The notes beneath the pieces were generated by a model. The model saw only the letters and a list, made by a program, of their open reading frames with translations. It was not told the DNA's origin and did not search any database. The translations under genes and the position numbers were made by a program. Shown piece after piece: positions 1 through 64,000 of a stretch of 64,000 nt of DNA. Source of the stretch: Actinomarinicola tropica (GTDB taxonomy: Bacteria; Actinomycetota; Acidimicrobiia; Acidimicrobiales; SKKL01); the NCBI RefSeq assembly GCF_009650215.1, contig NZ_CP045851.1, forward strand, positions 1,589,189 through 1,653,188, given 5' to 3'. Each line of letters begins with the position of its first letter. The stretch's first letter is position 1.

Positions 1-1
1 C

Positions 2-427
2 GCCTCCGGCGCCCGGATGGTCCACCTCGCCGCCCACGGGACGCTCCGCTCCGACAGCCCGCTGTTCACGTCCCTCCAGCTCGCGGACGGGCCGCTCACG
101 GTGTACGACCTCGAGCACCTCGAGGACCCGCCCCGCACCGTCGTCCTGCCGGCGTGCGACGCCGGCGCCTCGACCGTCGCCACCGGCGACGAGCTGATCG
201 GATCGGCCGTCGGCCTGCTGTCGATGGGCGTCAGCCAGGTGGTGGCACCGCTGACGATGGTGCCCGACGAGGCGACGGTCGACCTCGTCGTCGACCTCCA
301 CCGGGCGGTGGCGGGCGGACTGGACGTGCCGCACGCCCTCGCTGCGGCGCGGACCGCGGCCCTGGCGCGGGGCGGTCCGCAGGACGTCGCCGCCGCCCAC
401 GCCTTCGTCGTCCTCGGCGGGTCCTGA
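2..427 (+). CDS. CHAT-domain protein, C-terminal part (truncated by window start)
   Basis: The reading frame is open from the left edge and ends at TGA 425-427, so only the C-terminal part of a larger protein is seen. It matches the second half of a CHAT domain, a caspase-like fold often fused to TPRs. The visible His (in HLAAHG, about residue 10) and Cys (in LPACDAG, about residue 50) sit where the catalytic dyad of CHAT proteases lies. The final stretch (HALAAARTAAL, then AHAFVVLGG) is the usual CHAT ending. Family knowledge: CHAT proteins act as proteases in signalling and defence, often with TPR sensors. The N-terminal sensor part is outside the window, so its target cannot be inferred. 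A SARP-type regulator follows 37 nt downstream on the same strand and may be co-expressed. Confidence 0.8.
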   Translation, partial: ASGARMVHLAAHGTLRSDSPLFTSLQLADGPLTVYDLEHLEDPPRTVVLPACDAGASTVATGDELIGSAVGLLSMGVSQVVAPLTMVPDEATVDLVVDLHRAVAGGLDVPHALAAARTAALARGGPQDVAAAHAFVVLGGS

Positions 428-464
428 GAGGTATCAGGCTCGGGCATCGCGGCTCTCGACGAGC

Positions 465-1172
465 ATGACGACGACGCTGCAGCTGCTCGGCGGGTTCGAG
501 GTGCGAGCCGGCGGGGTCCGCGTGGACCTGCCGGCGGCGGGCGAGCGCCTGGTGGCGCTCCTCGCGCTGCGCCGGGGGCCCCAGACGAGGGACGTGGTCG
601 CACGTGCGGTGTGGCCGGCGACCACCCCCTCGCCCGGGGCCCGCCTCCTCGACACCCTGCTCGGCCGGCTGTCCGACCAGGTCCGGCAGGGCATCGACGT
701 CGACCCTCACGGATCCCTCTCGCTGGGGTCCGGGTGGGACGTCGACCTCGACCAGGCGCTCGACGCCGCGCGCCGGCTGCACGTGGACCCGACCCCGGTC
801 GGCGCCGACCTCGTCGTCTTCCGCCTCGACCTGCTGCCGGGGTGGTTCGAGCCCTGGCTCGACGAGGTCCAGGCCCGGTACCGCCGGCTGCGGATGTCGG
901 TGCTGCGGCGGGTCGGGCGCCACCAGCTCGACGTCGGCGACGTGGACGACGCCGCGGACATCGCCCTCGAGCTCCTGGCGGACGATCCCTGCAACGAGGA
1001 GGCGCAGCTGCTCCTCGTCGAGGCCCTGCTGGCCCGGGGGGACCACGCGCTGGCGCGTCGGACCCTCGACCGCTTCCGGCGACGCCTGCGCTACGAGCTC
1101 GGCGTCGAGCCGACGGCGGGGATGCGGGCGGCGATCGCCCGCGCGGAGCACCCGGCACGCGGCGGCGTCTGA
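465..1172 (+). CDS. SARP/AfsR-type transcriptional regulator with BTAD domain
   Basis: This 235-residue protein has the two-domain plan of small SARP regulators. Residues 1-95 resemble an OmpR-type winged helix (start LQLLGGFEVRAGG, then LLALRRG and VVARAVWP). Residues 100-230 form the helical bacterial transcriptional activator domain (LLPGWFEPWLDEVQ, a TPR-like core LLADDPCNEEAQLLLVEALL, and the typical LGVEPTAGMR near the end). Such proteins bind direct repeats at promoters and recruit RNA polymerase. The position right after a CHAT-domain gene suggests a shared pathway. There is no biosynthetic cluster next to it, so its regulon is not evident. The start was chosen as the first ATG giving the conserved LLGGFEV N-terminus. 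Confidence 0.8.
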   Translation: MTTTLQLLGGFEVRAGGVRVDLPAAGERLVALLALRRGPQTRDVVARAVWPATTPSPGARLLDTLLGRLSDQVRQGIDVDPHGSLSLGSGWDVDLDQALDAARRLHVDPTPVGADLVVFRLDLLPGWFEPWLDEVQARYRRLRMSVLRRVGRHQLDVGDVDDAADIALELLADDPCNEEAQLLLVEALLARGDHALARRTLDRFRRRLRYELGVEPTAGMRAAIARAEHPARGGV

Positions 1173-1210
1173 TCGACCAGCACCGTGGCGGTCGGTGACA
1201 CACTGCGGAT

Positions 1211-2182
1211 GTGATCGTCGACTGCGCCGAGTACGACCAGGGGGCACGCCGACCGGGCCGGGCGTCGTTGAGCGACCTGGGCCAGCGCGAGCGGGGCGAC
1301 GGTCGGTTCGTGTGGCTCGGCCTCTTCGAGCCCACCGCAGAGGAGTTCTCCGAGGTGATGGACGCCCTCGGTCTGCACCCCCTCGCATCCGAGGACGCGG
1401 TCGAGGCGCACCAGCGCCCGAAGCTCGAGATCTACGACGGCACGCTCTTCCTCGTGCTGAAGACCGCCCGCTACGACGATCCCACCGAGACCGTCGAGTT
1501 CGGGGAGCTGCTGATCTTCGTCGGCGCGGACTTCATCGTCGTGGTGCGCCACGGTGCCGCCAGCGCCCTCGCCGAGGTGCGCGCCGAGCTCGAGGCCGAC
1601 CCCGAACGCCTCGCGCTCGGACCGGCGGCGGTGCTCCACGGGATCCTCGACCGGGTGGTCGACGACTACGCGCCGGTCATGGCCGGCATCGACGACGACA
1701 TCGGCGAGGTCGAGGCGGCGGTGTTCTCCGACACCCCGACGAACCCCGTGGAGCGCATCTACAAGCTCAAGCGCGAGGTGCTCGGCGTCCACCGGGCCCT
1801 CGGTCCGCTGGTCGACCCCCTCCATCGCCTGTCGAGCCAGCCGCTGCCGACGGTGCCGCCGGCGGTGCGCTCCTACTTCCGCGACGTCGAGGACCACCTC
1901 GTCCGCGTCACCGAGCAGAACGAGACGAACCGCGACCTGCTCACGAGCGTCCTCGAAGCGAACCTGACCCGGGTCAGCGTCCGCCAGAACGAGGACATGC
2001 GGAAGATCTCCGCATGGGTGGCGATGGCGGCGGTGCCGACGTTGGTGGCGGGCGTCTACGGCATGAACTTCGACCACATGCCCGAGCTCGACTGGCGCTT
2101 CGGGTACCCGGCGGTGCTGGCCGCCATGGCCGTGATCTGCCTCACGCTGTTCAGGTACTTCCGTCGGAGCGGTTGGATCTGA
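1211..2182 (+). CDS. corA: CorA-like magnesium/divalent cation transporter
   Basis: The 323-residue protein has a large soluble N-terminal domain and two C-terminal membrane helices (about residues 265-285 and 298-318). The signature GVYGMNF at the end of the first helix is followed by the acidic loop MPELDW, diagnostic for the CorA/MIT family. The middle contains the long helices that form the funnel of the pentamer (DDDIGEVEAAVF; VRVTEQNETNRDLL). Predicted role: Mg2+ (or Co2+/Ni2+/Zn2+) passage across the cytoplasmic membrane. The start is GTG 1211, with a weak CACACT hexamer 6 nt upstream. The gene converges with topoisomerase IB and only 1 nt separates the two stops. Confidence 0.9.
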   Translation: MIVDCAEYDQGARRPGRASLSDLGQRERGDGRFVWLGLFEPTAEEFSEVMDALGLHPLASEDAVEAHQRPKLEIYDGTLFLVLKTARYDDPTETVEFGELLIFVGADFIVVVRHGAASALAEVRAELEADPERLALGPAAVLHGILDRVVDDYAPVMAGIDDDIGEVEAAVFSDTPTNPVERIYKLKREVLGVHRALGPLVDPLHRLSSQPLPTVPPAVRSYFRDVEDHLVRVTEQNETNRDLLTSVLEANLTRVSVRQNEDMRKISAWVAMAAVPTLVAGVYGMNFDHMPELDWRFGYPAVLAAMAVICLTLFRYFRRSGWI

Positions 2183-2183
2183 C

Positions 2184-3218
2184 TCAGGCGGCCCGCCGCT
2201 CATGCCGCGGGAGGTCGAGCTCGAGGACGTGGAGGAAGCGACGTTCCTCGGTGCTGACGTCGGCCTTGCCGCGCCGCGGGCCCGACGCCCACCGGTCCGC
2301 CAGCTCGTCGGCCTCCCACAGCTCGACCACCCGTGGGTGCACGTACGAGCTGCGGCACACCGCGACGGTGTTGCCGAGCACGTCGGCGACCTCGCCGATG
2401 GCGTCCTTCAGCGTCGACTGGCGCGCCCGTTCCGACGTCGGCACCTCGATGCCGGCGAGGAGGGTGGCGGCCTGGACCGATCCCTCCCACGTCCGGAACG
2501 TCTTGGCCGTGATCTCGAGCCCCGTCGCCTGCTGCAGGTACTCGTTGATGTCCTCGGCGCGCACCGGGCGCGGCGCGCCGTCGTCGTCGAGGTACTGGAA
2601 GAGGGTCTGGCCCGGGAGCTCCTGGCACCGCTTGGCGATGCGCGCCAGCCGTGGGTCGTTGCACGAGATCTCGAAGACCTTGCCGTGCTTGCCCGTGAAC
2701 CGCATGTGCATCGCGCCGCTGGTGACCCGGGCGTGACGACTCCGCAGCGTCGTGATCCCGTAGGTCTTGTTCTGCTTGGCGTAGACCTCGCTCCCGACCC
2801 TGCACCCGGTGAGGTCGAGGAGCGAGACGACGAGCGCCACCACCCGGTCCTGCCCGAGCCCACGCTCGGACAGGTCCTCGTCGATGCGGGCCCGCAGGGT
2901 CGGGAGGGCGTGGCCGAAGTCGCGGAGCTGGTCGAACTTCACCTGGGCCCGGTGCTCGCTCCAGCGTGGGTGGTAGCGGTACTGCTTGCGGCCCTTGGCG
3001 TCGCGACCCGTGGCCTGGATGTGCCCGTTCGGGTGCGGTGAGATCCACACGTCGGTCCACGCCGGTGGGATCGCCAGGGCGGTGACCCGTGCGATGGTCT
3101 CGGCGTCGTCGACGCGGCGACCTTCGGGGTCGACGTACCTGAACCGGGTGCGACCCGTGCGCCGGAGGCCGGGTTCCTCGTCGGTGACGTAGCGGAGGCG
3201 GGGAGGGGTGTCGAGCAC
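2184..3218 (-). CDS. DNA topoisomerase IB (eukaryote-like/poxvirus-type)
   Basis: The 344-residue protein has the complete bacterial type IB topoisomerase signature. The N-terminal domain carries TVDVWISP-like sequence and HIQATGRDAKGRKQYRYH. The catalytic core has GCRVGSEVYA and GITTLRSRH (first Arg), KHGKV (Lys), FRTWEGS (second Arg), and CRSSYVHP with the nucleophilic Tyr near residue 292. It relaxes supercoils by a 3'-phosphotyrosyl intermediate and needs no ATP. The length is normal for bacterial TopIB. The GTG start at 3218 has TAGAGG 6 nt upstream, which fits leaderless transcription, and the gene is divergent from the nuclease-like gene at 3269. Confidence 0.93.
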   Translation of the reverse strand: MLDTPPRLRYVTDEEPGLRRTGRTRFRYVDPEGRRVDDAETIARVTALAIPPAWTDVWISPHPNGHIQATGRDAKGRKQYRYHPRWSEHRAQVKFDQLRDFGHALPTLRARIDEDLSERGLGQDRVVALVVSLLDLTGCRVGSEVYAKQNKTYGITTLRSRHARVTSGAMHMRFTGKHGKVFEISCNDPRLARIAKRCQELPGQTLFQYLDDDGAPRPVRAEDINEYLQQATGLEITAKTFRTWEGSVQAATLLAGIEVPTSERARQSTLKDAIGEVADVLGNTVAVCRSSYVHPRVVELWEADELADRWASGPRRGKADVSTEERRFLHVLELDLPRHERRAA

Positions 3219-3224
3219 GGCGAG

Positions 3225-3262
3225 CCTCTACCCACCCGCCGCCCGATGACGCTCGGTACGGT
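3225..3262. promoter_or_regulatory. Divergent leaderless-type -10 boxes
   Basis: On the minus strand TAGAGG (3230-3225) lies 6 nt before the GTG of topoisomerase IB. On the plus strand TACGGT (3257-3262) lies 6 nt before the GTG at 3269. At this spacing the first transcribed base would be at or next to the start codon. No convincing -35 element was seen on the plus side. Confidence 0.5.
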
Positions 3263-3268
3263 GCGGCC

Positions 3269-4024
3269 GTGGCGATGCTGCGCGTGGCGACCTTCAACAT
3301 CCGCAACGGCCTCGGCCTCGACGGCAGGAACGCGTGGCCGTTCCGTCGCGCGACGACGGCGAGGACGATCGCCGCGCTCGACGCCGACCTCGTCGCTCTG
3401 CAGGAGGTCTACGGCTTCCAGCAGCGGTACCTCGAGCGCCGGCTGAGCGCCTACCGCTTCGTGGGGGAGGGACGGACCGACGGCCGGCGCGGCGAGCGGT
3501 GCCCGGTCCTGGTGCACCAGGACCGCGCCGTCGTCGTCGCCCACCGCACCGTGTGGTTCGGTGCGACGCCGGACGTGCCGGGCACCCGCCTCCCCGGCGC
3601 CGGCTTCCCCCGCATCGCCACCATGGCGACGGTGCGGCTGGAGCCCGAGGGGCGCCTCGTCCAGGTCACGTCGACCCACCTCGACGAGGCGTCGGAGGAC
3701 CGCCGTCGCGTCGCGGCAGCCCAGCTGGTCGAGATGCTCGATCCGGACCTGCCCCAGGTGCTGATGGGGGACCTGAACGCCGACCCGACCTCGGAGGTGA
3801 TCGACGTCCTCGCCGACGGTGGCCTGGTCCTGGTCGAACCCGAGGGCACGACGGGCACCGAGCACGCCTTCACCGGCCGGACCGATCGTCGTCGCATCGA
3901 CCACGTGCTCGTGCGCGGCGACGTGCGCGTCGTCGACGCCACGGTGCTGACGGCTCGCCTCGGGTGCGCCCTGCCGTCGGACCACTGGCCGGTGCGTGCG
4001 GTCCTCGACGTGGGTGACGAGTGA
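3269..4024 (+). CDS. Endonuclease/exonuclease/phosphatase (EEP) family protein
   Basis: The 251-residue protein has the EEP (DNase I-like) motif series: RVATFNIRNG at the N-terminus (metal-binding Asn), LVALQEV (catalytic Glu), VTSTHLD (His), LMGDLNADP (Asp/Asn), RRIDHVLV, and LPSDHWPV (final Asp-His pair). Members cleave phosphodiester or phosphomonoester bonds in DNA, RNA, inositol phosphates or sphingomyelin, and the sequence alone does not give the substrate. There is no signal peptide, so it is probably cytoplasmic. The start is GTG 3269, with ATG 3275 as an alternative. TACGGT ends 6 nt upstream of the GTG. The gene ends 4 nt from the convergent acyl-CoA synthetase. Confidence 0.85.
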   Translation: MAMLRVATFNIRNGLGLDGRNAWPFRRATTARTIAALDADLVALQEVYGFQQRYLERRLSAYRFVGEGRTDGRRGERCPVLVHQDRAVVVAHRTVWFGATPDVPGTRLPGAGFPRIATMATVRLEPEGRLVQVTSTHLDEASEDRRRVAAAQLVEMLDPDLPQVLMGDLNADPTSEVIDVLADGGLVLVEPEGTTGTEHAFTGRTDRRRIDHVLVRGDVRVVDATVLTARLGCALPSDHWPVRAVLDVGDE

Positions 4025-4028
4025 GCCG

Positions 4029-5522
4029 CTAGCCGGTCGTGTCGATCGCGGCGCGGACGACCTTGCCCATGGCGTTGCGCGGCAGGGCGTCGACGCGTCG
4101 CACCAGGCGCGGTCGCTTGTAGGCCACGAGGTCGGCGGCCACCGCGGCGACCACCGCGTCGGCATCGACGTCCGGGGGCGCCTCGACGACGGCGGTGACG
4201 ACCTCGCCCCACTCCTCCGACGGGGTGCCGACCACGGCCACGTCCCGGACGCCGGGCTGGGCGCGGATCAGGTCCTCGATCTCACGGGGGTACACGTTGT
4301 AGCCGCCCGAGATGATGAGCTCCTTGGCTCGGCCGACGATCGCCACGTGGCCGGCGTCGTCGACGGCGCCGACGTCGCCGGTGCGGAACCAGCCGTCGGG
4401 CGTGAAGGACGTGGCGTTCGCCTCGGGACGCGCGTCGTAGCCGCCGAACACGTTCGGCCCCCGGACCTCGATCTCCGAGGTGCCCGGCGCGAGGCGGAGC
4501 TCGACACCGGGGAGCGGGATGCCGACGGTCCCCGGCCGTCGCTCGCCGTCGTAGGGGTTCGAGACGAGCATCACCGTCTCGGTCATGCCGTAGCGCTCGA
4601 GGACCCGCTGCCCGCAGCGATCAGCGATGCGGGCGTGCAGCGTGGCGCTCAGCGGCGCCGAGCCCGACACGCAGAGGCGGAGCGAGGCCAGGCGCTCGGC
4701 GCCGGGTGCCTCGACGAGGCGGCTGTACATGGTCGGGACCCCGAAGAACATCGTGGCATCGGCGGCCTCGGTGAGGACGTCCTCGGGGTCGAACCGGGGG
4801 AGGAGGACAGCGCTGGCACCGGCGGCGAGCGTGCCGTGCACGCCCACGCCCAGCCCGTGCATGTGGAACAGGGGGAGGGCGAGCACGAGGCGGTCGTCCT
4901 CGGACCAGCGCCACGCCAGCAGCAGCGCCTCGACGCTGGCGAGGATGTTGGCGTGGGTCAGCAGCGCTCCCTTCGGCCGGCCCGTGGTGCCGGAGGTGTA
5001 GGGGAGGAGCGCGGGATCGTCCGGTCCCGCGACGTCGAGGCGCACCTCCGGGCCGTCGGGGAGGTCGACGTCCACCCCGGCGACGACGGGGAGACCCGCG
5101 GCGGCGGCCTGCTCGCGCATCGGCGCCGACCCGAGCACGGCGCCGCGGGCGCCGGAGTCCTCGAGGAGCACCTGCAGCTCGCGGGGCGTGTAGGCGTCGT
5201 TGACCGGAACGACGACGAGCCCCAGTCGCAGCGCGGCGACGTGGGCCACGACGAGGTCGGCGGAGGGCCCGCCGGACAGGAGCACGCGGTCGCCGCGGCG
5301 GAGCCCGGCGCCGGCGAGCCGCCGCGCGGTCTGCTCGCTGCGACCGAGGAGATCGCCCCTGGAGAGCCACGTCCCGTCGACGTCGCGGAGGGCTGCGCGC
5401 TCGGCGTCCTCCCGCCAGAGCGCCACCCAGGCGCGCGGGAGGGTGCCGCGAGCGAGGAGGTCGACGGCGTCAGGGTCGGTGCCCGACGGGAGGTGGTGCG
5501 TCCAGGGCGCGGGCGTCGTCAT
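4029..5522 (-). CDS. AMP-forming acyl-CoA synthetase
   Basis: The 497-residue protein is a full-length ANL-superfamily adenylating enzyme. The P-loop-like motif YTSGTTGRPKG is near residue 174. Other motifs are YGMTET (A5), GWFRTGDVG (A7/A8), SGGYNVYPREIED and the C-terminal catalytic Lys in PRNAMGKVVR. It should activate a carboxylic acid to an acyl-AMP and then an acyl-CoA. The length and overall pattern are closest to the malonyl-CoA synthetase/medium-chain FadD group, but the substrate is unassigned. It sits divergently from a CoA-transferase and enoyl-CoA hydratase pair, so a shared acyl-CoA pathway is likely. ATG 5522 was chosen as the first Met of the conserved frame. Confidence 0.9.
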   Translation of the reverse strand: MTTPAPWTHHLPSGTDPDAVDLLARGTLPRAWVALWREDAERAALRDVDGTWLSRGDLLGRSEQTARRLAGAGLRRGDRVLLSGGPSADLVVAHVAALRLGLVVVPVNDAYTPRELQVLLEDSGARGAVLGSAPMREQAAAAGLPVVAGVDVDLPDGPEVRLDVAGPDDPALLPYTSGTTGRPKGALLTHANILASVEALLLAWRWSEDDRLVLALPLFHMHGLGVGVHGTLAAGASAVLLPRFDPEDVLTEAADATMFFGVPTMYSRLVEAPGAERLASLRLCVSGSAPLSATLHARIADRCGQRVLERYGMTETVMLVSNPYDGERRPGTVGIPLPGVELRLAPGTSEIEVRGPNVFGGYDARPEANATSFTPDGWFRTGDVGAVDDAGHVAIVGRAKELIISGGYNVYPREIEDLIRAQPGVRDVAVVGTPSEEWGEVVTAVVEAPPDVDADAVVAAVAADLVAYKRPRLVRRVDALPRNAMGKVVRAAIDTTG

Positions 5523-5690
5523 CGCGGCAGGCCTCCGGCCGGGTCGTCAGCCCACCCGTCCCGGCCTGCCCTCGCCGCCTCCGTCGTCTCGTCCAACCGT
5601 CGTGCCCCCGGGTCGTGTCGCCGCATCCCATGATGGCCCACGCCGAGCACGCGCCCGCCGCTGGCTAGGGTCGGGCTCGGAGGGGGGATC

Positions 5691-6878
5691 GTGACGCTGC
5701 CGCTCGACGACATCCGGGTGCTCGACCTGACCGTGGCGCGGGCGGGGCCGACCTGCGTCCGCCAGCTCGCCGACTGGGGCGCGGACGTCGTCCGGATCGA
5801 GGCGCCGACCCATCCGGGCCAGCCGGGTGTCGCCGGTGAGGACCGGCACGGATCCGACGTGCAGTACGTGCACCGCAACAAGCGGGCCCTGTCCCTCGAC
5901 CTGCGCACCGACGCCGGCCGGGCCGTCCTCCACGATCTCGTCGACACCGCGGACGTCCTCGTCGAGAACATGCGGCCGCCGGTCAAGGGACGCCTCGGGT
6001 TCGACTGGGACACGGTCCACGCGCGCAACCCGCGCCTGGTCATGGCGTCGATCTCCGGGTTCGGCCAGGACGGTCCCTACGCCGCACGGGGCGGCGTCGA
6101 CCAGATCGCCCAGGGGATGGGTGGCCTGATGAGCGTCACCGGCGAGCCGGGGCGGGGGCCCATGCGCGTCGGGATCCCGGTCTCCGACCTGGCATCGGGC
6201 CTCTACGCCGCGGTCGGTGTCCTCGCTGCGCTCCACGACCGCGAGCGCACCGGTCGAGGCCGGTGGGTGCGCACCTCCCTGCTCGAGTCGATGATCGCCA
6301 TGATGGACCTCCAGGCGGCGCGCTGGACGGTCGACGGCGTGGTCCCCGGCCAGGAGGGCAACCACCACCCCACGCTCCTGCCGATGGGGTGCTTCGAGTC
6401 GGCCGACGGCCACGTCAACGTCGCCGGGCCGTCCGGGCGCCTGTGGCGGGGGTTCTGCACCGCGATCGGTCGAGAGGACCTGCTGACCGACCCCCGGTTC
6501 GGCACCGGTGCGGCGCGGCACGAACGTCGCGGCGAGCTCAACGGCATCATCGCCGACGTGCTGCGCACCCGCACCACGGCCGAGTGGGTCGAGGTCCTGA
6601 CCGCGCACGGCGTGCCGGCGGGCCCGGTCAACACGATGGACCAGGTCTTCGCCGACCCCCAGGTCACGCATCTGGAGATGGTCGGCGAGGTCGTCCACCC
6701 CACCCTCGGCGCCCTCCGCCTCGTCCGACACCCCGTCCGGATGTCGGACGACGGCGGCCCCGCCGCCACCGTGCGCACGCACGCCCCCGACCCCGGCGAG
6801 CACACCGACGAGATCCTGGCCGCTCTCGGCCGCACCGCCGACCAGATCGCCGCGCTCCGCCGCGACGGCACCATCTGA
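5691..6878 (+). CDS. CaiB/BaiF-type (class III) CoA-transferase
   Basis: The 395-residue protein has the class III CoA-transferase pattern: RVLDLTVARAGPTCVRQLADWGADVVRIE at the N-terminus (given here as spaced elements RVLDLT, LADWGADVV, RIEAP), the RNKRALSLDL element, the catalytic Asp region (NMRPPVKGRLGFDW), SISGFGQDGPYA, and HGVPAGPVN near the C-terminus. These enzymes move CoA between carboxylates through an aspartyl-CoA thioester. A GGAGGGGGG ribosome-binding site precedes GTG 5691, and TAGGGT (5666-5671) upstream fits a -10 box with a short leader. It is followed after 26 nt by an enoyl-CoA hydratase, which indicates a two-gene operon. Confidence 0.92.
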   Translation: MTLPLDDIRVLDLTVARAGPTCVRQLADWGADVVRIEAPTHPGQPGVAGEDRHGSDVQYVHRNKRALSLDLRTDAGRAVLHDLVDTADVLVENMRPPVKGRLGFDWDTVHARNPRLVMASISGFGQDGPYAARGGVDQIAQGMGGLMSVTGEPGRGPMRVGIPVSDLASGLYAAVGVLAALHDRERTGRGRWVRTSLLESMIAMMDLQAARWTVDGVVPGQEGNHHPTLLPMGCFESADGHVNVAGPSGRLWRGFCTAIGREDLLTDPRFGTGAARHERRGELNGIIADVLRTRTTAEWVEVLTAHGVPAGPVNTMDQVFADPQVTHLEMVGEVVHPTLGALRLVRHPVRMSDDGGPAATVRTHAPDPGEHTDEILAALGRTADQIAALRRDGTI

Positions 6879-6904
6879 CGATCACCCACCCCACGAGGAG
6901 CCCC

Positions 6905-7711
6905 GTGACCCGCACCCACGACACCGGTACCGAGATGCTGCTCTGCGACGTCGACGACGGCGTCGCGACGGTCACGTTCAACAACCCGGAGAAGCGCAAC
7001 GCGCTGTCGTCCGAGATCCGCCACGCCCTCCCCGGGCTGCTGCACGCGCTCGCCGCCGACGACGGCGTCCGGGTCGTCGTGCTGACCGGTGCCGGCGACA
7101 AGGCCTTCGTGTCGGGGGCGGACATCTCCGAGTTCGCCGAGCAGCGCACGTCGCCGGAGGCCCGTGCTGCGTTCGACCGCACCTTCGCCGACGCCGAGCA
7201 GGGCTGGCGGGCGCTCACCAAGCCGGTGATCGCCCGGATCCGTGGGTTCTGCATGGGCGGCGGGCTCCTCACGGCGCTGAAGGCCGACATCCGCATCGCG
7301 GCGGACGACGCCCGCTTCGGGGTGCCGGCGGCGCGCCTCGGACTCGGCTACTCGTTCGACGGCATCGAGGCCCTCGTCGGTCTGATCGGTCCTGCCAACG
7401 TGGCCGAGATGCTCTACTCGGCGCGGCGCTACACCGCGGCCGAGGCCGAGCACATGGGGCTCGTGAACCGCGTCGTCCCCGTCGACCGCCTCGACGCCGA
7501 GGTCGACGCCCTCGCCCGCAGCATCTGCGAGAACGCCCCCCTCACGGTCGCCGCCTGCAAGGTCGGCATCCGCGAGGCGGTGCGGGACGCCTCCCGGCGC
7601 GACCTCGATCGCCACCGGGCGATGGTCGAGGCGTGCTTCGACTCCGCCGACTACCGCGAGGGGCAGGCGGCGTTCCTCGCCAAGCGCACACCGCGCTTCG
7701 AGGGCCGTTGA
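6905..7711 (+). CDS. Enoyl-CoA hydratase/isomerase family protein
   Basis: The 268-residue protein has the crotonase fold signature: VATVTFNNPEKRNALS at the start, the oxyanion-hole segments GDKAFVSGADISEF and IRGFCMGGGLL, and ARFGVPAARLGLGY. It probably hydrates an enoyl-CoA or catalyses a related crotonase-type reaction. GTG 6905 has a GAGGAG 4 nt upstream. The gene follows the CoA-transferase in the same direction, so activation and hydration of the same acyl-CoA are likely coupled. In the usual hydratase Glu position the protein has GYSFDGIEAL, so an isomerase or hydrolase activity cannot be excluded. Confidence 0.9.
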   Translation: MTRTHDTGTEMLLCDVDDGVATVTFNNPEKRNALSSEIRHALPGLLHALAADDGVRVVVLTGAGDKAFVSGADISEFAEQRTSPEARAAFDRTFADAEQGWRALTKPVIARIRGFCMGGGLLTALKADIRIAADDARFGVPAARLGLGYSFDGIEALVGLIGPANVAEMLYSARRYTAAEAEHMGLVNRVVPVDRLDAEVDALARSICENAPLTVAACKVGIREAVRDASRRDLDRHRAMVEACFDSADYREGQAAFLAKRTPRFEGR

Positions 7712-7717
7712 GCGGCG

Positions 7718-9313
7718 CTACTCGGTGCGCAGGTCGCGGCGTCGGAAACCGGCGAGCCCGGCCGCGGCCAACGCGGCGGCGAGAGCCAGCAGCACGATGA
7801 CCGGGAACCACCTGAGGTCCTCCGCCGGCACCGCGGGCGCGTGGTCGAAGGGCGACAGCTGGCGGGTCCACGCCGGCAGCCGGAGCACCTCGCCGAGGAC
7901 GCCGACGACCACGACCCCGGCCAGCACCGCCCAGGCGACCATCACCGCTCGAGGAGCGAGACCGAAGAGGGCGAGGGTGAGGCCGGTGAGCACCAGCGCC
8001 GGCGGCACGGTGACGAGCGACGCCAGCGTCATCCGTGCGACCTGCCCGGCGTCCTCGGCCACGACGGCGTAGGAGACCCCGATGCCGAGCCCACCCGCCG
8101 CGATGACGACCACGGTGCCGACGACGGCGACGACGAGGTGGCTCGCCGCCCAGTGGATGCGCCCGAGCGGGCCGGCGAGGAGCGGCTCGGCGCGGCCGGC
8201 GCCCTCCTCGGAGCGCAGGCGGAGCACGGCGGAGATCGCGAACCCGGAGGCGATGAGGGCCAGCATCAGGAGCGATGTGGCGAAGAACGCGTCGGTGACG
8301 CTCGCGCCCTCGAGCTGGGCCAGGATGTCGGCGAAGGTCGGGTTCTCCTCCACCATCTCCTCGATGTCCTCGCCGATGGAGCCGTAGACGAGGCCGGTGA
8401 CGAACATCCCGACGGCCCACCCGATGACGGTGCCCCGGTGGAGCCGGACGGCCAGCCCGACCGGCCGGCTCAAGGACGCGGCGCCGCGTGCCGGCCCGCC
8501 ACGCGTGGCGAGGATCCCCGAGCCCAGGTCGCGTCGGGAGAACAGCCAGAACGCCACCCCGACGAGCCCGCCGGCCGCCGCGAGGCAGAGCACGATGGGC
8601 CACCACACCTCTCCGGCGAAGGCGCGCACCGCCTGGGCCCAGCCCATGGGGGAGAGCCAGCGCAGCGCGTTGTCGCCGATGTCGCCCACCGCCCGCAGGA
8701 CGAAGGTGGCGACGAGCGTCGCGCTGGCGAGGCCGAGCGTCCCTCGGCCCGTGCTGGCGATCTGCGCCGCCACGGCGGTGATCCCCACGAAGACGAGGCC
8801 GACGGCGGCCAGCGACGCGGCGAGGGCGACCGAGCCGTGGACGGCGTAGCCGGTGGCGACGAAGCCCACGGCGCACGCGGCGCTGACGAGGACGACCACC
8901 GCCGCGACGACGGCGAGGGCGGCCGCGGTGGGGGCGTGGCGGCCGACGACGCTCGACCGCACGACCTCGGCCCGCTCGACGTCCTCCTCGGCTCTCGTGT
9001 GCCGGTTCACGAGGAAGATGGCCATGAGGGCCATGCCGATCATGCCGAACACCTGGGTCTCGTTGACGAGGATGACGCCGAGGTTGGGGTCGTCGAACCC
9101 GTAGCCCGGCCCGGCGAACGCGACGAGCGCAGGGTTGTCGCCGAAGAGCACGGTGTACTGCTCGATCGACTCCTGGTCGGGGTACACCGGCGGCAGGGCG
9201 GCGGCCGAGGCGATGACGGTGCCGACGATCCCACCGATCCAGAGCAGGAGCCGGAGGCGGTCCCGTCGCACCACGAACCACGACAGGCGGCCGGTGCCGG
9301 TGAGCGTGGTCAT
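7718..9313 (-). CDS. ABC-2 type exporter permease (antibiotic-exporter-like)
   Basis: The 531-residue protein is very hydrophobic, with roughly twelve predicted membrane segments arranged as two similar halves. It resembles the large permeases paired with polyketide-antibiotic exporter ATPases in actinomycetes. Features include the N-terminal amphipathic [12 protein letters not shown], a soluble loop with a predicted coupling helix ([16 protein letters not shown]-like, with [12 protein letters not shown] visible), and the C-terminal RRDLRTE. ATG 9313 overlaps the stop of the upstream ATPase gene by 4 nt, so the two are translationally coupled. The substrate is unknown. It converges with the hydratase gene with a 6-nt gap. 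Confidence 0.85.
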
Positions 9314-10224
9314 CGGGGTTCGTCGACGCCCGCGTCGGCGAGCTCGTCGCCGTAGTGCCGGAGGAACAGCTCCTCGAGCGTGGGCGGGTGGCTCGTCAGG
9401 GAGAGCACGCCGAGCTCGCCGAGCTTCACGACCGTGGCGTCGAGGTGGTCGCTGTCGACGTCGAAGCTGACCTGGCCGTCGTCGGACCGCAGGTCGTGCA
9501 CGCCCGAGAGGGCGGTGAGCTCGTCGGCCGCCCCTCGGAGCCGGGCGGTGATCGTCGTGCGGGTGAGGTGGCGCAGCTCCTCGAGCGTGCCGCTCTGGAC
9601 GTTGCGGCCCCGCCGGATGATCGTGACGCGGTCGCAGAGCCGCTCGACCTCGGCGAGGATGTGGCTCGAGAGCATGACGGTGCGTCCCTCGCCCTTGGCG
9701 TCGAGGATGCAGTCCTGGAACACCGCCTCCATCAGCGGGTCGAGCCCTGCAGTCGGCTCGTCGAGGATGAGCAGCTCGGCGTCGGACGCCAGCGCGGCGA
9801 TCAGTGCGACCTTCTGGCGGTTGCCCTTGGAGTAGCTGCGGGCACGCTTGCGGGGGTCGAGATCGAATCGCTCGACGAGGTCGTCGCGGCGGCGGCGGTC
9901 GATGCCGCCCCGGAGGCCGCCGAGGAGGTCGATCACCTCGCCGCCGGTGAGGTTCGGCCACAGGTTCGTGTCGCCCGGGACGTACGCCAGGCGGCGGTGG
10001 AGCTCGACGGCGTCGTGCCACGGGTCGCCGCCGAGCAGGCGGACCTCGCCGCTGTCCGGGCGCAGGAGCCCGAGGACGATCCGCATCGTGACGGTCTTCC
10101 CGGCGCCGTTCGGTCCGAGGAAGCCGTGCACCTCGCCGGTGCGGATGTCGAGGTCGAGCCCGTCGAGGGCCCGTGTGGGCCCGAACGTCTTGACCAGGTC
10201 GTGGCAGGTGATCGCCGAGGACAT
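9310..10224 (-). CDS. ABC transporter ATP-binding protein
   Basis: The 304-residue protein is a DrrA/BcrA-like exporter ATPase: Walker A GPNGAGKT near residue 40, Q-loop region [14 protein letters not shown], signature [12 protein letters not shown], Walker [14 protein letters not shown] and the switch His in [11 protein letters not shown]. The signature is SKGNRQK rather than LSGGQ, common in this subfamily. The C-terminal 80 residues form the extra domain typical of drug-export ATPases. It pairs with the overlapping permease at 7718-9313. TAGCGT lies 7 nt before the ATG, which suggests a leaderless message. Confidence 0.92.
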
Positions 10225-10231
10225 GGCGGCG

Positions 10232-10237
10232 ACGCTA
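10232..10237 (-). promoter_or_regulatory. Predicted -10 box (TAGCGT) for the ABC exporter operon
   Basis: TAGCGT on the minus strand ends 7 nt before ATG 10224. It matches the recurrent TANNNT-N6-8-start pattern of this region. Confidence 0.5.
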
Positions 10238-10292
10238 GCGATCGGGGCCCCGCCGGTGGAGGGACGATCCTGACGGGGCAGTATCGAGGTCC

Positions 10293-12230
10293 ATGACCGC
10301 GCGCACGGACGTCCGACCAGCGGCGCGCGCGACCCCTGGTGGTCGGGCGGGCCTCATGTCCGCGCTGGTGGCCCTCGACGTGTTCCTCGTGATCGAGCTC
10401 CTGCGCGCCTTCCCCGCGCTCGTCGCCACCCGGGTGGACGTGGAGGGACGGTTGCCGTTCCCGGTGCAGGTGCTCGTCCTCGTCGTCCCGTTCGTGCTCG
10501 CGGCATGGGGCGTGCGCCTCGTCGGTCGTGGTCGGCTCGAGCCCGGTCGCGCCATCTGGCTCGGCGGGCTCGCGCTCGGCGCCGGTCGGGTGGCCGCCCA
10601 GCTCGTCCACGGCGACCTCGGTGCCGTCGCCGCCGGGGTCGGGCTCCTCGGCGGCCTCGTGGTGCTCCTGGTCCTCGCCCAGATCGGGCTGCCGCTGTTC
10701 GGCGGCGGGGTGGTGGCCGGATCCGGGTTGGCCGCGGCGCTGCGCATCGGCCTCGGGTCACGGGACCTGATCTGGATCGACCATGCGGCGGCGGTCGCCG
10801 CGGTGCTCGTCGCCGTCGGCTGGTTCGTCGTCATGCTGCGCGGCCGGCTCCGTCGACCCGTCGTCCCGCTGGGGCGGACGTGGCGCGCCGCCGTGCCGCT
10901 CCTGTCGGTCGGCCCCGCGATCCTCCTGGAGGCGTTCGTCCTCACCAACCTCGGCTGGGTGGCGCCCGCGCTCGGTGCGGGCTGGCTCGGCGCCTCGTTG
11001 GCGATCGGCGCGTCGGGGATCGCGGGCGTCGCTGCCGCGGCGTGGACGGCCGCGTCCCCGGGCGGTGCGTCGCGCGCCCTGCGGGCGGTGGGCGTCGTGG
11101 CGATCCTCGCGACGGCGCTCGCCCTCGCCCGGCCGAGCCCGTGGTGGGCGCTCGGCATCTTCCTGGCCCAGGCGGGCGTCGGAGCGATCCTCACCGCGGC
11201 GTCCTCCCGGGGCGTCCGCACCGGCGGCCACCGACCGCCGAGCGCGATCCTCGCCCTCGCGCCGCTCCTGCTGCTGGCTGCGATCGTGGCGCTCGACGGG
11301 CGGGGTCTGCTCGGGCTCACGGTGGCGCCGTCGGCGGTCGTGGCCGCCGCGGGTGTCGTGATGCTGGTCGCCGCCGTGGGCCTCGGTGCCCTGCCACCAC
11401 CGGCAGCCCACCACCCGGGGTGGCGCCACGTCCCGTCGCTCGGTGCGGTCTTCGTGCTCCCCGCGGCGCTCCTCCTGGCGGGCCTTCCCATCCTGGCGGC
11501 CACGACCGGCGGGGGTGTCGTCGGGGACAGCCGCGAGCTCCGCGTCGTCTCCTACAACGTGGCCCTCGGCTTCACGTCGGGCGGTGCGCTCAACGTCGAG
11601 GAGGTCGCCGCCGCACTCGCCGACATGCGCCCCGACGTCGTGGCGCTCCAGGAGGTGCCGCGTGGCTTCCTCCCCGCCGCCGGCATCGACATGATCGGGT
11701 GGCTCCAGCACTCTCTCGGCATGCCGTACGTGGCGTTCCAGGCGTCGTCCCCGGGCGGTCTCCACGGGAACGCCATCCTCTCGCGCCACCCGATCCGCTC
11801 GGTGGCGACCCGGTGGTTCCCGCGCACGGGCACCGCCCTGCCGCGCGGTGCGATCCTCGCCCGCATCGACCCACCCGGGCAGCCGGCGGTGCACGTCGTC
11901 TCCGCCCACCTGCCGCCCGGCGGCACCCTCGCAGCCAGGAACGAGCGCCTCGATGCCCTGCTCGCCCTGTGGGCCGATCGGCCGCGCACGGTCGTCGGCA
12001 TCGACGCCAACGCCCGCCCCGGCTCCCGGGTGGTGGAGGCGCTCGACGGCGCCGGGCTCGTGCTGCCCGAGAGCGACGCCCTCACGTTCCCGTCGGGGCG
12101 GCCCTTCGCGCGCATCGACTTCGTCCTGCACACCGACGACCTCCACGCGGTCGAGATCGAGGTGGGGACGAGCCGGGCGTCGGACCACCTCCCGGTGCTC
12201 ACCGTGCTGCGTCCGGCCGACCTGGTCTGA
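10293..12230 (+). CDS. Polytopic membrane protein with C-terminal EEP (nuclease/phosphatase) domain
   Basis: The 645-residue protein has about ten hydrophobic segments in residues 15-405, then a complete EEP domain in residues 415-645. The motifs are [64 protein letters not shown] and [11 protein letters not shown]. All expected metal and catalytic residues appear present. The domain would sit on one face of the membrane, so a membrane lipid, inositol phosphate or extracellular nucleic acid is a possible substrate. That is inference. It is a second EEP protein within 7 kb of the soluble one at 3269 but shows no close similarity to it outside the motifs. It is divergent from the ABC exporter operon. 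Confidence 0.8.
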
Positions 12231-12351
12231 TCGGCCCATTTCGCGGAGCCCCGTCGGATCGGAGCCTCATCTGGGTCCCGGCGGCGCCGATCGTCGGCTC
12301 GTGCGTACACCGCAAGGACGCGACGACGCCGCAGGGAGCGAGCGGGCCACG

Positions 12352-13218
12352 ATGCCGCCGGACGGGGGGATCGGTGCCGGCGCGCCCGAGGACGCCGAGC
12401 CCCGCAACGAGCAGATCGAGATGCTCCTCCAGGCGATGGAGGAGCTGCCGAGCCACCCGACCGTCGCTCTGCGGGTCCTGTGGCTGGTCGACGACCCGAC
12501 GTCCGACGTCGCCCGGCTCGCCAAGACCGTCGAGCTCGACCCGCTGCTCGCCGCACGACTCATCCGGATCTCGAACTCCGCCTACTACAGCCTGCGCACA
12601 CCGGTCACCAACGTCCCCCGGGCCATCGCCGCCCTGGGCTTCGCCACCGTCCGCTCGCTGGCCGCGTCGGCCGCCTGCGGCCTCACCGACGAGGACACCG
12701 CGGTGGAGGGCGAGTTCTGGTCCCACGCCGCCGCGGTGGCCAACGCCGCCCAGCTGGTGGCGGGCCGCTACGCCGTGCCGCCGTCGGACGCCTTCGCCCT
12801 CGGCCTCCTCCACGACCTCGGCGAGGCACTGCTGCACCGGGCGGCGCCCGCGGCGTGGTCCCAGCTCGGCCCCCGGGCCACACCCGAGCGGGAGATCGAG
12901 CTGTTCGGGATCACCCACGCCGAGGCGGGTGCACGCGTCCTCGAGGCGTGGAAGTTCCCGGCGGCGTTCTGCGACGCCATCGCCAACCACCACCACCAGC
13001 TCTCGCCGCGCGAGACACCGCTGACCCAGTGCCTCATCGCCGCGGAGCTCGTCGCCGAGCTGGCCGTCGGGTCGATGACGATCGCCCGCGCCGACGCCGC
13101 GCGGCTGATCCTCGCCCTCGACGGGATCGAGGGAGAGTCGCTCGACCGGATGATCCGGCGCGTCCGACACGAGACGGCGGCCCTCTCCGCCGTCCTGACC
13201 CAGGGGGAGGAGGGATGA
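12352..13218 (+). CDS. HDOD-domain signalling protein
   Basis: The 288-residue protein matches the HDOD output domain: ELPSHPTVALRVL, then DVARLAKTVELDPLLAARLIRISNS in pieces (ELDPLLAARL, RISNSAYY), AIAALGFATVRSLA, and the HD-like FALGLLHDLGEALL with EAWKFPAAFCDAIANHH. HDOD proteins are regulatory scaffolds in bacterial signal transduction and are usually thought to lack HD hydrolase activity. ATG 12352 has AGGGAG upstream at a long spacing; GTG 12301 would add 17 residues in the same frame. Its stop overlaps the start of the GGDEF/EAL gene by 4 nt, so the two proteins probably act in the same c-di-GMP circuit. Confidence 0.88.
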   Translation: MPPDGGIGAGAPEDAEPRNEQIEMLLQAMEELPSHPTVALRVLWLVDDPTSDVARLAKTVELDPLLAARLIRISNSAYYSLRTPVTNVPRAIAALGFATVRSLAASAACGLTDEDTAVEGEFWSHAAAVANAAQLVAGRYAVPPSDAFALGLLHDLGEALLHRAAPAAWSQLGPRATPEREIELFGITHAEAGARVLEAWKFPAAFCDAIANHHHQLSPRETPLTQCLIAAELVAELAVGSMTIARADAARLILALDGIEGESLDRMIRRVRHETAALSAVLTQGEEG

Positions 13219-15320
13219 CGGCGCTCGAGAACGGGTTCGAGACGGCGAGCGAGTCCCTCCTCGACCTCATCCCCTTCGGGGTGGTCGTCTGCACCGCCGA
13301 CGGAGCGATCCGCATGGCCAACCGCGCCGCCGTCGACCTGCTGGGCCAGGGCGCGCCGATCGACGGGCGGTCGTGCTGGGATCTGCTCGAGGTGGCCGGC
13401 GGTCACCTCTCCTACGTCGACCGGGCGCGACGCGCCGCGGCGTCCGGGCGGGTGGGCGCCATCGAGGCGTCGGCCACCGTGCGACGGACCGTCGACGCCG
13501 CGCTGCCCGTGGCGCTCACGTTGCGCTCCCTCGCCGAGGGCCTGATCCTGCTGAGCATCCGCTCGGTGGGCGACGAGGCCCGCCAGGCCGTCCGGCTGCG
13601 CGCCACCGAGCACCGCTTCGAACGGCTGGCGACGAGCGTGCCCGCCGGCATCCTCTCGTCGGAGTTCGGCATGAGGGTCGACTTCGTCAACGAGCGGGCC
13701 ACCGGCATCTTCGGCGTGCCCGCGGAGGACCTGCTCGGGTTCGGGTGGCTCGACCGGCTCCACGTCGAGGACTCCGAGGCCGCCGAGTGCGCGGTGGGCG
13801 AGGTCCTCACCACAGGCAGCGAGCGGGTGCTCGCCGCTCGCGTGGTGGGCGAGACCGGCGACCGCCGGGTGCGGATCCGCATCTCGGCCGCCGGGAGCCA
13901 GGGTCGGGACATCGGCTTCGTCGCCACCGTCGAGGACCTGACCGAGACCCACGACCTCAACGAGCAGCTCCTCGTGCAGTCCCTCCAGGATCCGCTGACC
14001 GGGCTGCCGAACCGCACCGCCCTCTGGGAGCAGCTCGGCATCGCCCTGCGCGACGGCCGCACGCAGCCGGCCGTCCTCTTCGTCGACCTCGACGACTTCA
14101 AGCACATCAACGACTCGCTCGGACACACGGCGGGGGACCACCTCCTGACGGTCGTCGCCGAGCGGCTCCGCCGGTGCGCCCGCGCCTCGGACCTGGTGGT
14201 GCGCTTCGGCGGCGACGAGTTCGTCCTCCTGCTGCGGGACGTGCCCGACCGCGACATCGTCGACAACGTCGCCGGCCGCGTGCTCGACGCCATCAGCGAG
14301 CCGATCGACGTGGGCGGCACCGAGGCCGTCGTCACCGCCAGCATCGGCATCGTCTGGCCCGAGGACCCGGGGGCCGACGAGACCTTCGACGTCGAGAGCC
14401 TCGTCCGCGACGCCGACATCGCCCTCTACCAGGCCAAGCGCCTGGGCAAGAACCGGGCCGAGCGCTTCGACGAGCACCTCCGTGACGGTGCGCAGCGGCG
14501 GTTCGGCATCGCCGCGGCCCTCCGCCGGGCCATCGACGCCGACAACGGCGAGATCACCGTCCACTACCAGCCGATCATCGACCTGGCGGCCCAGCGGCTG
14601 GTGGGCGTGGAGGCCCTCGCCCGGTGGACGCACCCGGAGATGGGCTCGGTGTCGCCCGGCGACTTCGTGCCCGTCGCCGAGGAGACCGGCCTCATCACGC
14701 CGCTGGCGCGGCTCGTGCTCCGGCGGGCCCTCGGCGACGTCGCCCGCTGGCGCAGGCAGCCCGGCGGCGCCGACCTGTTCGTCGCGGTGAACATGTCGGC
14801 CCTCGACCTGCGGGAGCCCTCGCTGGCGGACGCCGTCGGCGAGCTGCTCGACGAGCTCGGTCTGCCCGGCGAGGCCCTCCACCTCGAGCTCACCGAGTCC
14901 GCCGTCATGGCCGACCCCGCGCAGGCTCTCGGCATGCTCGACGCCTTGAAGCTCCTCGGACCGTCGATCGCGATCGACGACTTCGGCACCGGCTACTCGT
15001 CGCTCGCGTACCTGCACCGGCTCCCGGTCGACACGATCAAGATCGACCGAGAGTTCGTCCACGCCCTCGACGACGACAGCACCGCGCTCATCGAGGCCAT
15101 CGTCGCCCTCGCCGGGGCGCTGGGCCTCCCCGTCGTCGCCGAGGGGGTCGAGACCGAGGACCAGGCGGCGATCCTCGGGCGCCTCGGGGTCCCGCTCGCC
15201 CAGGGGTTCCTCTTCGGGCGCCCGACGCCCGGCGACATCATCGACGAGCTGGTGGCGGTGCGAGCGCCCGCTCAGCCGGGGAACGCCGGCGGCACGGTCC
15301 ACCACCGCTCGCCGTCGTAG
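13215..15320 (+). CDS. PAS-GGDEF-EAL cyclic-di-GMP turnover protein
   Basis: The 701-residue protein has two PAS-like segments (about residues 15-110 and 130-245), a GGDEF domain (about 250-420) and an EAL domain (about 435-690). The cyclase motif is intact (RFGGDEFVLLL) and has an RASD inhibitory I-site five residues before it. The phosphodiesterase residues are also present: GVEALARW, VAVNMSAL, LELTESAVM, IDDFGTGYSSL, TIKIDREF, AEGVETEDQ and AQGFLFG. Either or both activities could work, so direction cannot be predicted. No membrane segment is seen. The ATG overlaps the HDOD stop. The last 49 bp overlap tail-to-tail with the acyltransferase gene on the other strand. Confidence 0.93.
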   Translation: MTALENGFETASESLLDLIPFGVVVCTADGAIRMANRAAVDLLGQGAPIDGRSCWDLLEVAGGHLSYVDRARRAAASGRVGAIEASATVRRTVDAALPVALTLRSLAEGLILLSIRSVGDEARQAVRLRATEHRFERLATSVPAGILSSEFGMRVDFVNERATGIFGVPAEDLLGFGWLDRLHVEDSEAAECAVGEVLTTGSERVLAARVVGETGDRRVRIRISAAGSQGRDIGFVATVEDLTETHDLNEQLLVQSLQDPLTGLPNRTALWEQLGIALRDGRTQPAVLFVDLDDFKHINDSLGHTAGDHLLTVVAERLRRCARASDLVVRFGGDEFVLLLRDVPDRDIVDNVAGRVLDAISEPIDVGGTEAVVTASIGIVWPEDPGADETFDVESLVRDADIALYQAKRLGKNRAERFDEHLRDGAQRRFGIAAALRRAIDADNGEITVHYQPIIDLAAQRLVGVEALARWTHPEMGSVSPGDFVPVAEETGLITPLARLVLRRALGDVARWRRQPGGADLFVAVNMSALDLREPSLADAVGELLDELGLPGEALHLELTESAVMADPAQALGMLDALKLLGPSIAIDDFGTGYSSLAYLHRLPVDTIKIDREFVHALDDDSTALIEAIVALAGALGLPVVAEGVETEDQAAILGRLGVPLAQGFLFGRPTPGDIIDELVAVRAPAQPGNAGGTVHHRSPS

Positions 15321-15844
15321 CGACGCACGACCCGGGCGGGGTCGCCCGCCACGACCGTCCGGGCCTCGACGTCGCCGCGCACGACCGTGTTGGCGGCCAC
15401 GACGGCGTTCTCGCCGATCGTGACGTCGCCGACGACGACCGCCCCGACGCCGAGCCACGCACCGTCGCCGATGCTCACCCGTCGGCCGTCCCGCAGGCCC
15501 TGGCGCTTGATCGGCTGCGTGGGGTCCTCGTAGTGGTGCCCGGTGTCGGAGATGTACACCCGGTCCGAGACGAGGGCCTCGCGCCCGATCCGGACGGACG
15601 TCGCGGCCGAGAGGCGCAGGAAGTGGCCGAGGTACGCGCCGTCCTCGATGTGCACCGTGATGCCGCGCTCGGGGACGAGGGCCTCGATCACCGCGTAGGA
15701 CCCGATGTTGACCCATGATCCGACGTGCACGCCCCCCGGGTTCACGAGCGACACGACCGGCTCGTGGAGGACGCTGTGGGGGCCGAACGCCGCGAAGCCG
15801 TGGGGCCCGGGCGGCGACGCCGACGGGGGAGGCTGGTCGTCCAC
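15272..15844 (-). CDS. Left-handed beta-helix (hexapeptide repeat) acyltransferase-like protein
   Basis: The 190-residue protein shows many hexapeptide repeats: VGSWVNIGSYAVIEA, VSIGDGAWLGVGAVVVG, VTIGENAVVAANTVV and DVEARTVVAGDPARVV (each shortened here), ending in the common GDPARVVRR motif. A His-containing loop (DTGHHYEDPT) lies at the usual active-site position. It resembles DapD/LpxA-like and maltose O-acetyltransferase families that act on amino sugars or amino acids. The acceptor is unknown. GTG 15844 was chosen because AGGA lies 7 nt upstream; GTG 15859 is an alternative. The 3' end overlaps the convergent GGDEF/EAL gene by 49 bp. The MaoC gene is divergent. Confidence 0.85.
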   Translation of the reverse strand: MDDQPPPSASPPGPHGFAAFGPHSVLHEPVVSLVNPGGVHVGSWVNIGSYAVIEALVPERGITVHIEDGAYLGHFLRLSAATSVRIGREALVSDRVYISDTGHHYEDPTQPIKRQGLRDGRRVSIGDGAWLGVGAVVVGDVTIGENAVVAANTVVRGDVEARTVVAGDPARVVRRYDGERWWTVPPAFPG

Positions 15845-15863
15845 GGGTGCATCCTGCACCGCT

Positions 15864-15892
15864 TTGAGGTGCGCGCCGCGGATCGGTACGGT
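15864..15892 (+). promoter_or_regulatory. Sigma-70-type promoter for the MaoC gene
   Basis: TTGAGG (15864-15869) and TACGGT (15887-15892) are separated by 17 nt. This predicts a start about 7 nt downstream and a leader of about 27 nt that includes a purine-rich ribosome-binding site before ATG 15926. Confidence 0.6.
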
Positions 15893-15925
15893 GCGGCCGA
15901 CAGGAACGACGAGAAGGGGACCGCC

Positions 15926-16402
15926 ATGGCGACCAACGCCGAGAACGCCTACGAGAAGCTCAAGGCCACCGAGGGCACCGACGAGGGCACCGGGGAGTGG
16001 TTCGAGGTCACCCAGGACCAGGTGGACCAGTTCGCCGACATCACCCACGACCACCAGTTCATCCACGTCGACCCCGAGCGGGCCCAGCCGATCTTCGGCG
16101 GGACGATCGCCCACGGGTTCCTCACCCTCTCGATGCTCACGCACCTCGCGTCGACCATCCGGCCGAGCAACGCCCCCGGCCCCCTCGAGGGCATCACCAT
16201 GGGCATGAACTACGGGTTCGACAAGGTGCGGTTCGTCAGCCCCGTCAAGGTCGGCTCGAAGATCCGGGCGTCCAGCACCGTGAAGAGCGTCGAGCTCAAG
16301 GGTTCGAGCGTCGAGGTGACGAAGACCTACACGGTCGAGGCCGAGGGCAGCGAGAAGCCCGCCCTGGTGGCCGACTGGATCACGCGCCTGTTCTTCTCCT
16401 GA
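15926..16402 (+). CDS. MaoC family (R)-specific enoyl-CoA hydratase-like protein
   Basis: The 158-residue hot-dog protein has the hydratase-2 motif. The catalytic Asp and His lie in FADITHDHQFIHVDPERA, followed by FGGTIAHGFLTLSML. It should hydrate trans-2-enoyl-CoA to (R)-3-hydroxyacyl-CoA, or act in dehydration in the reverse sense. The length is that of a single-domain MaoC protein. AGAAGGGGA precedes ATG 15926. A strong hairpin follows the stop, so the gene appears monocistronic. Confidence 0.92.
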   Translation: MATNAENAYEKLKATEGTDEGTGEWFEVTQDQVDQFADITHDHQFIHVDPERAQPIFGGTIAHGFLTLSMLTHLASTIRPSNAPGPLEGITMGMNYGFDKVRFVSPVKVGSKIRASSTVKSVELKGSSVEVTKTYTVEAEGSEKPALVADWITRLFFS

Positions 16403-16422
16403 TCGCCGGCCGCTGATCGTCG

Positions 16423-16450
16423 ACGACCGCGCCCCTCGGGGCGCGGTCGT
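16423..16450. terminator. Bidirectional hairpin terminator between convergent genes
   Basis: The two arms (16423-16434 and 16439-16450) are perfectly complementary over 12 bp around a 4-nt CTCG loop. The hairpin lies between the MaoC gene and the convergent 93-residue gene. No T-run follows on either strand, as is common in GC-rich actinobacteria. Confidence 0.75.
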
Positions 16451-16462
16451 GCGCGTCCGGGG

Positions 16463-16744
16463 TCAGTCGAGCTCGTCGACCGCGACGAGCAGCGCCGCGG
16501 CCTGGGCCAGCGCGGTCGCCGTCGCCGCGGCCTTGCGCGCCGCGAGCTCGAGGTACTGGTCGGCGACGTGGGCCTGACCGGTGAGCGGCGGCGTACCGAG
16601 TGACCGGATGATCGCCCCGGGGTCGTCGGTGGGCAGCACGGGATCGGCGGCCGGCGGCTCGGGGACCGCGCGCCACAGCTCGAGCGGCTGGGGACCAGCG
16701 CGCCCGCGTCCGGACTTCTTGCGTCCGCGTCGGCGTGGGCTCAC
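16463..16744 (-). CDS. Small helical protein coupled to SNF2 helicase (unknown function)
   Basis: The 93-residue protein was not recognised. It starts with a basic patch (MSPRRRGRKKSGRGR), has a proline-rich middle, and ends in an alanine-rich helix (about residues 57-90). Its ATG overlaps the stop of the SNF2-family helicase gene by 4 nt, so it is translationally coupled and probably a partner. In other actinobacteria such helicases are often next to a SWIM zinc-finger protein, but no Cys/His ligands appear here. It ends just before the shared terminator. Confidence 0.65.
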   Translation of the reverse strand: MSPRRRGRKKSGRGRAGPQPLELWRAVPEPPAADPVLPTDDPGAIIRSLGTPPLTGQAHVADQYLELAARKAAATATALAQAAALLVAVDELD

Positions 16745-19700
16745 GCGGCAGCCTCCTCGTCGGGATCGGAGCCGTCGGGATCGGGGCCGTCCGGTTCCCT
16801 GTCACTCGGCGTCGGGTCGTCGTCGGTGAGCAGGCTCTCGGGTCGGAGGCCGAGGGCGCTGCGCAGCTGGGTGGCGTCGAGGTCGGCGAGGGAGCTCGAC
16901 CTCGGGAGGACGAGGTCGGCGATGTGGCGCTTGCCGGCGACGACCTCCTCGACGCGCTCGTCCACCGTGCCCGGGCACACGAGGCGGTGCGAGACGACGG
17001 TGCGGGTCTGGCCGATCCGCCACGCCCGGTCGCGCGCCTGGTCCTCGACGGCGGGGTTCCACCACCGGTCGTAGAGCACGACGTGGCTGGCGGCGGTGAG
17101 GTTGAGGCCGGTGCCGCCGGCCTTGAGCGACAGCACCAGGGCCCCCGGGCCCTCGCCGTTCTGGAACTCGTGGATGATGCGATCGCGCTCGGTGCGGGAC
17201 AGGCCGCCGTGGTAGCAGGCGACGGGGATCCCGAACCTCTCGGTGAGGTGGTCGGCGAGGCGCTCGCCCCAGCGGGCGAAGTGGGTGAAGACGAGGACCC
17301 GCTCGTCGGCGGCGTAGACCTGGTCGACGATCTCCTCGAGCCGGGCGAGCTTGCCCGACCGGCCGGCGAGGGGCCCGCCGTCGTCCTCGTAGGCGACGGG
17401 GTGGTTGCAGATCTGCTTCAGCGCGGTGATCGCCGCCAGGATCTGGCCCTGAGCCGGGCCCTCCTCCTCGTCGCCGTCGCCGGGCGTGGGCACGACGAGC
17501 TTGTCGAGCACGGCCTGGTAGAGGCCGATCTGCTCCGGCGTCATCGTGCAGTGGTCGAGCTCGTCGATGCGGTCCGGGAGCTCGGCCGCGACCGCGGGCT
17601 CGCTCTTCGTGCGGCGGAACACGAGGATGCCGTTGAGGGCCCGCAGCCCGGACTCGGCGGCCTGGCGACCCTTGCCCTCGCTCTTGGCGGAGAGCTGGGC
17701 GATGAACGTCGGACGGGACCCGACGAGGCCGGGGTTGGTGTAGTCGAGGATCGCCCAGAGGTCGCCGAGGCCGTTCTCGACCGGGGTGCCGGTGAGCGCG
17801 AGGCGCATGTCGGAGGGGATCCGGCGCAGCTGCTGGGACGTCTCGTTCGCCGGGTTCTTGATCGCCTGGGCCTCGTCGAGCACGACACGGCGCCAGTGCA
17901 GCGACGAGAGCGCTTCCACGTCGCGGACCGCGGTGCCGTACGTGGTGATGACGACGTCGGCGCCCTCGACCTCGGCGGCCAGCTCGTCGGCGGAGGCGCG
18001 GGAGGCGCCGTGGTGGACGACCACGCGAAGGCCGGGTGTGAACTTCGCGGCCTCCGACGCCCAGTTGCCGACCACGGCCGGCGGGGCGATCACGAGGGCC
18101 GTGCCGCCGTCGGCGGCGGTGCGGGCGATGTGGGCGAGCACCGTCGGGGTCTTGCCGAGACCCATGTCGAGCGCGAGGCACCCGCCGAGCTGGACGGCGT
18201 CGAGGAACCCCAGCCACCCGAGGGCCTCGGCCTGGTAGCTGCGCAGCTCGCCCTCGAAGCCCGGCGGGCTCGCCACCGGCTCGGTGGAGGCCTCGGCCGC
18301 GCGCGTGAGGAGGTCGGCCGCCCAGCTGGACCCGGTGACGCTGATGCCGCCCGCGAGGGGCGAGCCGTCGAGGCCGACGCCGAACCGCAGCACCTCGGCA
18401 CCGGTCATCTCCGTGCGGTTGCCGTGCTCGGCGAGCGCGGCAGCGGCTTCGGCGAGGTCGGCCTTGTCGAGCTCGACCCACCGGCCGCGCGAGCGCACGA
18501 GCGGCCGGGCCTCGGCGGCCAGGGCGGCGATCTCCGACGCCGTCAGCTCGACGTCGTCGAACACCGCGGACCAGCGCACCGCGGTGAGCTGGTTGGCGCC
18601 GACGACGGTCTCGTCGGCCTCGGTGGTGAGGCGCAGCGTGGGCGTGGGCCGGCGCCGGGACAGGGCCGGCACCCGCACCTCGAAGCCCGCGGCCTCGAGC
18701 ACCGCGCCGGTCGTCGCCATCAGCTCCCAGGCCTCGTCCTGGCTGAGGTACACCTGGCCGCGCCGCAGCCCACCCGGACGCTGGAGGGCGGGGAGCAGCC
18801 GCTCGAGCCGGCTCAGCTGCTGGGACATCTGGCGCTTGGAGCGGGAGTCGACGAGCGCGACCTCGACGGGCACCAGCTCGCCCTCCGGGTTGGGCCCGAG
18901 GACCGAGAGGAACCACGCACCGCCCGAGTCGGGCGGGTCGAGGGCGACGACCAGCCGGGTGGACACCGTGTCGGTGATCGCCTTGGCCCACCGCTCGAGC
19001 CGGGACGAGAGCTCGGCACCGGCCCGCATCGGGGCGGTGAAGGTGCTGCCGTCGAGTCGCGTGAGGAGCGCCTCGGCGACCTCGGTGGTGCTGCGCGGGT
19101 TCGGCGGGGGAGCGGGCAGCTCGAGCCGGCTGGCGGCATCGGAGACGATGGCGTGCACGACGGCGTCGAGGACGGCGTGGACGACCTCCTTGCCCCCCGA
19201 GCGGTGGAGGAGCGTGACCGGTCCGGGCATCGACGCCGCCAGCGAGTCGAGCCGGGCGGCGTCGACGAGGGCGGGCCGCCAGCGCACGGCCTGCTCGATC
19301 GGCGCCGAGTGGCTCTGTCCCTTCCCCCCGGTGGTCTCGAGCTTGAGCGTCGGCACGATCGACCCGCGAGCGACGAGCTGGACGCCCCACGCCGCGATGT
19401 GGCCGAGCCACCGCACGCTGGCCCCGGTGCCGGCGCCGACCTGGCCGCTGCCGACAGCGGCGAGCCACCCGAGGATGCCGCCGACCGTCGTGCCGAGCGC
19501 CGCGGCCGGGGCGCTGACGGGGAGGTCGACCGGTGCGTGCTCCTCCCAGCCGCCGCCGGGGGCGCCGGCGCCGCGGAGCAGCTCGACCAGCTGCTCGGCG
19601 TCGGCAGGGGGCGCGCCCGGCCCCGCGGCCCACACGACGAGGCGGCCGTCGTGCCAGGACATCTGCAATCGGGTCTCGCCCGGGCTCTCGATGACCCCGG

Positions 19701-20070
19701 CCGATCCGTCGGCGGCGCTCTCGAGCACGTCGAGAGCGGCCTGGAGCCGGTTGCGCTCGGCCTCGAAGTCGGCGACGACCTGCTCCCGCTCGGGCCCCCG
19801 CAGCCGCCGCACCGACTCGAGGTCGTCCTCGGTCTGCTCGAGCAGGTCGTCGAGCGTGGTGATCCACCGGCGCCGGTCCCGCTCGAGGAGGGCGAGCTCG
19901 GCCGCGGTGGCCTCGCCCGCCGCCGCCCGCTCGACGAGCGCGACCAGATCGGCGTCGGCGAGGGGCGCCGCCGGCTCGGCGGAAGCGGACGGGGCGACCG
20001 CGGCGCGGTCGTCCGGTCCGTCGTCGGACTCTGTGGGGAGTGGCTCGGCCACTCCGGTGGCAAGGTGCAT
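16741..20070 (-). CDS. SNF2/SWI2-family DEAD-like helicase
   Basis: The 1109-residue protein has an N-terminal half that matches the SNF2 helicase-associated region (DUF3670-like; LRLTTEADETVVGANQLT in parts, then LAEHGNRTEMTG). A complete SNF2 motor follows: motif I DMGLGKTPT, Ia region VIAPPAVVGNW, motif II VLDEAQAIKNP, motif III LTGTPVENGLGDLW, and motif VI DRAWRIGQTR. It should be an ATP-driven DNA translocase, possibly in repair or chromatin remodelling. ATG 20070 was chosen because GGTGGAG lies just upstream and similarity begins there; the frame stays open far upstream only as a GC-bias artefact. The 158-nt stretch between it and the MOSC gene (20071-20228) holds several small GC-rich hairpins and nothing I can name. 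Confidence 0.9.
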   Translation of the reverse strand: MHLATGVAEPLPTESDDGPDDRAAVAPSASAEPAAPLADADLVALVERAAAGEATAAELALLERDRRRWITTLDDLLEQTEDDLESVRRLRGPEREQVVADFEAERNRLQAALDVLESAADGSAGVIESPGETRLQMSWHDGRLVVWAAGPGAPPADAEQLVELLRGAGAPGGGWEEHAPVDLPVSAPAAALGTTVGGILGWLAAVGSGQVGAGTGASVRWLGHIAAWGVQLVARGSIVPTLKLETTGGKGQSHSAPIEQAVRWRPALVDAARLDSLAASMPGPVTLLHRSGGKEVVHAVLDAVVHAIVSDAASRLELPAPPPNPRSTTEVAEALLTRLDGSTFTAPMRAGAELSSRLERWAKAITDTVSTRLVVALDPPDSGGAWFLSVLGPNPEGELVPVEVALVDSRSKRQMSQQLSRLERLLPALQRPGGLRRGQVYLSQDEAWELMATTGAVLEAAGFEVRVPALSRRRPTPTLRLTTEADETVVGANQLTAVRWSAVFDDVELTASEIAALAAEARPLVRSRGRWVELDKADLAEAAAALAEHGNRTEMTGAEVLRFGVGLDGSPLAGGISVTGSSWAADLLTRAAEASTEPVASPPGFEGELRSYQAEALGWLGFLDAVQLGGCLALDMGLGKTPTVLAHIARTAADGGTALVIAPPAVVGNWASEAAKFTPGLRVVVHHGASRASADELAAEVEGADVVITTYGTAVRDVEALSSLHWRRVVLDEAQAIKNPANETSQQLRRIPSDMRLALTGTPVENGLGDLWAILDYTNPGLVGSRPTFIAQLSAKSEGKGRQAAESGLRALNGILVFRRTKSEPAVAAELPDRIDELDHCTMTPEQIGLYQAVLDKLVVPTPGDGDEEEGPAQGQILAAITALKQICNHPVAYEDDGGPLAGRSGKLARLEEIVDQVYAADERVLVFTHFARWGERLADHLTERFGIPVACYHGGLSRTERDRIIHEFQNGEGPGALVLSLKAGGTGLNLTAASHVVLYDRWWNPAVEDQARDRAWRIGQTRTVVSHRLVCPGTVDERVEEVVAGKRHIADLVLPRSSSLADLDATQLRSALGLRPESLLTDDDPTPSDREPDGPDPDGSDPDEEAAA

Positions 20071-20228
20071 CGGCGCTCCACCGCCAGCGACGGCGAACCG
20101 CTCGGCGCCACGTCGGCACCGGGGCTCGTTCCGCTGTGCGAAACCGGGGGCGGCGGGCGACGCGCCAGCGCCGCGAGGCCACCCCTCAGACCTGAGACGG
20201 GAACCTCTGCCGGTCCCCGACGGGCAGC

Positions 20229-21170
20229 CTACCGCACCGCCACCGGGTCGCCGACGCGCACGTGTCCCTCCCGGCCGACCGACGCGTAGAGGCCGGCGCA
20301 GGCCCAGCGGCCGAGGCCGGGGATCTCGAGGCGGTTGACGTCGGCGAGGGCGCGCAGCGGCTGGCGGTCCTCGGGAAGGTCGCCCTGGGCGAGGGTCGTC
20401 ATGACGCACCGCATCGTGGGGATGACGCCCTGCACCGCGACGTCGCCCACGTCGACGGTGCGGCCCGCCCACTCGTTCTCGACGAAGTCGGCAGGGACCC
20501 GTCCGTCGGGGCCGACGACCTCGACGAGCAGGTTCGGACGGTACCGACGCACGTCGACCACCGACCCGGGCGCCTGCCGTTCGATGGCCGCGAGCGTCGC
20601 CGTGGTGAGCACGTGGAGCGGCGTGAGGTCGACGAACCCGCCGCCGGGCGCCAGCGCAGCGACGCCGATCGCGCTCATCCGGTCGGCGCCGCCCTCGTCG
20701 GGTGCACCGGCGGCCGTCTGGGCCATGAACTCGTCGGGCGCGATCGCACCGACGTCGTCGGGCCAGACCTCGTGGAACGCCTGCTCCGGCCGTCGCTCGT
20801 GGGTGAGGTGGACCGGCCGACCGAGGTAGCGGGACAGGACGTCGTGGACGTCGGCGTCGTCGCTGCGGACCTCGGTCCCGTCGGGGAGCTCGATGCGCAC
20901 CGGCGGGGCGGGCTGCTCCGGCGTGGGCGGCGACGCGAAGGTGGCACGCGCGTCGAGCAGGCGCCCCCACCGCCGCGGGCGCTTGGCGCTCGCCACGGTG
21001 CCGTCCGCGTCGTCGACGACGGCCCACGCGCGGTCGCCGAGCACGCCCGTCGGGGCGATGGCGGCGGCGTCGAGCTGCTCGCCCTGCATGGACTTCACGG
21101 GGAAGCGGTGGATCTCGAGCAGCCGGCCCTGCGGCGTCGTCGGCGTGGCGTCGGTGGTGGTCTCGGTCAC
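20229..21170 (-). CDS. MOSC-domain protein (molybdenum cofactor sulfurase C-terminal-like)
   Basis: The 313-residue protein has the MOSC N-terminal beta barrel (PVKSMQGEQLDAAAI, GVLGDRAWAVVD) and a MOSC core with VRRYRPNLLVE and the conserved Cys in IPTMRCVMTTL. It ends in VREGHVRVGDPV. This resembles the MoCo-binding YcbX/mARC group, which reduces N-hydroxylated substrates with a redox partner. A ferredoxin domain is absent, so a separate electron donor is needed. It is upstream of the helicase on the same strand, with a gap of 158 nt. Confidence 0.88.
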   Translation of the reverse strand: MTETTTDATPTTPQGRLLEIHRFPVKSMQGEQLDAAAIAPTGVLGDRAWAVVDDADGTVASAKRPRRWGRLLDARATFASPPTPEQPAPPVRIELPDGTEVRSDDADVHDVLSRYLGRPVHLTHERRPEQAFHEVWPDDVGAIAPDEFMAQTAAGAPDEGGADRMSAIGVAALAPGGGFVDLTPLHVLTTATLAAIERQAPGSVVDVRRYRPNLLVEVVGPDGRVPADFVENEWAGRTVDVGDVAVQGVIPTMRCVMTTLAQGDLPEDRQPLRALADVNRLEIPGLGRWACAGLYASVGREGHVRVGDPVAVR

Positions 21171-21251
21171 GGGCCGATCATGGCCGACAGCGCGCGACGG
21201 TGCCCGGTGGCGTGGCCACCGGGCACCGGTCGATCTGTCGGGCGGAGCGGC

Positions 21252-21497
21252 TCAGCTGCCGTCGTCGTTCATGTCGTCGGTCTCCTCCTCGATGGCGTCC
21301 CCGGTGTCCTCGCCGAGGTCCTCCATCTCGTTGCCGACGTCCTCCATCTCGTTCTCGACGTCGTCGTCGACGTTGCCCTCGTCGTCGTCGCCGCACGCGG
21401 CCACGAAGAGGACGCTCGAGACGGCGATGGCGCCGCCGGCGAGCAGCCGCCGGCGACGGGAGGCGCGGTTGGGTGCGGTGGTCGTGGTGGTGTCCAT
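21252..21497 (-). CDS. Small acidic lipoprotein with glutamate/aspartate-rich repeat
   Basis: The 81-residue protein has a basic N-terminus with SRRRRLL (a possible twin-arginine motif), a hydrophobic core, and a lipobox FVAAC with the acylated Cys near residue 35. The mature part of about 46 residues is almost entirely Asp, Glu, Asn, Met and Gly, with repeated NEMEDL/VENEMEDV units. It should be a cell-surface lipoprotein with a flexible, strongly negative tail, perhaps binding cations. No family was recognised. The prolipoprotein transferase Lgt is encoded elsewhere in this window. Confidence 0.75.
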   Translation of the reverse strand: MDTTTTTAPNRASRRRRLLAGGAIAVSSVLFVAACGDDDEGNVDDDVENEMEDVGNEMEDLGEDTGDAIEEETDDMNDDGS

Positions 21498-21533
21498 CCG
21501 CCCCGGCTACCCCCCGGCGCGTGCGGGAAACCG

Positions 21534-22685
21534 CTACCCGGCGGCCGCGGCGGCGCGGTCCTTCGCGACCTCGTCGTAGGCCTCGTAGTCCGACGCCGTG
21601 TCCTCGGCGAACTCGAACTCCATCAGCCCGGCCTGCTCCCACTGCTCGCGCAGGAAGCCGCCGTTGCGGTCGAGGAGGCCGAGCTTGCGGGTGTTGGGCA
21701 CGAGCTTGGCGAAGAACCCACGCTGGAAGGAGTTGATGGGGCTCCGACCCGACTCCTTGACGGCCTCCATGAAGAGGGGCAGGACGTCGTCGAACTTCAC
21801 GCCCATCCGTTCCCACACCTCGGGGGTCGACGCCCGGGACCGGCTGCGGATCGTGTTCTCGACCATGAACTCCTGGCGGTCCTTCAGCTCCGCGTCGGTG
21901 AGCTCCTGGTAGTACTCGCCGAGGCTGAGGATGCCGAAGGCCACGTGGCGGGCCTCGTCGGCCATGACGTAGCGGAGCAGCTTCTTCAGCAGCGGCTCCT
22001 GGGTGGTGCGGAGCATGTCGCCGAAGGCGGCGAGGGCCAGGCTCTCGATGATGATCTGCATGCCGAGGTAGGCGATGTCCCAGCGGTCGTCCTCGAGGAG
22101 GACCGTGATCTGGTCCTCGAGGAACGGGCTCATCGGGTAGGCCTCGCCCAGCTTCTCGTGGAGGTACTTGGCGAAGACCTCGGTGTGGCGGGCCTCGTCC
22201 ATCGTCTGGGTGGACGCGTAGTACTTGGCGTCGATCCACGGGACGGTCTCGACGATCTTCGCCGCGACCATCATCGCCCCCTGCTCGCCGTGCATGAACT
22301 GGGAGAGCTGGGCCTTCTGGAGCTCGAGGGCGAGCTGGCGGTACTCCTTGTCGCCCCAGTTCTTCAACGGCGAGCCGGGCATCTCGGCCACGCGCCGGGC
22401 GAGGTGCACGGTGGCGTGGTCGTGGTTCGCCTCGCGCTCGGGGTCGACGTCGGTCGACCAGTCGAGCTCGGTGACCGAGTTCCACTGCGACGCCATCGCC
22501 TTGTTGTAGAGGGTGACCAGCTGCTCGCGCTCTCGGTCGTACTTCCAGGTGAAGATGCGCTGGGCGTTGTCCTCGATGAGCTTGAACGCCGCCTGCATCT
22601 CGGCGTCGCTCGGGAGGCTGTAGTCCGGGCCGGCGGCCACGGTGGGCATGTCGTCGGTCTCGCTGGAGTGGTCGGTGGCGGTCAT
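21534..22685 (-). CDS. Diiron ferritin-like oxygenase/oxidase protein
   Basis: The 383-residue helical protein has the four-helix diiron ligand set of the ribonucleotide reductase R2/AurF class. The ligands are Glu in HGEQGAMM, EARH in TMDEARHTEVF, Glu in IIIESLALAAF, and DEARH in VMADEARHVAFG. Such proteins oxidise or hydroxylate substrates with O2; known relatives include N-oxygenases and fatty-acid modifying enzymes. The substrate is unassigned. There is no ferredoxin or flavin domain. It lies 31 nt downstream of a TetR gene on the same strand, so it is probably that regulator's target operon member. Confidence 0.88.
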   Translation of the reverse strand: MTATDHSSETDDMPTVAAGPDYSLPSDAEMQAAFKLIEDNAQRIFTWKYDREREQLVTLYNKAMASQWNSVTELDWSTDVDPEREANHDHATVHLARRVAEMPGSPLKNWGDKEYRQLALELQKAQLSQFMHGEQGAMMVAAKIVETVPWIDAKYYASTQTMDEARHTEVFAKYLHEKLGEAYPMSPFLEDQITVLLEDDRWDIAYLGMQIIIESLALAAFGDMLRTTQEPLLKKLLRYVMADEARHVAFGILSLGEYYQELTDAELKDRQEFMVENTIRSRSRASTPEVWERMGVKFDDVLPLFMEAVKESGRSPINSFQRGFFAKLVPNTRKLGLLDRNGGFLREQWEQAGLMEFEFAEDTASDYEAYDEVAKDRAAAAAG

Positions 22686-22716
22686 CGGTTCGGTCCCCTC
22701 GGTGTGTCGGTGGTGA

Positions 22717-23364
22717 TCAGGTGGTGGTGTCGGTGGTGTCGCGGTCGGCCTCGCCGGGCCCCTCGGCGCCGAAGCTGGCGACGACGCGGGACATGAGCTC
22801 GTCCCAGCCGTCCTGCGACGGGCCGGGCAGGCCCGATCCGCGGTGGACGAGCAGGCCGAGCCGGAGGATGCGGACGAGGAACAGGACGGCGGCGGGATCG
22901 ACCCCCTCGTCGATCGTGCCGTCGGACAGGGCGGCCTCGACGAGCGGGGCCATGGCGGTGAGCCAGCGGTCGTTGGCGTCGTGGATCGCCCCGGCGACGT
23001 CGGGCTCGCGCCGGGCGGCGACGTAGGTCTCGAGGAGGAGCGCCTCGCGCTCGTGGAGCGGCCCGGCGATCTGGTGCGCGCTGCCCCGGACGACCTCGGA
23101 CATCTGGCCCAGGCCGGCGGGCGACACCGGTCCCTGCGGGACGGCGCGGGTGACGACGGCCTCGTGGAGCAGCTCGCCCTTGCCGCGGAAGCGGCCGTAG
23201 ACCGCCCCGGTGGTGAGCCCCGCGGACCGGACGATGTCCTGGATCCGCGCCCCGTCGTAGCCGTCGCGCGCGAACACCTCGGCGGCGGCGTCGATCAGAC
23301 GCTCGCGCACCGGGTCGTCGACGCCGTCGTCGACGGGCGCGGCAGGGGAGGTGTCATCGGGCAC
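22717..23364 (-). CDS. TetR/AcrR family transcriptional regulator
   Basis: The 215-residue protein has a TetR N-terminal helix-turn-helix (RERLIDAAAEVFARDGYDGARI, shown shortened; then VRSAGLTTGAVYGRFRGKGELL). The C-terminal ligand domain is all-helical and not assigned to a subclass. GTG 23364 is preceded by TATTAT 6 nt upstream, embedded in an AT-rich inverted repeat. This strongly suggests autoregulation. The neighbouring diiron gene is downstream in the same operon, and the divergent prepilin-like gene may also respond. Confidence 0.92.
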   Translation of the reverse strand: MPDDTSPAAPVDDGVDDPVRERLIDAAAEVFARDGYDGARIQDIVRSAGLTTGAVYGRFRGKGELLHEAVVTRAVPQGPVSPAGLGQMSEVVRGSAHQIAGPLHEREALLLETYVAARREPDVAGAIHDANDRWLTAMAPLVEAALSDGTIDEGVDPAAVLFLVRILRLGLLVHRGSGLPGPSQDGWDELMSRVVASFGAEGPGEADRDTTDTTT

Positions 23365-23370
23365 ACCCCC

Positions 23371-23385
23371 ATAATAACGATTATT
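23371..23385 (-). promoter_or_regulatory. TetR operator and -10 box (AATAA-n3-TTATT)
   Basis: AATAACGATTATT (23373-23385) is an inverted repeat with 5-bp arms and a 3-bp centre, conspicuous in this GC-rich DNA. On the minus strand TATTAT (23376-23371) lies 6 nt before the GTG of the TetR gene, so a bound repressor would cover the -10 box. Confidence 0.6.
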
Positions 23386-23522
23386 CGGCGGACGGCAACC
23401 CCCGTCGGCCGGGCGCGCCTGGGTCGAACGGCCCGGAGCGCCCCGGAATTGATGCGATCGGACCACGCGGACGGGACCGACGGCCCATGGTCCACGGCCC
23501 GTCCGCCGCCGATCCTCCACAC

Positions 23523-24278
23523 ATGGAGCCACGCCACGCCATCCGCCGGATCCGGGAGCGCGCCGACCGGGGTGCGACCTTCGTCGAGTACGCGCTGCTC
23601 GGCGGTCTGCTCGCGCTGACCTCGCTCGCGAGCATGCAGTTCCTCATCGACACGACCGAGCAGGGCTTCGAGGAGACGCTCAACGACGTCGGCACCCCGA
23701 TCGAGGTCGAGGACCCCGGGCCGTCCGACCCGGATCCCTCGGATCCGGGCCCCTCGGATCCGGGCCCCTCGGATCCCGGCCCGTCGGATCCCGGTCCGTC
23801 GGATCCTGGCCCCTCTGATCCGGGGCCCTCGGATCCCGGCCCGTCGGATCCGGGGCCGTCGGATCCCGGCCCGTCCGACCCGCAGCCGGACAACCCCGAC
23901 AGCGGCTCCCGCTGGAACGAGGCCACCATCCAGGGTTCGTCGCAGACCACCCGTGAGTGCGTGGCGACGTGGATCTTCGGGTGCTGGCGGTGGGACGACG
24001 TGACGACCGTCCGGGCGTCGGCTTCGCTCCAGGTCCTCCGCCAGAACGGCTCCGCCGTCCGCGACGGATCCGAGGTCGAGGTGCTCGTCGAGCGCTGGAC
24101 CGGCGACGGCTGGCAGACGGTGCGCACGGTCACCGAGGACGTCCAGGGCGGGGCGCTCCACGTCGACGTGGACGACATCGCCGACACGCCGCGCGTCCGC
24201 ATGACCCTGCGGGACGTCAGCGGACGCAACAACGGCTGGGACGGGCAGCAGTCGTCGATCGTGATCGAGATCCCCTAG
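23523..24278 (+). CDS. Class III (Flp-like) prepilin-type protein with DPGPS stalk and beta-rich ectodomain
   Basis: The 251-residue protein begins with a short basic leader followed by RGATFVEYALL and a hydrophobic helix, the class III signal peptide of Flp/Tad pilins (cleavage before the hydrophobic part, Glu at +5). Next is an acidic linker, then 11 tandem DPGPS-type units (residues about 64-118), then a 130-residue domain rich in beta-strand-like sequence (WNEATIQGSS; VRASASLQVL; VRMTLRDVS) with two Cys. A plausible role is a surface stalk that displays a domain. Ordinary Flp pilins are only about 60-70 residues. ATG 23523 was chosen because it gives a normal leader; ATG 23487 is possible. 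No Tad motor genes are adjacent. Confidence 0.75.
   Translation: MEPRHAIRRIRERADRGATFVEYALLGGLLALTSLASMQFLIDTTEQGFEETLNDVGTPIEVEDPGPSDPDPSDPGPSDPGPSDPGPSDPGPSDPGPSDPGPSDPGPSDPGPSDPGPSDPQPDNPDSGSRWNEATIQGSSQTTRECVATWIFGCWRWDDVTTVRASASLQVLRQNGSAVRDGSEVEVLVERWTGDGWQTVRTVTEDVQGGALHVDVDDIADTPRVRMTLRDVSGRNNGWDGQQSSIVIEIP
23712..23876 (+). repeat. 15-bp in-frame tandem repeat encoding DPGPS
   Basis: Eleven consecutive 15-bp units encode DPGPS (one encodes DPDPS). They are rich in GGATCC. The codons vary between units, so the repeat is protein-maintained or old rather than newly slipped. A partial unit (DPQP) follows. Confidence 0.9.
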
Positions 24279-24402
24279 GACGAGGGCGGGCACGGCCGGC
24301 CGCCGCATCGGCCCGGCCGGGCGCTGGGGCCGCCCCCGTACGCCGGCCCGGTCCACCCCTCTGCGCGGGCAGGGGAGGGGCCGGGTCGGTTCGCGTCCGG
24401 GA

Positions 24403-24924
24403 TCAGACGAGTGGCGGCCGCCCGAGGAGCGCGGCGATCCGCTCGGCGACCGGCGCCGGCGCCGGGACCCGCTCGTCGGGCTCGACCGTCCGGGCCCGCC
24501 GATCGGCCGCCCGCTCGGCGTTGGCGCGGGTGCCGGCGAGGGCGACGCCGAAGACGAACAGCGAGAGCGCGGCGGTCGCGCCGAGGACCAGCCCGCCGCC
24601 GAGCTGCCAGCCGAGGAGGAGGAGGATGGCGCCGCACACCGCGCCGACGACCGGCAGGGCCGGGGTCTTCTTCGTCGGGACGACCGCGCTGGCCGAGCGC
24701 CGGCCGCCGCCGAGCCGGGTGTGGACCTTGGCCTCGAACACGGCGCGGCTGACGGGGACCAGCGCGGCGCGCACCGCCTCCTCGTCACCGGCGGACAGCG
24801 CGCGGTCGAGGAGGTCGAGGGGCCCCGGCAGGTCGGACCACGTCCCGGTCGGCAGCGCGGCGTCGGCGAGCTCGACGAGCGCGTCGCGCGCCTCGGTGCG
24901 TGTGTCGGAGGTGAGCGGCGTCAT
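24403..24924 (-). CDS. Small membrane protein coupled to ABC exporter (unknown function)
   Basis: The 173-residue protein has a soluble helical N-terminal part (about residues 1-80), then two hydrophobic segments (about 95-112 and 117-135) and a basic tail. It was not recognised. Its ATG overlaps the stop of the ABC permease by 4 nt, so it belongs to the four-gene exporter operon. It may regulate or assemble the transporter, but that is only inferred from position. Confidence 0.6.
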   Translation of the reverse strand: MTPLTSDTRTEARDALVELADAALPTGTWSDLPGPLDLLDRALSAGDEEAVRAALVPVSRAVFEAKVHTRLGGGRRSASAVVPTKKTPALPVVGAVCGAILLLLGWQLGGGLVLGATAALSLFVFGVALAGTRANAERAADRRARTVEPDERVPAPAPVAERIAALLGRPPLV

Positions 24925-25688
24925 GGCTGCAACAGGATGCCCAGGCGTCGGCCGGCGATGCGAACCCCCACCGCGCCCATCACCAGGAGGTAGGCGGCGT
25001 GGGCGAGCAACCCGAGGTGGACGTCGCCGAGCACGACGGCCCGCGACAGGGCGACCCCCTGGTACAGCGGTGTCACCGAGATGACCCGGGCCAGCCAGTC
25101 CGGGTAGCGGTCGAGGGGGAAGAACGTGGCCGAGAAGAGGAACAGCGGCACCATGGCCAGGTTGATGAAGTCGAAGTCGACGAACGAGCGCATGAACGTC
25201 GACGCGGCGAGCCCGGCCCCTGCGAACGCGAAGGCGACGAGCATCGCCACCGGCAGCGCGAGCACCGCCCACGCCGACTCGATGAGGCCGAGGGCGAGCA
25301 TGGCGAGGAGGAAGACGGTGGCGTAGATCCCGCCGCGGATCACCGCCCACGACACCTCGCCGACCGCGACGTCGCGCACCCCGAGGGGCGTGACGAGGAT
25401 GGCGTCGTAGGTCTTGCCGTACTTGAACTTCACGAAGAACCCGAAGGTCGTGTCCATGATGGCGCCGTTCATCGCGGCGACGACGAACAGGCCCGGCGCG
25501 ACGAAGACCTCGTAGGGCACGGTGCGGCCGTCGACCTCGACGCCCCCGACGAGCGCACCGACGCCGATGCCGATGGAGCCGAGGTACAGCAGGGGCTCGA
25601 GGAAGCCGGTGAGGAACGGCGCCAGCATCCGACGGTAGGCGAGGACGTTCCGCTCGATGATCGCCGTCGCCCGCAGTCGTGGGGTCAC
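24921..25688 (-). CDS. NodJ-like ABC-2 permease (second copy)
   Basis: The 255-residue protein has six hydrophobic segments. It has the ABC-2/NodJ pattern: AYRRMLAPFLTGFLEPLLYL, FVAPGLFVVAAMNGAIMD, KFKYGKTYDAILVTPL, LFLFSATFFPLDRYPDW. GTG 25688 overlaps the stop of the preceding permease by 4 nt. The two permeases are similar in motif order, so the transporter is likely a heterodimer. Confidence 0.88.
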   Translation of the reverse strand: MTPRLRATAIIERNVLAYRRMLAPFLTGFLEPLLYLGSIGIGVGALVGGVEVDGRTVPYEVFVAPGLFVVAAMNGAIMDTTFGFFVKFKYGKTYDAILVTPLGVRDVAVGEVSWAVIRGGIYATVFLLAMLALGLIESAWAVLALPVAMLVAFAFAGAGLAASTFMRSFVDFDFINLAMVPLFLFSATFFPLDRYPDWLARVISVTPLYQGVALSRAVVLGDVHLGLLAHAAYLLVMGAVGVRIAGRRLGILLQP

Positions 25689-26464
25689 GCCTGGAGCTCC
25701 CTCGTGAACCGCCGGGCGGCCCATCGCCACCCGAGCCAGAGCATGGCGACGAGCGCCGCGACGTGGGCCACCCCCTCGCCCAGGCCGAGCTGGCCGGTGG
25801 TCGCGCCGCGCGCCAGCTCCACGCCGTGCCAGAGCGGGGAGATCACGACGAGAGGCTCGAGGCCGTCGGGCAGCTGCGCGACGGGGAAGAACGTCCCCGA
25901 GAAGAGGAAGAGCGGGATCACGCCGAGGCGCATCACGGTGGTGAACGCCAGGTCGCTCTCCTGGCCGACCGCGAACGCCGAGACCAGCGCGGCGATCGCC
26001 GCCGCGCACAGCACCGCCGCCGGCACGGCGAGCGGGGCCCACGCCGACGGCACCCCACCCAGCACGGCGGCGACCGCGAGGAAGGCCGAGCCGGACATCG
26101 CGGTGCGGATCGCCGTCCAGGCCACGTGGCCGCCGACGACGTCGCTCGCGTCGAGCGGCGTGGCGACCATGGCGTGGTAGGTCTTCATCCACTTCTTGCC
26201 GGCCATCACCGGCCACAGGGACTCCCCGGCGGCCACCTGCATGGCGCTGGCGACGAGCAGCCCCGGCGTGACGAACTCGAGGTAGTCCAGGCCGCCGAGG
26301 TCGCGGTCCCCGCCGTCGTCGACCATCCCGCCGAGCCCGATGCCCATGCCGGCGAGGAACAGCACCGGCGTGACGAAGCTGAGGATGACCGGCCCGCGCC
26401 AGAGCTGCCGGAAGACGCGCGCTTCGCGCTCGACGACGCGGACGAGACCCGACCGACCGGTCAC
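25685..26464 (-). CDS. NodJ-like ABC-2 permease (first copy)
   Basis: The 259-residue polytopic protein is like NodJ. It shows FLAGMGIGLGGMVDD, FVTPGLLVASAMQVAAGES, KKWMKTYHAMVATPL and LFLFSGTFFPVAQLPD. The repeated ATPL and FxxATFFP/SGTFFP motifs are shared with the next gene. It partners with the ATPase at 26461 and overlaps it by 4 nt. Substrate unknown; homologues export lipids, sugars or lipooligosaccharides. Confidence 0.88.
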   Translation of the reverse strand: MTGRSGLVRVVEREARVFRQLWRGPVILSFVTPVLFLAGMGIGLGGMVDDGGDRDLGGLDYLEFVTPGLLVASAMQVAAGESLWPVMAGKKWMKTYHAMVATPLDASDVVGGHVAWTAIRTAMSGSAFLAVAAVLGGVPSAWAPLAVPAAVLCAAAIAALVSAFAVGQESDLAFTTVMRLGVIPLFLFSGTFFPVAQLPDGLEPLVVISPLWHGVELARGATTGQLGLGEGVAHVAALVAMLWLGWRWAARRFTRELQA

Positions 26465-27426
26465 TCGTCGAGCGTCCGGCCGGTGATCATCAGGTACACG
26501 TCCTCGAGCGTGGACCGCCGCACGAGCACCGACGCCGGCGGGTCAGCCAGGCCGTCGACGTGGTGGAGGGTGGCATCGGTGCCGTCGGTGTAGACGAGGA
26601 TGCGCTCGGCCAGCGCCTCGACCCGTTCGCCGGCCCGCAGCTCGGTGAGCTGGTCGACGGCGGTGTCGCGCGCCGTCGGCGACGCGAAGCGCAGCTCGAC
26701 GACCTCGCGCGTCGCGTGCTCCTCGATGAGCTGGCGGGGCGACCCCGCGGCGACGATCCGGCCCCGCTCCATGATGACCAGCCGGTCGCAGAGCTGCTCG
26801 GCCTCGTCGAGGTAGTGGGTGGTGAGGACGAGCGTCGCGCCCTCCCGCTTGAGCTGGTACAGCCGCTCCCAGAGCAGGTGGCGCGCCTGCGGGTCGAGAC
26901 CCGTCGTCGGCTCGTCGAGGAGGATGAGCTCGGGGCGGTTGATGAGGGCCCGGGCGATGGTGAGGCGCCGCTTCATGCCGCCGGACAGCGGATCGACCCT
27001 GTCGTCGCGCCGCTCGGTCAGCTGGGCGAACTCGAGCAGCTGCTCGGCACGCTCGCGGATCGCCGCCCGGGGCAGGTCGAAGTAGCGGCCGTAGATCAGC
27101 AGGTTGTCCCAGACGGTGAGCTCGGTGTCGAGGTTGTCCTCCTGGGGCACCACGCCGAGCCGGGCCCGGATGGCGGGGCCGTCGATCCGGGGGTCCATGC
27201 CGAGCACGGACAGGTCGCCGCCGGAGCGGTCCGACACGCAGCCGATCATGCGCATCGTCGAGCTCTTGCCCGCGCCGTTCGCCCCGAGGAAGCCGAAGGC
27301 CTCGCCCCGCCGCACCTCGACGTCGATGCCGGCCACCGCCGTGAACTCCCCGAACGACTTCGTGAGCTGGCGCGCCGACACGAGCGTGTCGGTGGTCGTC
27401 GCGGCGGCGGTCGTCGTCGTGTCCAC
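26461..27426 (-). CDS. NodI-like ABC transporter ATP-binding protein
   Basis: The 321-residue protein has Walker A GANGAGKS, signature LSGGMKRRLTIARAL, Walker B LILLDEPTTGLDP and switch His in TTHYLDEAEQL. The C-terminal extension is characteristic of NodI/DrrA. The PQEDNLDTELTVWDNL segment is the usual NodI Q-loop. GTG 27426 has TAGGGT 8 nt upstream. It starts a four-gene operon with two permeases and a small membrane protein. Confidence 0.93.
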   Translation of the reverse strand: MDTTTTAAATTTDTLVSARQLTKSFGEFTAVAGIDVEVRRGEAFGFLGANGAGKSSTMRMIGCVSDRSGGDLSVLGMDPRIDGPAIRARLGVVPQEDNLDTELTVWDNLLIYGRYFDLPRAAIRERAEQLLEFAQLTERRDDRVDPLSGGMKRRLTIARALINRPELILLDEPTTGLDPQARHLLWERLYQLKREGATLVLTTHYLDEAEQLCDRLVIMERGRIVAAGSPRQLIEEHATREVVELRFASPTARDTAVDQLTELRAGERVEALAERILVYTDGTDATLHHVDGLADPPASVLVRRSTLEDVYLMITGRTLDE

Positions 27427-27480
27427 GGCGGGCGACCCTACCCAGGCGATCGGGGACCGGCGGATGGGTTGCGGGACGGG

Positions 27481-27705
27481 TCAGGCGCCGCGGCTGGCCT
27501 TGATCTCCGCGCAGGAGGGGCAGACCGGGTACCGCTCGGGATCGCGGGTCGGTGTGAACTTCTTCCCGCAGATCGCCGTGATCTGCTCCCCGGTCACCGC
27601 GGCGCGGGTGATGTCGGCCTTGCGCGCGTAGTGCGCGAACCGGTCGTGGTCGCCGTCGTCGAGATCGGGACGGACCGGGTTCGGGGACAGGGTCGGCTGC
27701 GCCAT
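27481..27705 (-). CDS. DUF3039 protein (actinobacterial zinc-ribbon-like)
   Basis: The 74-residue protein matches the actinobacterial DUF3039 family: RFAHYARKADITRAAVTG, then ICGKKFTPTRDPERYPVC and CPSCAE. The three Cys in ICG and VCPSC likely bind zinc. Function unknown. Leaderless: TAGCCT lies 7 nt before the ATG. Confidence 0.85.
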   Translation of the reverse strand: MAQPTLSPNPVRPDLDDGDHDRFAHYARKADITRAAVTGEQITAICGKKFTPTRDPERYPVCPSCAEIKASRGA

Positions 27706-27712
27706 CGGGGCC

Positions 27713-27718
27713 AGGCTA
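27713..27718 (-). promoter_or_regulatory. Predicted -10 box for the DUF3039 gene
   Basis: TAGCCT on the minus strand, 7 nt upstream of ATG 27705, fits the local leaderless pattern. Confidence 0.5.
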
Positions 27719-27746
27719 GCTGTGGACGTGCGGCGGTCGAACCGCG

Positions 27747-28094
27747 TCAGTCGCGCCCGATGGCCGCCTCCAGCACCCAGGCGACCACCGAGATCACGAG
27801 GGCGGCGAGGAGCGTCCAGCTGAAGCCGTCGATGTCGAGCGTCGAGCTGAGCCAGTCGACCAGCCCGAGCGAGAGCGCGTTCACGACGAGGAGGAAGGCG
27901 CCGAGCGTCAGGATCGTGATCGGCAGCGTGAGGAGGATCAGCACGGGTCGGACGACGGCGTTGACCAGCCCGAGGATCGCCGCCACCCACACGTGGCCCC
28001 AGAACCCGCCGTCGACGTGGACGGCGTCGATGAGCCGGGCGGCCACCGCGATCGACGCGGTCAGCACCGCCCATCGGACGAGGACTCCGCGCAC
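27747..28094 (-). CDS. Phage holin family (YvlD-like) membrane protein
   Basis: The 115-residue protein has four hydrophobic segments, with the conserved GLVNAVVRPVLILLTLPITILTLG (central motif shown in parts: NAVVRPVL, LTLPITILTLG). That is typical of the YvlD/holin-like family of small membrane proteins. Function is not established; relatives are tied to envelope stress. GTG 28094 has GGAGG with 7 nt spacing. It is divergent from the large GGDEF/EAL gene. Confidence 0.88.
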   Translation of the reverse strand: MRGVLVRWAVLTASIAVAARLIDAVHVDGGFWGHVWVAAILGLVNAVVRPVLILLTLPITILTLGAFLLVVNALSLGLVDWLSSTLDIDGFSWTLLAALVISVVAWVLEAAIGRD

Positions 28095-28193
28095 GTCGGC
28101 ACCTCCGGGGTCGGGGTCGGGGCGCCCGTGCGCCCGCCGGTACAGTGCCCTCATCCTGACAGCTGGGGGGCCGATGGAGGGTGTGTGGGCGAC

Positions 28194-30893
28194 ATGAGCG
28201 CGGACGGACCGCAACCGCCGGACGACGGGGCCTCCCGCCGCCTCGCCGCGTCCGAGCAGCGGTTCCGGTCGCTCGTGCACGCGTCGGCCGACGCGGTGCT
28301 GCTCATCCATCCCGACGGCGACGTCGAGTACCTGTCCCCCTTGGCCCACCTCGTCATGGGTGGCGACGGCGCGGCACCGATGCGCGACGGAGGCCTGGTC
28401 CGCAACATCCACCCCGACGACCGCCACGCCGTCATCACCACCTTCCGCGAGGCCTTCGCCGCCGGCCCCGGCAAGCGCTTCACGAACACCCACCGCATCA
28501 AGACCGCGGACGGCGGCTGGATCTGGGTCGAGGTGCGCCTCGTCAACCGCGTCGGCGTCGAGGGGATCGACGCCCTGGTGGTGAGCGCACGCGACGTGAC
28601 GGCGCGGGAGCTCGCCGTCCGCCGGCTCCGGCGTCGGCTCCACGCCGAGGACGTCATGGCACGGATCGCGGCGCGGTTCGTCGACGTGCTCGCCGACGAG
28701 CTGGACGACGCCCTCGACGAGATGCTGGCCGAGCTCGGTGCCTTCGCCCGGGTCGACCGGGCCTGGATCTTCGAGGTGAGCACCGACAGGGCGCTCGTCT
28801 CCAACACCCACGAGTGGTGCGCCCCCGGCATCGCGAGCGAGATCGACGCGCTGAGCGGTCTCCCGGTGGCGGAGCTGCCCGCCTTCGGCGGCTGGCTCGG
28901 GGCCCACGACCCGTTCCTCATCGGCTCGGTCGACGAGATGCCCGACGAGTGGGCAGCCGAGCGCGAGATCCTCGCCGACCAGGGCATCCGCTCGATCGCG
29001 GGGGTCGGGATCTTCGTCGCCGGCGAGCTCATCGGCATGATGGGTCTCGACGCCGTCACCGAGGAGCGCCGGTTCACCGACTCCGACCTGTGGGTGCTGC
29101 GCTCGACCGCCGACGTCTGCGGCGCCGCGCTGCGGCGGTGCGCGGCCGAGCGGGAGCTGGCGGCCAGCGAGGAGCGCTTCCGGGCGATGATCCACAACGC
29201 CACCGACGGCGTGCGCCTGGTGGACCGCGACCTCCGGACGGTGTTCGCCAGCCCGGCGGTGACCACGATCACCGGGTACAGCATCGAGGAGATCAGCGAT
29301 CCGGGGGTGCGGACGGCCTTCGTCCACCCCGACGACCGGGCGATGCTGGAGCGCAGCCGCGCCGATGCGCTCGCCCGGCCCGGCGAGACGGTGCACTGCA
29401 CGTACCGGGCACGCCACCGCGACGGCCACTGGATCGACATCGAGGAGGCGATGACCAACCTCCTCGACGACCCTGCGGTCCGGGGCGTGGTCGCCAACAT
29501 GCGCGACGTCACCGCCGTCCGCCGCCACGAGGCCGAGCTGATGGCCCAGGCCCGCCGCGACCCCCTCACCGACCTGCCCAACCGGCGGCTCTTCGACGAG
29601 CTCGTCGATGCCGCCCTGGCTCGCATCCGGCGCACCGGAGCGCAGCTCGCGCTCATGTACCTCGACCTCGACCGCTTCAAGCTGGTGAACGACTCGTTCG
29701 GCCACCACGTCGGCGACGCCCTGATCGTCGAGGCCGCCGACCGCCTGCGCGCCGCGGTCCGTGGCGGCGACGTCGTCGCGCGGCTGAGCGGCGACGAGTT
29801 CGCGGTGCTCTGCGAGCCGGTCGACGGCGAGACCGAGGCGCTGAGCATCGCCGGGCGCATCCTCGAGGCGTTCCGGGAGCCGTTCACCATCGGGCACAGC
29901 ACGATCTACTCGACGGCGAGCGTCGGGATCGTCCTGTCCGACGACGGGCACGACGAGCGGGCCGGGCTCCTGCGGGACGCCGATGCCGCGATGTACTCGG
30001 CGAAGTCGGCCGGACGGAACCGCTCGGCGGTCTTCTCCGGCACGCTCGTCGCCATCGCCCGGGAGCGGCTCGAGGTGGAGGTCGGCCTCCGCTCGGCGGT
30101 CCCCGAGAACCAGCTGCAGCTGCTCTACCAGCCCATCGTGCACCTGCCGACGGGGCGCATCACCGGCGCGGAGGCGCTGCTGCGGTGGCACCACCCGGAG
30201 CGGGGCCTGCTCACGCCCGCGGCGTTCCTCGACGTCGCGGAGGAGACCGGCATGATCGTGCCGATCGGCCAGTGGGTGCTCGGGGAGGCGTGCCGCCAGC
30301 TCGCGGCGTGGGACGCCGCGGGGCACCCGGCCGACGTCGACCTGCACGTGAACGTGTCGGTGCGGCAGCTCGTCGAGGGCGGCATCGCCTCGGCGGCCCG
30401 GGAGGCGCTCTCGGCCTCCGGCGTCGCCGCCGAGCGGCTGTGCATCGAGATCACCGAGAGCGCGCTGCTCGCCGGCGACGACGCCACCTCCGAGCTCGGC
30501 GCGGTCCACGAGTGCGGCGTCCGGCTGGCCCTCGACGACTTCGGCACCGGCCACTCGTCGCTCTCCTACCTGCGCCAGCTCGAGGTCGACGTGTTGAAGA
30601 TCGACCGCTCCTTCATCGACGGCGTCGGTACCGATGAGCACGACACGGCGATCGTCTCGGCGATCGTGCGGCTCGCCGAGACGCTCGGCCTCACCGCCGT
30701 GGGGGAGGGGGTCGAGGACGAGGCCCAGGCCCAGGCCCTCCGGGACCTCGGGTGCGACCAGGCCCAGGGGTTCTGGTGCGCACCGCCGCTCGACGCCGCG
30801 TCGTACGAGACGCTGCTGCGGCGCCAGGCCGACGGCGAGCCGGTCGTGGCGTGCGGCGGGCTCGCCCCCGGCCAGGTGCCGGCCGTCCGCTGA
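28194..30893 (+). CDS. PAS-GAF-PAS-GGDEF-EAL cyclic-di-GMP signalling protein
   Basis: The 899-residue soluble protein has a PAS domain (residues about 15-140), a GAF-like domain (about 150-320), a second PAS (about 325-445), GGDEF (about 450-615) and EAL (about 625-885). The cyclase motif is LSGDEFAVL, i.e. SGDEF, with an RGGD I-site five residues before. The phosphodiesterase residues are intact: GAEALLRW, HVNVSVRQL, IEITESALL, LDDFGTGHSSL, VLKIDRSF, GEGVEDEAQ, AQGFWCAPP. Both activities are possible. ATG 28194 was taken as the start with GGAGGG 12 nt upstream; GTG 28185 is an alternative. TACAGT at 28141-28146 may be the -10 box. Confidence 0.92.
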   Translation: MSADGPQPPDDGASRRLAASEQRFRSLVHASADAVLLIHPDGDVEYLSPLAHLVMGGDGAAPMRDGGLVRNIHPDDRHAVITTFREAFAAGPGKRFTNTHRIKTADGGWIWVEVRLVNRVGVEGIDALVVSARDVTARELAVRRLRRRLHAEDVMARIAARFVDVLADELDDALDEMLAELGAFARVDRAWIFEVSTDRALVSNTHEWCAPGIASEIDALSGLPVAELPAFGGWLGAHDPFLIGSVDEMPDEWAAEREILADQGIRSIAGVGIFVAGELIGMMGLDAVTEERRFTDSDLWVLRSTADVCGAALRRCAAERELAASEERFRAMIHNATDGVRLVDRDLRTVFASPAVTTITGYSIEEISDPGVRTAFVHPDDRAMLERSRADALARPGETVHCTYRARHRDGHWIDIEEAMTNLLDDPAVRGVVANMRDVTAVRRHEAELMAQARRDPLTDLPNRRLFDELVDAALARIRRTGAQLALMYLDLDRFKLVNDSFGHHVGDALIVEAADRLRAAVRGGDVVARLSGDEFAVLCEPVDGETEALSIAGRILEAFREPFTIGHSTIYSTASVGIVLSDDGHDERAGLLRDADAAMYSAKSAGRNRSAVFSGTLVAIARERLEVEVGLRSAVPENQLQLLYQPIVHLPTGRITGAEALLRWHHPERGLLTPAAFLDVAEETGMIVPIGQWVLGEACRQLAAWDAAGHPADVDLHVNVSVRQLVEGGIASAAREALSASGVAAERLCIEITESALLAGDDATSELGAVHECGVRLALDDFGTGHSSLSYLRQLEVDVLKIDRSFIDGVGTDEHDTAIVSAIVRLAETLGLTAVGEGVEDEAQAQALRDLGCDQAQGFWCAPPLDAASYETLLRRQADGEPVVACGGLAPGQVPAVR

Positions 30894-30913
30894 GCACGGC
30901 GATGCGCCGGCGG

Positions 30914-30919
30914 TAGCAT
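30914..30919 (+). promoter_or_regulatory. Predicted -10 box (TAGCAT) for tdk
   Basis: TAGCAT lies 8 nt before ATG 30928, within the short gap after the GGDEF/EAL stop. This gives thymidine kinase its own promoter. Confidence 0.5.
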
Positions 30920-30927
30920 CCCGGGCG

Positions 30928-31542
30928 ATGGCCGAGCTGATCTTCTACTTCGGCACGATGGGCTCGGGGAAGAGCACGCTCGCGCTCCAGATCCACCACA
31001 ACCTGGCCAACAGCGGCCAGAACGGGCTCCTGCTGACCCAGCTCGACCGCGCCGCCTCCGCGGTGTCGAGCCGACTCGGCGTCTCGGAGCCGGCCATCGA
31101 GGTCCACCCCGGCCTCGACCTCTACCGGCTGGCCGACGACGTCATCGCCGAGCACGGATCGCTCGAGTACCTCGTCTGCGACGAGGCGCAGTTCTACCGA
31201 CCGGCGCAGATCGACCAGCTCGCCGAGGTCGTCGACCTCCTCGATGCCGACGTCTACGCCTTCGGCCTCCTCACCGACTTCCGCGGGCGGCTGTTCGAGG
31301 GCACGTCGCGGCTGCTCGAGCTCGCGGACCAGCGCCAGGAGCTGCAGGTCGAGGCGCGCTGCTGGTGCACGCGGCGCGCCACCCACAACGCCCGGCTGGT
31401 CGACGGCAAGCAGGTCTACGAGGGCGAGATCGTCGTGGTCGGCGACACCGGCGGGCATGAGGAGGGCTTCGAGGGCGCCGACGCCGAGGTCACCTACGAG
31501 CTGCTCTGCCGGCGCCACTGGAACCAGGCCCGCCTCACCTGA
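30928..31542 (+). CDS. tdk: Thymidine kinase
   Basis: The 204-residue protein has the type II thymidine kinase pattern: P-loop GTMGSGKST, DEAQF (Walker B-like), FGLLTDFRG, a Cys-x-Cys motif CWCTRRATHNAR and a C-terminal LLCRRHW. The zinc-type Cys pattern is partly reduced (CWC... CRRHW). It phosphorylates thymidine to dTMP in the salvage pathway. The length is normal. It lies between the GGDEF/EAL gene and carD. Confidence 0.93.
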   Translation: MAELIFYFGTMGSGKSTLALQIHHNLANSGQNGLLLTQLDRAASAVSSRLGVSEPAIEVHPGLDLYRLADDVIAEHGSLEYLVCDEAQFYRPAQIDQLAEVVDLLDADVYAFGLLTDFRGRLFEGTSRLLELADQRQELQVEARCWCTRRATHNARLVDGKQVYEGEIVVVGDTGGHEEGFEGADAEVTYELLCRRHWNQARLT

Positions 31543-31622
31543 TCGATGCGGGCGACCCGGCTCGCGTCTGCCATCCTTGACCGGGGTCTCGAACCCTCCC
31601 CGGCGTCACTCCAGGAGTCACA

Positions 31623-32102
31623 TTGTCGTTCAAGCCCGGCGATCGAGTCGTCTACCCGCACCACGGCGCGGCCGTGATCGAGCGCAAGGAGAAGCGGACC
31701 GCGTTCGGCGAGGAGACGGAGTACCTCGTGCTCCGGATGGCCCACGGCGACCTCACCCTGTCGGTTCCGGCCGACAAGGCCGAGGAGGTCGGCATGCGCC
31801 CGCCGATCAGCCAGGAGGACGTGGAGGATCTCTTCGAGCTCCTGCGGAAGAAGGACGTGCGCGAGCCGTCGAACTGGAGCCGACGCTTCAAGAACCACCA
31901 GGAGAAGCTGAAGTCGGGCGACGTCTACCAGGTGGCCGAGGTCGTGCGGAACCTGGCCCTGCGCGAGGCGGCGAAGGGCCTCTCGGCCGGCGAGAAGTCG
32001 ATGCTCGTGCGGGCCCGCGGGGTCCTCGTGTCCGAGCTGAGCTTCGCCCTCGACGTCTCCGAGGACGAGGCCCTCGATCGGGTCAACGAGGTGCTCAGCT
32101 AG
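31623..32102 (+). CDS. carD: CarD family transcriptional regulator
   Basis: The 159-residue protein has the CarD N-terminal RNA polymerase-binding Tudor-like domain (FKPGDRVVYPHHGAAVIE) and the C-terminal DNA-binding helical domain with LALREAAKGLSAGEKSML and ending in ALDRVNEVL. CarD binds RNA polymerase beta and stabilises open promoter complexes. It is essential in mycobacteria. The start is TTG 31623, with AGGAG 5 nt upstream. The gene converges with the alpha/beta hydrolase. Confidence 0.95.
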   Translation: MSFKPGDRVVYPHHGAAVIERKEKRTAFGEETEYLVLRMAHGDLTLSVPADKAEEVGMRPPISQEDVEDLFELLRKKDVREPSNWSRRFKNHQEKLKSGDVYQVAEVVRNLALREAAKGLSAGEKSMLVRARGVLVSELSFALDVSEDEALDRVNEVLS

Positions 32103-32109
32103 CAGGTGC

Positions 32110-32997
32110 TCAGGCGCCGGCGATCTCGCTCCGGCGCTCGTCGGCGAGCGCCGTGCGGGCCGCCTCGGCCACGCCCACGACGTTGGTCATGATCTCGCCG
32201 AACCGGTCGGGGTCCTCGAGGAGCCAGCCGTGGCTGCCCGACACGACCTCCGGGTCGCGCCCGATGGCCGCCACCATGGCGTCCATCGACGCCGCGGGCA
32301 GCACCTTGTCCTCGTCGCCCCACAGCACCACCACCGGCAGCTGGCGGCGACGCAGCTCCTCGAGCTCGGCGAGCAGGTTCGCGGCGCCCGCCATGCGCCC
32401 CACGCGGATGAAGCCGAGCGGGTCGCGCAGGAGGTTCCGGGCCATGTCCCGCAGGATGACGGGGACGACGGCACGGAACGTGCGGGGCCCGGCGACGTCG
32501 TAGGGGAAGTGCAGCCCCCAGTCCCAGAGCGGACGATCGGCGAGGTGCCGGGCGTCGGCGCCGGGGCGGGCCGACGCCTTCCAGACCGAGCCGCCGATCG
32601 AGTTGACGAGGACGAGCAGCTCGAGGTCGTCGCCGTGCTCGTGGGCCGTGACGACGGCGACGCCGCCGCCGAAGGAGTGCCCGCCCAGGTACCACGGACC
32701 CTCGATGCCGATCGCGGTGCGGAAGTCGTCGACCCACCGGGCGTAGCCCTCGAGGCTGAACTCGTCGCCGGGGAGGGCAGCGGTGCCGCCGAACCCGGGC
32801 AGCGAGGGGGCGATCACCCGGACGCCGAGTCGGGCCAGGCGACCGAGGGCGCGCTTGTAGGTGCGGTCGCTCAGCCCCCACCCGTGGAGGAACAGGAACG
32901 GGGTGCCGCGGCCGGCGTCGCCGTAGGTCGCGCGCCGGCCCTGGACCTCGATCTCCGACCACTTGAGGTGCCAGTCCGGCGTCCCCCGACGTCCCAC
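32110..32997 (-). CDS. Alpha/beta-hydrolase
   Basis: The 295-residue protein has the fold's elements: LFLHGWGLSD (oxyanion region), nucleophile elbow GGHSFGGGVA with Ser, LWGDEDKVLP (Asp) and SGSHGWLLEDP (His). It lacks a signal peptide. Substrate unknown. TAGCGT 6 nt upstream of GTG 32997 suggests a leaderless start. It is divergent from the PAS-GGDEF gene. Confidence 0.88.
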   Translation of the reverse strand: MGRRGTPDWHLKWSEIEVQGRRATYGDAGRGTPFLFLHGWGLSDRTYKRALGRLARLGVRVIAPSLPGFGGTAALPGDEFSLEGYARWVDDFRTAIGIEGPWYLGGHSFGGGVAVVTAHEHGDDLELLVLVNSIGGSVWKASARPGADARHLADRPLWDWGLHFPYDVAGPRTFRAVVPVILRDMARNLLRDPLGFIRVGRMAGAANLLAELEELRRRQLPVVVLWGDEDKVLPAASMDAMVAAIGRDPEVVSGSHGWLLEDPDRFGEIMTNVVGVAEAARTALADERRSEIAGA

Positions 32998-33003
32998 GAC
33001 CGC

Positions 33004-33009
33004 ACGCTA
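33004..33009 (-). promoter_or_regulatory. Predicted -10 box for the alpha/beta-hydrolase gene
   Basis: TAGCGT on the minus strand lies exactly 6 nt before GTG 32997, matching the leaderless arrangement. Confidence 0.55.
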
Positions 33010-33066
33010 CCAGCGGGGGGCCGAGGACCTGCTTCATCCGGAGCCGTCGGATGCCGATGGGAGTCC

Positions 33067-34344
33067 ATGGACGCCGAGGAGCAGGAGCGCGCCCCGAGCG
33101 CCCCCGACGTGGACGCCACGGTCCTCCTCGACGCCCTGCCGGACCCGGTGGTGGTCATCGGGACCGACGCCACGCTGCGGTGGGCCAACGCCGCGGCCGA
33201 GGCCGCCTTCGGTTGGCGCCGGGTGGAGTGGCTCGGGCGCGACCTGTCCGAGCTCGTGCACCCCGACGACCTGTCGACGGCCCTCCTGGCGCTCGAGAGC
33301 GTCCAGGGCAAGCCGATCGGGGAGCTGATGGAGATCCGCGTGGCCGACGCCACGGGCACCTACCGGCGCGTCGAGCTGCGTGGCCGTGCAGCGGTGCAGC
33401 TGCCCGGCACCGGCGGCGTCGTGCTCAGCGTCCGCGACGTGACCGATCGGCGACGATGGGAGCTGGCCGCCGGTGACCACACGGCGCTCGCCGCCGTGCT
33501 CGACGCCCTGCCGACGATCGCCCTCGTCCTCACCCCGGACGGCCGGATCCGCTCGACGAACCGCGCCTTCACCCGGATGCTGGGCCACCCCCTGGACGAC
33601 GTCGTGGGTCGACCGCTCACCGACTTCGTCACCATCGCCTCCACGCTCGTGCTCAGCGACCAGCTGCTCGTCGTGGCCGACGGGAGCGGGCGGGTCTCTT
33701 TCGAGGTCGAGATGCTGGCGGCGGACGGGTCGACCAGGCCGACGAGCCTGACGATCGTCGACCTGGTCGACGACGGGGCGGTCGACGGACTCGTCGCCAC
33801 GGCCACCGACATCACCGAGCTCGTCGACGCCAGGGAGCGGTTGCGCCACGCCGCGACCCACGACGACCTGACCGGCCTGCCGAACCGCCCGTCGATCGCC
33901 CAGCACCTCCGCGCGGCGCTCGCGGACGCCGAGGCCGACGGGGGCACCGTCGGCGTCGTGCTCGTCGACGTCGACCGCTTCAAGGCGATCAACGACCGCC
34001 ACGGCCACATGGTGGGCGACGCCGTCCTGGTGGAGATCGCGGCGCGCCTCCACGACGCGGCGCGCGACGCCGGCCTCGTGGGCCGGCTCGGGAGTGACGA
34101 GTTCGTCGTCGTGTGCCCGGGGGCGACCGCCGACGGCGTCGAGCGGGTGATCGACATGCTCCACTGGGCCATGCGCACGCCGATCGAGGTGGCGGTCGAC
34201 CGCGCCGGCGTGTCGGTCCAGATCCGCGTGGGGGTGTCGGCAGGCTCGGTCCTCGGCGCGCCGGGCGAGGACCCCGACGAGCTGCTCGCCCGGGTCGACG
34301 CGTCGATGTACCGCTCGAAGCTGCGGCGCCGCGCCAAGCGGTGA
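33067..34344 (+). CDS. PAS-PAS-GGDEF diguanylate cyclase-like protein
   Basis: The 425-residue protein has two PAS domains (residues about 15-130 and 140-255) and a C-terminal GGDEF domain (about 260-420). The cyclase motif is LGSDEFVVV, so GSDEF instead of GGDEF. The I-site position reads RDAG, so the RxxD feedback site is missing. The second Gly-to-Ser change may reduce activity, so a sensor role is equally possible. No EAL domain or membrane segment is present. It is the third GGDEF-containing protein in the window. Confidence 0.88.
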   Translation: MDAEEQERAPSAPDVDATVLLDALPDPVVVIGTDATLRWANAAAEAAFGWRRVEWLGRDLSELVHPDDLSTALLALESVQGKPIGELMEIRVADATGTYRRVELRGRAAVQLPGTGGVVLSVRDVTDRRRWELAAGDHTALAAVLDALPTIALVLTPDGRIRSTNRAFTRMLGHPLDDVVGRPLTDFVTIASTLVLSDQLLVVADGSGRVSFEVEMLAADGSTRPTSLTIVDLVDDGAVDGLVATATDITELVDARERLRHAATHDDLTGLPNRPSIAQHLRAALADAEADGGTVGVVLVDVDRFKAINDRHGHMVGDAVLVEIAARLHDAARDAGLVGRLGSDEFVVVCPGATADGVERVIDMLHWAMRTPIEVAVDRAGVSVQIRVGVSAGSVLGAPGEDPDELLARVDASMYRSKLRRRAKR

Positions 34345-34363
34345 GCCGCCGCGCCGTGGTTGC

Positions 34364-34369
34364 TACGGT
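34364..34369 (+). promoter_or_regulatory. Predicted -10 box (TACGGT)
   Basis: TACGGT lies 6 nt before GTG 34376, consistent with leaderless transcription of the 84-residue gene. Confidence 0.55.
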
Positions 34370-34375
34370 CGCCGG

Positions 34376-34630
34376 GTGATCACCTACACCGTGTTCGACC
34401 CGGACGACGGGTCCGGCATCACCTATCGCTGGTACGGCGGGGACGACACCTCGGTGTACGTCCACAACCACGGGGCGGAGGTCGACGCGTTCGTCCTCGC
34501 CGAGGACGTCGTCCCGTCCCCGGACTCGGTGGCGGCGGCCGTGGCGACCCACCACGCCGATCACCGCTCCTACCCCGAGGAGCCCGACGACTCGCCCGTG
34601 GACCTCGGGCTCGACCTCCAGATCGACTGA
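34376..34630 (+). CDS. Small acidic hypothetical protein
   Basis: The 84-residue protein is acidic, with a beta-like N-terminal part (YTVFDPDDGSGITYRWYGG) and an Asp/Glu-rich C-terminus. No family was recognised. It has its own leaderless-type promoter and ends 5 nt from the convergent SDR gene. Codon use is like that of its neighbours, which supports it as a real gene. Confidence 0.6.
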   Translation: MITYTVFDPDDGSGITYRWYGGDDTSVYVHNHGAEVDAFVLAEDVVPSPDSVAAAVATHHADHRSYPEEPDDSPVDLGLDLQID

Positions 34631-34635
34631 CCCGG

Positions 34636-35412
34636 CTACTTCGTCGTGGCGATCCCGCCGTCGACGGGGATGACGGTGCCCGTGAGGTAGGACCCGGCGC
34701 GGCTGGCGAGGAAGATCGCGGCGCCGGCCATGTCGTCGGGCCGCCCGATGCGGCGGAGCGGGGCGCTCCGTGCGATGGCGTCGCCCGCGGCCTCGAGCGT
34801 GGCCGCCATCATCTTCGACTCGAACGGCCCCGGTGCGATGGCGTTGACCGTGACGTGCTGGGGCGCGAGGTGGAGGGCGAGCACCTTCGTCATGTGGTGC
34901 ACGGCGGCCTTCGACGCCGAGTAGGAGTACGTCTCGAGCCGGGGCACCTGGATGCCGTCGATCGAGCCGATGTTGATGACGCGGGCCGGGTCGTCGTGGG
35001 TGCCGGCGGCGGCGAGGAGCGGGACGAGGAACTTCGTGAGGTGGAAGACGCCCTTCACGTTCAGGTCGAGCACCCGGTTCCAGGCCGCGTCGTCGAACTC
35101 GGCGAGCGGGGCGCCCCAGTTGGCGCCGGCGTTGTTGACGAGGACGTCGAGGGAGCCCTCGCGCTCGGCCAGGGCGTCGGCGAGCCGGCGGCACTCCGCC
35201 TCGGTGGAGAGGTCGGCGGGGAGCGAGCGGCAGGTGCCGCGTGAGGACAGCTCGGCCGCGACCTCGTCGCAGACCTCGGCCTTGCGCGACGAGATGTAGA
35301 CGGTGGCGCCGGCGTCGACGAAGCCCTCGGCGATCATCCGCCCGATCCCGCGGCTGCCGCCGGTGACGAGCGCGGTCTTGCCCTCGATGGAGAACAGGTC
35401 GGACACGGTCAT
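34636..35412 (-). CDS. Short-chain dehydrogenase/reductase (SDR)
   Basis: The 258-residue protein is a classical SDR. The cofactor motif is TGGSRGIGR near residue 18. NNAG is followed by the catalytic Ser in NIGSIDG, and the Tyr/Lys pair in YSYSASKAAV. The motif AIAPGPF follows. Residues after the second strand (SSRKAEV) hint at NADP(H). The substrate is not evident. A likely operator and divergent promoters lie upstream. Confidence 0.93.
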   Translation of the reverse strand: MTVSDLFSIEGKTALVTGGSRGIGRMIAEGFVDAGATVYISSRKAEVCDEVAAELSSRGTCRSLPADLSTEAECRRLADALAEREGSLDVLVNNAGANWGAPLAEFDDAAWNRVLDLNVKGVFHLTKFLVPLLAAAGTHDDPARVINIGSIDGIQVPRLETYSYSASKAAVHHMTKVLALHLAPQHVTVNAIAPGPFESKMMAATLEAAGDAIARSAPLRRIGRPDDMAGAAIFLASRAGSYLTGTVIPVDGGIATTK

Positions 35413-35476
35413 GAGGGTCTCCAGCGAGTCGGGCGACGACGGACGGGTGCCGACGCTACTGCAGCCGGACGGGTCA

Positions 35477-35496
35477 ACTGGACCGACCGGTCAAGT
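35477..35496. promoter_or_regulatory. 20-bp inverted repeat, candidate repressor operator
   Basis: ACTGGACC-GACC-GGTCAAGT has 8-bp arms (one mismatch) separated by 4 bp. The core GACCGGTC is a perfect palindrome. It lies between the SDR start and the divergent DUF3048 gene, just upstream of the TTCGAC/TACCCT promoter. The size and shape fit a TetR-type operator. The cognate regulator is not next to it. Confidence 0.5.
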
Positions 35497-35508
35497 CCGC
35501 GGCGCGCG

Positions 35509-35536
35509 TTCGACGTCGGGCGGGCAGGAGTACCCT
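35509..35536 (+). promoter_or_regulatory. Sigma-70-type promoter for the DUF3048 gene
   Basis: TTCGAC (35509-35514) and TACCCT (35531-35536) are 16 nt apart, and the hexamer ends 6 nt before ATG 35543. This is a leaderless arrangement with a plausible -35. Confidence 0.6.
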
Positions 35537-35542
35537 CGGACC

Positions 35543-37051
35543 ATGAGGTGGGGACGCGCCCTGGCGCTGCTCACGTGCCTGGCGCTCGTCCTGGTCGGGG
35601 TGGGCGACGGTGCCGTCCTCGCGCAGGACGACGTCGGCCCGGGTGCGGCAGAGGACGCCGCTGCGCTCCGCCAGGAGCTCCGTGCCCAGCGCGACGGGCT
35701 GCGCTCCGAGCTGGCGGCTCTCGAGGACGAGCTCGCGGCGACGGCGTCGCGCCTGGTCGAGCTGGAGGCCGCGATCGACGACGCCGAGGACGAGCAGGCC
35801 GACGCCGTCACCGACCGGGCCATCGCCGAGGACGAGCGTGAGCGCCCGCTCGCCGTGCGCCGCGCCATCGCGATCGAGACCTACATGAACGGCGACCCCA
35901 ACGCGAACAGCCTCATCAACGAGGTCCTCCAGGCCAACTCGAGCATGGACGGCGCACGCGACCGCGCCCTCTACACCAGCGTCGTCGACTGGGCGTCGCA
36001 GACCCTCGACGAGCTCGACCGCGAGATCGAGCAGCTGTCCGACCGCATCGCGGAGCTCGAGGAGGACGTCATCCCCGGTCTCGAGGAGGAGCTGGCCGAC
36101 CTCGCGGCCAGCCAGTCGGACCAGCTCTCCCGACGCGACGGGTTGATCTCGCAGATCGAGGAGCTCGACCGGCAGATCACGGCGCTGAGCCGGGCCCCGC
36201 TCACCGGGCTCCCGGTGGAGGAGCCGTCGCTCCGACCCATCCTCATCGTGAAGATCGACAACGTCGGCCCGGCCCGGCCGCAGGTGGGGATCAACGCCGC
36301 CGACATCGTCGTCGAGGAGAAGGTGGAGGGCGGGCTCAGCCGCTTCGCCGCCATGTTCCAGTCGACCGGCTCGGACCCCGTCGGTCCGGTGCGGTCGGCA
36401 CGCACGAGCGACGTCAACATCTTCGGCAACCTCGACGCCCCGCTCTTCGCCTACTCGGGATCCAACCGCGGCGTGCTCGCGGCGCTGGTGGACTCCGAGC
36501 TCGTCGACGTGGGGGCCACCACCGAGGGCGGCCAGTACTTCCGCGACAACGGTCGTCGCGCGCCCCACAACCTGTTCACCCGCACGTCGTCGCTGTGGGC
36601 GGCGCGCCAGGGCGGCATCCCGACCGCGCTCTTCGAGTACCGGGACGAGGACGAGCCGCTGCCCGGCTCCGCTCGCCCGGCCACCGGCGTCGACCTGACC
36701 TACGGGGCCGCCAGCGCCCGCTTCATCTGGAACGGCAGCGGGTGGGCCCGGGAGACCGACGGACGGCCGCACACCGACGCGAGCGGCACCCAGGCGGCGC
36801 CGGCCAACGTGGTCGTGCGCTTCACCGAGTACCGCCCGAGCGTCGCCGACAGCCGCTCGCCCGAGGCGGTCACCGTCGGGTCCGGCGAGCTGTGGGTCCT
36901 GACCGCGGGCCAGGTCGTCGTCGGTCGGTGGGAGCAGGACTCGATCGACGCCCCCACCCGGTGGCTCGACGGGTCGGGCGACCCCATCCGCCTCACGCCG
37001 GGACGGACCTGGATCGTCATGCCCGATCCGGGGCGGGCGACGCTGCGCTGA
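35543..37051 (+). CDS. Secreted coiled-coil DUF3048 (YerB-like) protein
   Basis: The 502-residue protein has an N-terminal signal peptide (MRWGRALALLTCLALVLVGVG, with AQDD after the likely cut). Then come two long coiled-coil blocks (about residues 40-100 and 140-205) separated by an ETYMNGDPNANSL segment. The C-terminal DUF3048 domain (about 220-500) carries RPILIVKIDNVGPARPQVGINAADIVVEE (shown in pieces), FAAMFQSTGSDPVGPVRSAR and APHNLF. The N-terminal half resembles the coiled-coil regulators of peptidoglycan hydrolases, which suggests an envelope role. The fusion of the two parts is unusual compared with plain YerB lipoproteins. Confidence 0.85.
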   Translation: MRWGRALALLTCLALVLVGVGDGAVLAQDDVGPGAAEDAAALRQELRAQRDGLRSELAALEDELAATASRLVELEAAIDDAEDEQADAVTDRAIAEDERERPLAVRRAIAIETYMNGDPNANSLINEVLQANSSMDGARDRALYTSVVDWASQTLDELDREIEQLSDRIAELEEDVIPGLEEELADLAASQSDQLSRRDGLISQIEELDRQITALSRAPLTGLPVEEPSLRPILIVKIDNVGPARPQVGINAADIVVEEKVEGGLSRFAAMFQSTGSDPVGPVRSARTSDVNIFGNLDAPLFAYSGSNRGVLAALVDSELVDVGATTEGGQYFRDNGRRAPHNLFTRTSSLWAARQGGIPTALFEYRDEDEPLPGSARPATGVDLTYGAASARFIWNGSGWARETDGRPHTDASGTQAAPANVVVRFTEYRPSVADSRSPEAVTVGSGELWVLTAGQVVVGRWEQDSIDAPTRWLDGSGDPIRLTPGRTWIVMPDPGRATLR

Positions 37052-37091
37052 CGGTCCGATCGCACGCCCCGTCGGGGAGTGCGGTTCTGTC

Positions 37092-37097
37092 TAGGGT
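37092..37097 (+). promoter_or_regulatory. Predicted -10 box (TAGGGT)
   Basis: TAGGGT lies 6 nt upstream of GTG 37104, matching the leaderless pattern. Confidence 0.55.
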
Positions 37098-37103
37098 GGG
37101 CAG

Positions 37104-38900
37104 GTGAGCGACTACCAGGCACCGCTGCGTGACATCCTCTTCGCCCTCGACACGTTCTGCGACCTCGACGAGATCGCCGCCCTTCCCGGCTTCGAGCACG
37201 CCGACCGCGACACGGTGGCCGCCCTCGTCGAGGAGGCCGGGCGGTTCATGGCCGACGTCGTCGCACCCACCAACCGCGTGGGCGACGAGGTGGGCGCCCG
37301 CCTGGTCGACGGCGAGGTCGTCACGCCACCGGGGTTCGCCGACGCGTACGGGCGCTACGTCGACGCCGGGTGGGGCGGGGTGCCGTTCGACCCGGAGTAC
37401 GGCGGCGGCGGGTTCCCCTGGGCGGTGGGCCTCGTGCTCCAGGAGATCCTGACCTCGGCGAACATGGCGTTCTCGATGTGTCCGCTGCTCACCCAGGGCG
37501 CCATCGACATGTTGAGCCACCACGGCTCCACCGAGCAGAAGCAGACGTACCTCCCGAAGATGATCACCGGCGAGTGGACCGGCACGATGAACCTCACCGA
37601 GCCGGAGGCCGGGTCCGACGTCGGGGCGCTGCGCACGCGGGCCGAGCGGGCCGAGGACGGCTCCTACCGCATCGTCGGGACCAAGATCTTCATCAGCTTC
37701 GGCGCCCACGACATGGCGGAGAACATCGTCCACCTCGTGCTCGCCCGCACGCCCGACGCGCCGCCCGGCACCAAGGGCATCTCCTGCTTCATCGTTCCCG
37801 AGCGTCTGGTGGGCGACGACGGGTCGCTCGGCGAGCGCAACGACGTCCGGGTGGCCTCGATCGAGCACAAGATGGGCATCAACGGCAGCCCCACCTGCGT
37901 CCTCTCCTTCGGTGACGACGGCGGCGCCATCGGCTACCTGATCGGCGAGGAGAACGCCGGCATGGCCTACATGTTCACGATGATGAACAACGCCCGCCTG
38001 TCGGTCGGCCTCGAGGGCCTGGCCCTGGCCGAGCGGGCGTGGCAGCCGACGTTGCGGTTCGCCCACGAGCGGCTCCAGGGTCGGGCGCCGGGAGCCCCGC
38101 GCGGCGAGTCCTCGCCGATCGTCGAGCATCCCGACGTCCGTCGGATGCTGCTCACGATGAAGGCGTACATCGACGCCATGCGGGCCCTGCTCTACCTCAA
38201 CGCCGCATCGATGGACCGGGCCGCGCACCACCCCGATCCGGACGTGCGGGAGCGGAGCCAGGAGCTGGTCGACCTGCTCATCCCCCTCTCGAAGGCGTGG
38301 AGCACCGACCTCGGATCGGTCGTCACGTCCCTCGCCATCCAGGTGCACGGAGGGATGGGCTACGTCGAGGAGACCGGCGTCGCCCAGCACTACCGGGATG
38401 CCCGGATCACCTCGATCTACGAGGGCACCAACGGCATCCAGGCCATGGATCTCGTCGGGCGGAAGCTGCCCATGCGCGCGGGGGGCGTCGTCGCCGACCA
38501 CCTCGGCCGCATGCGGGAGGTGCTCGACCGCCTCGACGGCGAGCTGAGCGACGCCGGCGTGCAGCTCGCGGCGGCGATCGACGCCACCGAGGCCGCCACC
38601 CGCAGCGTCCTCGAGCGGGGCGCCGCCGACCCGTCCGACGCGCTGGCCGCGGCGAGCCCCTACCTGCGCATCCTGGCCGTCACCACCGGCGGCTGGCTGA
38701 TGGCGCGCCAGGCGCTCGCGGCGCGCGACGCCGCCGCCGGCGCCCGCTCCGACGACGAGCGGACGTCGCTCGAGGGCAAGGTCGCGGTCGCCCGCTTCTT
38801 CATGGAGCAGCTGCTGCCGGAGGTCCACGGCCTCGTGCCCGCCGCCACGGCGCCGGCCGCCGGCCTCTACGCCGTCGACCCCTCGGTGCTCGCCCCGTGA
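37104..38900 (+). CDS. Acyl-CoA dehydrogenase (large form with C-terminal extension)
   Basis: The 598-residue protein contains the acyl-CoA dehydrogenase N-terminal, middle and C-terminal domains. Motifs are NLTEPEAGSDVGALRTRA (middle), GTKIFISFG, MMNNARLSVGLEGLALAERA, GGMGYVEETGVAQHYRDARI and YEGTNGIQAMDL with the likely catalytic Glu. It has an extra 150-residue C-terminal domain, as in the large FadE5/AcdA subgroup of actinobacteria. It oxidises an acyl-CoA to the trans-2-enoyl-CoA with FAD and passes electrons to ETF. GTG 38897 of lgt overlaps its stop by 4 nt. Confidence 0.92.
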   Translation: MSDYQAPLRDILFALDTFCDLDEIAALPGFEHADRDTVAALVEEAGRFMADVVAPTNRVGDEVGARLVDGEVVTPPGFADAYGRYVDAGWGGVPFDPEYGGGGFPWAVGLVLQEILTSANMAFSMCPLLTQGAIDMLSHHGSTEQKQTYLPKMITGEWTGTMNLTEPEAGSDVGALRTRAERAEDGSYRIVGTKIFISFGAHDMAENIVHLVLARTPDAPPGTKGISCFIVPERLVGDDGSLGERNDVRVASIEHKMGINGSPTCVLSFGDDGGAIGYLIGEENAGMAYMFTMMNNARLSVGLEGLALAERAWQPTLRFAHERLQGRAPGAPRGESSPIVEHPDVRRMLLTMKAYIDAMRALLYLNAASMDRAAHHPDPDVRERSQELVDLLIPLSKAWSTDLGSVVTSLAIQVHGGMGYVEETGVAQHYRDARITSIYEGTNGIQAMDLVGRKLPMRAGGVVADHLGRMREVLDRLDGELSDAGVQLAAAIDATEAATRSVLERGAADPSDALAAASPYLRILAVTTGGWLMARQALAARDAAAGARSDDERTSLEGKVAVARFFMEQLLPEVHGLVPAATAPAAGLYAVDPSVLAP

Positions 38901-39718
38901 GCACGGTCGGGCTCGTCCTCGCCTCCATCCCGAGCCCGTCGTCGGGCACGATCTCGATCGGCCCGCTCGAGCTGCGCGCCTACGGGCTGATGATCGCCCT
39001 CGGCGTGCTGGCCGCGGTGTGGCTCGCCCAGCGGCGCTGGTCGGCGCGCGGCGGCGACCCCGACGACATCGCGAGCATCGCGATGTGGGCGGTGCCCGCG
39101 GGGCTCGTCGGCGCCCGGCTGTACCACGTCGCCACCGACTGGCGGAAGTACCAGGGCCGCTGGGAGGACGTCGTCAAGATCTGGGAGGGCGGCCTCGGCG
39201 TGCCGGGAGGGATGGCCCTCGGCGTCGTCGTGGGGCTGGTCGTCGCGCGACGGAGGGGCATCGCCGTGCCCGAGATCCTCGATGCGGCCACACCCGCCCT
39301 GCCCCTCGCCCAGGCGATCGGCCGCTGGGGCAACTGGTTCAACCAGGAGCTGTTCGGCGGGCCCACGGACCTGCCCTGGGGGCTCGAGATCGACCCGGGC
39401 CGCCGCCCCGACGAGCACCTCACCGAGGCGACGTTCCACCCGACCTTCCTCTACGAGTCGCTCTGGAACCTCGCGCTCTGCCTCGTGCTCGTCCGCATCG
39501 ACCGGGCGAAGGTGCTGAAGCCCGGCCGGCTGTTCGCCGCCTACGTGCTCGGCTACTTCGTGGTCCGTCTGGTGATGGAGCTCCTGCGCACCGATCCGGC
39601 GAGCCTGGTGCTCGGCGTGCGCATCAACATCTGGACGAGCCTCATCGGCATCGCGGCCGGTGCGTGGTTCGTGTGGACGGGTCGTCGCCGGGACGAGGCC
39701 GCGGAACCGGTCGCCTGA
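38897..39718 (+). CDS. lgt: Prolipoprotein diacylglyceryl transferase
   Basis: The 273-residue protein has about seven membrane helices. The Lgt signature GRWGNWFNQELFGGPTDLPWG is complete with its Arg and Glu. HPTFLYESLWN is the second conserved block. It transfers a diacylglyceryl group from phosphatidylglycerol to the lipobox Cys of preprolipoproteins. Its location behind an acyl-CoA dehydrogenase by a GTGA overlap is unusual. The lipoprotein at 21252 is one potential substrate. Confidence 0.94.
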   Translation: MSTVGLVLASIPSPSSGTISIGPLELRAYGLMIALGVLAAVWLAQRRWSARGGDPDDIASIAMWAVPAGLVGARLYHVATDWRKYQGRWEDVVKIWEGGLGVPGGMALGVVVGLVVARRRGIAVPEILDAATPALPLAQAIGRWGNWFNQELFGGPTDLPWGLEIDPGRRPDEHLTEATFHPTFLYESLWNLALCLVLVRIDRAKVLKPGRLFAAYVLGYFVVRLVMELLRTDPASLVLGVRINIWTSLIGIAAGAWFVWTGRRRDEAAEPVA

Positions 39719-39726
39719 CCGGGCCC

Positions 39727-40716
39727 TCAGGCCAGGTGGGCGGGGGCGTCGAACGTGCTGAGGTAGCCCGTGCCGTCCACGGTCGCCGCCAGGCGGTGGT
39801 AGGGGTGGTGCTGCGACAGCGTGCCGACCGGTCCCGTGGGCGGGTGCAGCAGCAGGTCGCGCACGTCGTAGGCGATGGCGTAGAGCCGCACCCGCTCGAA
39901 CTGCGACGGGAAGGCGAACAGCTCGGGGTAGTCCTCGGCCAGCCACCAGGGGACCTCGCGGTAGTCCTCGGCGTGGGTGAGGTGCTCGTAGTCCTCGGCC
40001 ACGTGGAGGTGGGGGAGGGCGCAGAACCGCAGGAACACGTCGAGGTCGAGGTCGGCGGGACCCGGGCGGGCCCACTCGAAGTCGAGGATCGCCGTGATGC
40101 GGTGACCGTCCCACATGACGTTCTCGAACGTCAGGTCGCCGTGGACGAGCGTCGAGGTGTCGTAGGGCGTGAGCGCCGCCGCGGTGTCGCTGACGAGCCG
40201 CTCGGTGCGCTCGAGCAGGTCGCGGTCCACGTGCGGCAGGGTCTTGGCCTTGTCGACCGCCACCAACAGCGGCATGACCGGCGAGAACGTCACCGCGGAG
40301 AGCAGCTGGGGCGCGGCCGAGTCGAGGTCGGGGAGGTCGGGCGGCGCCGGCGTGGAGTGCAGCGCCCGCAGCCGGCCCGCGAGCTGGTGGATGGCCTCGC
40401 GCCGCTCGATGCGCGACATCGTCGGCCAGCAGCGGGCGAGCACCTGCCCCGGCACCCGACGGACGATCAGCCAGTCGGCGCCGGGCTTGCCGCCGTAGGC
40501 CACGATCTCGGGGTACCCGACCTCGACGGGGAGGTGGGGGGCCAGCGCGGCCTCGCGCCGCAGGCGCGGGTCGAGTCGGCGGTTGACGCGGATCACGTAC
40601 TCGTCGGAGATCCACACCTCGTTCGTCACGCTGGACGCCCGTCGCAGCGGCATGTCCATGTCGAGGAACGCCGACTGGAGGGCGCGACGGGCTCGGGCGA
40701 TCGCGAAGCTGCTCAC
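39727..40716 (-). CDS. Aminoglycoside phosphotransferase-like kinase (APH family)
   Basis: The 329-residue protein has the APH/choline-kinase motifs: Brenner-type LVHGDLTFENVMWDG with catalytic Asp, and ILDFEWARPGPADLDLD with the metal-binding Asp. The N-terminal ATP-binding region is VWISDEYVIRVNR. The natural substrate is unknown; it is not necessarily resistance related. GTG 40716 has AGGA 9 nt upstream. It lies downstream of the serine hydrolase on the same strand. Confidence 0.88.
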   Translation of the reverse strand: MSSFAIARARRALQSAFLDMDMPLRRASSVTNEVWISDEYVIRVNRRLDPRLRREAALAPHLPVEVGYPEIVAYGGKPGADWLIVRRVPGQVLARCWPTMSRIERREAIHQLAGRLRALHSTPAPPDLPDLDSAAPQLLSAVTFSPVMPLLVAVDKAKTLPHVDRDLLERTERLVSDTAAALTPYDTSTLVHGDLTFENVMWDGHRITAILDFEWARPGPADLDLDVFLRFCALPHLHVAEDYEHLTHAEDYREVPWWLAEDYPELFAFPSQFERVRLYAIAYDVRDLLLHPPTGPVGTLSQHHPYHRLAATVDGTGYLSTFDAPAHLA

Positions 40717-40810
40717 GGGGTGCGGTCCTGGTCGTCCACGGCCTCCTCCAGATCGGCACGTCCGGCGCCGTGTTGACGATCTGGGCGGAAATCGCCCCTG
40801 ACGTGCACCG

Positions 40811-41626
40811 TCAGGTCGCGGCCGCGAGCACCGCGTCGCCGAGACGACGCCACGGCGCAGGTGCCCACTCGCCGAAGTCGCGGTCGCCGGCCACGACGAG
40901 GGCGCATCGGGCCACGGGATCGACCCAGACGAGGGAGCCGCTGCGACCGAAGTGGCCGAAGGTGCGCGCCGACGCCCCGTCCGGCGTCCAGTGCGGTGCC
41001 TTCGTCCCACGCACCTCGAACCCGAGGCCCCAGTCGTTGGCGTCCTGGGGGCCGAAGCCCGGGAGCACGCCCGGCAGCCCCGGCCAGGCGGTGGACACGG
41101 CGGTGTCGCGCGTGGGCCGCGACACGGTCGTGGGGTCGTCCCGCCAGAGCTCGATCGCGAACCGGGCCATGTCCTCGACCGAGCCGACGGCGCCGTGCGC
41201 CGGGGACCCCTCGAGCGCGGTGGCGGTCATCGCGAGCGGCTGGAGGACGGCCTCGCGGACGTAGGTCGCCACGTCGATGCCCGAGGCGTCGCGCAGGTGG
41301 GCCCCGAGCAGCTCGAACCCCCGGTTGGAGTAGATGCGACGGGTGGCCGGCGCTGCGAGCACCTCGTCGTCGTCGGGGCCGATCCCAGACGCGTGGGCGA
41401 GGAGGTGGCGGACGGTCGACCCGGGCGGCCCGAGGGGGTCGTCGAGGCCGATCGACCCCTCCTCGACCGCCACGTGGAGCGCGAGCGCGACGATCGGCTT
41501 GGTGACCGACGCCAGCGGGAAGCGGCGGTCGGTGTCGCCGGCGCGCTGCACCGATCCGTCGGGGAGCACCGCCGCGGCCCCCACCTGGTCGACCGGCCAG
41601 CTCGTCACCTCGTCGAGAGCACCCAT
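40811..41626 (-). CDS. Serine hydrolase of the beta-lactamase/PBP class C family
   Basis: The 271-residue protein has the SxxK motif in LASVTKPIVALAL (near residue 40) and the YxN motif in RIYSNRGFELLG. A final HFGRSGSLVW segment resembles the KTG region. It has no signal peptide, so it is probably cytoplasmic and may be an esterase rather than a cell-wall enzyme. It shares a 36-nt intergenic region with the divergent cyclase gene. Confidence 0.87.
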   Translation of the reverse strand: MGALDEVTSWPVDQVGAAAVLPDGSVQRAGDTDRRFPLASVTKPIVALALHVAVEEGSIGLDDPLGPPGSTVRHLLAHASGIGPDDDEVLAAPATRRIYSNRGFELLGAHLRDASGIDVATYVREAVLQPLAMTATALEGSPAHGAVGSVEDMARFAIELWRDDPTTVSRPTRDTAVSTAWPGLPGVLPGFGPQDANDWGLGFEVRGTKAPHWTPDGASARTFGHFGRSGSLVWVDPVARCALVVAGDRDFGEWAPAPWRRLGDAVLAAAT

Positions 41627-41637
41627 GTCGACGGTCG

Positions 41638-41655
41638 ACCGTACCTCGCTAGGGT
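41638..41655. promoter_or_regulatory. Divergent -10 boxes in a 36-nt intergenic region
   Basis: On the minus strand TACGGT (41643-41638) lies 11 nt before the ATG of the serine hydrolase. On the plus strand TAGGGT (41650-41655) lies 7 nt before GTG 41663. The two hexamers are only 6 nt apart, so the genes likely compete for polymerase. The repeated GTCGAC (41627-41638) is a possible operator. Confidence 0.5.
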
Positions 41656-41662
41656 CGTCGCC

Positions 41663-42253
41663 GTGTCCCCAGGCAGCTACGAACCCGAGGCCGTCGGCCG
41701 ACGCGTCCGCCGCACGTTCGGGTTCGTCGACCTCTCGGGGTTCACCACGCTGACCGCCCGCGAGGGCGACGAGGAGGCGGTCAGGGTCCTCACCGTCTTC
41801 CGCAACGCCGTGCGCTCCGTCGCCGGCTACAACGGGGTCCGCGTCGCCAAGTGGCTGGGCGACGGGGCGATGCTCGTCTCGACCGAGACCCGACCGATGG
41901 TCGAGGCGATCCTCGAGATCGAGCAGCGCATCGACGCCGACGGATCGGGCCTCCCGCTCCGGGCCGGCATCACCGCCGGGGACGTCATCCTCTTCGAGGG
42001 CGACGACTACGTCGGCAGCAGCGTCAACCTCGCCGCCCGCCTGTGCGACTCGGCGGAGCCGTGCCAGGTGCTGGCCCCCGTCGACGTGGTCGAGGCCCTC
42101 GGGCGGACGCCGGACGAGGTCGACCGGTTGGTGCTGCGTGGCATGACCGAGCCCATCGAGGTCGTCGACCTCCAGCGCGAGCTCGCGCCCCCGTCACGCA
42201 CCGGGGACGGCTCGTCGCCGGTGCGCGACCGGCCGTCGGGTCCGGCAGACTGA
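41663..42253 (+). CDS. Single-domain class III nucleotidyl cyclase (predicted adenylate cyclase)
   Basis: The 196-residue protein is essentially one class III cyclase domain. The metal-binding Asps are in GFVDLSGFTTL and WLGDGAML. The purine-selecting residues are Lys (VRVAKWLGDG) and Asp (GDDYVGSSVN), the ATP-type pair. The transition-state Asn and Arg are in SVNLAARL. It should make cAMP as a homodimer. There is no sensor domain; about 20 residues precede the catalytic part and a 35-residue tail follows. Leaderless-type promoter upstream. Confidence 0.9.
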   Translation: MSPGSYEPEAVGRRVRRTFGFVDLSGFTTLTAREGDEEAVRVLTVFRNAVRSVAGYNGVRVAKWLGDGAMLVSTETRPMVEAILEIEQRIDADGSGLPLRAGITAGDVILFEGDDYVGSSVNLAARLCDSAEPCQVLAPVDVVEALGRTPDEVDRLVLRGMTEPIEVVDLQRELAPPSRTGDGSSPVRDRPSGPAD

Positions 42254-42293
42254 CCCCGCCGATCGGCACAGGTTCGACGAAGGGGAGCCCCAC

Positions 42294-42785
<492 letters not shown>

Positions 42786-42814
42786 CCGTGGTCACGGGGT
42801 GGAGCCGGTAGCCT

Positions 42815-42957
42815 GGCTCTCCGAGGGAGCGCCCGGCTTCGGCGCCCTCGCGGGTCGTCTGCAACGCGCGCAGGTCGGAACTGCGTCCGCACGGTAGGTG
42901 ACCCAGCCGTAGCGAACCGCGGGATCGACCCGCGCCCGACCACCCCGTGGAGCACAC
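42815..42957 (+). ncRNA. Structured 5' leader of the DEAD-box helicase gene
   Basis: About 140 nt lie between a TAGCCT -10-like hexamer (42809-42814) and the start codon. Three foldable units were found by eye: a bulged hairpin (42823-42849, GAGGG/CCCTC plus CGCC/GGCG), a three-way junction closed by GGGTC (42853-42857) and GACCC (42899-42903) with CTGC/GCAG and TGCG/CGCA arms, and a 6-bp hairpin (42918-42934, CGCGGG/CCCGCG). The junction single strands GTCGGAAC and CGGTAGGT look conserved-type but no known family was matched. The leader may be a thermosensor or autoregulatory element. Confidence 0.45.
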
Positions 42958-44124
42958 GTGCCACCGACCTTCCAATCCCTCGGCGTGTCCGCCGACCTCT
43001 GCGACGCGCTCGCCGAGCGCGGCATCACCACCGCCTTCCCCATCCAGGCGATGTCGCTGCCCGACGGGCTCGCTGGCCGCGACATCTGCGGCAAGGCCAA
43101 GACCGGCTCCGGCAAGACGCTCGCCTTCGGCATCCCCGTGATCGAGCGACTCGCCAAGGCCGACCCCGGCCGGCCCACCGGCATCGCGCTCGTGCCGACG
43201 CGCGAGCTCGCCGTCCAGGTGCGCGACGAGCTCGCCCCGCTGGCCGCCACCCGCGGCCTCACCGTCGAGGCGATCTACGGCGGCGCCGACATCGACAAGC
43301 AGATCCGCCAGCTGAAGAAGGGCATCGACCTCGTCGTCGCCACCCCCGGCCGGATGATCGACCTCATCGAGCGGGGCGAGGTCACGGTGGCTGCGGTCAG
43401 CCACATCGTGATCGACGAGGCCGACCGCATGGCCGACATGGGCTTCATGCCCCAGGTCGAGTGGGTGCTGCGCCACGCCACCGACGTCGACCAGACGCTC
43501 CTGTTCTCGGCCACGCTCGACGGCGCCGTCGACGGCCTCGTCCAGCGGTACCAGACCGATCCGGTCGTCCACGAGGTCGCGTCCGAGTCGGTCACCGTCG
43601 ACCTGATGACCCACCGCTTCGTCCAGGTGCACCAGATGGACAAGGCCAAGGTCGGCGCGTCGATCGCCCGCGGTGCCGGTCGCACGATGTTCTTCACCCG
43701 GACGAAGCGGGGTGCGGACAAGCTGGCCGAGCAGCTGGAGAAGGAGGGCGTGTCGGCCGCCGCGATCCACGGCGACCTCCGCCAGTCCGCCCGGGAGAAG
43801 GCGCTCGAGCGCTTCACGGCCGGCAAGCTCCAGGCACTCGTGGCCACCGACGTCGCTGCTCGTGGGATCCACGTCGACGACGTCGACGTGGTCGTCCACT
43901 ACGACCCGCCCGAGGACCACAAGACGTACCTCCACCGCTCCGGGCGCACGGCGCGTGCGGGGGAGGCCGGCCTCGTGGTCACGCTCGTCCTGTGGGACCA
44001 GGAGCTCGAGGTGAAGCGGCTGCAGCGGCGGGTCGGCATCGTGATGCCCCTCGTCGAGATGTTCTCCAACGATCCGCGCCTCGCCGACCTGGCGGCGTGG
44101 GACCCGGAGGCCGCCGCGGGCTGA
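42958..44124 (+). CDS. DEAD-box ATP-dependent RNA helicase
   Basis: The 388-residue protein has the full motif set: Q-motif FPIQAMSLPDGLAG, motif I AKTGSGKT, Ia PTRELAVQV, II DEAD (VIDEADRMADMG), III SAT (FSATLD), IV FFTRTKRGADKL, V ATDVAARGIHVD, VI HRSGRTARAG. The C-terminal tail is short. It is a compact RhlE-like helicase for RNA remodelling or ribosome assembly. The start is GTG 42958, with CCGTGGAG upstream. A long structured leader precedes it. Confidence 0.94.
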   Translation: MPPTFQSLGVSADLCDALAERGITTAFPIQAMSLPDGLAGRDICGKAKTGSGKTLAFGIPVIERLAKADPGRPTGIALVPTRELAVQVRDELAPLAATRGLTVEAIYGGADIDKQIRQLKKGIDLVVATPGRMIDLIERGEVTVAAVSHIVIDEADRMADMGFMPQVEWVLRHATDVDQTLLFSATLDGAVDGLVQRYQTDPVVHEVASESVTVDLMTHRFVQVHQMDKAKVGASIARGAGRTMFFTRTKRGADKLAEQLEKEGVSAAAIHGDLRQSAREKALERFTAGKLQALVATDVAARGIHVDDVDVVVHYDPPEDHKTYLHRSGRTARAGEAGLVVTLVLWDQELEVKRLQRRVGIVMPLVEMFSNDPRLADLAAWDPEAAAG

Positions 44125-44212
44125 GCGGGTGTGGGCCGGACGGCCCATATCCCCCCGACGTGGAGCGGCGATCTCTTCAGCGACGGCCGATCGGTGGCCG
44201 GAGGAGATCGCG

Positions 44213-44683
44213 ATGCGCCACGACCAGACGACCACCCGACGAGACCGCCGCCGGCACGACGACCGAGGCGCGGTCCTCGTCGAGTTCGCGCTGGCCGCGC
44301 CGTTCCTGTTCCTCCTCATCTTCGCCACCGTCGACTTCGGCTGGGTCTTCGGCCAGCACCTCGACGTGCGCCACGGCGCCCGTGAGGGAGCCCGCCTGGC
44401 CGCGGTGAACTACCAGGGCGGCGGCGACCAGACCGACGCGCTCGTCGCCGAGATCTGCAGCCGCATGGACGCCGACCCGACCGTGCGCGTCGCGGTGACG
44501 ATGCCCGAGGGCCCGGGCTCGGGCGGCGCCCTCCAGGTCACCGTCACCCGCCCCGTGAGCACCCTGACCGGCTTCGTCGACTTCGCGCTCGACGGTCGCA
44601 CGCTGTCGTCGACCGTGAGCGCCCGCATCGAGCAGGACGCCACCTGGACCGCCACGGACCCCGCCGGGGTGGCCTGCCCGTGA
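44213..44683 (+). CDS. TadE-like pilus assembly/pseudopilin protein
   Basis: The 156-residue protein has a basic N-terminus then RGAVLVEFALAAPFLFLLIF, a class III-type prepilin signal with Glu at +5, typical of TadE. An extracytoplasmic domain of about 100 residues follows with two Cys (CSRM and a C-terminal CP). The GGAGGAG ribosome-binding site precedes ATG 44213. It overlaps TadG-like gene by 4 nt. Confidence 0.88.
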   Translation: MRHDQTTTRRDRRRHDDRGAVLVEFALAAPFLFLLIFATVDFGWVFGQHLDVRHGAREGARLAAVNYQGGGDQTDALVAEICSRMDADPTVRVAVTMPEGPGSGGALQVTVTRPVSTLTGFVDFALDGRTLSSTVSARIEQDATWTATDPAGVACP

Positions 44684-46299
44684 CCCGCCGGGAGCGGCTC
44701 CGGCGCGACGACGGCGTGGTGCTCGCCGTCGCGGCGATCCTCCTCGTCGCCCTGATGGGCATGGCGGCGTTCGCCGTCGACCTGGGCGGGCTCTACAACG
44801 CGCGCCGTCAGGACCAGTCGGCCGCCGACGTGGCCGCGCTCGCCGGCGTGCGCGAGCTGCCGGTGCAGAGCTCGGCCGCCGACGAGGTGATCCGCTACGC
44901 CGAGGACACGCTGGGTGTCGCGAGCGGCGAGATCGACTGGAACAGCTGCGGCACCGACCCGGGTGCGCTGTCCCAGCGGATCCCGGGGTCGAACTGCCTG
45001 TCGGTCGACCCGTCGGGTGCGCAGCTGCGCGTGCGCATCCCCGACCAGACCTACGAGACGTTCTTCGCCCACATCGTCGGCGTCGAGGACTTCACGCACT
45101 CGGCGTTCGCGATCGCGGCGCTCGACAACCCCGGCTTCGGAGGCGTCCTGCCGTTCGGGATCCCGTCCCTCGGCGGCGGAGGCGGCTACATCTGCCCGGC
45201 GACCCCGCCGGGCGGCCTGGCCACCGACCCCTGCTCGGGGCCCGACAGCGGCAACTTCGGCTACCTGAACCTGGCCCACTACCGCACGGCCGACTGCAAC
45301 CAGGGCGGCGGCTCGAACCGGTTCGGCCAGAACCTGGCCATGGGGGCGGACCACCAGATCGCGCCGTGGGACGGCGCGGATCGACGCGAGTTCGCGCTCT
45401 GCCCGACGATCACCGAGGCCGGCCCGCCGAACGTCATGCGGACCGAGACCGGCAACATCGCGAACCGGGTGGCCCAGGGCATGATCACCGGCCCCGGCAA
45501 CCCCGCGGGCGCCTATCCCGACGGTGAGCTCGGTCGGCTCGCACGCCTGTCCCCGCTGCTGTTCGACGGTTCGGCCGCGCCGGCTGCGGCGCGCACCACG
45601 ACGATGGGCAGCATCACCGTCGACGACAACCCGCTCTGGAACTTCATCCCCGCGAGCCTGGGCGGCGACGTCCCCGCGTCGTGCCAGCGGACGGTGTTCG
45701 TCGACGGGGCCGGGAACCCCCGGGACGACGTGAGCGGCGTGGTGCCGAACTTCGCCGACCCGGCCGACCGCTCGACCTTCATCGGGCTCCTGCAGACCGC
45801 GCTCGCAGGGCGCAGCGGACCCGAGGTGATGATCGCTCTGCTCGACCGCTGCTTCACCCACTACCTGGGCCAGGAGTGGGGTGCCGACTACGGCATCAGC
45901 CAGGGGGAGCCGAGCCCGTGCGCCCCGACCGGCTGCACCGGCCCGGTCTTCGCCGTGAACTCGACCACCGACGAGGGTCCCGACCTCTGGGACATCCAGT
46001 ACACGTCCCGCTTCGGGTACGTGCCGGAGTTCCAGCCCGGCTGCGACCCGAACGGCTCCGCGGAGTGCCGCATCGACCGCTTCCGGGCGATCTTCATCCA
46101 GCAGACCTGCGGCGGGTCCGGCAGCGGCAACTGCTCGGCGTTCGATCCCGGCTTCGGCCAGACCCGCTCGTCGGCGCCCGGCTCGATCACCGGCGTGACG
46201 ATGTGGGCCTTCCCCGACTCGATGCTGCCGGGCGCGCTCGGCGGACCGAACGCACCGAACGAGGTGGGCGTGAACCGATTCGTGGAGCTGATCCGATGA
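44680..46299 (+). CDS. TadG-like (Flp pilus) protein with large extracytoplasmic domain
   Basis: The 539-residue protein has the TadG-like N-terminus: basic RRERLRRDDG, then a single hydrophobic helix and GGLYNARRQDQSAADVAALAG. The remainder is a secreted domain of about 480 residues with many Cys (over a dozen), including repeated C-containing loops (SCGTDPG, CPATPPGG, CSGPDSGN, CDPNGSAEC, CGGSGSGNCS). Disulfides are likely. TadG proteins are thought to aid pilus assembly at the membrane. GTG 44680 overlaps the previous stop. Confidence 0.85.
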   Translation: MTRRERLRRDDGVVLAVAAILLVALMGMAAFAVDLGGLYNARRQDQSAADVAALAGVRELPVQSSAADEVIRYAEDTLGVASGEIDWNSCGTDPGALSQRIPGSNCLSVDPSGAQLRVRIPDQTYETFFAHIVGVEDFTHSAFAIAALDNPGFGGVLPFGIPSLGGGGGYICPATPPGGLATDPCSGPDSGNFGYLNLAHYRTADCNQGGGSNRFGQNLAMGADHQIAPWDGADRREFALCPTITEAGPPNVMRTETGNIANRVAQGMITGPGNPAGAYPDGELGRLARLSPLLFDGSAAPAAARTTTMGSITVDDNPLWNFIPASLGGDVPASCQRTVFVDGAGNPRDDVSGVVPNFADPADRSTFIGLLQTALAGRSGPEVMIALLDRCFTHYLGQEWGADYGISQGEPSPCAPTGCTGPVFAVNSTTDEGPDLWDIQYTSRFGYVPEFQPGCDPNGSAECRIDRFRAIFIQQTCGGSGSGNCSAFDPGFGQTRSSAPGSITGVTMWAFPDSMLPGALGGPNAPNEVGVNRFVELIR

Positions 46300-46910
46300 C
46301 GTTGTGGCGCGCAGCGGCGCGCCGCGTGCGGTCCGCGGGCGACCGCGGCGTGGGCCTCGTCGAGTACGCGATGGCGCTGGCCCTCGTCGCCCTGATGCTC
46401 GTCGCGGTGGTCGAGAGCTTCCAGGAGTCGGAGTCGGACCGCCTGGAGAGCTCGGGCGCGCGCATCGGCACCCCCGACCTCGACGTCACCCCGACGGTCC
46501 CGCCGACCATCCCGCCCGGCGGCGGCGACGGCGGCGGCTCGGGTTCGGGCACCACGTCGGTCGTGGTGTCATCGGTCGACCAGGAGGGGGTCGAGAACTC
46601 CAACGCCCACTGGACCGCCAGCGTCGGCTTCCACCTCGACGGCGGCGGAACGCCACCCGAGGGCGTCGTCATCACCGGCACGTGGGAGCCGTCGAGCACC
46701 ACCTCGCACACGAGCTGCACGACCACGGCGTCGGGCGGCTGCACGGTGTCGCGGTGGAAGCTCTCGAACTCCTCCAGCGGCCAGAAGGTGCCTGACGACT
46801 CGGCGACGTTCACCGTGACCGGCATCTCGGGACCCGGCTACGTCGCCGGGGACGGCGTCGTCGGCAGCACCTACACGATCGCCCGTCCGGGGTCGACGCC
46901 CGCCCCGTAG
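46296..46910 (+). CDS. Class III prepilin-like protein with Gly-rich linker and ectodomain
   Basis: The 204-residue protein has a short basic leader, DRGVGLVEYAMAL as the class III prepilin junction (Glu at +5) and a hydrophobic helix. It then has a PTVPPTIPPGGG linker, a Gly/Ser run, and a beta-like domain with two Cys pairs (SCTT, GCTV). The architecture is the same as in the protein at 23523. ATG overlaps the TadG-like stop by 4 nt. Confidence 0.82.
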   Translation: MTLWRAAARRVRSAGDRGVGLVEYAMALALVALMLVAVVESFQESESDRLESSGARIGTPDLDVTPTVPPTIPPGGGDGGGSGSGTTSVVVSSVDQEGVENSNAHWTASVGFHLDGGGTPPEGVVITGTWEPSSTTSHTSCTTTASGGCTVSRWKLSNSSSGQKVPDDSATFTVTGISGPGYVAGDGVVGSTYTIARPGSTPAP

Positions 46911-46926
46911 CCGCGGGCCGCACCGG

Positions 46927-46932
46927 TACGCT
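46927..46932 (+). promoter_or_regulatory. Predicted -10 box (TACGCT)
   Basis: TACGCT lies 7 nt before GTG 46940, so the methylase-like gene likely has its own leaderless promoter. Confidence 0.5.
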
Positions 46933-46939
46933 GCCGCCC

Positions 46940-48430
46940 GTGGTCGACCGGGCAGCGCGGGGTGCCGTCTTCACGCCCGAACCGATCGGGCGCGCGCTCG
47001 TCGCCGCCGCCCTGTCGGGCCGGCCGCGGCCGCCCCGCTCGGTGGCCGACCCCGCCGCGGGCGACGGACGCCTCCTCGCCGCGGCACGTCGCGCCCTCGA
47101 CGACGTGGAGCTCTACGCCGCTGACGTCGACGGGGCGGCGTGGCGACGCGGGCCAGGCGGGTCGCTCGGCTCGGCCCGGTTCCTCGAGACCGACGTCCTC
47201 GTCGCGCCAGCGCCCCTCTGGTCGGACCTCCCCGCCGGAGCCGACCTGGTCATCGGCAACCCGCCCTTCCTCGACCAGCTCGACGCCCGCTCCGCTCTCG
47301 ATGCGGCGGCACGCGAGGGGCTGCGGCGGCGCTACGGGGACGTCGTCGCGGGCTACACCGACCTCGCGTCGCTGTTCCTCGTCGCGGCCTGCGAGATGGC
47401 GGCGGAGGACGGTCGGGTCGCCCTCATCATGCCGGCGTCGTTCCTGTCGGCACGTGACGCCGAGCCGGCGCGGCGGCGCGTGCTCGAGCTGGGGACGCTC
47501 GACGGGATCTGGTGGGGCGGCGACGGGATCTTCGAGGATGCCGACGTCCAGGTCTGCGCGCTCGTGCTCGACCGGAGCGGGCCCCGGCGGCGGCACGTCC
47601 GCCGGTGGGTGGGGCCGCGGTGGCATCCCGTCGACCCCCTCGACGTCGACGGCGACGCGTTGCGCCTCGCCCCCTCGTGGGGTCCGCTCGTCGCCGGGCT
47701 CATCGACGAGGACCTCCCGCAGGTGGCGCTGGCGTCGGACGCCGTGCTCGGCGACGTCGCGGCGGTCGGCGCCGGGTTCCGGGACCAGTTCTACGGCCTG
47801 GCTCCGCTGGTCACCGACATCGGAGGCGATCCGAGCGGCCGTACCGACGGGCGGGCGCCGCTCGTCACGAGCGGGCTCGTCGACCCGGGTCGCGTCGGCT
47901 GGGGCCGCCGCCCGGCGCGCATCGCCGGTCGGACGTGGACGACGCCCGGCATCGACCCGGCCGACCTGCCCGACGGGCGCCTCGCCCGTTGGGTCGCAGC
48001 ACAGCGTCGCCCGAAGGTCGTGGTGGCCAGCCAGACCCCCGTCGTGGAGCCGGTCGCGGATCCGACGGGGGAGTGGGTGCCGTCGACCCCCGTGCTCTCG
48101 GTGCACCCGGGCACGGCGTCGCTGTGGCGGTGCCTGGCGGTGCTGCTCGCGCCACCCGTGAGCGCGTGGGCCCGCGCCCATGCCGCGGGCTCGGCGCTCA
48201 CGTCGCGGGCGATCCGCGTCTCCGCACCGCTGCTGCGCGCCGTGCCGCTGCCGCCCGACGAGCGCGCCTGGTCGCGGGCCGCCACCGTGCTCGAGCGTTC
48301 CCACCGAGGGGACGGCAGCCCGCCCGACGCCGTCGTCGAGGCCGCGACGACGATGACCGCCGCCTACGGCTGCGACCCCGAGGCCGACGTGTGGTGGCGG
48401 TCCCGGGCGGGCAGACTGTCGCCGCCATGA
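46940..48430 (+). CDS. Adenine-specific DNA methyltransferase-like protein (Eco57I/N6 class)
   Basis: The 496-residue protein has the AdoMet-binding motif VADPAAGDGRLL and the catalytic motif IGNPPFLDQ (NPPF, N6-adenine class). Between are the characteristic GARFLETDVL/SARFLETD region and GYTDLASLFLVAACEMAAEDG. The C-terminal half could be a target-recognition domain. It is shorter than restriction-fused Eco57I enzymes and has no nuclease motif visible. No restriction gene is nearby, so it may be an orphan methyltransferase. Its stop overlaps the first gene of the ABC operon by 4 nt. Confidence 0.8.
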   Translation: MVDRAARGAVFTPEPIGRALVAAALSGRPRPPRSVADPAAGDGRLLAAARRALDDVELYAADVDGAAWRRGPGGSLGSARFLETDVLVAPAPLWSDLPAGADLVIGNPPFLDQLDARSALDAAAREGLRRRYGDVVAGYTDLASLFLVAACEMAAEDGRVALIMPASFLSARDAEPARRRVLELGTLDGIWWGGDGIFEDADVQVCALVLDRSGPRRRHVRRWVGPRWHPVDPLDVDGDALRLAPSWGPLVAGLIDEDLPQVALASDAVLGDVAAVGAGFRDQFYGLAPLVTDIGGDPSGRTDGRAPLVTSGLVDPGRVGWGRRPARIAGRTWTTPGIDPADLPDGRLARWVAAQRRPKVVVASQTPVVEPVADPTGEWVPSTPVLSVHPGTASLWRCLAVLLAPPVSAWARAHAAGSALTSRAIRVSAPLLRAVPLPPDERAWSRAATVLERSHRGDGSPPDAVVEAATTMTAAYGCDPEADVWWRSRAGRLSPP

Positions 48431-49548
48431 CCCTCGCCCTGCGAGAGATCCGCCGCGCCAAGCTCCGCTTCTCCCTGCTCGCCGGAGCGGTCGGCCTCCT
48501 CGTCTTCCTCATCCTCTTCCAGCAGACGCTGCTCGGGACGCTGCTCGGCTACTTCACCGGGGCCCTCGAGAACCAGTCGGGCGAGGTCGTCGTCTTCAAC
48601 GAGGAGGCCCGGCGGAACCTGGAGGGCTCGATCCTCACCGAGGAGCAGCTCGCGGCGATCGCCGACGTCGACGGCGTCGAGGCGGCCGGGCCGCTCGGGC
48701 AGGGCACGTTCACCGTCCGGGCCGTCGGCGAGCTCACCGATGCCTCTCTCTTCGGGTACGAGCTCGGCGGGCCCGGCGAGCCCACCCGGCTCGTCGAGGG
48801 CCGGCTCCCGGAGTCCGACGGTGAGGCCGTGGCCTCGTCGGTCGACGCCTCGGCCGGCTTCGACATCGGCGACACCGTCGAGGTCGCCGACGGCGAGGTG
48901 GCGATCGAGGTCGTCGGCCTGGCCGCCGACAGCCGGTTCAGCGTGCAGCCCGTCCTGTTCGTCTCCTACGCCACGTGGGAGGGCGCGACCCAGGCCGTCA
49001 ACCCCGACGCTCCCGCGGTGCTGCCGTCCGCCGGTCTGGCGATCGTCGAGGGCGACGCCGCCGACGTCGCCACCGCGATCGGGGAGGCGGTCGACGGCGT
49101 GGAGGCGCTCGATCGGGCCACGGCCGTCGACTCGCTGCCCGGCGTGGCCGCGGTCAGCCAGTCGTTCAACCTCATCCTCGTCCTGGCCTTCGTGGTCGTG
49201 ACACTCGTGGTCGGCTTCTTCTTCCTCATCCTCACCGTGCAGAAGCTCCCCGCGCTCAGCCTCCTGAAGGCACTCGGCTACAGCGACGGCGCGCTCATCC
49301 GGTCGGTCGTGGCCCAGGTGCTCGTCGTCTCGATCGCCGGCGTCCTCATCGGTGGCGGGATGCTCCAGCTGGCGTCGTTGGCATCGAGCCAGGACTTCCC
49401 GATCGAGGCCGACCCGCGCCTCGTGGCCACGTCGGGCGGGGCGGTGGTCCTGCTCGCCCTGCTCGCGTCGGTCGGTGCGCTCCGGCGGGTCAAGAAGGTC
49501 GCAGCCACCGACGCCGTGAGCCGCCAGAGCCTGGGAGGGCTCTCGTGA
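48427..49548 (+). CDS. ABC transporter permease (FtsX/MacB-like), first subunit
   Basis: The 373-residue protein has the FtsX/MacB topology: one N-terminal helix (residues about 15-37), a 210-residue extracytoplasmic domain (MacB periplasmic core-like), and three C-terminal helices. ALRRVKKVAATDAVS ends it. The C-terminal region KLPALSLLKALGYSDGALIRSV is typical. It overlaps the methylase-like gene and the next permease. Confidence 0.9.
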   Translation: MTLALREIRRAKLRFSLLAGAVGLLVFLILFQQTLLGTLLGYFTGALENQSGEVVVFNEEARRNLEGSILTEEQLAAIADVDGVEAAGPLGQGTFTVRAVGELTDASLFGYELGGPGEPTRLVEGRLPESDGEAVASSVDASAGFDIGDTVEVADGEVAIEVVGLAADSRFSVQPVLFVSYATWEGATQAVNPDAPAVLPSAGLAIVEGDAADVATAIGEAVDGVEALDRATAVDSLPGVAAVSQSFNLILVLAFVVVTLVVGFFFLILTVQKLPALSLLKALGYSDGALIRSVVAQVLVVSIAGVLIGGGMLQLASLASSQDFPIEADPRLVATSGGAVVLLALLASVGALRRVKKVAATDAVSRQSLGGLS

Positions 49549-50642
49549 AGCTGGCCCTGCGCGAGCTCGTCCGCCGTCCCGGCCGGTTCAGCGTCGCCGG
49601 CGGCGCCCTGACGCTCATCGTCGTCCTCCTCGTCCTGCTCGGCGGGCTGCTCGACGGGCTGTTCCTCGGCTCCACCGGGCTGTACCGCCAGCAGGAGTCC
49701 GACCTGACCGTGTACTCCACCTCGGCGCGCAGCTCGATCATCCGGTCGCGCATCGACGCCGACGTCCGGGCCACGATCGAGGAGGTCGAGGGCGTCACGT
49801 CGACCTACGGCCTCGGCGTCGCCCTCGTGGGCGCCCGCGTGCCGGGTGCCGACGAGATCGCCGACACCTCGGTCGTGGGCTACGAGGGCGCGATCAGCGG
49901 CGCACCCGAGCCGCCCGCGCCGGGCGAGGCCCACGCCGATCGCCGCCTGGAGGCGGCAGGGGTCGAGGTGGGGCAGACGCTGGAGATGGGGCCGGAGCGG
50001 ATCCCCGTCGAGGTCGTCGGGTGGGTCGAGGACACCTCCTACCTCCTCCAGGGCGGGCTCCTCGTCGAGCCCGGCACGTGGCGCGAGGTCCTCGGCTCGT
50101 CGCGTCCCGACGCCACCCTGCCCGACGAGACGTTCCAGGTGCTGTTCGTCGAGGTCGCCGCCGGTGCCGACGCCCGAGAGGTCGCCACGGCGATCGACGA
50201 GGCGACCGGCGACGCCACCTCCACGCTGACCGTCGACGAGGCGATCTCCGCCCTGCCCGGCGTCGACGCCCAGAGCACGACCTTCAACCAGATCATCTAC
50301 GTCACGTTCTTCGTCGCCGGCCTCGTCGTCGCGCTGTTCTTCGCGCTGGTGACGTTGGAGCGCACGGCGCAGTACGGCGTCCTCAAGGCCGTCGGGGCGT
50401 CGTCCTGGCAGATCTTCGCCGGCCTGCTCGTGCAGGCCGTCGTCGTCACCGCCGGGGCGTTCGTCCTCGGGCTCGCGATCAGCCTCGGCATCTCCCGACT
50501 CGCACCGCCCGACATCCCTCTGCAGCTGGAGCCGTCCCGAGCGGTGTTCGTCGCCGTCGGGATGCTCCTCACCGCGGTCGTCGGCGGGTCGATCTCGCTG
50601 CGCCGCGTCATCCGCATCGACCCCGCGTCCGCCATCGGCTGA
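49545..50642 (+). CDS. ABC transporter permease (FtsX/MacB-like), second subunit
   Basis: The 365-residue protein has the same layout: N-terminal helix (ALTLIVVLLVLLGGLLDGL), extracytoplasmic domain, and three C-terminal helices with ERTAQYGVLKAVGASSWQI. It is likely the partner of the preceding permease. GTG 49545 overlaps its stop by 4 nt. Confidence 0.9.
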   Translation: MKLALRELVRRPGRFSVAGGALTLIVVLLVLLGGLLDGLFLGSTGLYRQQESDLTVYSTSARSSIIRSRIDADVRATIEEVEGVTSTYGLGVALVGARVPGADEIADTSVVGYEGAISGAPEPPAPGEAHADRRLEAAGVEVGQTLEMGPERIPVEVVGWVEDTSYLLQGGLLVEPGTWREVLGSSRPDATLPDETFQVLFVEVAAGADAREVATAIDEATGDATSTLTVDEAISALPGVDAQSTTFNQIIYVTFFVAGLVVALFFALVTLERTAQYGVLKAVGASSWQIFAGLLVQAVVVTAGAFVLGLAISLGISRLAPPDIPLQLEPSRAVFVAVGMLLTAVVGGSISLRRVIRIDPASAIG

Positions 50643-50660
50643 CCAGGAGGACCACACCCC

Positions 50661-51332
50661 GTGCCCGCACTCGAGATGGACGCCGTCCGCAAGGTCTACG
50701 ACGTCGGCGAGAACGAGGTCGTCGCGCTCGACCACGCCTCGCTCACCCTCGGCGACGACGAGATCCTCGCGCTGGTCGGACCCTCCGGCTCGGGCAAGAC
50801 CACCCTCTTGTCGATCGCCGGCGGCCTGCTGACCCCGAGCGAGGGGACGGTGGTCGTCGGGGGAGAGACGATCTCCGACCTGTCAGGGAAGGAGCTGACG
50901 AGGTTCCGCCGTGAGCAGGTCGGGTTCGTCTTCCAGTCGGTGAACCTGGTGCCGTTCCTCACCGCTCGGGAGAACCTCCTCGTCGTCGCCGAGCTGGGGC
51001 GCAAGGACGCCGCCGGGGGCAAGGACCGCGCCGACCAGCTGCTCGAGGAGCTCGGGCTGGCGGAGCGGGCCGGCAACATGCCGAACGAGCTGTCCGGCGG
51101 TGAGCGCCAGCGCGTCGCCATCGGACGGGCCCTGATGAACGAACCGTCGCTCGTGCTGATCGACGAGCCGACCTCCGCCCTCGACACCAAGCTCGGCGAG
51201 CAGGTCATGGAGCTCATCACCAACGAGGTGAAGAGCCGGAGCACGGCGGCGATCATCGTCACCCACGACACGCGCATGACGCACTACGCCGACCGCAGCG
51301 TCGAGATCGTCGACGGGACCCTGTCCGCCTGA
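50661..51332 (+). CDS. MacB/LolD-type ABC transporter ATP-binding protein
   Basis: The 223-residue ATPase has Walker A GPSGSGKT, signature LSGGERQRVAIGRAL, Walker B LVLIDEPTSALD and switch His in VTHDTRM. The FVFQSVNLVPFLTARENLL Q-loop is typical for LolD/MacB. It completes a three-gene operon with both permeases. An AGGAGG-like site precedes GTG 50661. Substrate unknown; relatives move lipoproteins, peptides or drugs, or act mechanically. Confidence 0.93.
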   Translation: MPALEMDAVRKVYDVGENEVVALDHASLTLGDDEILALVGPSGSGKTTLLSIAGGLLTPSEGTVVVGGETISDLSGKELTRFRREQVGFVFQSVNLVPFLTARENLLVVAELGRKDAAGGKDRADQLLEELGLAERAGNMPNELSGGERQRVAIGRALMNEPSLVLIDEPTSALDTKLGEQVMELITNEVKSRSTAAIIVTHDTRMTHYADRSVEIVDGTLSA

Positions 51333-51374
51333 GCCGACGCATCCCGCTTGACGGCGGGGCGCTCGCCGGGGGAG

Positions 51375-51510
51375 AGTGACCGGCGCATCAGGAGAAGCCC
51401 GCACCGTCGGGCTCGGCAACCTGGGACTGGACGCCCAAGGTGCCCTCCCGCTCCGGCGGGGATGTGGCCGGTACCCACCGGCAACGAAGCGTCCGGGCTC
51501 CGGCCCGATC
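51375..51510 (+). promoter_or_regulatory. SAM riboswitch (SAM-IV or SAM-I/IV variant) of metX-metZ
   Basis: P1 pairs ACCGGCGCATC (51379-51389) with GATGTGGCCGGT (51461-51472). P2 is AGCCCG/CGGGCT, and P3 is CCTGGG/CCCAAGG. The invariant CTCGGCAACC and AAGGTGCCC match the SAM-I/SAM-IV core. P4 is CCCGC/GCGGG. Downstream, CCGGCAACGAAGCG and a CGGGC/GCCCG hairpin (51494-51507) resemble the extra SAM-IV stem. A short P2 without a kink-turn fits SAM-IV or the SAM-I/IV variant. TTGACG (51348-51353) is a likely -35. Confidence 0.75.
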
Positions 51511-51587
51511 CGCAGGCGAAGGGCGTCCGCTCCCGGCTGTCGCACGACGGCGCACGAGCGGTCCCACGGGACCAGGGAGACGACGAG

Positions 51588-52880
51588 ATGGCCAAGCCGA
51601 CGCCGGTACGCTCGCACCGTGCCCGCACCCGGACCGCGCACCGCGCCGACGCCGCCCCGCCGTTGAGCGATCCGCGCCGCTCCGGCCTGGCCCGCTCCGG
51701 ACGCCCGACCTCCCACCCGAGCCGCCTCCCGGTCAGCGGTGCGTGGCGCCCGGGCGACGATCCCGGCCGCCGGCGGTTCCTCCACCTGCCGGGGAGCCGT
51801 CCGTTCGCGCTCGAAGGCGGCGGCGTCCTCCGTGGCGTCGACGTGGCCTACGAGACGTGGGGAGAGCTCGACGCCGACGGCAGCAACGCCGTGCTCGTGT
51901 GCCACGCGCTCACCGGCGACTCGCACGTCGCCGGCCCGAGCGGCCACGGCCACCCCACCGCCGGGTGGTGGGACGACCTCGTCGGGCCCGGCCGGGCGAT
52001 CGACACCGACCGCTGGTTCGTCGTGTGCGCCAACGTGCTCGGCGGGTGCCAGGGCACCACCGGACCCGCGTCGATCGACCCCGACACCGGCCGACCCCAC
52101 GGCGCGCGCTTCCCGGTGGTGACGATCCGCGACGTCGTCCGCACCCAGGCGGCCCTCGCCGACCACCTCGGCGTCGACGTGTGGGCATCGGTCATCGGCG
52201 GGTCCATGGGAGGGATGCAGGCCCTCGAGTGGACGGTCATGTTCCCCGACCGCATGCGCTCGGTCGGCGCCCTGGCCACCACCGCCGCCGCCGGCGCCCA
52301 GCAGATCGCGTGGAGCCACGTGGGGCGGATGGCGATCGCCGGCGATCCGAACTGGCGCGACGGCGACTACTACGACGCACCCGACGGCGAGGGCCCCCAC
52401 CAGGGGCTGGCGCTGGCCCGCTCGATCGCCCAGATCCACTACCGCACCGAACCGGTCTTCGAGGAGCGCTTCGGCCGCCGCACCGTCGAACCGGTCGACC
52501 GCCTGTCGCTCTGGGACCGCTTCCAGGTCGAGAGCTACCTCGACTACCAGGGTGAGAAGCTGGTCCGGCGCTTCGACGCCAACAGCTACCTCGTGCTCAA
52601 CAAGGCCATGGACCTCCACGACCTCGGTCGGGGACGGGGCGGCGTCGAGCGAGCGCTCGACCGGGTGCGGGTGCCGGTCCTCACCATGTCGATCGACTCC
52701 GACTCGCTCTACCCGCCCTACCAGCAGGAGCAGCTGCGGGACGGGTTCGCCGAGCGGGGCCGGCTGTTCGACCACGTCTCGATCGCGAGCCCCCACGGCC
52801 ACGACGGGTTCCTCCTCGAACCCGCGCAGGTCGGACCGCCGCTCGCCCGACTCCTCGACGAGGTGACCGCCCGTGGCTGA
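51588..52880 (+). CDS. metX: Homoserine O-acetyltransferase
   Basis: The 430-residue protein has the MetX alpha/beta-hydrolase features: GGSMGGMQALEW with nucleophilic Ser, NVLGGCQGTTGP, and DSDSLYPP with SPHGHDGFLLE forming Asp and His. It acylates homoserine from acetyl-CoA (or succinyl-CoA in some lines) in methionine synthesis. About 60 residues of basic, low-complexity sequence precede the catalytic core, a longer N-terminus than most MetX. ATG 51588 has AGGGAGA at 7 nt. SAM riboswitch control explains the long leader. Confidence 0.93.
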   Translation: MAKPTPVRSHRARTRTAHRADAAPPLSDPRRSGLARSGRPTSHPSRLPVSGAWRPGDDPGRRRFLHLPGSRPFALEGGGVLRGVDVAYETWGELDADGSNAVLVCHALTGDSHVAGPSGHGHPTAGWWDDLVGPGRAIDTDRWFVVCANVLGGCQGTTGPASIDPDTGRPHGARFPVVTIRDVVRTQAALADHLGVDVWASVIGGSMGGMQALEWTVMFPDRMRSVGALATTAAAGAQQIAWSHVGRMAIAGDPNWRDGDYYDAPDGEGPHQGLALARSIAQIHYRTEPVFEERFGRRTVEPVDRLSLWDRFQVESYLDYQGEKLVRRFDANSYLVLNKAMDLHDLGRGRGGVERALDRVRVPVLTMSIDSDSLYPPYQQEQLRDGFAERGRLFDHVSIASPHGHDGFLLEPAQVGPPLARLLDEVTARG

Positions 52881-54069
52881 GACGCCCGACCCGTCGCGCC
52901 AGCACCTGGAGACCCGCGCGATCCGCGCCGGGCGCTCCGACGACGATCCGGCCCTGGCGCCCACCCTCGTCCCGTCGACCACCTTCGTCACCCCGACGGT
53001 GGAGGAGGGCCGGCGACGGGCCACCCGCATCGGCGAGACCCGCTTCTACAGCCGCTACGGCAACCCCACGGTGAAGGCGTTCGAGGACGCCGTCGCCGAC
53101 CTCGAGGGCGCGGAGTCCGCCCGGGCCTTCTCGTCCGGCATGGGCGCGGTCAGCGCCGTGGTGCTCGGGCTGTGCTCCGCGGGGGACCACATCGTCGCCC
53201 AGCGCCAGCTCTACGCCGGGACCCAGCTGCTCCTCCAGGCCGCGTGTCCCCGCTTCGGCATCGACGTCACGTTCGTCGACGGCACGCAGCCGGGCGCCTT
53301 CGCCGAGGCGGTCCGGCCGGGGAAGACGGTCCTCGTCGTGGCCGAGACCCCGGCCAACCCGCAGCTCGACCTCGTCGACCTGGCCGAGCTCGGCGCCATC
53401 GCAGGTCCGATGACCGTCGTCGACTCCACCTTCGCGACGCCGCTCGCCCAGCGCCCGCTGGAGCACGGCGTCGACCTCGTCGTGCACTCGGCCACCAAGG
53501 CCCTCGGGGGCCACAACGACGCCAGCCTGGGCGTCGTCGCCGGCAGCGACGAGCTCCTCCAGTGGCTGTGGGGGTTCGCCGTGCTCCAGGGCGCCAACGC
53601 CTCGCCGTTCGACGCCATGAACGGCCTGCGCGGCCTGCGCACGCTCGGCGTGCGGATCGAACGGCAGTCGGCCACCGCGCTCCGCGTGGCCGAGGCGCTG
53701 GAGGCCCACCCGGCCGTCGCCCAGGTCCGCTACCCGGGCCTTCCGTCGCACCCCCAGCACGAGCTGGCACGCCGGCAGATGGACGTGTTCGGCGGGCTCA
53801 TCGCGTTCGACCTCGCCGGCGGGCTCGCGGCGGGGTGCCGCTTCGTCGAGAGCACCGTCGTCGCCCAGCTGGCGACCTCGCTCGGCGGTCCGGAGACGCT
53901 CGTGACCCATCCGGCGTCGACGACCCACGTCAGCCTCACGCCCGACGAGCTGGAGGCGGCGGGCATCCGTCCGGGCACCATCCGCCTGTCGGTCGGCCTC
54001 GAGCACGCCGACGACGTCATCGCCGACATCCTCGCCGCCCTCGACGGCCTGGACGCCCCCTCGGCCTGA
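52873..54069 (+). CDS. metZ: O-succinyl/O-acetylhomoserine sulfhydrylase (PLP)
   Basis: The 398-residue protein is a Cys/Met-metabolism PLP enzyme. RYGNPTVKAFE is the start of the core, SSGMGAVSAV binds phosphate, DSTFATPLAQRP precedes the Schiff-base Lys in HSATKALGGHND, and the C-terminal block SLGGPETLVTHPAS and THVSLTP fits the sulfhydrylases. It makes homocysteine from the metX product and sulfide. It overlaps metX by 8 nt. Whether it prefers succinyl- or acetylhomoserine is not decided by sequence; the symbol is a best guess against metY. Confidence 0.87.
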   Translation: MAETPDPSRQHLETRAIRAGRSDDDPALAPTLVPSTTFVTPTVEEGRRRATRIGETRFYSRYGNPTVKAFEDAVADLEGAESARAFSSGMGAVSAVVLGLCSAGDHIVAQRQLYAGTQLLLQAACPRFGIDVTFVDGTQPGAFAEAVRPGKTVLVVAETPANPQLDLVDLAELGAIAGPMTVVDSTFATPLAQRPLEHGVDLVVHSATKALGGHNDASLGVVAGSDELLQWLWGFAVLQGANASPFDAMNGLRGLRTLGVRIERQSATALRVAEALEAHPAVAQVRYPGLPSHPQHELARRQMDVFGGLIAFDLAGGLAAGCRFVESTVVAQLATSLGGPETLVTHPASTTHVSLTPDELEAAGIRPGTIRLSVGLEHADDVIADILAALDGLDAPSA

Positions 54070-54163
54070 CCCGCCGCCCTCGCCGGCCGCCCTCCGTGCA
54101 CGGGCAGGCGGGACACCCCGTGACGTGCTGCGGCACCCCATGACGGGCGCGGGCGCGGGGCGC

Positions 54164-55210
54164 TCAGCCGGTCGGCGCGTCGGCGGGGGTGCGGCGGAAG
54201 GTGCGGCGGTAGGCGCTCGGCGACGTCTGGGCCACGCGACGCAGGTGCAGGCGGAGGTTCGCCGCGGTCCCGAGCCCGGCCTCCTCGGCCACCCGGTCGA
54301 GCGGCAGATCGGTGGTCTCGAGCAGCTCCTGGGCCCGGTGGATCCGCTGGCGCAGCACCCACTGCAGCGGCGTGGTCCCGACCGATGCCTGGAAGCGGCG
54401 TGCGAAGGTCCGGGGGCTCATCAGCGCGCGGGCGGCGAGCTGGTCGACGGTGATCGGGTCGCGCAGGTGGGCGAGCGCCCACTCGAGGACCGGCGCCAGC
54501 GCGTCGGCGGGATCGCAGCCGTCGTCGACGACGGGCTGGGCGACGAACTGGGCCTGCCCGCCGTCGCGGTGGGGCGGCACCACCATCCGGCGCGCGACGG
54601 TGTTGGCGACGTCGGCGCCGTGGTCCCGGCGGACGATGTGCAGCGCGAGGTCGATGGCGGCGGCGGTCCCCGCCGAGGTCAGCACGTCGCCGTCGTCGAC
54701 GAACAGCACGTTCTCGCGCAGCTGGACGGCGGGGAACCGGGCGGCGAGCTCCTCGGCGAAGACCCAGTGGGTCGTGGCGGGGCGGCCGTCGAGGAGCCCG
54801 GCCTCCGCGAGGGCGAAGGCACCGCTGCAGAACGAGACGATGCGCGCACCGCGGGCGTGGGCGTCGCAGAGCGCGTCGATCATCGCGGGGGAGGTCGCCG
54901 GCGCCACGGGGGAGGCGTTGGGGACGATCACGGTGCCGGCGTGGGCGACGGCGTCGAGCGCCGCCGACGGGGTGAGCGTGGCACCGCCGCCGACGGGCAC
55001 CGGCCGGGCGTCGGCCGTCGCGATGGCGAAGTCGTACCACTCGACGCCGACCTCGGGTCGCTCGAGACCGAACACCTCGGCGGCGACCGCCATCTCGAAC
55101 AGGTTGACCCCGGGGGAGACGGCGGCGACGACCCGGTGGCGGTGGGAGGGTCCGCTCGGGGCGTGGGCGGACTCGTGGCGGTGGCGCGGGCGCCCCTCGG
55201 TGGCAGCCAT
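54164..55210 (-). CDS. GlxA-type regulator (DJ-1/PfpI plus AraC HTH)
   Basis: The 348-residue protein fuses an N-terminal class I glutamine amidotransferase-like domain (nucleophile-type Cys in SFCSGAFALAEAGLL) with a C-terminal AraC HTH pair (DQLAARALMSPRTFARRFQASVGTTP in parts; LLETTDLPLDRVAEEAGLG). This is the GlxA family of transcription activators. Ligand not known. ATG 55210 has TAGGTT 6 nt upstream. It is divergent from the next small gene. Confidence 0.92.
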   Translation of the reverse strand: MAATEGRPRHRHESAHAPSGPSHRHRVVAAVSPGVNLFEMAVAAEVFGLERPEVGVEWYDFAIATADARPVPVGGGATLTPSAALDAVAHAGTVIVPNASPVAPATSPAMIDALCDAHARGARIVSFCSGAFALAEAGLLDGRPATTHWVFAEELAARFPAVQLRENVLFVDDGDVLTSAGTAAAIDLALHIVRRDHGADVANTVARRMVVPPHRDGGQAQFVAQPVVDDGCDPADALAPVLEWALAHLRDPITVDQLAARALMSPRTFARRFQASVGTTPLQWVLRQRIHRAQELLETTDLPLDRVAEEAGLGTAANLRLHLRRVAQTSPSAYRRTFRRTPADAPTG

Positions 55211-55216
55211 GGCAGG

Positions 55217-55222
55217 AACCTA
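55217..55222 (-). promoter_or_regulatory. Predicted -10 box (TAGGTT) for the GlxA-type gene
   Basis: TAGGTT on the minus strand lies exactly 6 nt before ATG 55210, as in the other leaderless genes. Confidence 0.5.
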
Positions 55223-55334
55223 GCGCATGATGGCGTTCCTGCCGATCGACCGCGTCGGCGGGGCGTCGTATGACAGCGGTGTGATCCGCGACGTCCCCAT
55301 GGGAGAGCCGCGGGAGCTCGGAGGAGGAGCCACC

Positions 55335-55520
55335 ATGTTCGTCGTCGACTGCCCCGCCCACGGAGGCCGCACGGTGCTGTCCGTCGCGGCCGTGACCGGC
55401 ATCGCCCAGCGCGACGGCGTCATCGACGTCACGCTCCGCTGCTGGTGCGGCGGCACCATCCTCCATCGCACCGGGCGCAACGCCCGGCGGCGCAACGACG
55501 GGACCGATCTCGCCGTGTGA
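55335..55520 (+). CDS. Small putative metal-binding protein
   Basis: The 61-residue protein has CPAH near the N-terminus and LRCWCGG in the middle, a spacing that could bind one zinc (Cys, His, Cys, Cys). The C-terminus is basic. No family recognised. GGAGGAGGAG lies 5 nt before ATG 55335, which strongly supports this start. Earlier in-frame Met codons lack such a site. It ends 10 nt before the flavoprotein gene. Confidence 0.65.
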   Translation: MFVVDCPAHGGRTVLSVAAVTGIAQRDGVIDVTLRCWCGGTILHRTGRNARRRNDGTDLAV

Positions 55521-55530
55521 TGATGCATCG

Positions 55531-56715
55531 ATGCCCGAGTGGAGCAACTGGTCCGGTCTCGTCCGATCCACCCCGGAGCGCCTCGTGCGTCCGTCCTCCG
55601 AGGAGGAGGTCGTCGCCGCGGTGCGCGATGCCGCCACGGGGGGTCTCACCGTCCGCATCGCGGGGTCAGGTCACTCCTTCACCCGGCTCGTCGCCACCGA
55701 CGACGCCATCGTCGCCCTCGACGGGCTGACCGGGGTCGTCGACGTCGACCCGGAGGCGGGGGAGAGCGGTGAGGCGGAGCTGTGGGCCGGCACGCCGATC
55801 CACGCCGTCGGGCCGCTCCTGCACCCCCACGGCGTCGCCCTGCGCAACCAGGGCGACATCGACCGCCAGGCGCTCGCCGGGGCGTGCGGCACCGGCACCC
55901 ACGGCACCGGGCCGTCGCTCACGAGCTTCTCCGGCGCGGTCGTCGGTGCGACCCTCGTGCTGGCGAGCGGCGACGTCGTGTCGTGCGACGCCGACCACGA
56001 GCCCGACCTCTTCCGTGCGAGCCGGCTGTCGCTCGGCGCGTCGGGCGTCGTCACCCGCCTGCGGCTCGCCGTCCGGCCCTCCTACCGGTTGCACGAGCGC
56101 GAGTGGGCCGAGCCGGTCGACGACGCGCTGGCTCGCCTCGACGACCTGATCGCCGCCACCCGCCACTTCGAGTTCTTCTGGTTCCCCGGCGGTGACCAGG
56201 CGTGGTGCAAGGCTCTCGACGAGACCGACGCCGAGCCCGACGAGCTCCCCGACGTCGACGGCGAGCGCATCGACGACAGCTGGGCGATCTACCCGTCCGA
56301 CCGCGACGACCGGTTCAACGAGATGGAGTACGCGGTGCCCGCCGAGAAGGGTCCGGCGTGCTTCCAGGCGCTGCGCGAGCTGTACCGCACCCGCCACCCC
56401 GACACCCGCTGGCCGATCGAGTACCGCACCCAGGCCGCCGACGACGTCTGGATGAGCCCGGCCCACGGCCGGCCCACCGTCACGCTGTCGATCCACGAGC
56501 CGGTCGACCGCGACCACGAGCCGCTCTTCCGGGACGCCGAGGAGATCTTCCGCGCCTTCGACGGCCGCCCCCACTGGGGGAAGCTCAGCTACCTCGACCC
56601 GTCCGAGCTGCCGGCGCTCGTCCCCGGCTGGGACGAGTGGTGGGCGGCACGGGACGCGGCGGATCCCGACGGGGTCTTCCTCAACGACCACCTCCGCCGG
56701 CTCGCCGGTCGCTGA
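55531..56715 (+). CDS. FAD-linked aldonolactone/alditol oxidase-like protein
   Basis: The 394-residue protein has a PP-loop FAD-binding domain with IAGSGHSFTRLV, the His of which is the site of covalent flavin in the ALO/gulonolactone oxidase group. The GACGTGTHGTG segment follows. The C-terminal ALO domain ends with the conserved PHWGKLSYL and DPDGVFLN. It oxidises a sugar lactone or alditol with O2 or a dehydrogenase acceptor. The substrate is not determined. Confidence 0.9.
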   Translation: MPEWSNWSGLVRSTPERLVRPSSEEEVVAAVRDAATGGLTVRIAGSGHSFTRLVATDDAIVALDGLTGVVDVDPEAGESGEAELWAGTPIHAVGPLLHPHGVALRNQGDIDRQALAGACGTGTHGTGPSLTSFSGAVVGATLVLASGDVVSCDADHEPDLFRASRLSLGASGVVTRLRLAVRPSYRLHEREWAEPVDDALARLDDLIAATRHFEFFWFPGGDQAWCKALDETDAEPDELPDVDGERIDDSWAIYPSDRDDRFNEMEYAVPAEKGPACFQALRELYRTRHPDTRWPIEYRTQAADDVWMSPAHGRPTVTLSIHEPVDRDHEPLFRDAEEIFRAFDGRPHWGKLSYLDPSELPALVPGWDEWWAARDAADPDGVFLNDHLRRLAGR

Positions 56716-56721
56716 GCCGCC

Positions 56722-57498
56722 GTGCCCGAGATCCTCGAGGTCGAGCGCTACCGCCGGTCGGCCGAGCCCGTCGTCGGCCGCGTCATCGACGAGGTGCACG
56801 CCCCCGACACCTGGTTCGTGAAGCGCGGCGATCCCGACGAGCTCCGAGCCGTGCTGCCCGGGCACCGCGTCACCGGCCTGCGGCGGATCGGCAAGCTCCT
56901 GCTGGTCGACACCGACGGTCCCGTGCTCGGGCTGCGGTTCGGGATGACGGGTCGGCTGATCGTCGACGGCGACGCGTCGATCGACCAGCTCGAGTACTCG
57001 AGCGGGCGGGACCTCCCCGAGTGGCACCGCTTCGGCCTCGGGTTCTCCCCGTCGGGGTCGCTCGCCATCTCCGACCCCCGACGCCTCGGTGGCGTCGAGC
57101 TCGACCCGGACGAGTCGCGACTCGGCGTCGACGCGCTCGACGCGTCGGTCGACGAGCTGGGTGCGGCGCTCGCCGGCAGCCGGGCAGCGGTCAAGGCGCG
57201 GTTGATGGACCAGGCCCACGTGGCCGGCCTCGGCAACCTGCTCACCGACGAGACGCTGTGGCGAGCGGGCATCGATCCCGCTCGTCCCGCGTCGGCGGTG
57301 GAGGGCGACGACCTCGCCGCGCTCCACGCCGCGATGCACGAGGTGCTGTCGGAGCTGGGGGAGCGGGGCGGTTCCCACACCGGCGACCTGCACCTCGAGC
57401 GCACCGCAGGCGGACGCTGCCCCCGCGACGGCGCCGAGCTGGTGCGGCGCACGATCGGGGGCAGGACCACGTGGTCCTGCCCGGCGCACCAGGTGTGA
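56722..57498 (+). CDS. Fpg/Nei family DNA glycosylase
   Basis: The 258-residue protein starts with Pro-Glu after the initiator (catalytic P2 and E3). It has the lesion-recognition region LRFGMTGRL, a helix-two-turn-helix with VAGLGNLLTDETLWRAGI, and a C-terminal zinc finger segment, GGRCPRDGAELVRRTIGG and TTWSCPAHQ. The finger reads CPRD and CPAH, so two usual Cys are replaced by Asp and His. It removes oxidised bases and cuts the AP site. The start is GTG 56722. Confidence 0.92.
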   Translation: MPEILEVERYRRSAEPVVGRVIDEVHAPDTWFVKRGDPDELRAVLPGHRVTGLRRIGKLLLVDTDGPVLGLRFGMTGRLIVDGDASIDQLEYSSGRDLPEWHRFGLGFSPSGSLAISDPRRLGGVELDPDESRLGVDALDASVDELGAALAGSRAAVKARLMDQAHVAGLGNLLTDETLWRAGIDPARPASAVEGDDLAALHAAMHEVLSELGERGGSHTGDLHLERTAGGRCPRDGAELVRRTIGGRTTWSCPAHQV

Positions 57499-57537
57499 CG
57501 CCTGCCGGGGTGGTGCAGCTCGCCCGGAGGTTGTCGG

Positions 57538-57543
57538 TAGCAT
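57538..57543 (+). promoter_or_regulatory. Predicted -10 box (TAGCAT)
   Basis: TAGCAT lies 8 nt before GTG 57552, in the 53-nt gap after the glycosylase gene. Confidence 0.5.
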
Positions 57544-57551
57544 CGCCGTCC

Positions 57552-58103
57552 GTGCCCGACCCCGCCCACCGCCGCTGCGCCGTCGCCGCGACGCGCGTCG
57601 TCGCAGGTGGGGTCCTGGCCGCTGCGCTCGTCCTCGGCGGGCCGGCTGCCGGGGCGCAGACGACGACCACCACCTCGGACGGCACGACCACCACGGCGAA
57701 CCCGCTGCTCGTCGACGGCCCGGCCGAGAGCGCGGTCGCGGACGGGGCCACCGCGCAGGCCGCCGACCCCGCACAGGACGACGGTGCGGTCGACGGCGTC
57801 GCCGACGACGACGAGGTGATCGAGGAGGACGACGAGGCCGAGGCCAAGGTCCGCCTCGTCATGTTCGCCCTGATCGGCGTGGCCGTGCTCCTGAGCGGTC
57901 TCACCGCCTACTACTGGTGGTACACCTCGCCGGGACGTCAGTCCGCCTCACGGGGGGCTCGCTCCCGGCCGAGCGCCCACCGGCTCGAGCGCGACGCGGC
58001 CGACGGCGCACCGGCCCGGCGGCGTCGAACCGCCAGCCGATCGTCCGACGACGACGGCGGTACGGTGGACCCATGGCCGACGGACTCGACCTCGACGAGA
58101 TGA
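57552..58103 (+). CDS. Secreted/membrane hypothetical protein with one C-proximal TM
   Basis: The 183-residue protein has a signal peptide (ending GPAAGAQ), a Thr-rich and acidic extracytoplasmic part (residues about 37-100), then a membrane helix (RLVMFALIGVAVLLSGLTAYY, shown in part, LIGVAVLLSGL) and a basic Arg-rich cytoplasmic tail. No family recognised. The last 31 bp overlap the next gene. Confidence 0.7.
   Translation: MPDPAHRRCAVAATRVVAGGVLAAALVLGGPAAGAQTTTTTSDGTTTTANPLLVDGPAESAVADGATAQAADPAQDDGAVDGVADDDEVIEEDDEAEAKVRLVMFALIGVAVLLSGLTAYYWWYTSPGRQSASRGARSRPSAHRLERDAADGAPARRRRTASRSSDDDGGTVDPWPTDSTSTR
58061..58066 (+). promoter_or_regulatory. Predicted -10 box embedded in upstream gene
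   Basis: TACGGT lies 6 nt before ATG 58073 and inside the 3' end of the preceding coding sequence. Confidence 0.5.
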
Positions 58104-58300
58104 TCCAGCGCTTCCGCGATCGGGCGCACGCGGTGAAGAGCCGACCGTTGCCGCCGATCGCGGGGGAGGAGCGGGCCCGCTTCGTGCGCCAGGCCCAGCT
58201 CGACTACCAGGACTACGCCATCATCGGCGACGCCGAGGCGTCCCTCGAGGACGGCATCCTCACCCTGCGGATCGATCTGCGGCACAACGCCGAGGACTAG
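58073..58300 (+). CDS. Small hypothetical protein
   Basis: The 75-residue protein is charged, with an N-terminal helix (LDEMIQRFRDRAHAV) and a C-terminal strand-rich part ending in LTLRIDLRHN. No family recognised. It starts within the end of the membrane-protein gene, with its own leaderless-type -10 box. Codon usage is typical for the region. Confidence 0.65.
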   Translation: MADGLDLDEMIQRFRDRAHAVKSRPLPPIAGEERARFVRQAQLDYQDYAIIGDAEASLEDGILTLRIDLRHNAED

Positions 58301-58401
58301 CCGCAGGCCGGGTCGTCGTCGGTCGGCCACCGGAGGTCGGTCGCGCTCTACAGTGCCCCGAGCGGCGGTGATGCCGCGCCCGGCGACCCGAGGTGAGAGC
58401 G

Positions 58402-59502
58402 ATGTCCGACCCCGAGAACGACGAGTCGACGAGCCCGGAGGTGCCGCCTCCGCCGGGCCCGCCGCCGGGTCCCTCAGAGGTGCCGCCACCTCCTCCGCCG
58501 CCCCCGCCCCCGCCTACTGGCCCGTCGGAGGTCCCGCCGCCGCCCAGCGAGCCGACGCCCCCGCCGCCGCCGGTCGCGCCGCCTCCACCGGCCGCCCCAC
58601 CGGAGCCGCCCGCGCCGTTCGTCGAGCCCGACCACCAGCCCGACGAGACCGTTCCCGGCGAGCCGACCGGTTCCTCCCCGTCGAGCGAGTCCCAGGAGCG
58701 CACGCTCGGCGTGCCCAGCGCGCCGACACCGCCGGAGGCGCCGCAGCCGGCGCCTGGCGACCTGAGCGCGCCGCCCCCGCCGCCGCCGGGGCCGCCGCCC
58801 GTCGCCCCGCCGCCTCCGCCCGCTGCGCCCCCGCCCCCGGTGGGGCCGCCGCCGGCCCCGCCCGCGCCCCCCGCGCCGCCGGCACCCCCTGCGCCGCCGG
58901 CACCCCCGGCGGCTGCGCCACCGCCTCCACCGGCGCCCCCGGTGCCGCCGCCCGCGCCGCCTGCGCCGCCCGCTGCGGCACCGCCTCCGCCGGGCCCACC
59001 CGCTGCGGCGCCTCCTCCGCCTCCCGGGTCCCCGGCGGCCGCGCCGCCACCTCCCGCAGCGGCACCTCCGCCGGCCGCCCCCGCCACGCCGCCGCCCCCT
59101 CCGGCCCCGACCGCCGAGGACCCGGCCGCGCTCGGCGCCAACCTCGGCCGGCTCGGGATGCTCTCGCGCCGCTCGGCCAAGCCGGCGGCGCAGATCGCCT
59201 CGGTGCTCCTCGAGGAGGGCGAGCGCGTCGAGCAGCTCGTCGGTGGCCGGTACCTCGGCGAGAGCGCGGTGGGGCTGCTCACCGACCGACGGTTCCTCGT
59301 CGTCAACGACCGCGAGTGGCGGCCGGACGTGCGCTCCATCCCGGTCGACCCGTCGGTGCAGGTCCAGGGCTACGGCGACGACAAGTCGGCGTCGCTCACG
59401 TTCTCGGGCGCCGGCGAGCCGCTGACCATCGAGTCGATCAGCGACACCGGGCTCGCCCGGGAGATGGCGCAGCGGGTGAGGATGCGCACCGGACAGGCGT
59501 GA
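58402..59502 (+). CDS. Proline-rich protein with C-terminal PH-like (bPH) domain
   Basis: The 366-residue protein has an acidic start (residues 1-15), a long disordered Pro/Ala-rich region (about 16-238), then a folded C-terminal domain (about 245-366) with SVLLEEGERVEQLVGG, VGLLTDRRFLVVNDRE and SIPVDPSVQV. This last part resembles bacterial PH/YokE-like domains. Function unknown. AGGTGAGA lies before ATG 58402. GTG 58393 would add 3 residues. TACAGT (58349-58354) may be the -10 box. Confidence 0.75.
   Translation: MSDPENDESTSPEVPPPPGPPPGPSEVPPPPPPPPPPPTGPSEVPPPPSEPTPPPPPVAPPPPAAPPEPPAPFVEPDHQPDETVPGEPTGSSPSSESQERTLGVPSAPTPPEAPQPAPGDLSAPPPPPPGPPPVAPPPPPAAPPPPVGPPPAPPAPPAPPAPPAPPAPPAAAPPPPPAPPVPPPAPPAPPAAAPPPPGPPAAAPPPPPGSPAAAPPPPAAAPPPAAPATPPPPPAPTAEDPAALGANLGRLGMLSRRSAKPAAQIASVLLEEGERVEQLVGGRYLGESAVGLLTDRRFLVVNDREWRPDVRSIPVDPSVQVQGYGDDKSASLTFSGAGEPLTIESISDTGLAREMAQRVRMRTGQA
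58435..59115 (+). repeat. Proline/alanine-rich low-complexity coding region
   Basis: CCG/CCC-rich codons give runs of Pro with Ala, Gly and Val. There is no fixed period, in contrast to the DPGPS repeat. The bias explains the Gly-rich antisense frames seen here. Confidence 0.85.
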
Positions 59503-59507
59503 GGGGG

Positions 59508-59539
59508 ACCGGCCGTCGGCGCTCGCGTCGGCGGCCGGT
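59508..59539 (+). terminator. Hairpin after the proline-rich gene
   Basis: Arms ACCGGCCG (59508-59515) and CGGCCGGT (59532-59539) pair over 8 bp around a 16-nt loop, just downstream of the stop at 59502. No T-run follows. Confidence 0.55.
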
Positions 59540-59579
59540 TCTGACCCCGTCGGGGCTTTGCTACACTCATGAGTCCCAC

Positions 59580-59655
59580 GCGGACGTGGCTCAGTTGGTA
59601 GAGCATCACCTTGCCAAGGTGAGGGTCGCGGGTTCGAATCCCGTCGTCCGCTCCA
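59580..59655 (+). tRNA. tRNA-Gly(GCC)
   Basis: The acceptor arms GCGGACG (59580-59586) and CGTCCGC (59645-59651) pair fully. A D-arm (GCTCAGTTGGTAGAGC), an anticodon stem-loop with TTGCCAA (anticodon GCC) and a T-arm with GGTTCGAATCC are complete. Discriminator T52 and an encoded CCA (59653-59655) follow. A TACACT -10-like box lies about 8-19 nt upstream. It reads glycine codons GGC/GGU. Confidence 0.97.
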
Positions 59656-59656
59656 C

Positions 59657-59688
59657 ACGAAACCCCCCGCTTCAGCGGGGGGTTTCGT
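59657..59688 (+). terminator. Strong hairpin terminator of tRNA-Gly
   Basis: 14-bp perfect stem (59657-59670 with 59675-59688) around TTCA. The 3' arm ends GGTTTCGT, so some T residues follow the GC core. It begins 1 nt after the encoded CCA. Confidence 0.9.
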
Positions 59689-59749
59689 CGTTGCGGGGTT
59701 CCGCGTCGTCCCAGAGGCGTCCTCGATGCTCTAGGAGGATGTGGGCACC

Positions 59750-60205
59750 GTGGACGTGAGAGCCGACGAGGACGAGTTCGTGGCCTTCGTCGGCGACGTC
59801 GAGCCCCGCCTGCGCCGAGCACTGGTCGCCCTGCGAGGCGCCGACCGCGGCCGTGACGCCGCCGCCGAGGCTCTGGCGTGGGCGTGGGAGCACTGGGCCG
59901 AGGTCCGGCGGATGCAGAACCCCGCCGGCTACCTCTACCGGGTCGGCCAGAGCCGGAGCCGGGCGCGCCGCATCCGCCTGCTACCGGCGCGAGCCGAGGC
60001 GGCGCCTCCCGACAGCATCGATCTTGTTCGCGCGCTGCGGACCCTGACCGAACGCCAACGCACGGCCGTGGTCCTGGTGCACGGGTGCGGCTGGTCCTAC
60101 GACGACGTCGCCGAGGCGCTCGAGGTCTCGAAGTCGTCGGTCGGCACGCACGTCCAGCGGGGCCTGGAGCGCCTCCGTGACGAGCTCGGAGAGGAGCAGG
60201 CATGA
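59750..60205 (+). CDS. ECF-like (SigE-family) sigma-70 factor
   Basis: The 151-residue protein has a region 2-like N-terminal part (DEFVAFVGDVEPRLRRAL, then AEALAWAWEHWAEV and NPAGYLYRVGQSRSR) and a region 4 HTH (LTERQRTAVVLVHGCGWSYDDVAEAL in parts; VSKSSVGTHVQRGLERLR). It should direct RNA polymerase to special promoters. AGGAGG (59733-59738) is 11 nt before GTG 59750 and only 2 nt before GTG 59741, so the former start was preferred. It overlaps the next gene by 4 nt. Confidence 0.88.
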   Translation: MDVRADEDEFVAFVGDVEPRLRRALVALRGADRGRDAAAEALAWAWEHWAEVRRMQNPAGYLYRVGQSRSRARRIRLLPARAEAAPPDSIDLVRALRTLTERQRTAVVLVHGCGWSYDDVAEALEVSKSSVGTHVQRGLERLRDELGEEQA

Positions 60206-61299
60206 CGACGAACGGGATCGAGGAGCGACTTCGTCAGCACGTCGAGCGGCTCGACGACCCGGTGGCCCCGATCACTGCGACCGAGGCGATGGACCGACGG
60301 GTGACGCGCGGGCGGTCGGTCGTGCCGTGGGTGAGCGCCGCAGCGGCGCTGCTGGTCGTCGTGGGAGCTGTCGCGGTGGTCCTGGCGCAGCGAGCGGACG
60401 ACACGAGCCGCGTCGCCACGGCGCCGGTCGACACCCCGGGAGCGCCGCCCGCGGACCAGCTCGCTCCTCTCGACGACGCCGTGGAGCTGTGGCTGAGCGC
60501 CCCCGAGGTGCCCCCTGGCGACCACGAGGTCGTGGCGGCGCTCCGGGCCCACGACGAGCTCGATGCCACGTTCGGTGTCCTCGCCGAGGTCGAGCGGTGG
60601 GACGGGACGCGGTGGACCGTGTTCGGGGAGGTGGCCATGTGCCTCGATCACTGGCACTGCACCGCAGAGGTGCGCCGTCCAGGCGCCGTGGAGGGCATCG
60701 AGGACATCGGTCTCTCGGCGAGCCCCGGGGCCGCTGGGCCGGTGGAGCGCTTCTCGGTGACGGGCCTCGAACCGGGTTGGTACCGGATCTCCCACGCCGC
60801 GTTCGAGGGGGTGGAAGCGAGCGGCATCCTGCGCATCACGGCAGGTGCCCCGCCGCCCGTGCCGTTGTGGCCGACCGACGCTGTGGCCGTCTCCACCCAG
60901 CCTCCGTTCGTCCCCACGGGCGGTGCGACGGTGCTCCTCTCGGCCCTCGTGCCACCGGACGACGGAGGGAACCTCTCCGCCGAGGACATCGAGGCGGCCG
61001 TCGCCGGCATGGACGAGGAGGTCTCGCTCGAGCGGTGGGAGGGGGAGGGGTGGGTGCCGGTGGCCCAGCTGCCCTTGGTGGCCGTGCCAGAGGGGCTCGG
61101 CGCACGCGCCGTGGAGGTCCCGCCCCTCGACCCCGGGGCGTACCGCCTCGTACGGGAGGGCCCGGGCGGACCGCACGTCGGCAACCTCTGGGTCGTCGAC
61201 CCGGTGGAGGCGGGGGCCGCATCGGCGGCCGAGGTGCCGCGCGACCACGAGATCCGCCTCGCGGACCCACCGATGGTGGTGCGGACCGGGAGGTGGTGA
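60202..61299 (+). CDS. Single-pass membrane protein coupled to sigma factor (possible anti-sigma-like)
   Basis: The 365-residue protein has a short N-terminal cytoplasmic part (residues 1-35), one membrane helix (about 40-60) and a long extracytoplasmic part with two beta-rich repeats (ending in FSVTGLEPGWYRIS and LDPGAYRLV). The ATG overlaps the sigma gene stop by 4 nt, so it is probably the regulator of that sigma factor. The N-terminal part lacks the zinc motif HxxxCxxC of ZAS anti-sigma proteins, so the mechanism is unclear. Confidence 0.72.
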   Translation: MTTNGIEERLRQHVERLDDPVAPITATEAMDRRVTRGRSVVPWVSAAAALLVVVGAVAVVLAQRADDTSRVATAPVDTPGAPPADQLAPLDDAVELWLSAPEVPPGDHEVVAALRAHDELDATFGVLAEVERWDGTRWTVFGEVAMCLDHWHCTAEVRRPGAVEGIEDIGLSASPGAAGPVERFSVTGLEPGWYRISHAAFEGVEASGILRITAGAPPPVPLWPTDAVAVSTQPPFVPTGGATVLLSALVPPDDGGNLSAEDIEAAVAGMDEEVSLERWEGEGWVPVAQLPLVAVPEGLGARAVEVPPLDPGAYRLVREGPGGPHVGNLWVVDPVEAGAASAAEVPRDHEIRLADPPMVVRTGRW

Positions 61300-61374
61300 G
61301 GTCGATGGCGACGAGCCTGGAGATCGACCGATGACCCAGGCGTGACACCAGGTGCAGGTGGGCAGACCTGGGCC

Positions 61375-61599
61375 ATGAGCGATGCGACGACTCCCGACCC
61401 GTCCGACGAGGCGGTGGCCAGCCGGGCGGAGCTGCTGCCCGAGGAGCAGGCCGCCGGCAGCGACGACCCCGAGGCGCAGGCGGAGGCCATCCTCACCGAG
61501 TCCGAGGAGCGAGCCGCCGATCGCGGCGCCGCTCCGAGCACCCACCTCGAGGAGCGCACCTCGGAGGAGGTCACCGAGGATCCGTCCCCACCGGCCTGA
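61375..61599 (+). CDS. Small acidic hypothetical protein
   Basis: The 74-residue protein is very acidic and probably disordered at both ends. The middle motif (DDPEAQAEAILTESEERA) occurs in short actinobacterial stress-related proteins, but I cannot name the family. ATG 61375 was taken as start; GTG 61342 would add 11 residues. Confidence 0.6.
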   Translation: MSDATTPDPSDEAVASRAELLPEEQAAGSDDPEAQAEAILTESEERAADRGAAPSTHLEERTSEEVTEDPSPPA

Positions 61600-61603
61600 G
61601 GTG

Positions 61604-61622
61604 GCCCACCCCTGGGGGTGGC
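61604..61622 (+). terminator. Short GC hairpin after the acidic gene
   Basis: CCACCCC (61606-61612) pairs with GGGGTGG (61615-61621). It directly follows the stop and precedes the next promoter. Confidence 0.5.
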
Positions 61623-61636
61623 TGGCCCAATCGTGC

Positions 61637-61660
61637 GTTTCAGGTGCGGCCTGGGGGTTA
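61637..61660 (+). promoter_or_regulatory. Sigma-B/F-like stress promoter
   Basis: GTTT (61637-61640) and GGGTTA (61655-61660) are 14 nt apart. This resembles the actinobacterial general-stress consensus GTTT-N14-16-GGGTA. It is the only promoter-like signal before the four-gene membrane operon. Confidence 0.5.
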
Positions 61661-61705
61661 GGGCACGGGGGTCGGCGGGGAACCGACGACCACAGGAGAT
61701 CCGCG

Positions 61706-62443
61706 ATGGACAACACCGATCATCTGCGTCCCGACCCCGCTCCAGGCGACGATCCCCGTCGCCACGAGGGGTCCACGATGACGGCCACGACCGACCGGGC
61801 CAAGGAGGCCGCGGGCGAAGCTCGTGGCGAGGCGTCGACCGTGGCGCACGAGGCCCGCGACCAGGTCGCGCACGTCGCCCACGAGGCCCAGGAGGGCATG
61901 CGTGACGTCGTCGACGAGGCCCGCCACGTCGTCCACGACGAAGCAGACCGTCAGACCCACTCCGTCGCCGAGTCGATGCACCGGCTCGCCGGCGACCTCC
62001 GTGCGATGGCCGACCGCTCCGAGAGCGACGGCGTCGCCTCCGACTACGTCGGACGCATCGGGCGCACCCTCGACGACGTCGCCCAGCGGCTCGACGACGA
62101 CGGGGTCGATGGCGCACTCGACGAGATGCGCAGGTTCGCCCGGCGCCACCCCGGCATGTTCCTCGCCGGGTCCGCGTTCGGTGGGTTCGCCCTGGCGAGG
62201 GTCATGCGCCACGCCAACGCGCCGGGCAGCTCGTCGCCGCAGCGCAGCGACGGCGGGTCGATCGGCACCCCGCAGCTGCAGGGAGAGGGCCAGCTCACCG
62301 AGTACGGGCGGTCCCAGATGCGTGGACAGGGCCAGGACTCGGGCGGGCGTCGGGAGGACATCGACCTCCGCGACGACTACGAGCGTCGCCCGGCCGATGC
62401 ACCCCAGCTGCGGGACGACATGCAGGAGTGGGTGCGGCCATGA
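61706..62443 (+). CDS. Helical membrane-associated protein with Ala/His/Glu-rich stretch
   Basis: The 245-residue protein has a low-complexity helical N-terminal half (repeated AHEARDQVAHVAHEAQEG-type heptads), a short hydrophobic segment around FLAGSAFGGFALARV (about residues 150-165), and a polar C-terminal tail. It resembles the apolipoprotein-like/CsbD-like helical proteins in actinobacterial stress operons; function is not established. AGGAGAT lies 6 nt before ATG 61706. It overlaps the holin-X gene by 4 nt. Confidence 0.72.
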   Translation: MDNTDHLRPDPAPGDDPRRHEGSTMTATTDRAKEAAGEARGEASTVAHEARDQVAHVAHEAQEGMRDVVDEARHVVHDEADRQTHSVAESMHRLAGDLRAMADRSESDGVASDYVGRIGRTLDDVAQRLDDDGVDGALDEMRRFARRHPGMFLAGSAFGGFALARVMRHANAPGSSSPQRSDGGSIGTPQLQGEGQLTEYGRSQMRGQGQDSGGRREDIDLRDDYERRPADAPQLRDDMQEWVRP

Positions 62444-62877
62444 CCGTCGTCGACGACCGCGCTGCGGCGCCGCCACCTCCGGACGCACCACGCGCCACGG
62501 ACGAGCGGTCGCTGCCCTCGCTCGCCGGCGAGCTCGGTGAGGAGGTCCGCCAGCTGGCCCGCCTCGAGTTCGACCTCGCGAAGGCCGAGGTCAGCGAGGC
62601 CGCGGGCCACGCGAAGAAGGCCGGCATGGGCTTCGGCGCCGCCGGTGTCCTCGGCTACGTCGGCATCCTGTTCGCCAGCTTCGCGCTGGCGTTCGGCCTC
62701 GCCGAGCTCCTGCCCACCTGGCTCGCCTTCCTCATCGTCGCCCTCGTGTGGGCGCTCGGCGCCGCCGTCGCCTACGGCATGGGCCGCCGGAACCTGAACG
62801 CCTTCGATCCCGTGCCCCGCCGCACGATCGACACCCTCAAGGAGGACGTCACATGGCTGCGTCACCGGACCAGCTGA
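62440..62877 (+). CDS. Actinobacterial holin-X family (phage holin-like) membrane protein
   Basis: The 145-residue protein has an N-terminal tail and two membrane helices (about residues 60-90 and 95-120), with the conserved segment LARLEFDLAKAEVSEAA before them. That is the putative actinobacterial holin-X (PF07332) pattern. The role is membrane-associated and not phage lysis. ATG overlaps the preceding stop by 4 nt. Confidence 0.88.
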   Translation: MTVVDDRAAAPPPPDAPRATDERSLPSLAGELGEEVRQLARLEFDLAKAEVSEAAGHAKKAGMGFGAAGVLGYVGILFASFALAFGLAELLPTWLAFLIVALVWALGAAVAYGMGRRNLNAFDPVPRRTIDTLKEDVTWLRHRTS

Positions 62878-63422
62878 CCCAGGACATCGCCACCACCCGC
62901 CAGCGGATGGGTGGCACCCTCGACCAGGTCCAGCACCGGGTCGACCCGCGGGAGGCCTGGCAGCGCCGCCAGCCCGCCGTGCGGTCGAAGGTGACCGAGC
63001 TGAAGGACACCGTGATGGGCACCGCCGACGACATGTCGGGACGGGTCGGCGACGGCGCCGCCGGGGCGGCCGATCGGCTGGCGCACGGCACCCAGGGCAA
63101 CCCCCTCGCCGCAGGGCTCGTGGCGTTCGGCGCCGGTCTGCTCGCCGGCTCGGTGATCCCGTCGTCGCGGGCCGAGCGCCGCGCGGTGGCCGACCTGCAG
63201 GGACGGGCGCAGGAGCCCGTCACCCAGGCCCTGTCAGAGTCCGGCGAGGAGATCCGCTCCCGCGTCGGCGAGGAGGCCCACCAGGCCGTCGACCACACGA
63301 AGGAGGCGGCCTCCGACGCCACCCAGCAGGTGACCGACACGGCGACCGCCTCGGCCGAGCGCGTCAGGGACGAGGCCTCCCACGCCGCGCAGGACGTGCG
63401 ACGCGACATCGAGGGGAGCTGA
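62853..63422 (+). CDS. DUF3618-domain protein
   Basis: The 189-residue protein has the DUF3618 N-terminal motif QLTQDIATTRQRMGGTLDQV, a hydrophobic segment (NPLAAGLVAFGAGLLAGSVI, middle part) and a coiled or helical tail rich in Glu, Ala and Thr. It overlaps the holin-X gene by 25 bp, with AAGGAGG before ATG 62853. DUF3618 usually occurs with holin-X and YihY, as here. Confidence 0.88.
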   Translation: MAASPDQLTQDIATTRQRMGGTLDQVQHRVDPREAWQRRQPAVRSKVTELKDTVMGTADDMSGRVGDGAAGAADRLAHGTQGNPLAAGLVAFGAGLLAGSVIPSSRAERRAVADLQGRAQEPVTQALSESGEEIRSRVGEEAHQAVDHTKEAASDATQQVTDTATASAERVRDEASHAAQDVRRDIEGS

Positions 63423-63425
63423 CCC

Positions 63426-64000
63426 ATGACCCGCGCGGGCGACACCACGACCGGCTCGATCGACCTGCGGCGCGACACCAGCGTCGCCGATGCGGGCGGT
63501 GACGACCACGGTCGCAACGCCGAGCAGCCGACCGACATACCGGCATCCGGTTGGAAGGCGGTCGCCCGGCGGGTCGGGCAGCAGTTCAAGGAGGACCGCG
63601 TCACCCTCACCGCCGCGGGGGTCGCGTTCTTCGGCTTCCTCGCCGTGATCCCTGGTCTCGTCGCGCTCGTCTCGGTCTACGGGCTCTTCGGTGACCCCGA
63701 CACCGTGCAGGACACGGTGCGCGACGTCGCCGGCACGATGCCCGAAGAGGCGCGGGACATGCTCGTCAACCAGCTCGAGTCGATCACGAGCACATCGGGC
63801 GGTGCGCTCACCCTCGGCCTGATCATCTCGCTCGCCGGTGCGCTGTGGGCGGCGTCGTCGGGCATGGCGTACCTGATGGACGCCCTCGGCGTCGTCTACG
63901 ACGAGGACGAGGAGCGCGGGTTCGTCGCCAAGCGCCTCACGGCCATCGGCCTCACGATCGGGGCCATCGTCTTCGGCATCGTCGCCATCGCCGCCATCAC
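63426..64000 (+). CDS. YihY/virulence factor BrkB family membrane protein (truncated by window end)
   Basis: About 191 residues are seen, and the frame is open to the right edge. Motifs include KEDRVTLTAAGVAFFGFLAVIPGLVALVSVY (shown in pieces: VTLTAAGVAFFGFL, IPGLVALVSVYGLFGD), typical of BrkB's first membrane region, and SGGALTLGLIISLAGALWAASSGM. The N-terminal 45 residues are polar. It follows the DUF3618 gene by 3 nt, so it is the last visible member of the operon. Role: multi-pass membrane protein of unsure function. Confidence 0.9.
   Translation, partial: MTRAGDTTTGSIDLRRDTSVADAGGDDHGRNAEQPTDIPASGWKAVARRVGQQFKEDRVTLTAAGVAFFGFLAVIPGLVALVSVYGLFGDPDTVQDTVRDVAGTMPEEARDMLVNQLESITSTSGGALTLGLIISLAGALWAASSGMAYLMDALGVVYDEDEERGFVAKRLTAIGLTIGAIVFGIVAIAAI

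What the first reader, a model, noticed from the sequence alone, without database searches (positions are those of the whole stretch)
23523..24278. Prepilin-like protein with 11 DPGPS repeats as a stalk
A single protein joins a Flp-type prepilin N-terminus, an 11-unit DPGPS tandem repeat and a 130-residue beta-rich domain with Cys. Normal Flp pilins are under 80 residues. It has the same architecture as the protein at 46296 but a different linker, which suggests a family of displayed domains on pilin-like anchors. A 15-bp repeat could vary in copy number between strains.
Basis: partly seen in the sequence, partly recalled or inferred. Interest (0 to 1): 0.65.

Follow-up and report, generated by a model that had tools for sequence, protein, structure and literature searches.

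The report
Pilin-anchored surface domain on repeat stalk
This gene encodes a complete small Tad-pilus subunit fused, through a flexible repetitive linker, to an antibody-like domain; many relatives in the same group of bacteria swap the linker and the end domain (including sugar-binding domains), which suggests a way to hang different binding modules on pili or on the cell surface.

Summary
The ORF at 23523-24278 has a Flp-type prepilin leader and helix (DRG^ATFVEY), 11 pentads (10 DPGPS, 1 DPDPS) and a C-terminal domain with two Cys. AlphaFold2 gives helix 16-56, a low-confidence unfolded linker and an Ig-like beta-sandwich at 130-251. It is not an oddity: 33 distinct long Flp-type prepilins were collected, nearly all from the window's order (class Acidimicrobiia), three of them in this genome. 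Linkers vary freely (DPGPS, PTT, poly-Thr, Gly/Ser/Asp, collagen-like). End domains are mostly Ig-like, but also ricin-type lectin and PKD. About half (17/33) lie beside TadE/TadG minor-pilin genes; the rest, including this one, do not, and in the aligned subset these have longer linkers. The extension begins where an ordinary Flp pilin ends, the end that points outward in the solved Tad pilus. Best reading: a modular Tad (type IVc) pilin that displays a tethered binding domain. Cleavage, polymerisation and ligand are untested. The 15-bp array is degenerate (21 synonymous, 1 amino-acid difference), so it does not look like a slippage switch. New variant of a known kind.

The parts
23523..24278 (+). 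modular Flp-type prepilin A (251 aa); alternative start ATG at 23487
   Evidence: ORF and translation; coding frame by GC3; orthologues in G001 and G002
23523..23573 (+). class III leader, residues 1-17, ending ADRG; predicted cleavage between G17 and A18
   Evidence: sequence; G17 and E22 invariant in the 19-row alignment A5, but most rows were picked with a motif that requires them
23574..23690 (+). Flp-type pilin helix, mature residues 1-39 (A1...E5 Y6...), followed by GTP
   Evidence: AlphaFold2 helix 16-56, pLDDT about 90 in its core; weak PF04964 match, below cut-off
23712..23876 (+). 11-unit pentapeptide array (10 DPGPS, 1 DPDPS); core of the linker, residues about 60-129
   Evidence: low-confidence unfolded region in the model
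23910..24275 (+). Ig-like beta-sandwich domain, residues 130-251, with Cys146 and Cys154
   Evidence: AlphaFold2 strands; best structural match Z 9.9 to a macroglobulin domain of complement C5, others fibronectin III and Ig-like
46296..46910 (+). modular Flp-type prepilin B (204 aa): helix 18-57, Pro/Gly linker, beta-sandwich 87-196 with Cys141 and Cys149
44213..44683 (+). TadE-like minor prepilin of cassette B (start codon inferred; the listed ORF starts at 44129)
   Evidence: PF07811 E 1.1e-13, above cut-off
44680..46299 (+). TadG-like protein of cassette B; overlaps the end of the TadE gene and the start of prepilin B by 4 bases each
   Evidence: PF13400 E 3.1e-9, above cut-off
24403..24924 (-). 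convergent neighbour gene, CATRA-associated small protein; next to the prepilin A gene in all three genomes with the orthologue
   Evidence: PF20271 E 2.9e-9, above cut-off; synteny
22717..23364 (-). divergent TetR-like regulator gene (start inferred); also divergent in the same-genus genome
   Evidence: ORFs; 71% identity between the two species. The family was named from sequence, not by a profile search
23371..23385 (.). AT-rich palindrome overlapping a promoter-like -10 of the regulator; possible operator
   Evidence: ATAATAACGATTATT here, ATAATAACAGTTATT in G001; none expected by chance in the window; promoter-like site

Best explanation
It is a modular Tad (type IVc, Flp) pilin. The leader is removed at G17/A18 by the genome's single type IV leader peptidase. 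The mature N-terminal part is a complete Flp pilin helix that enters the Tad filament built by the tad locus elsewhere in the genome. In the solved Tad pilus the pilin C-terminus points outward, so the DPGPS region leaves the filament as a flexible stalk of about 70 residues and holds an Ig-like domain away from it, most likely to bind a surface or another cell. The two forms beside TadE/TadG genes (46296 and the third paralogue) probably sit at or near the pilus tip; the lone form with the longer stalk may sit at the tip or along the shaft. Shown: architecture, family, gene neighbourhoods, machinery genes. Inferred: cleavage, polymerisation, location, binding.
For: Prepilin signature DRG^ATFVEY with E5 and Y6. 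One A24 peptidase in the genome and a tad locus with two ordinary Flp pilins and TadA/B/C/Z- and RcpC-like proteins. Model: helix, unfolded linker, beta-sandwich (same for 46296). Orthologues in G001 and G002 with other linkers and the same CATASP neighbour. 33 distinct long Flp-type prepilins; in 19 of them the [VIL]G that closes the Flp helix is at mature position 40, against position 36 in 35 of 79 ordinary Flps and in no long one. TadE/TadG same-strand neighbours in 17 of 33. End domains include ricin-type lectin (E 1.2e-8, above cut-off, in L072; weaker in L161, L185) and PKD. A search with the C-terminal domain alone found the Flp fusion in 5 of 10 new hits up to E 1e-5, the others including a subtilisin-like protease. 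Cryo-EM of the Caulobacter Tad pilus: mature 45-residue helix, C-terminus outward (PMC11067988). Minor pilins with extra domains form Tad tips in Myxococcus (PMC12075869).
Against: No direct evidence of cleavage, filament incorporation or binding. P0001 scores below the Flp_Fap cut-off (13.8 against 32.2 bits) and is far longer than Flp pilins. The gene is not next to tad genes. The conservation of G(-1) and E5 is partly built into how relatives were picked. A long linker plus a folded domain might hinder passage through the assembly machine; tolerance is unknown.
Confidence: 0.7

Rival explanations
1. A cell-surface protein that uses the prepilin-like helix only as a membrane anchor (processed or not) and never enters a filament; the long linker spans the thick cell wall and exposes the Ig-like domain.
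For: The lone genes have long linkers (43-88 residues, median 80, in 9 proteins) compared with those beside TadE/TadG (35-68, median 45, in 10; two-sided Mann-Whitney p 0.002, lengths); about 80 extended residues would be roughly 25 nm by general knowledge. The gene is away from tad genes.
Against: E5 and Y6 (or W6), which matter for pilin assembly and not for a plain anchor, are kept in homologues first found by sequence similarity and not by motif. About half of the family sits beside TadE/TadG.
Confidence: 0.2
2. The DPGPS array is a contingency locus: copy number changes by slippage and tunes stalk length between strains.
For: Tandem 15-bp units with partial 30-bp periodicity; one pair of neighbouring units is identical.
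Against: Nine different DNA versions among 11 units, 21 synonymous against 1 amino-acid difference from the consensus; the same-genus orthologue lacks the array.
Confidence: 0.05
3. The fused domain is cargo: the pilin part carries it to the machine and the domain is released or acts as an enzyme or effector.
For: A related domain occurs at the end of a secreted protease.
Against: The domain is an Ig-like sandwich without any recognised catalytic family; no release site was identified, though none was searched for systematically.
Confidence: 0.05

Closest known systems
Modular type IV pilins (Streptococcus sanguinis PilB and PilC; PMC8179133)
   Same: A pilin module carrying a grafted domain that also occurs outside pili, including lectin-type domains
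   Different: That survey used the type IVa-style signature IPR012902 and does not mention Tad or Flp; here the carrier is an all-helical Flp-type pilin and the link is a long low-complexity stalk instead of a short loop
TadE/TadF/TadG tip complexes, e.g. Myxococcus Kil Tips (PMC12075869) and Caulobacter CpaJ/K/L (PMC12607857)
   Same: Prepilin-like proteins encoded in small clusters, with variable C-terminal domains proposed to customise the Tad tip
   Different: There the variable domain belongs to TadG-like proteins, and the cluster Flp proteins (KilK, KilO) are plain; here the Flp-type protein itself bears the domain
Flp/Tad major pilins (PF04964)
   Same: Leader, E5, Y6, hydrophobic helix and a VG/IG end
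   Different: 251 aa instead of about 50-80; the helix is typically one turn (4 residues) longer before the G; stalk and domain added

Membership tests
Flp/Tad pilin (PF04964) | Class III leader ending in G, E at +5 and Y at +6 | tested here: met
   DRG^ATFVEY; criteria as in PMC3244431
Flp/Tad pilin (PF04964) | Score above the Pfam gathering cut-off | tested here: not met
   13.8 bits against 32.2; the orthologue in G002 scores 34.9 and passes
Flp/Tad pilin (PF04964) | Small all-helical subunit of about 50-80 aa | tested here: not met
   251 aa with a beta-sandwich
Flp/Tad pilin (PF04964) | Found in the filament | not testable with these tools
   needs purified pili
Modular pilin (Raynaud et al. 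2021) | N-terminal IPR012902 signature | tested here: inconclusive
   InterPro itself was not available; the Pfam scan returned only Flp_Fap and a chance hit
Modular pilin (Raynaud et al. 2021) | Extra module not specific to pili | tested here: met
   a related domain occurs on a subtilisin-like protease (L086) and other proteins
TadE-like minor pilin (PF07811) | TadE profile match | tested here: not met
   no PF07811 match for 23523 or 46296; some relatives match weakly
Bacterial Ig-like fold | Ig-like beta-sandwich | tested here: met
   predicted model only; Z up to 9.9, rmsd 2.8, 103 residues, 5% identity
Named bacterial Ig family such as Big_1 (PF02369) | Profile match above cut-off | tested here: not met
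   none for 23523; sub-threshold Big_1 matches in L030, L162, L191

The most novel reading that the evidence does not exclude
Tad pili of these bacteria are decorated along the shaft: full Flp subunits carrying tethered, interchangeable binding domains (Ig-like, lectin, PKD) co-polymerise with ordinary Flp pilins, while a second set in TadE/TadG cassettes forms alternative tips, giving one assembly machine several kinds of binding surface.
Probability: 0.25. Interest if true: 0.75.

Novelty: new variant of a known kind. Interest (0 to 1): 0.55.

Why it matters
A 2024 review lists the adhesion module of the Caulobacter Tad pilus as undefined (PMC7616799). Here is a family in which candidate adhesion modules are fused directly to the Flp-type subunit, with recognisable lectin domains in some members. 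Among the papers searched here, none described Flp pilins with grafted domains. The fusion would also give a natural test of how much load a Tad pilin can carry at its C-terminus.

Tried and rejected
Copy-number variation within the species: not testable, no second strain held. The search for related loci with P0001 found no relative; with A1 it found four and gave organism names. No match in plasmids. PDB sequence searches with the domain profiles gave nothing significant, and Foldseek gave no hit at E 0.001 or below, so the Ig-like assignment rests on fold comparison of a predicted model. One origin of the fusion is rejected on a 44-column tree (p-AU 7e-5): 28 of 33 long forms cluster, with 3 short ones, and 5 fall among ordinary Flps; few columns, so weak. 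First alignments with wrong frames were discarded. Antisense ORFs over the repeat were rejected by codon-position GC.

Full report
Observation. The ORF at 23523-24278 is real and coding. It has a 17-residue leader ending in G, a hydrophobic helix with E5 and Y6, a linker with 11 pentads (10 DPGPS, 1 DPDPS) and a C-terminal domain with Cys146 and Cys154. AlphaFold2 with 19 aligned homologues gives a helix at 16-56, low-confidence coil to about 129 and a beta-sandwich at 130-251 (mean pLDDT 73.6, lowered by the linker). Structural matches are Ig-like, macroglobulin and fibronectin III domains (best Z 9.9). They show a common fold and not a function. The protein at 46296 gives the same picture (helix 18-57, sandwich 87-196; best Z 8.2).

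The repeat. The 11 units have nine different DNA sequences. Against the consensus there are 21 synonymous and 1 amino-acid differences (nominal p 8e-11 with differences treated as independent, which they are not). The simplest reading is an old array kept for its protein sequence. In the same-genus genome G001 the gene in the same place has a Pro/Thr linker instead, and in G002 a Gly/Ser/Asp linker. What is kept is a flexible linker and not its letters.

The machinery. The genome (3.7 Mb, one contig) has two ordinary Flp pilins, a tad locus with TadA-, TadB-, TadC-, TadZ- and RcpC-like proteins and a single A24 leader peptidase. It holds three long Flp-type prepilins: A at 23523, B at 46296 (after TadE and TadG genes) and C at contig position 2371025-2371594 (before two TadE genes and a TadG gene).

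The family. Searches with the protein, the pilin part and the domain part brought in loci that a motif scan reduced to 33 distinct long Flp-type prepilins. The scan requires E5 and Y/W6, so those residues are not independent evidence in that set; L030 was missed by it because of its helix composition. Nearly all come from the window's order; L130 is from the same class and L146 from the same phylum. Organism titles for four relatives are Acidimicrobiia, Acidimicrobiales and Actinomycetes. Linkers range from poly-Thr to collagen-like GED/GRD repeats (L193, Pfam Collagen just under cut-off). End domains are mostly Ig-like; L072 has a ricin-type lectin domain above cut-off, L161 and L185 weaker matches to ricin-type families, and L163 PKD domains. 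A profile of the Ig-like domain alone also found it on a subtilisin-like protease and other proteins, so it is not specific to pili.

The junction. Ordinary Flps in the set end soon after a VG at mature position 36 (35 of 79); 19 of 33 long forms have [VIL]G at position 40 and none at 36. The added part therefore starts where the Flp pilin ends. In the Caulobacter Tad pilus the N-terminus of the 45-residue mature pilin points to the centre and the C-terminus outward (PMC11067988), so an extension there could in principle be carried on the shaft as well as at the tip. That step is inference.

Neighbourhoods. TadE or TadG homologues are same-strand neighbours in 17 of 33. In the 19 aligned proteins, those without such neighbours (9) have longer linkers than those with them (10; median 80 against 45, p 0.002). 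The split used neighbours known; relatives share ancestry, so the p value is indicative.

Divergence. Between the two species of the genus, the flanking regulator and CATASP genes are 71% and 64% identical, while prepilin A is 28% (pilin part 40%, domain 25%). In cassette B, TadE is 56%, TadG 43% and the long prepilin 34%. Fast change of an exposed domain fits a binding role but does not prove it.

Comparison. Modular pilins are known from other type IV pili (PMC8179133), and variable tips are known for Tad pili through TadG-like proteins (PMC12075869, PMC12607857). Among the papers searched, none describes Flp-type subunits with grafted domains on long stalks; the library lacks most subscription journals, so this is not proof of novelty. 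Filing: it works like a modular pilin; it is not filed as a canonical Flp pilin, because length and profile cut-off are not met.

Noticed in passing
23371-23385: AT-rich palindrome ATAATAACGATTATT between the divergent regulator gene and prepilin A, kept in G001 (L010 433-447 as ATAATAACAGTTATT); it overlaps a promoter-like -10 of the regulator and may be its operator.
   Followed up: partly
24403-24924: CATRA-associated small protein (PF20271) gene convergent with prepilin A in all three genomes with the orthologue; no link between the two is known to me.
   Followed up: partly
58372-59499: ORF whose first two thirds are almost only Pro and Ala repeats, followed by a non-repetitive C-terminal part; it contains most of the window's other tandem repeats.
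   Followed up: no
L164 1450-1704, L166 1213-1698, L173 952-1701: Short Flp-like proteins (about 60 aa mature) beside TadE-like genes, clustering with the long forms in the tree; they recall the plain Flp proteins in Myxococcus tip clusters.
   Followed up: no
L080 1486-2613: A protein with an N-terminal hydrophobic segment of another pilin-like type, a poly-Thr linker and the same kind of Ig-like end domain.
   Followed up: no
L006 14839-16764: TadB-like protein of the tad locus with a von Willebrand A domain fused N-terminally to the T2SSF domain.
   Followed up: no
L193 2191-3012: Long Flp-type prepilin with a collagen-like GED/GRD repeat as linker.
   Followed up: partly
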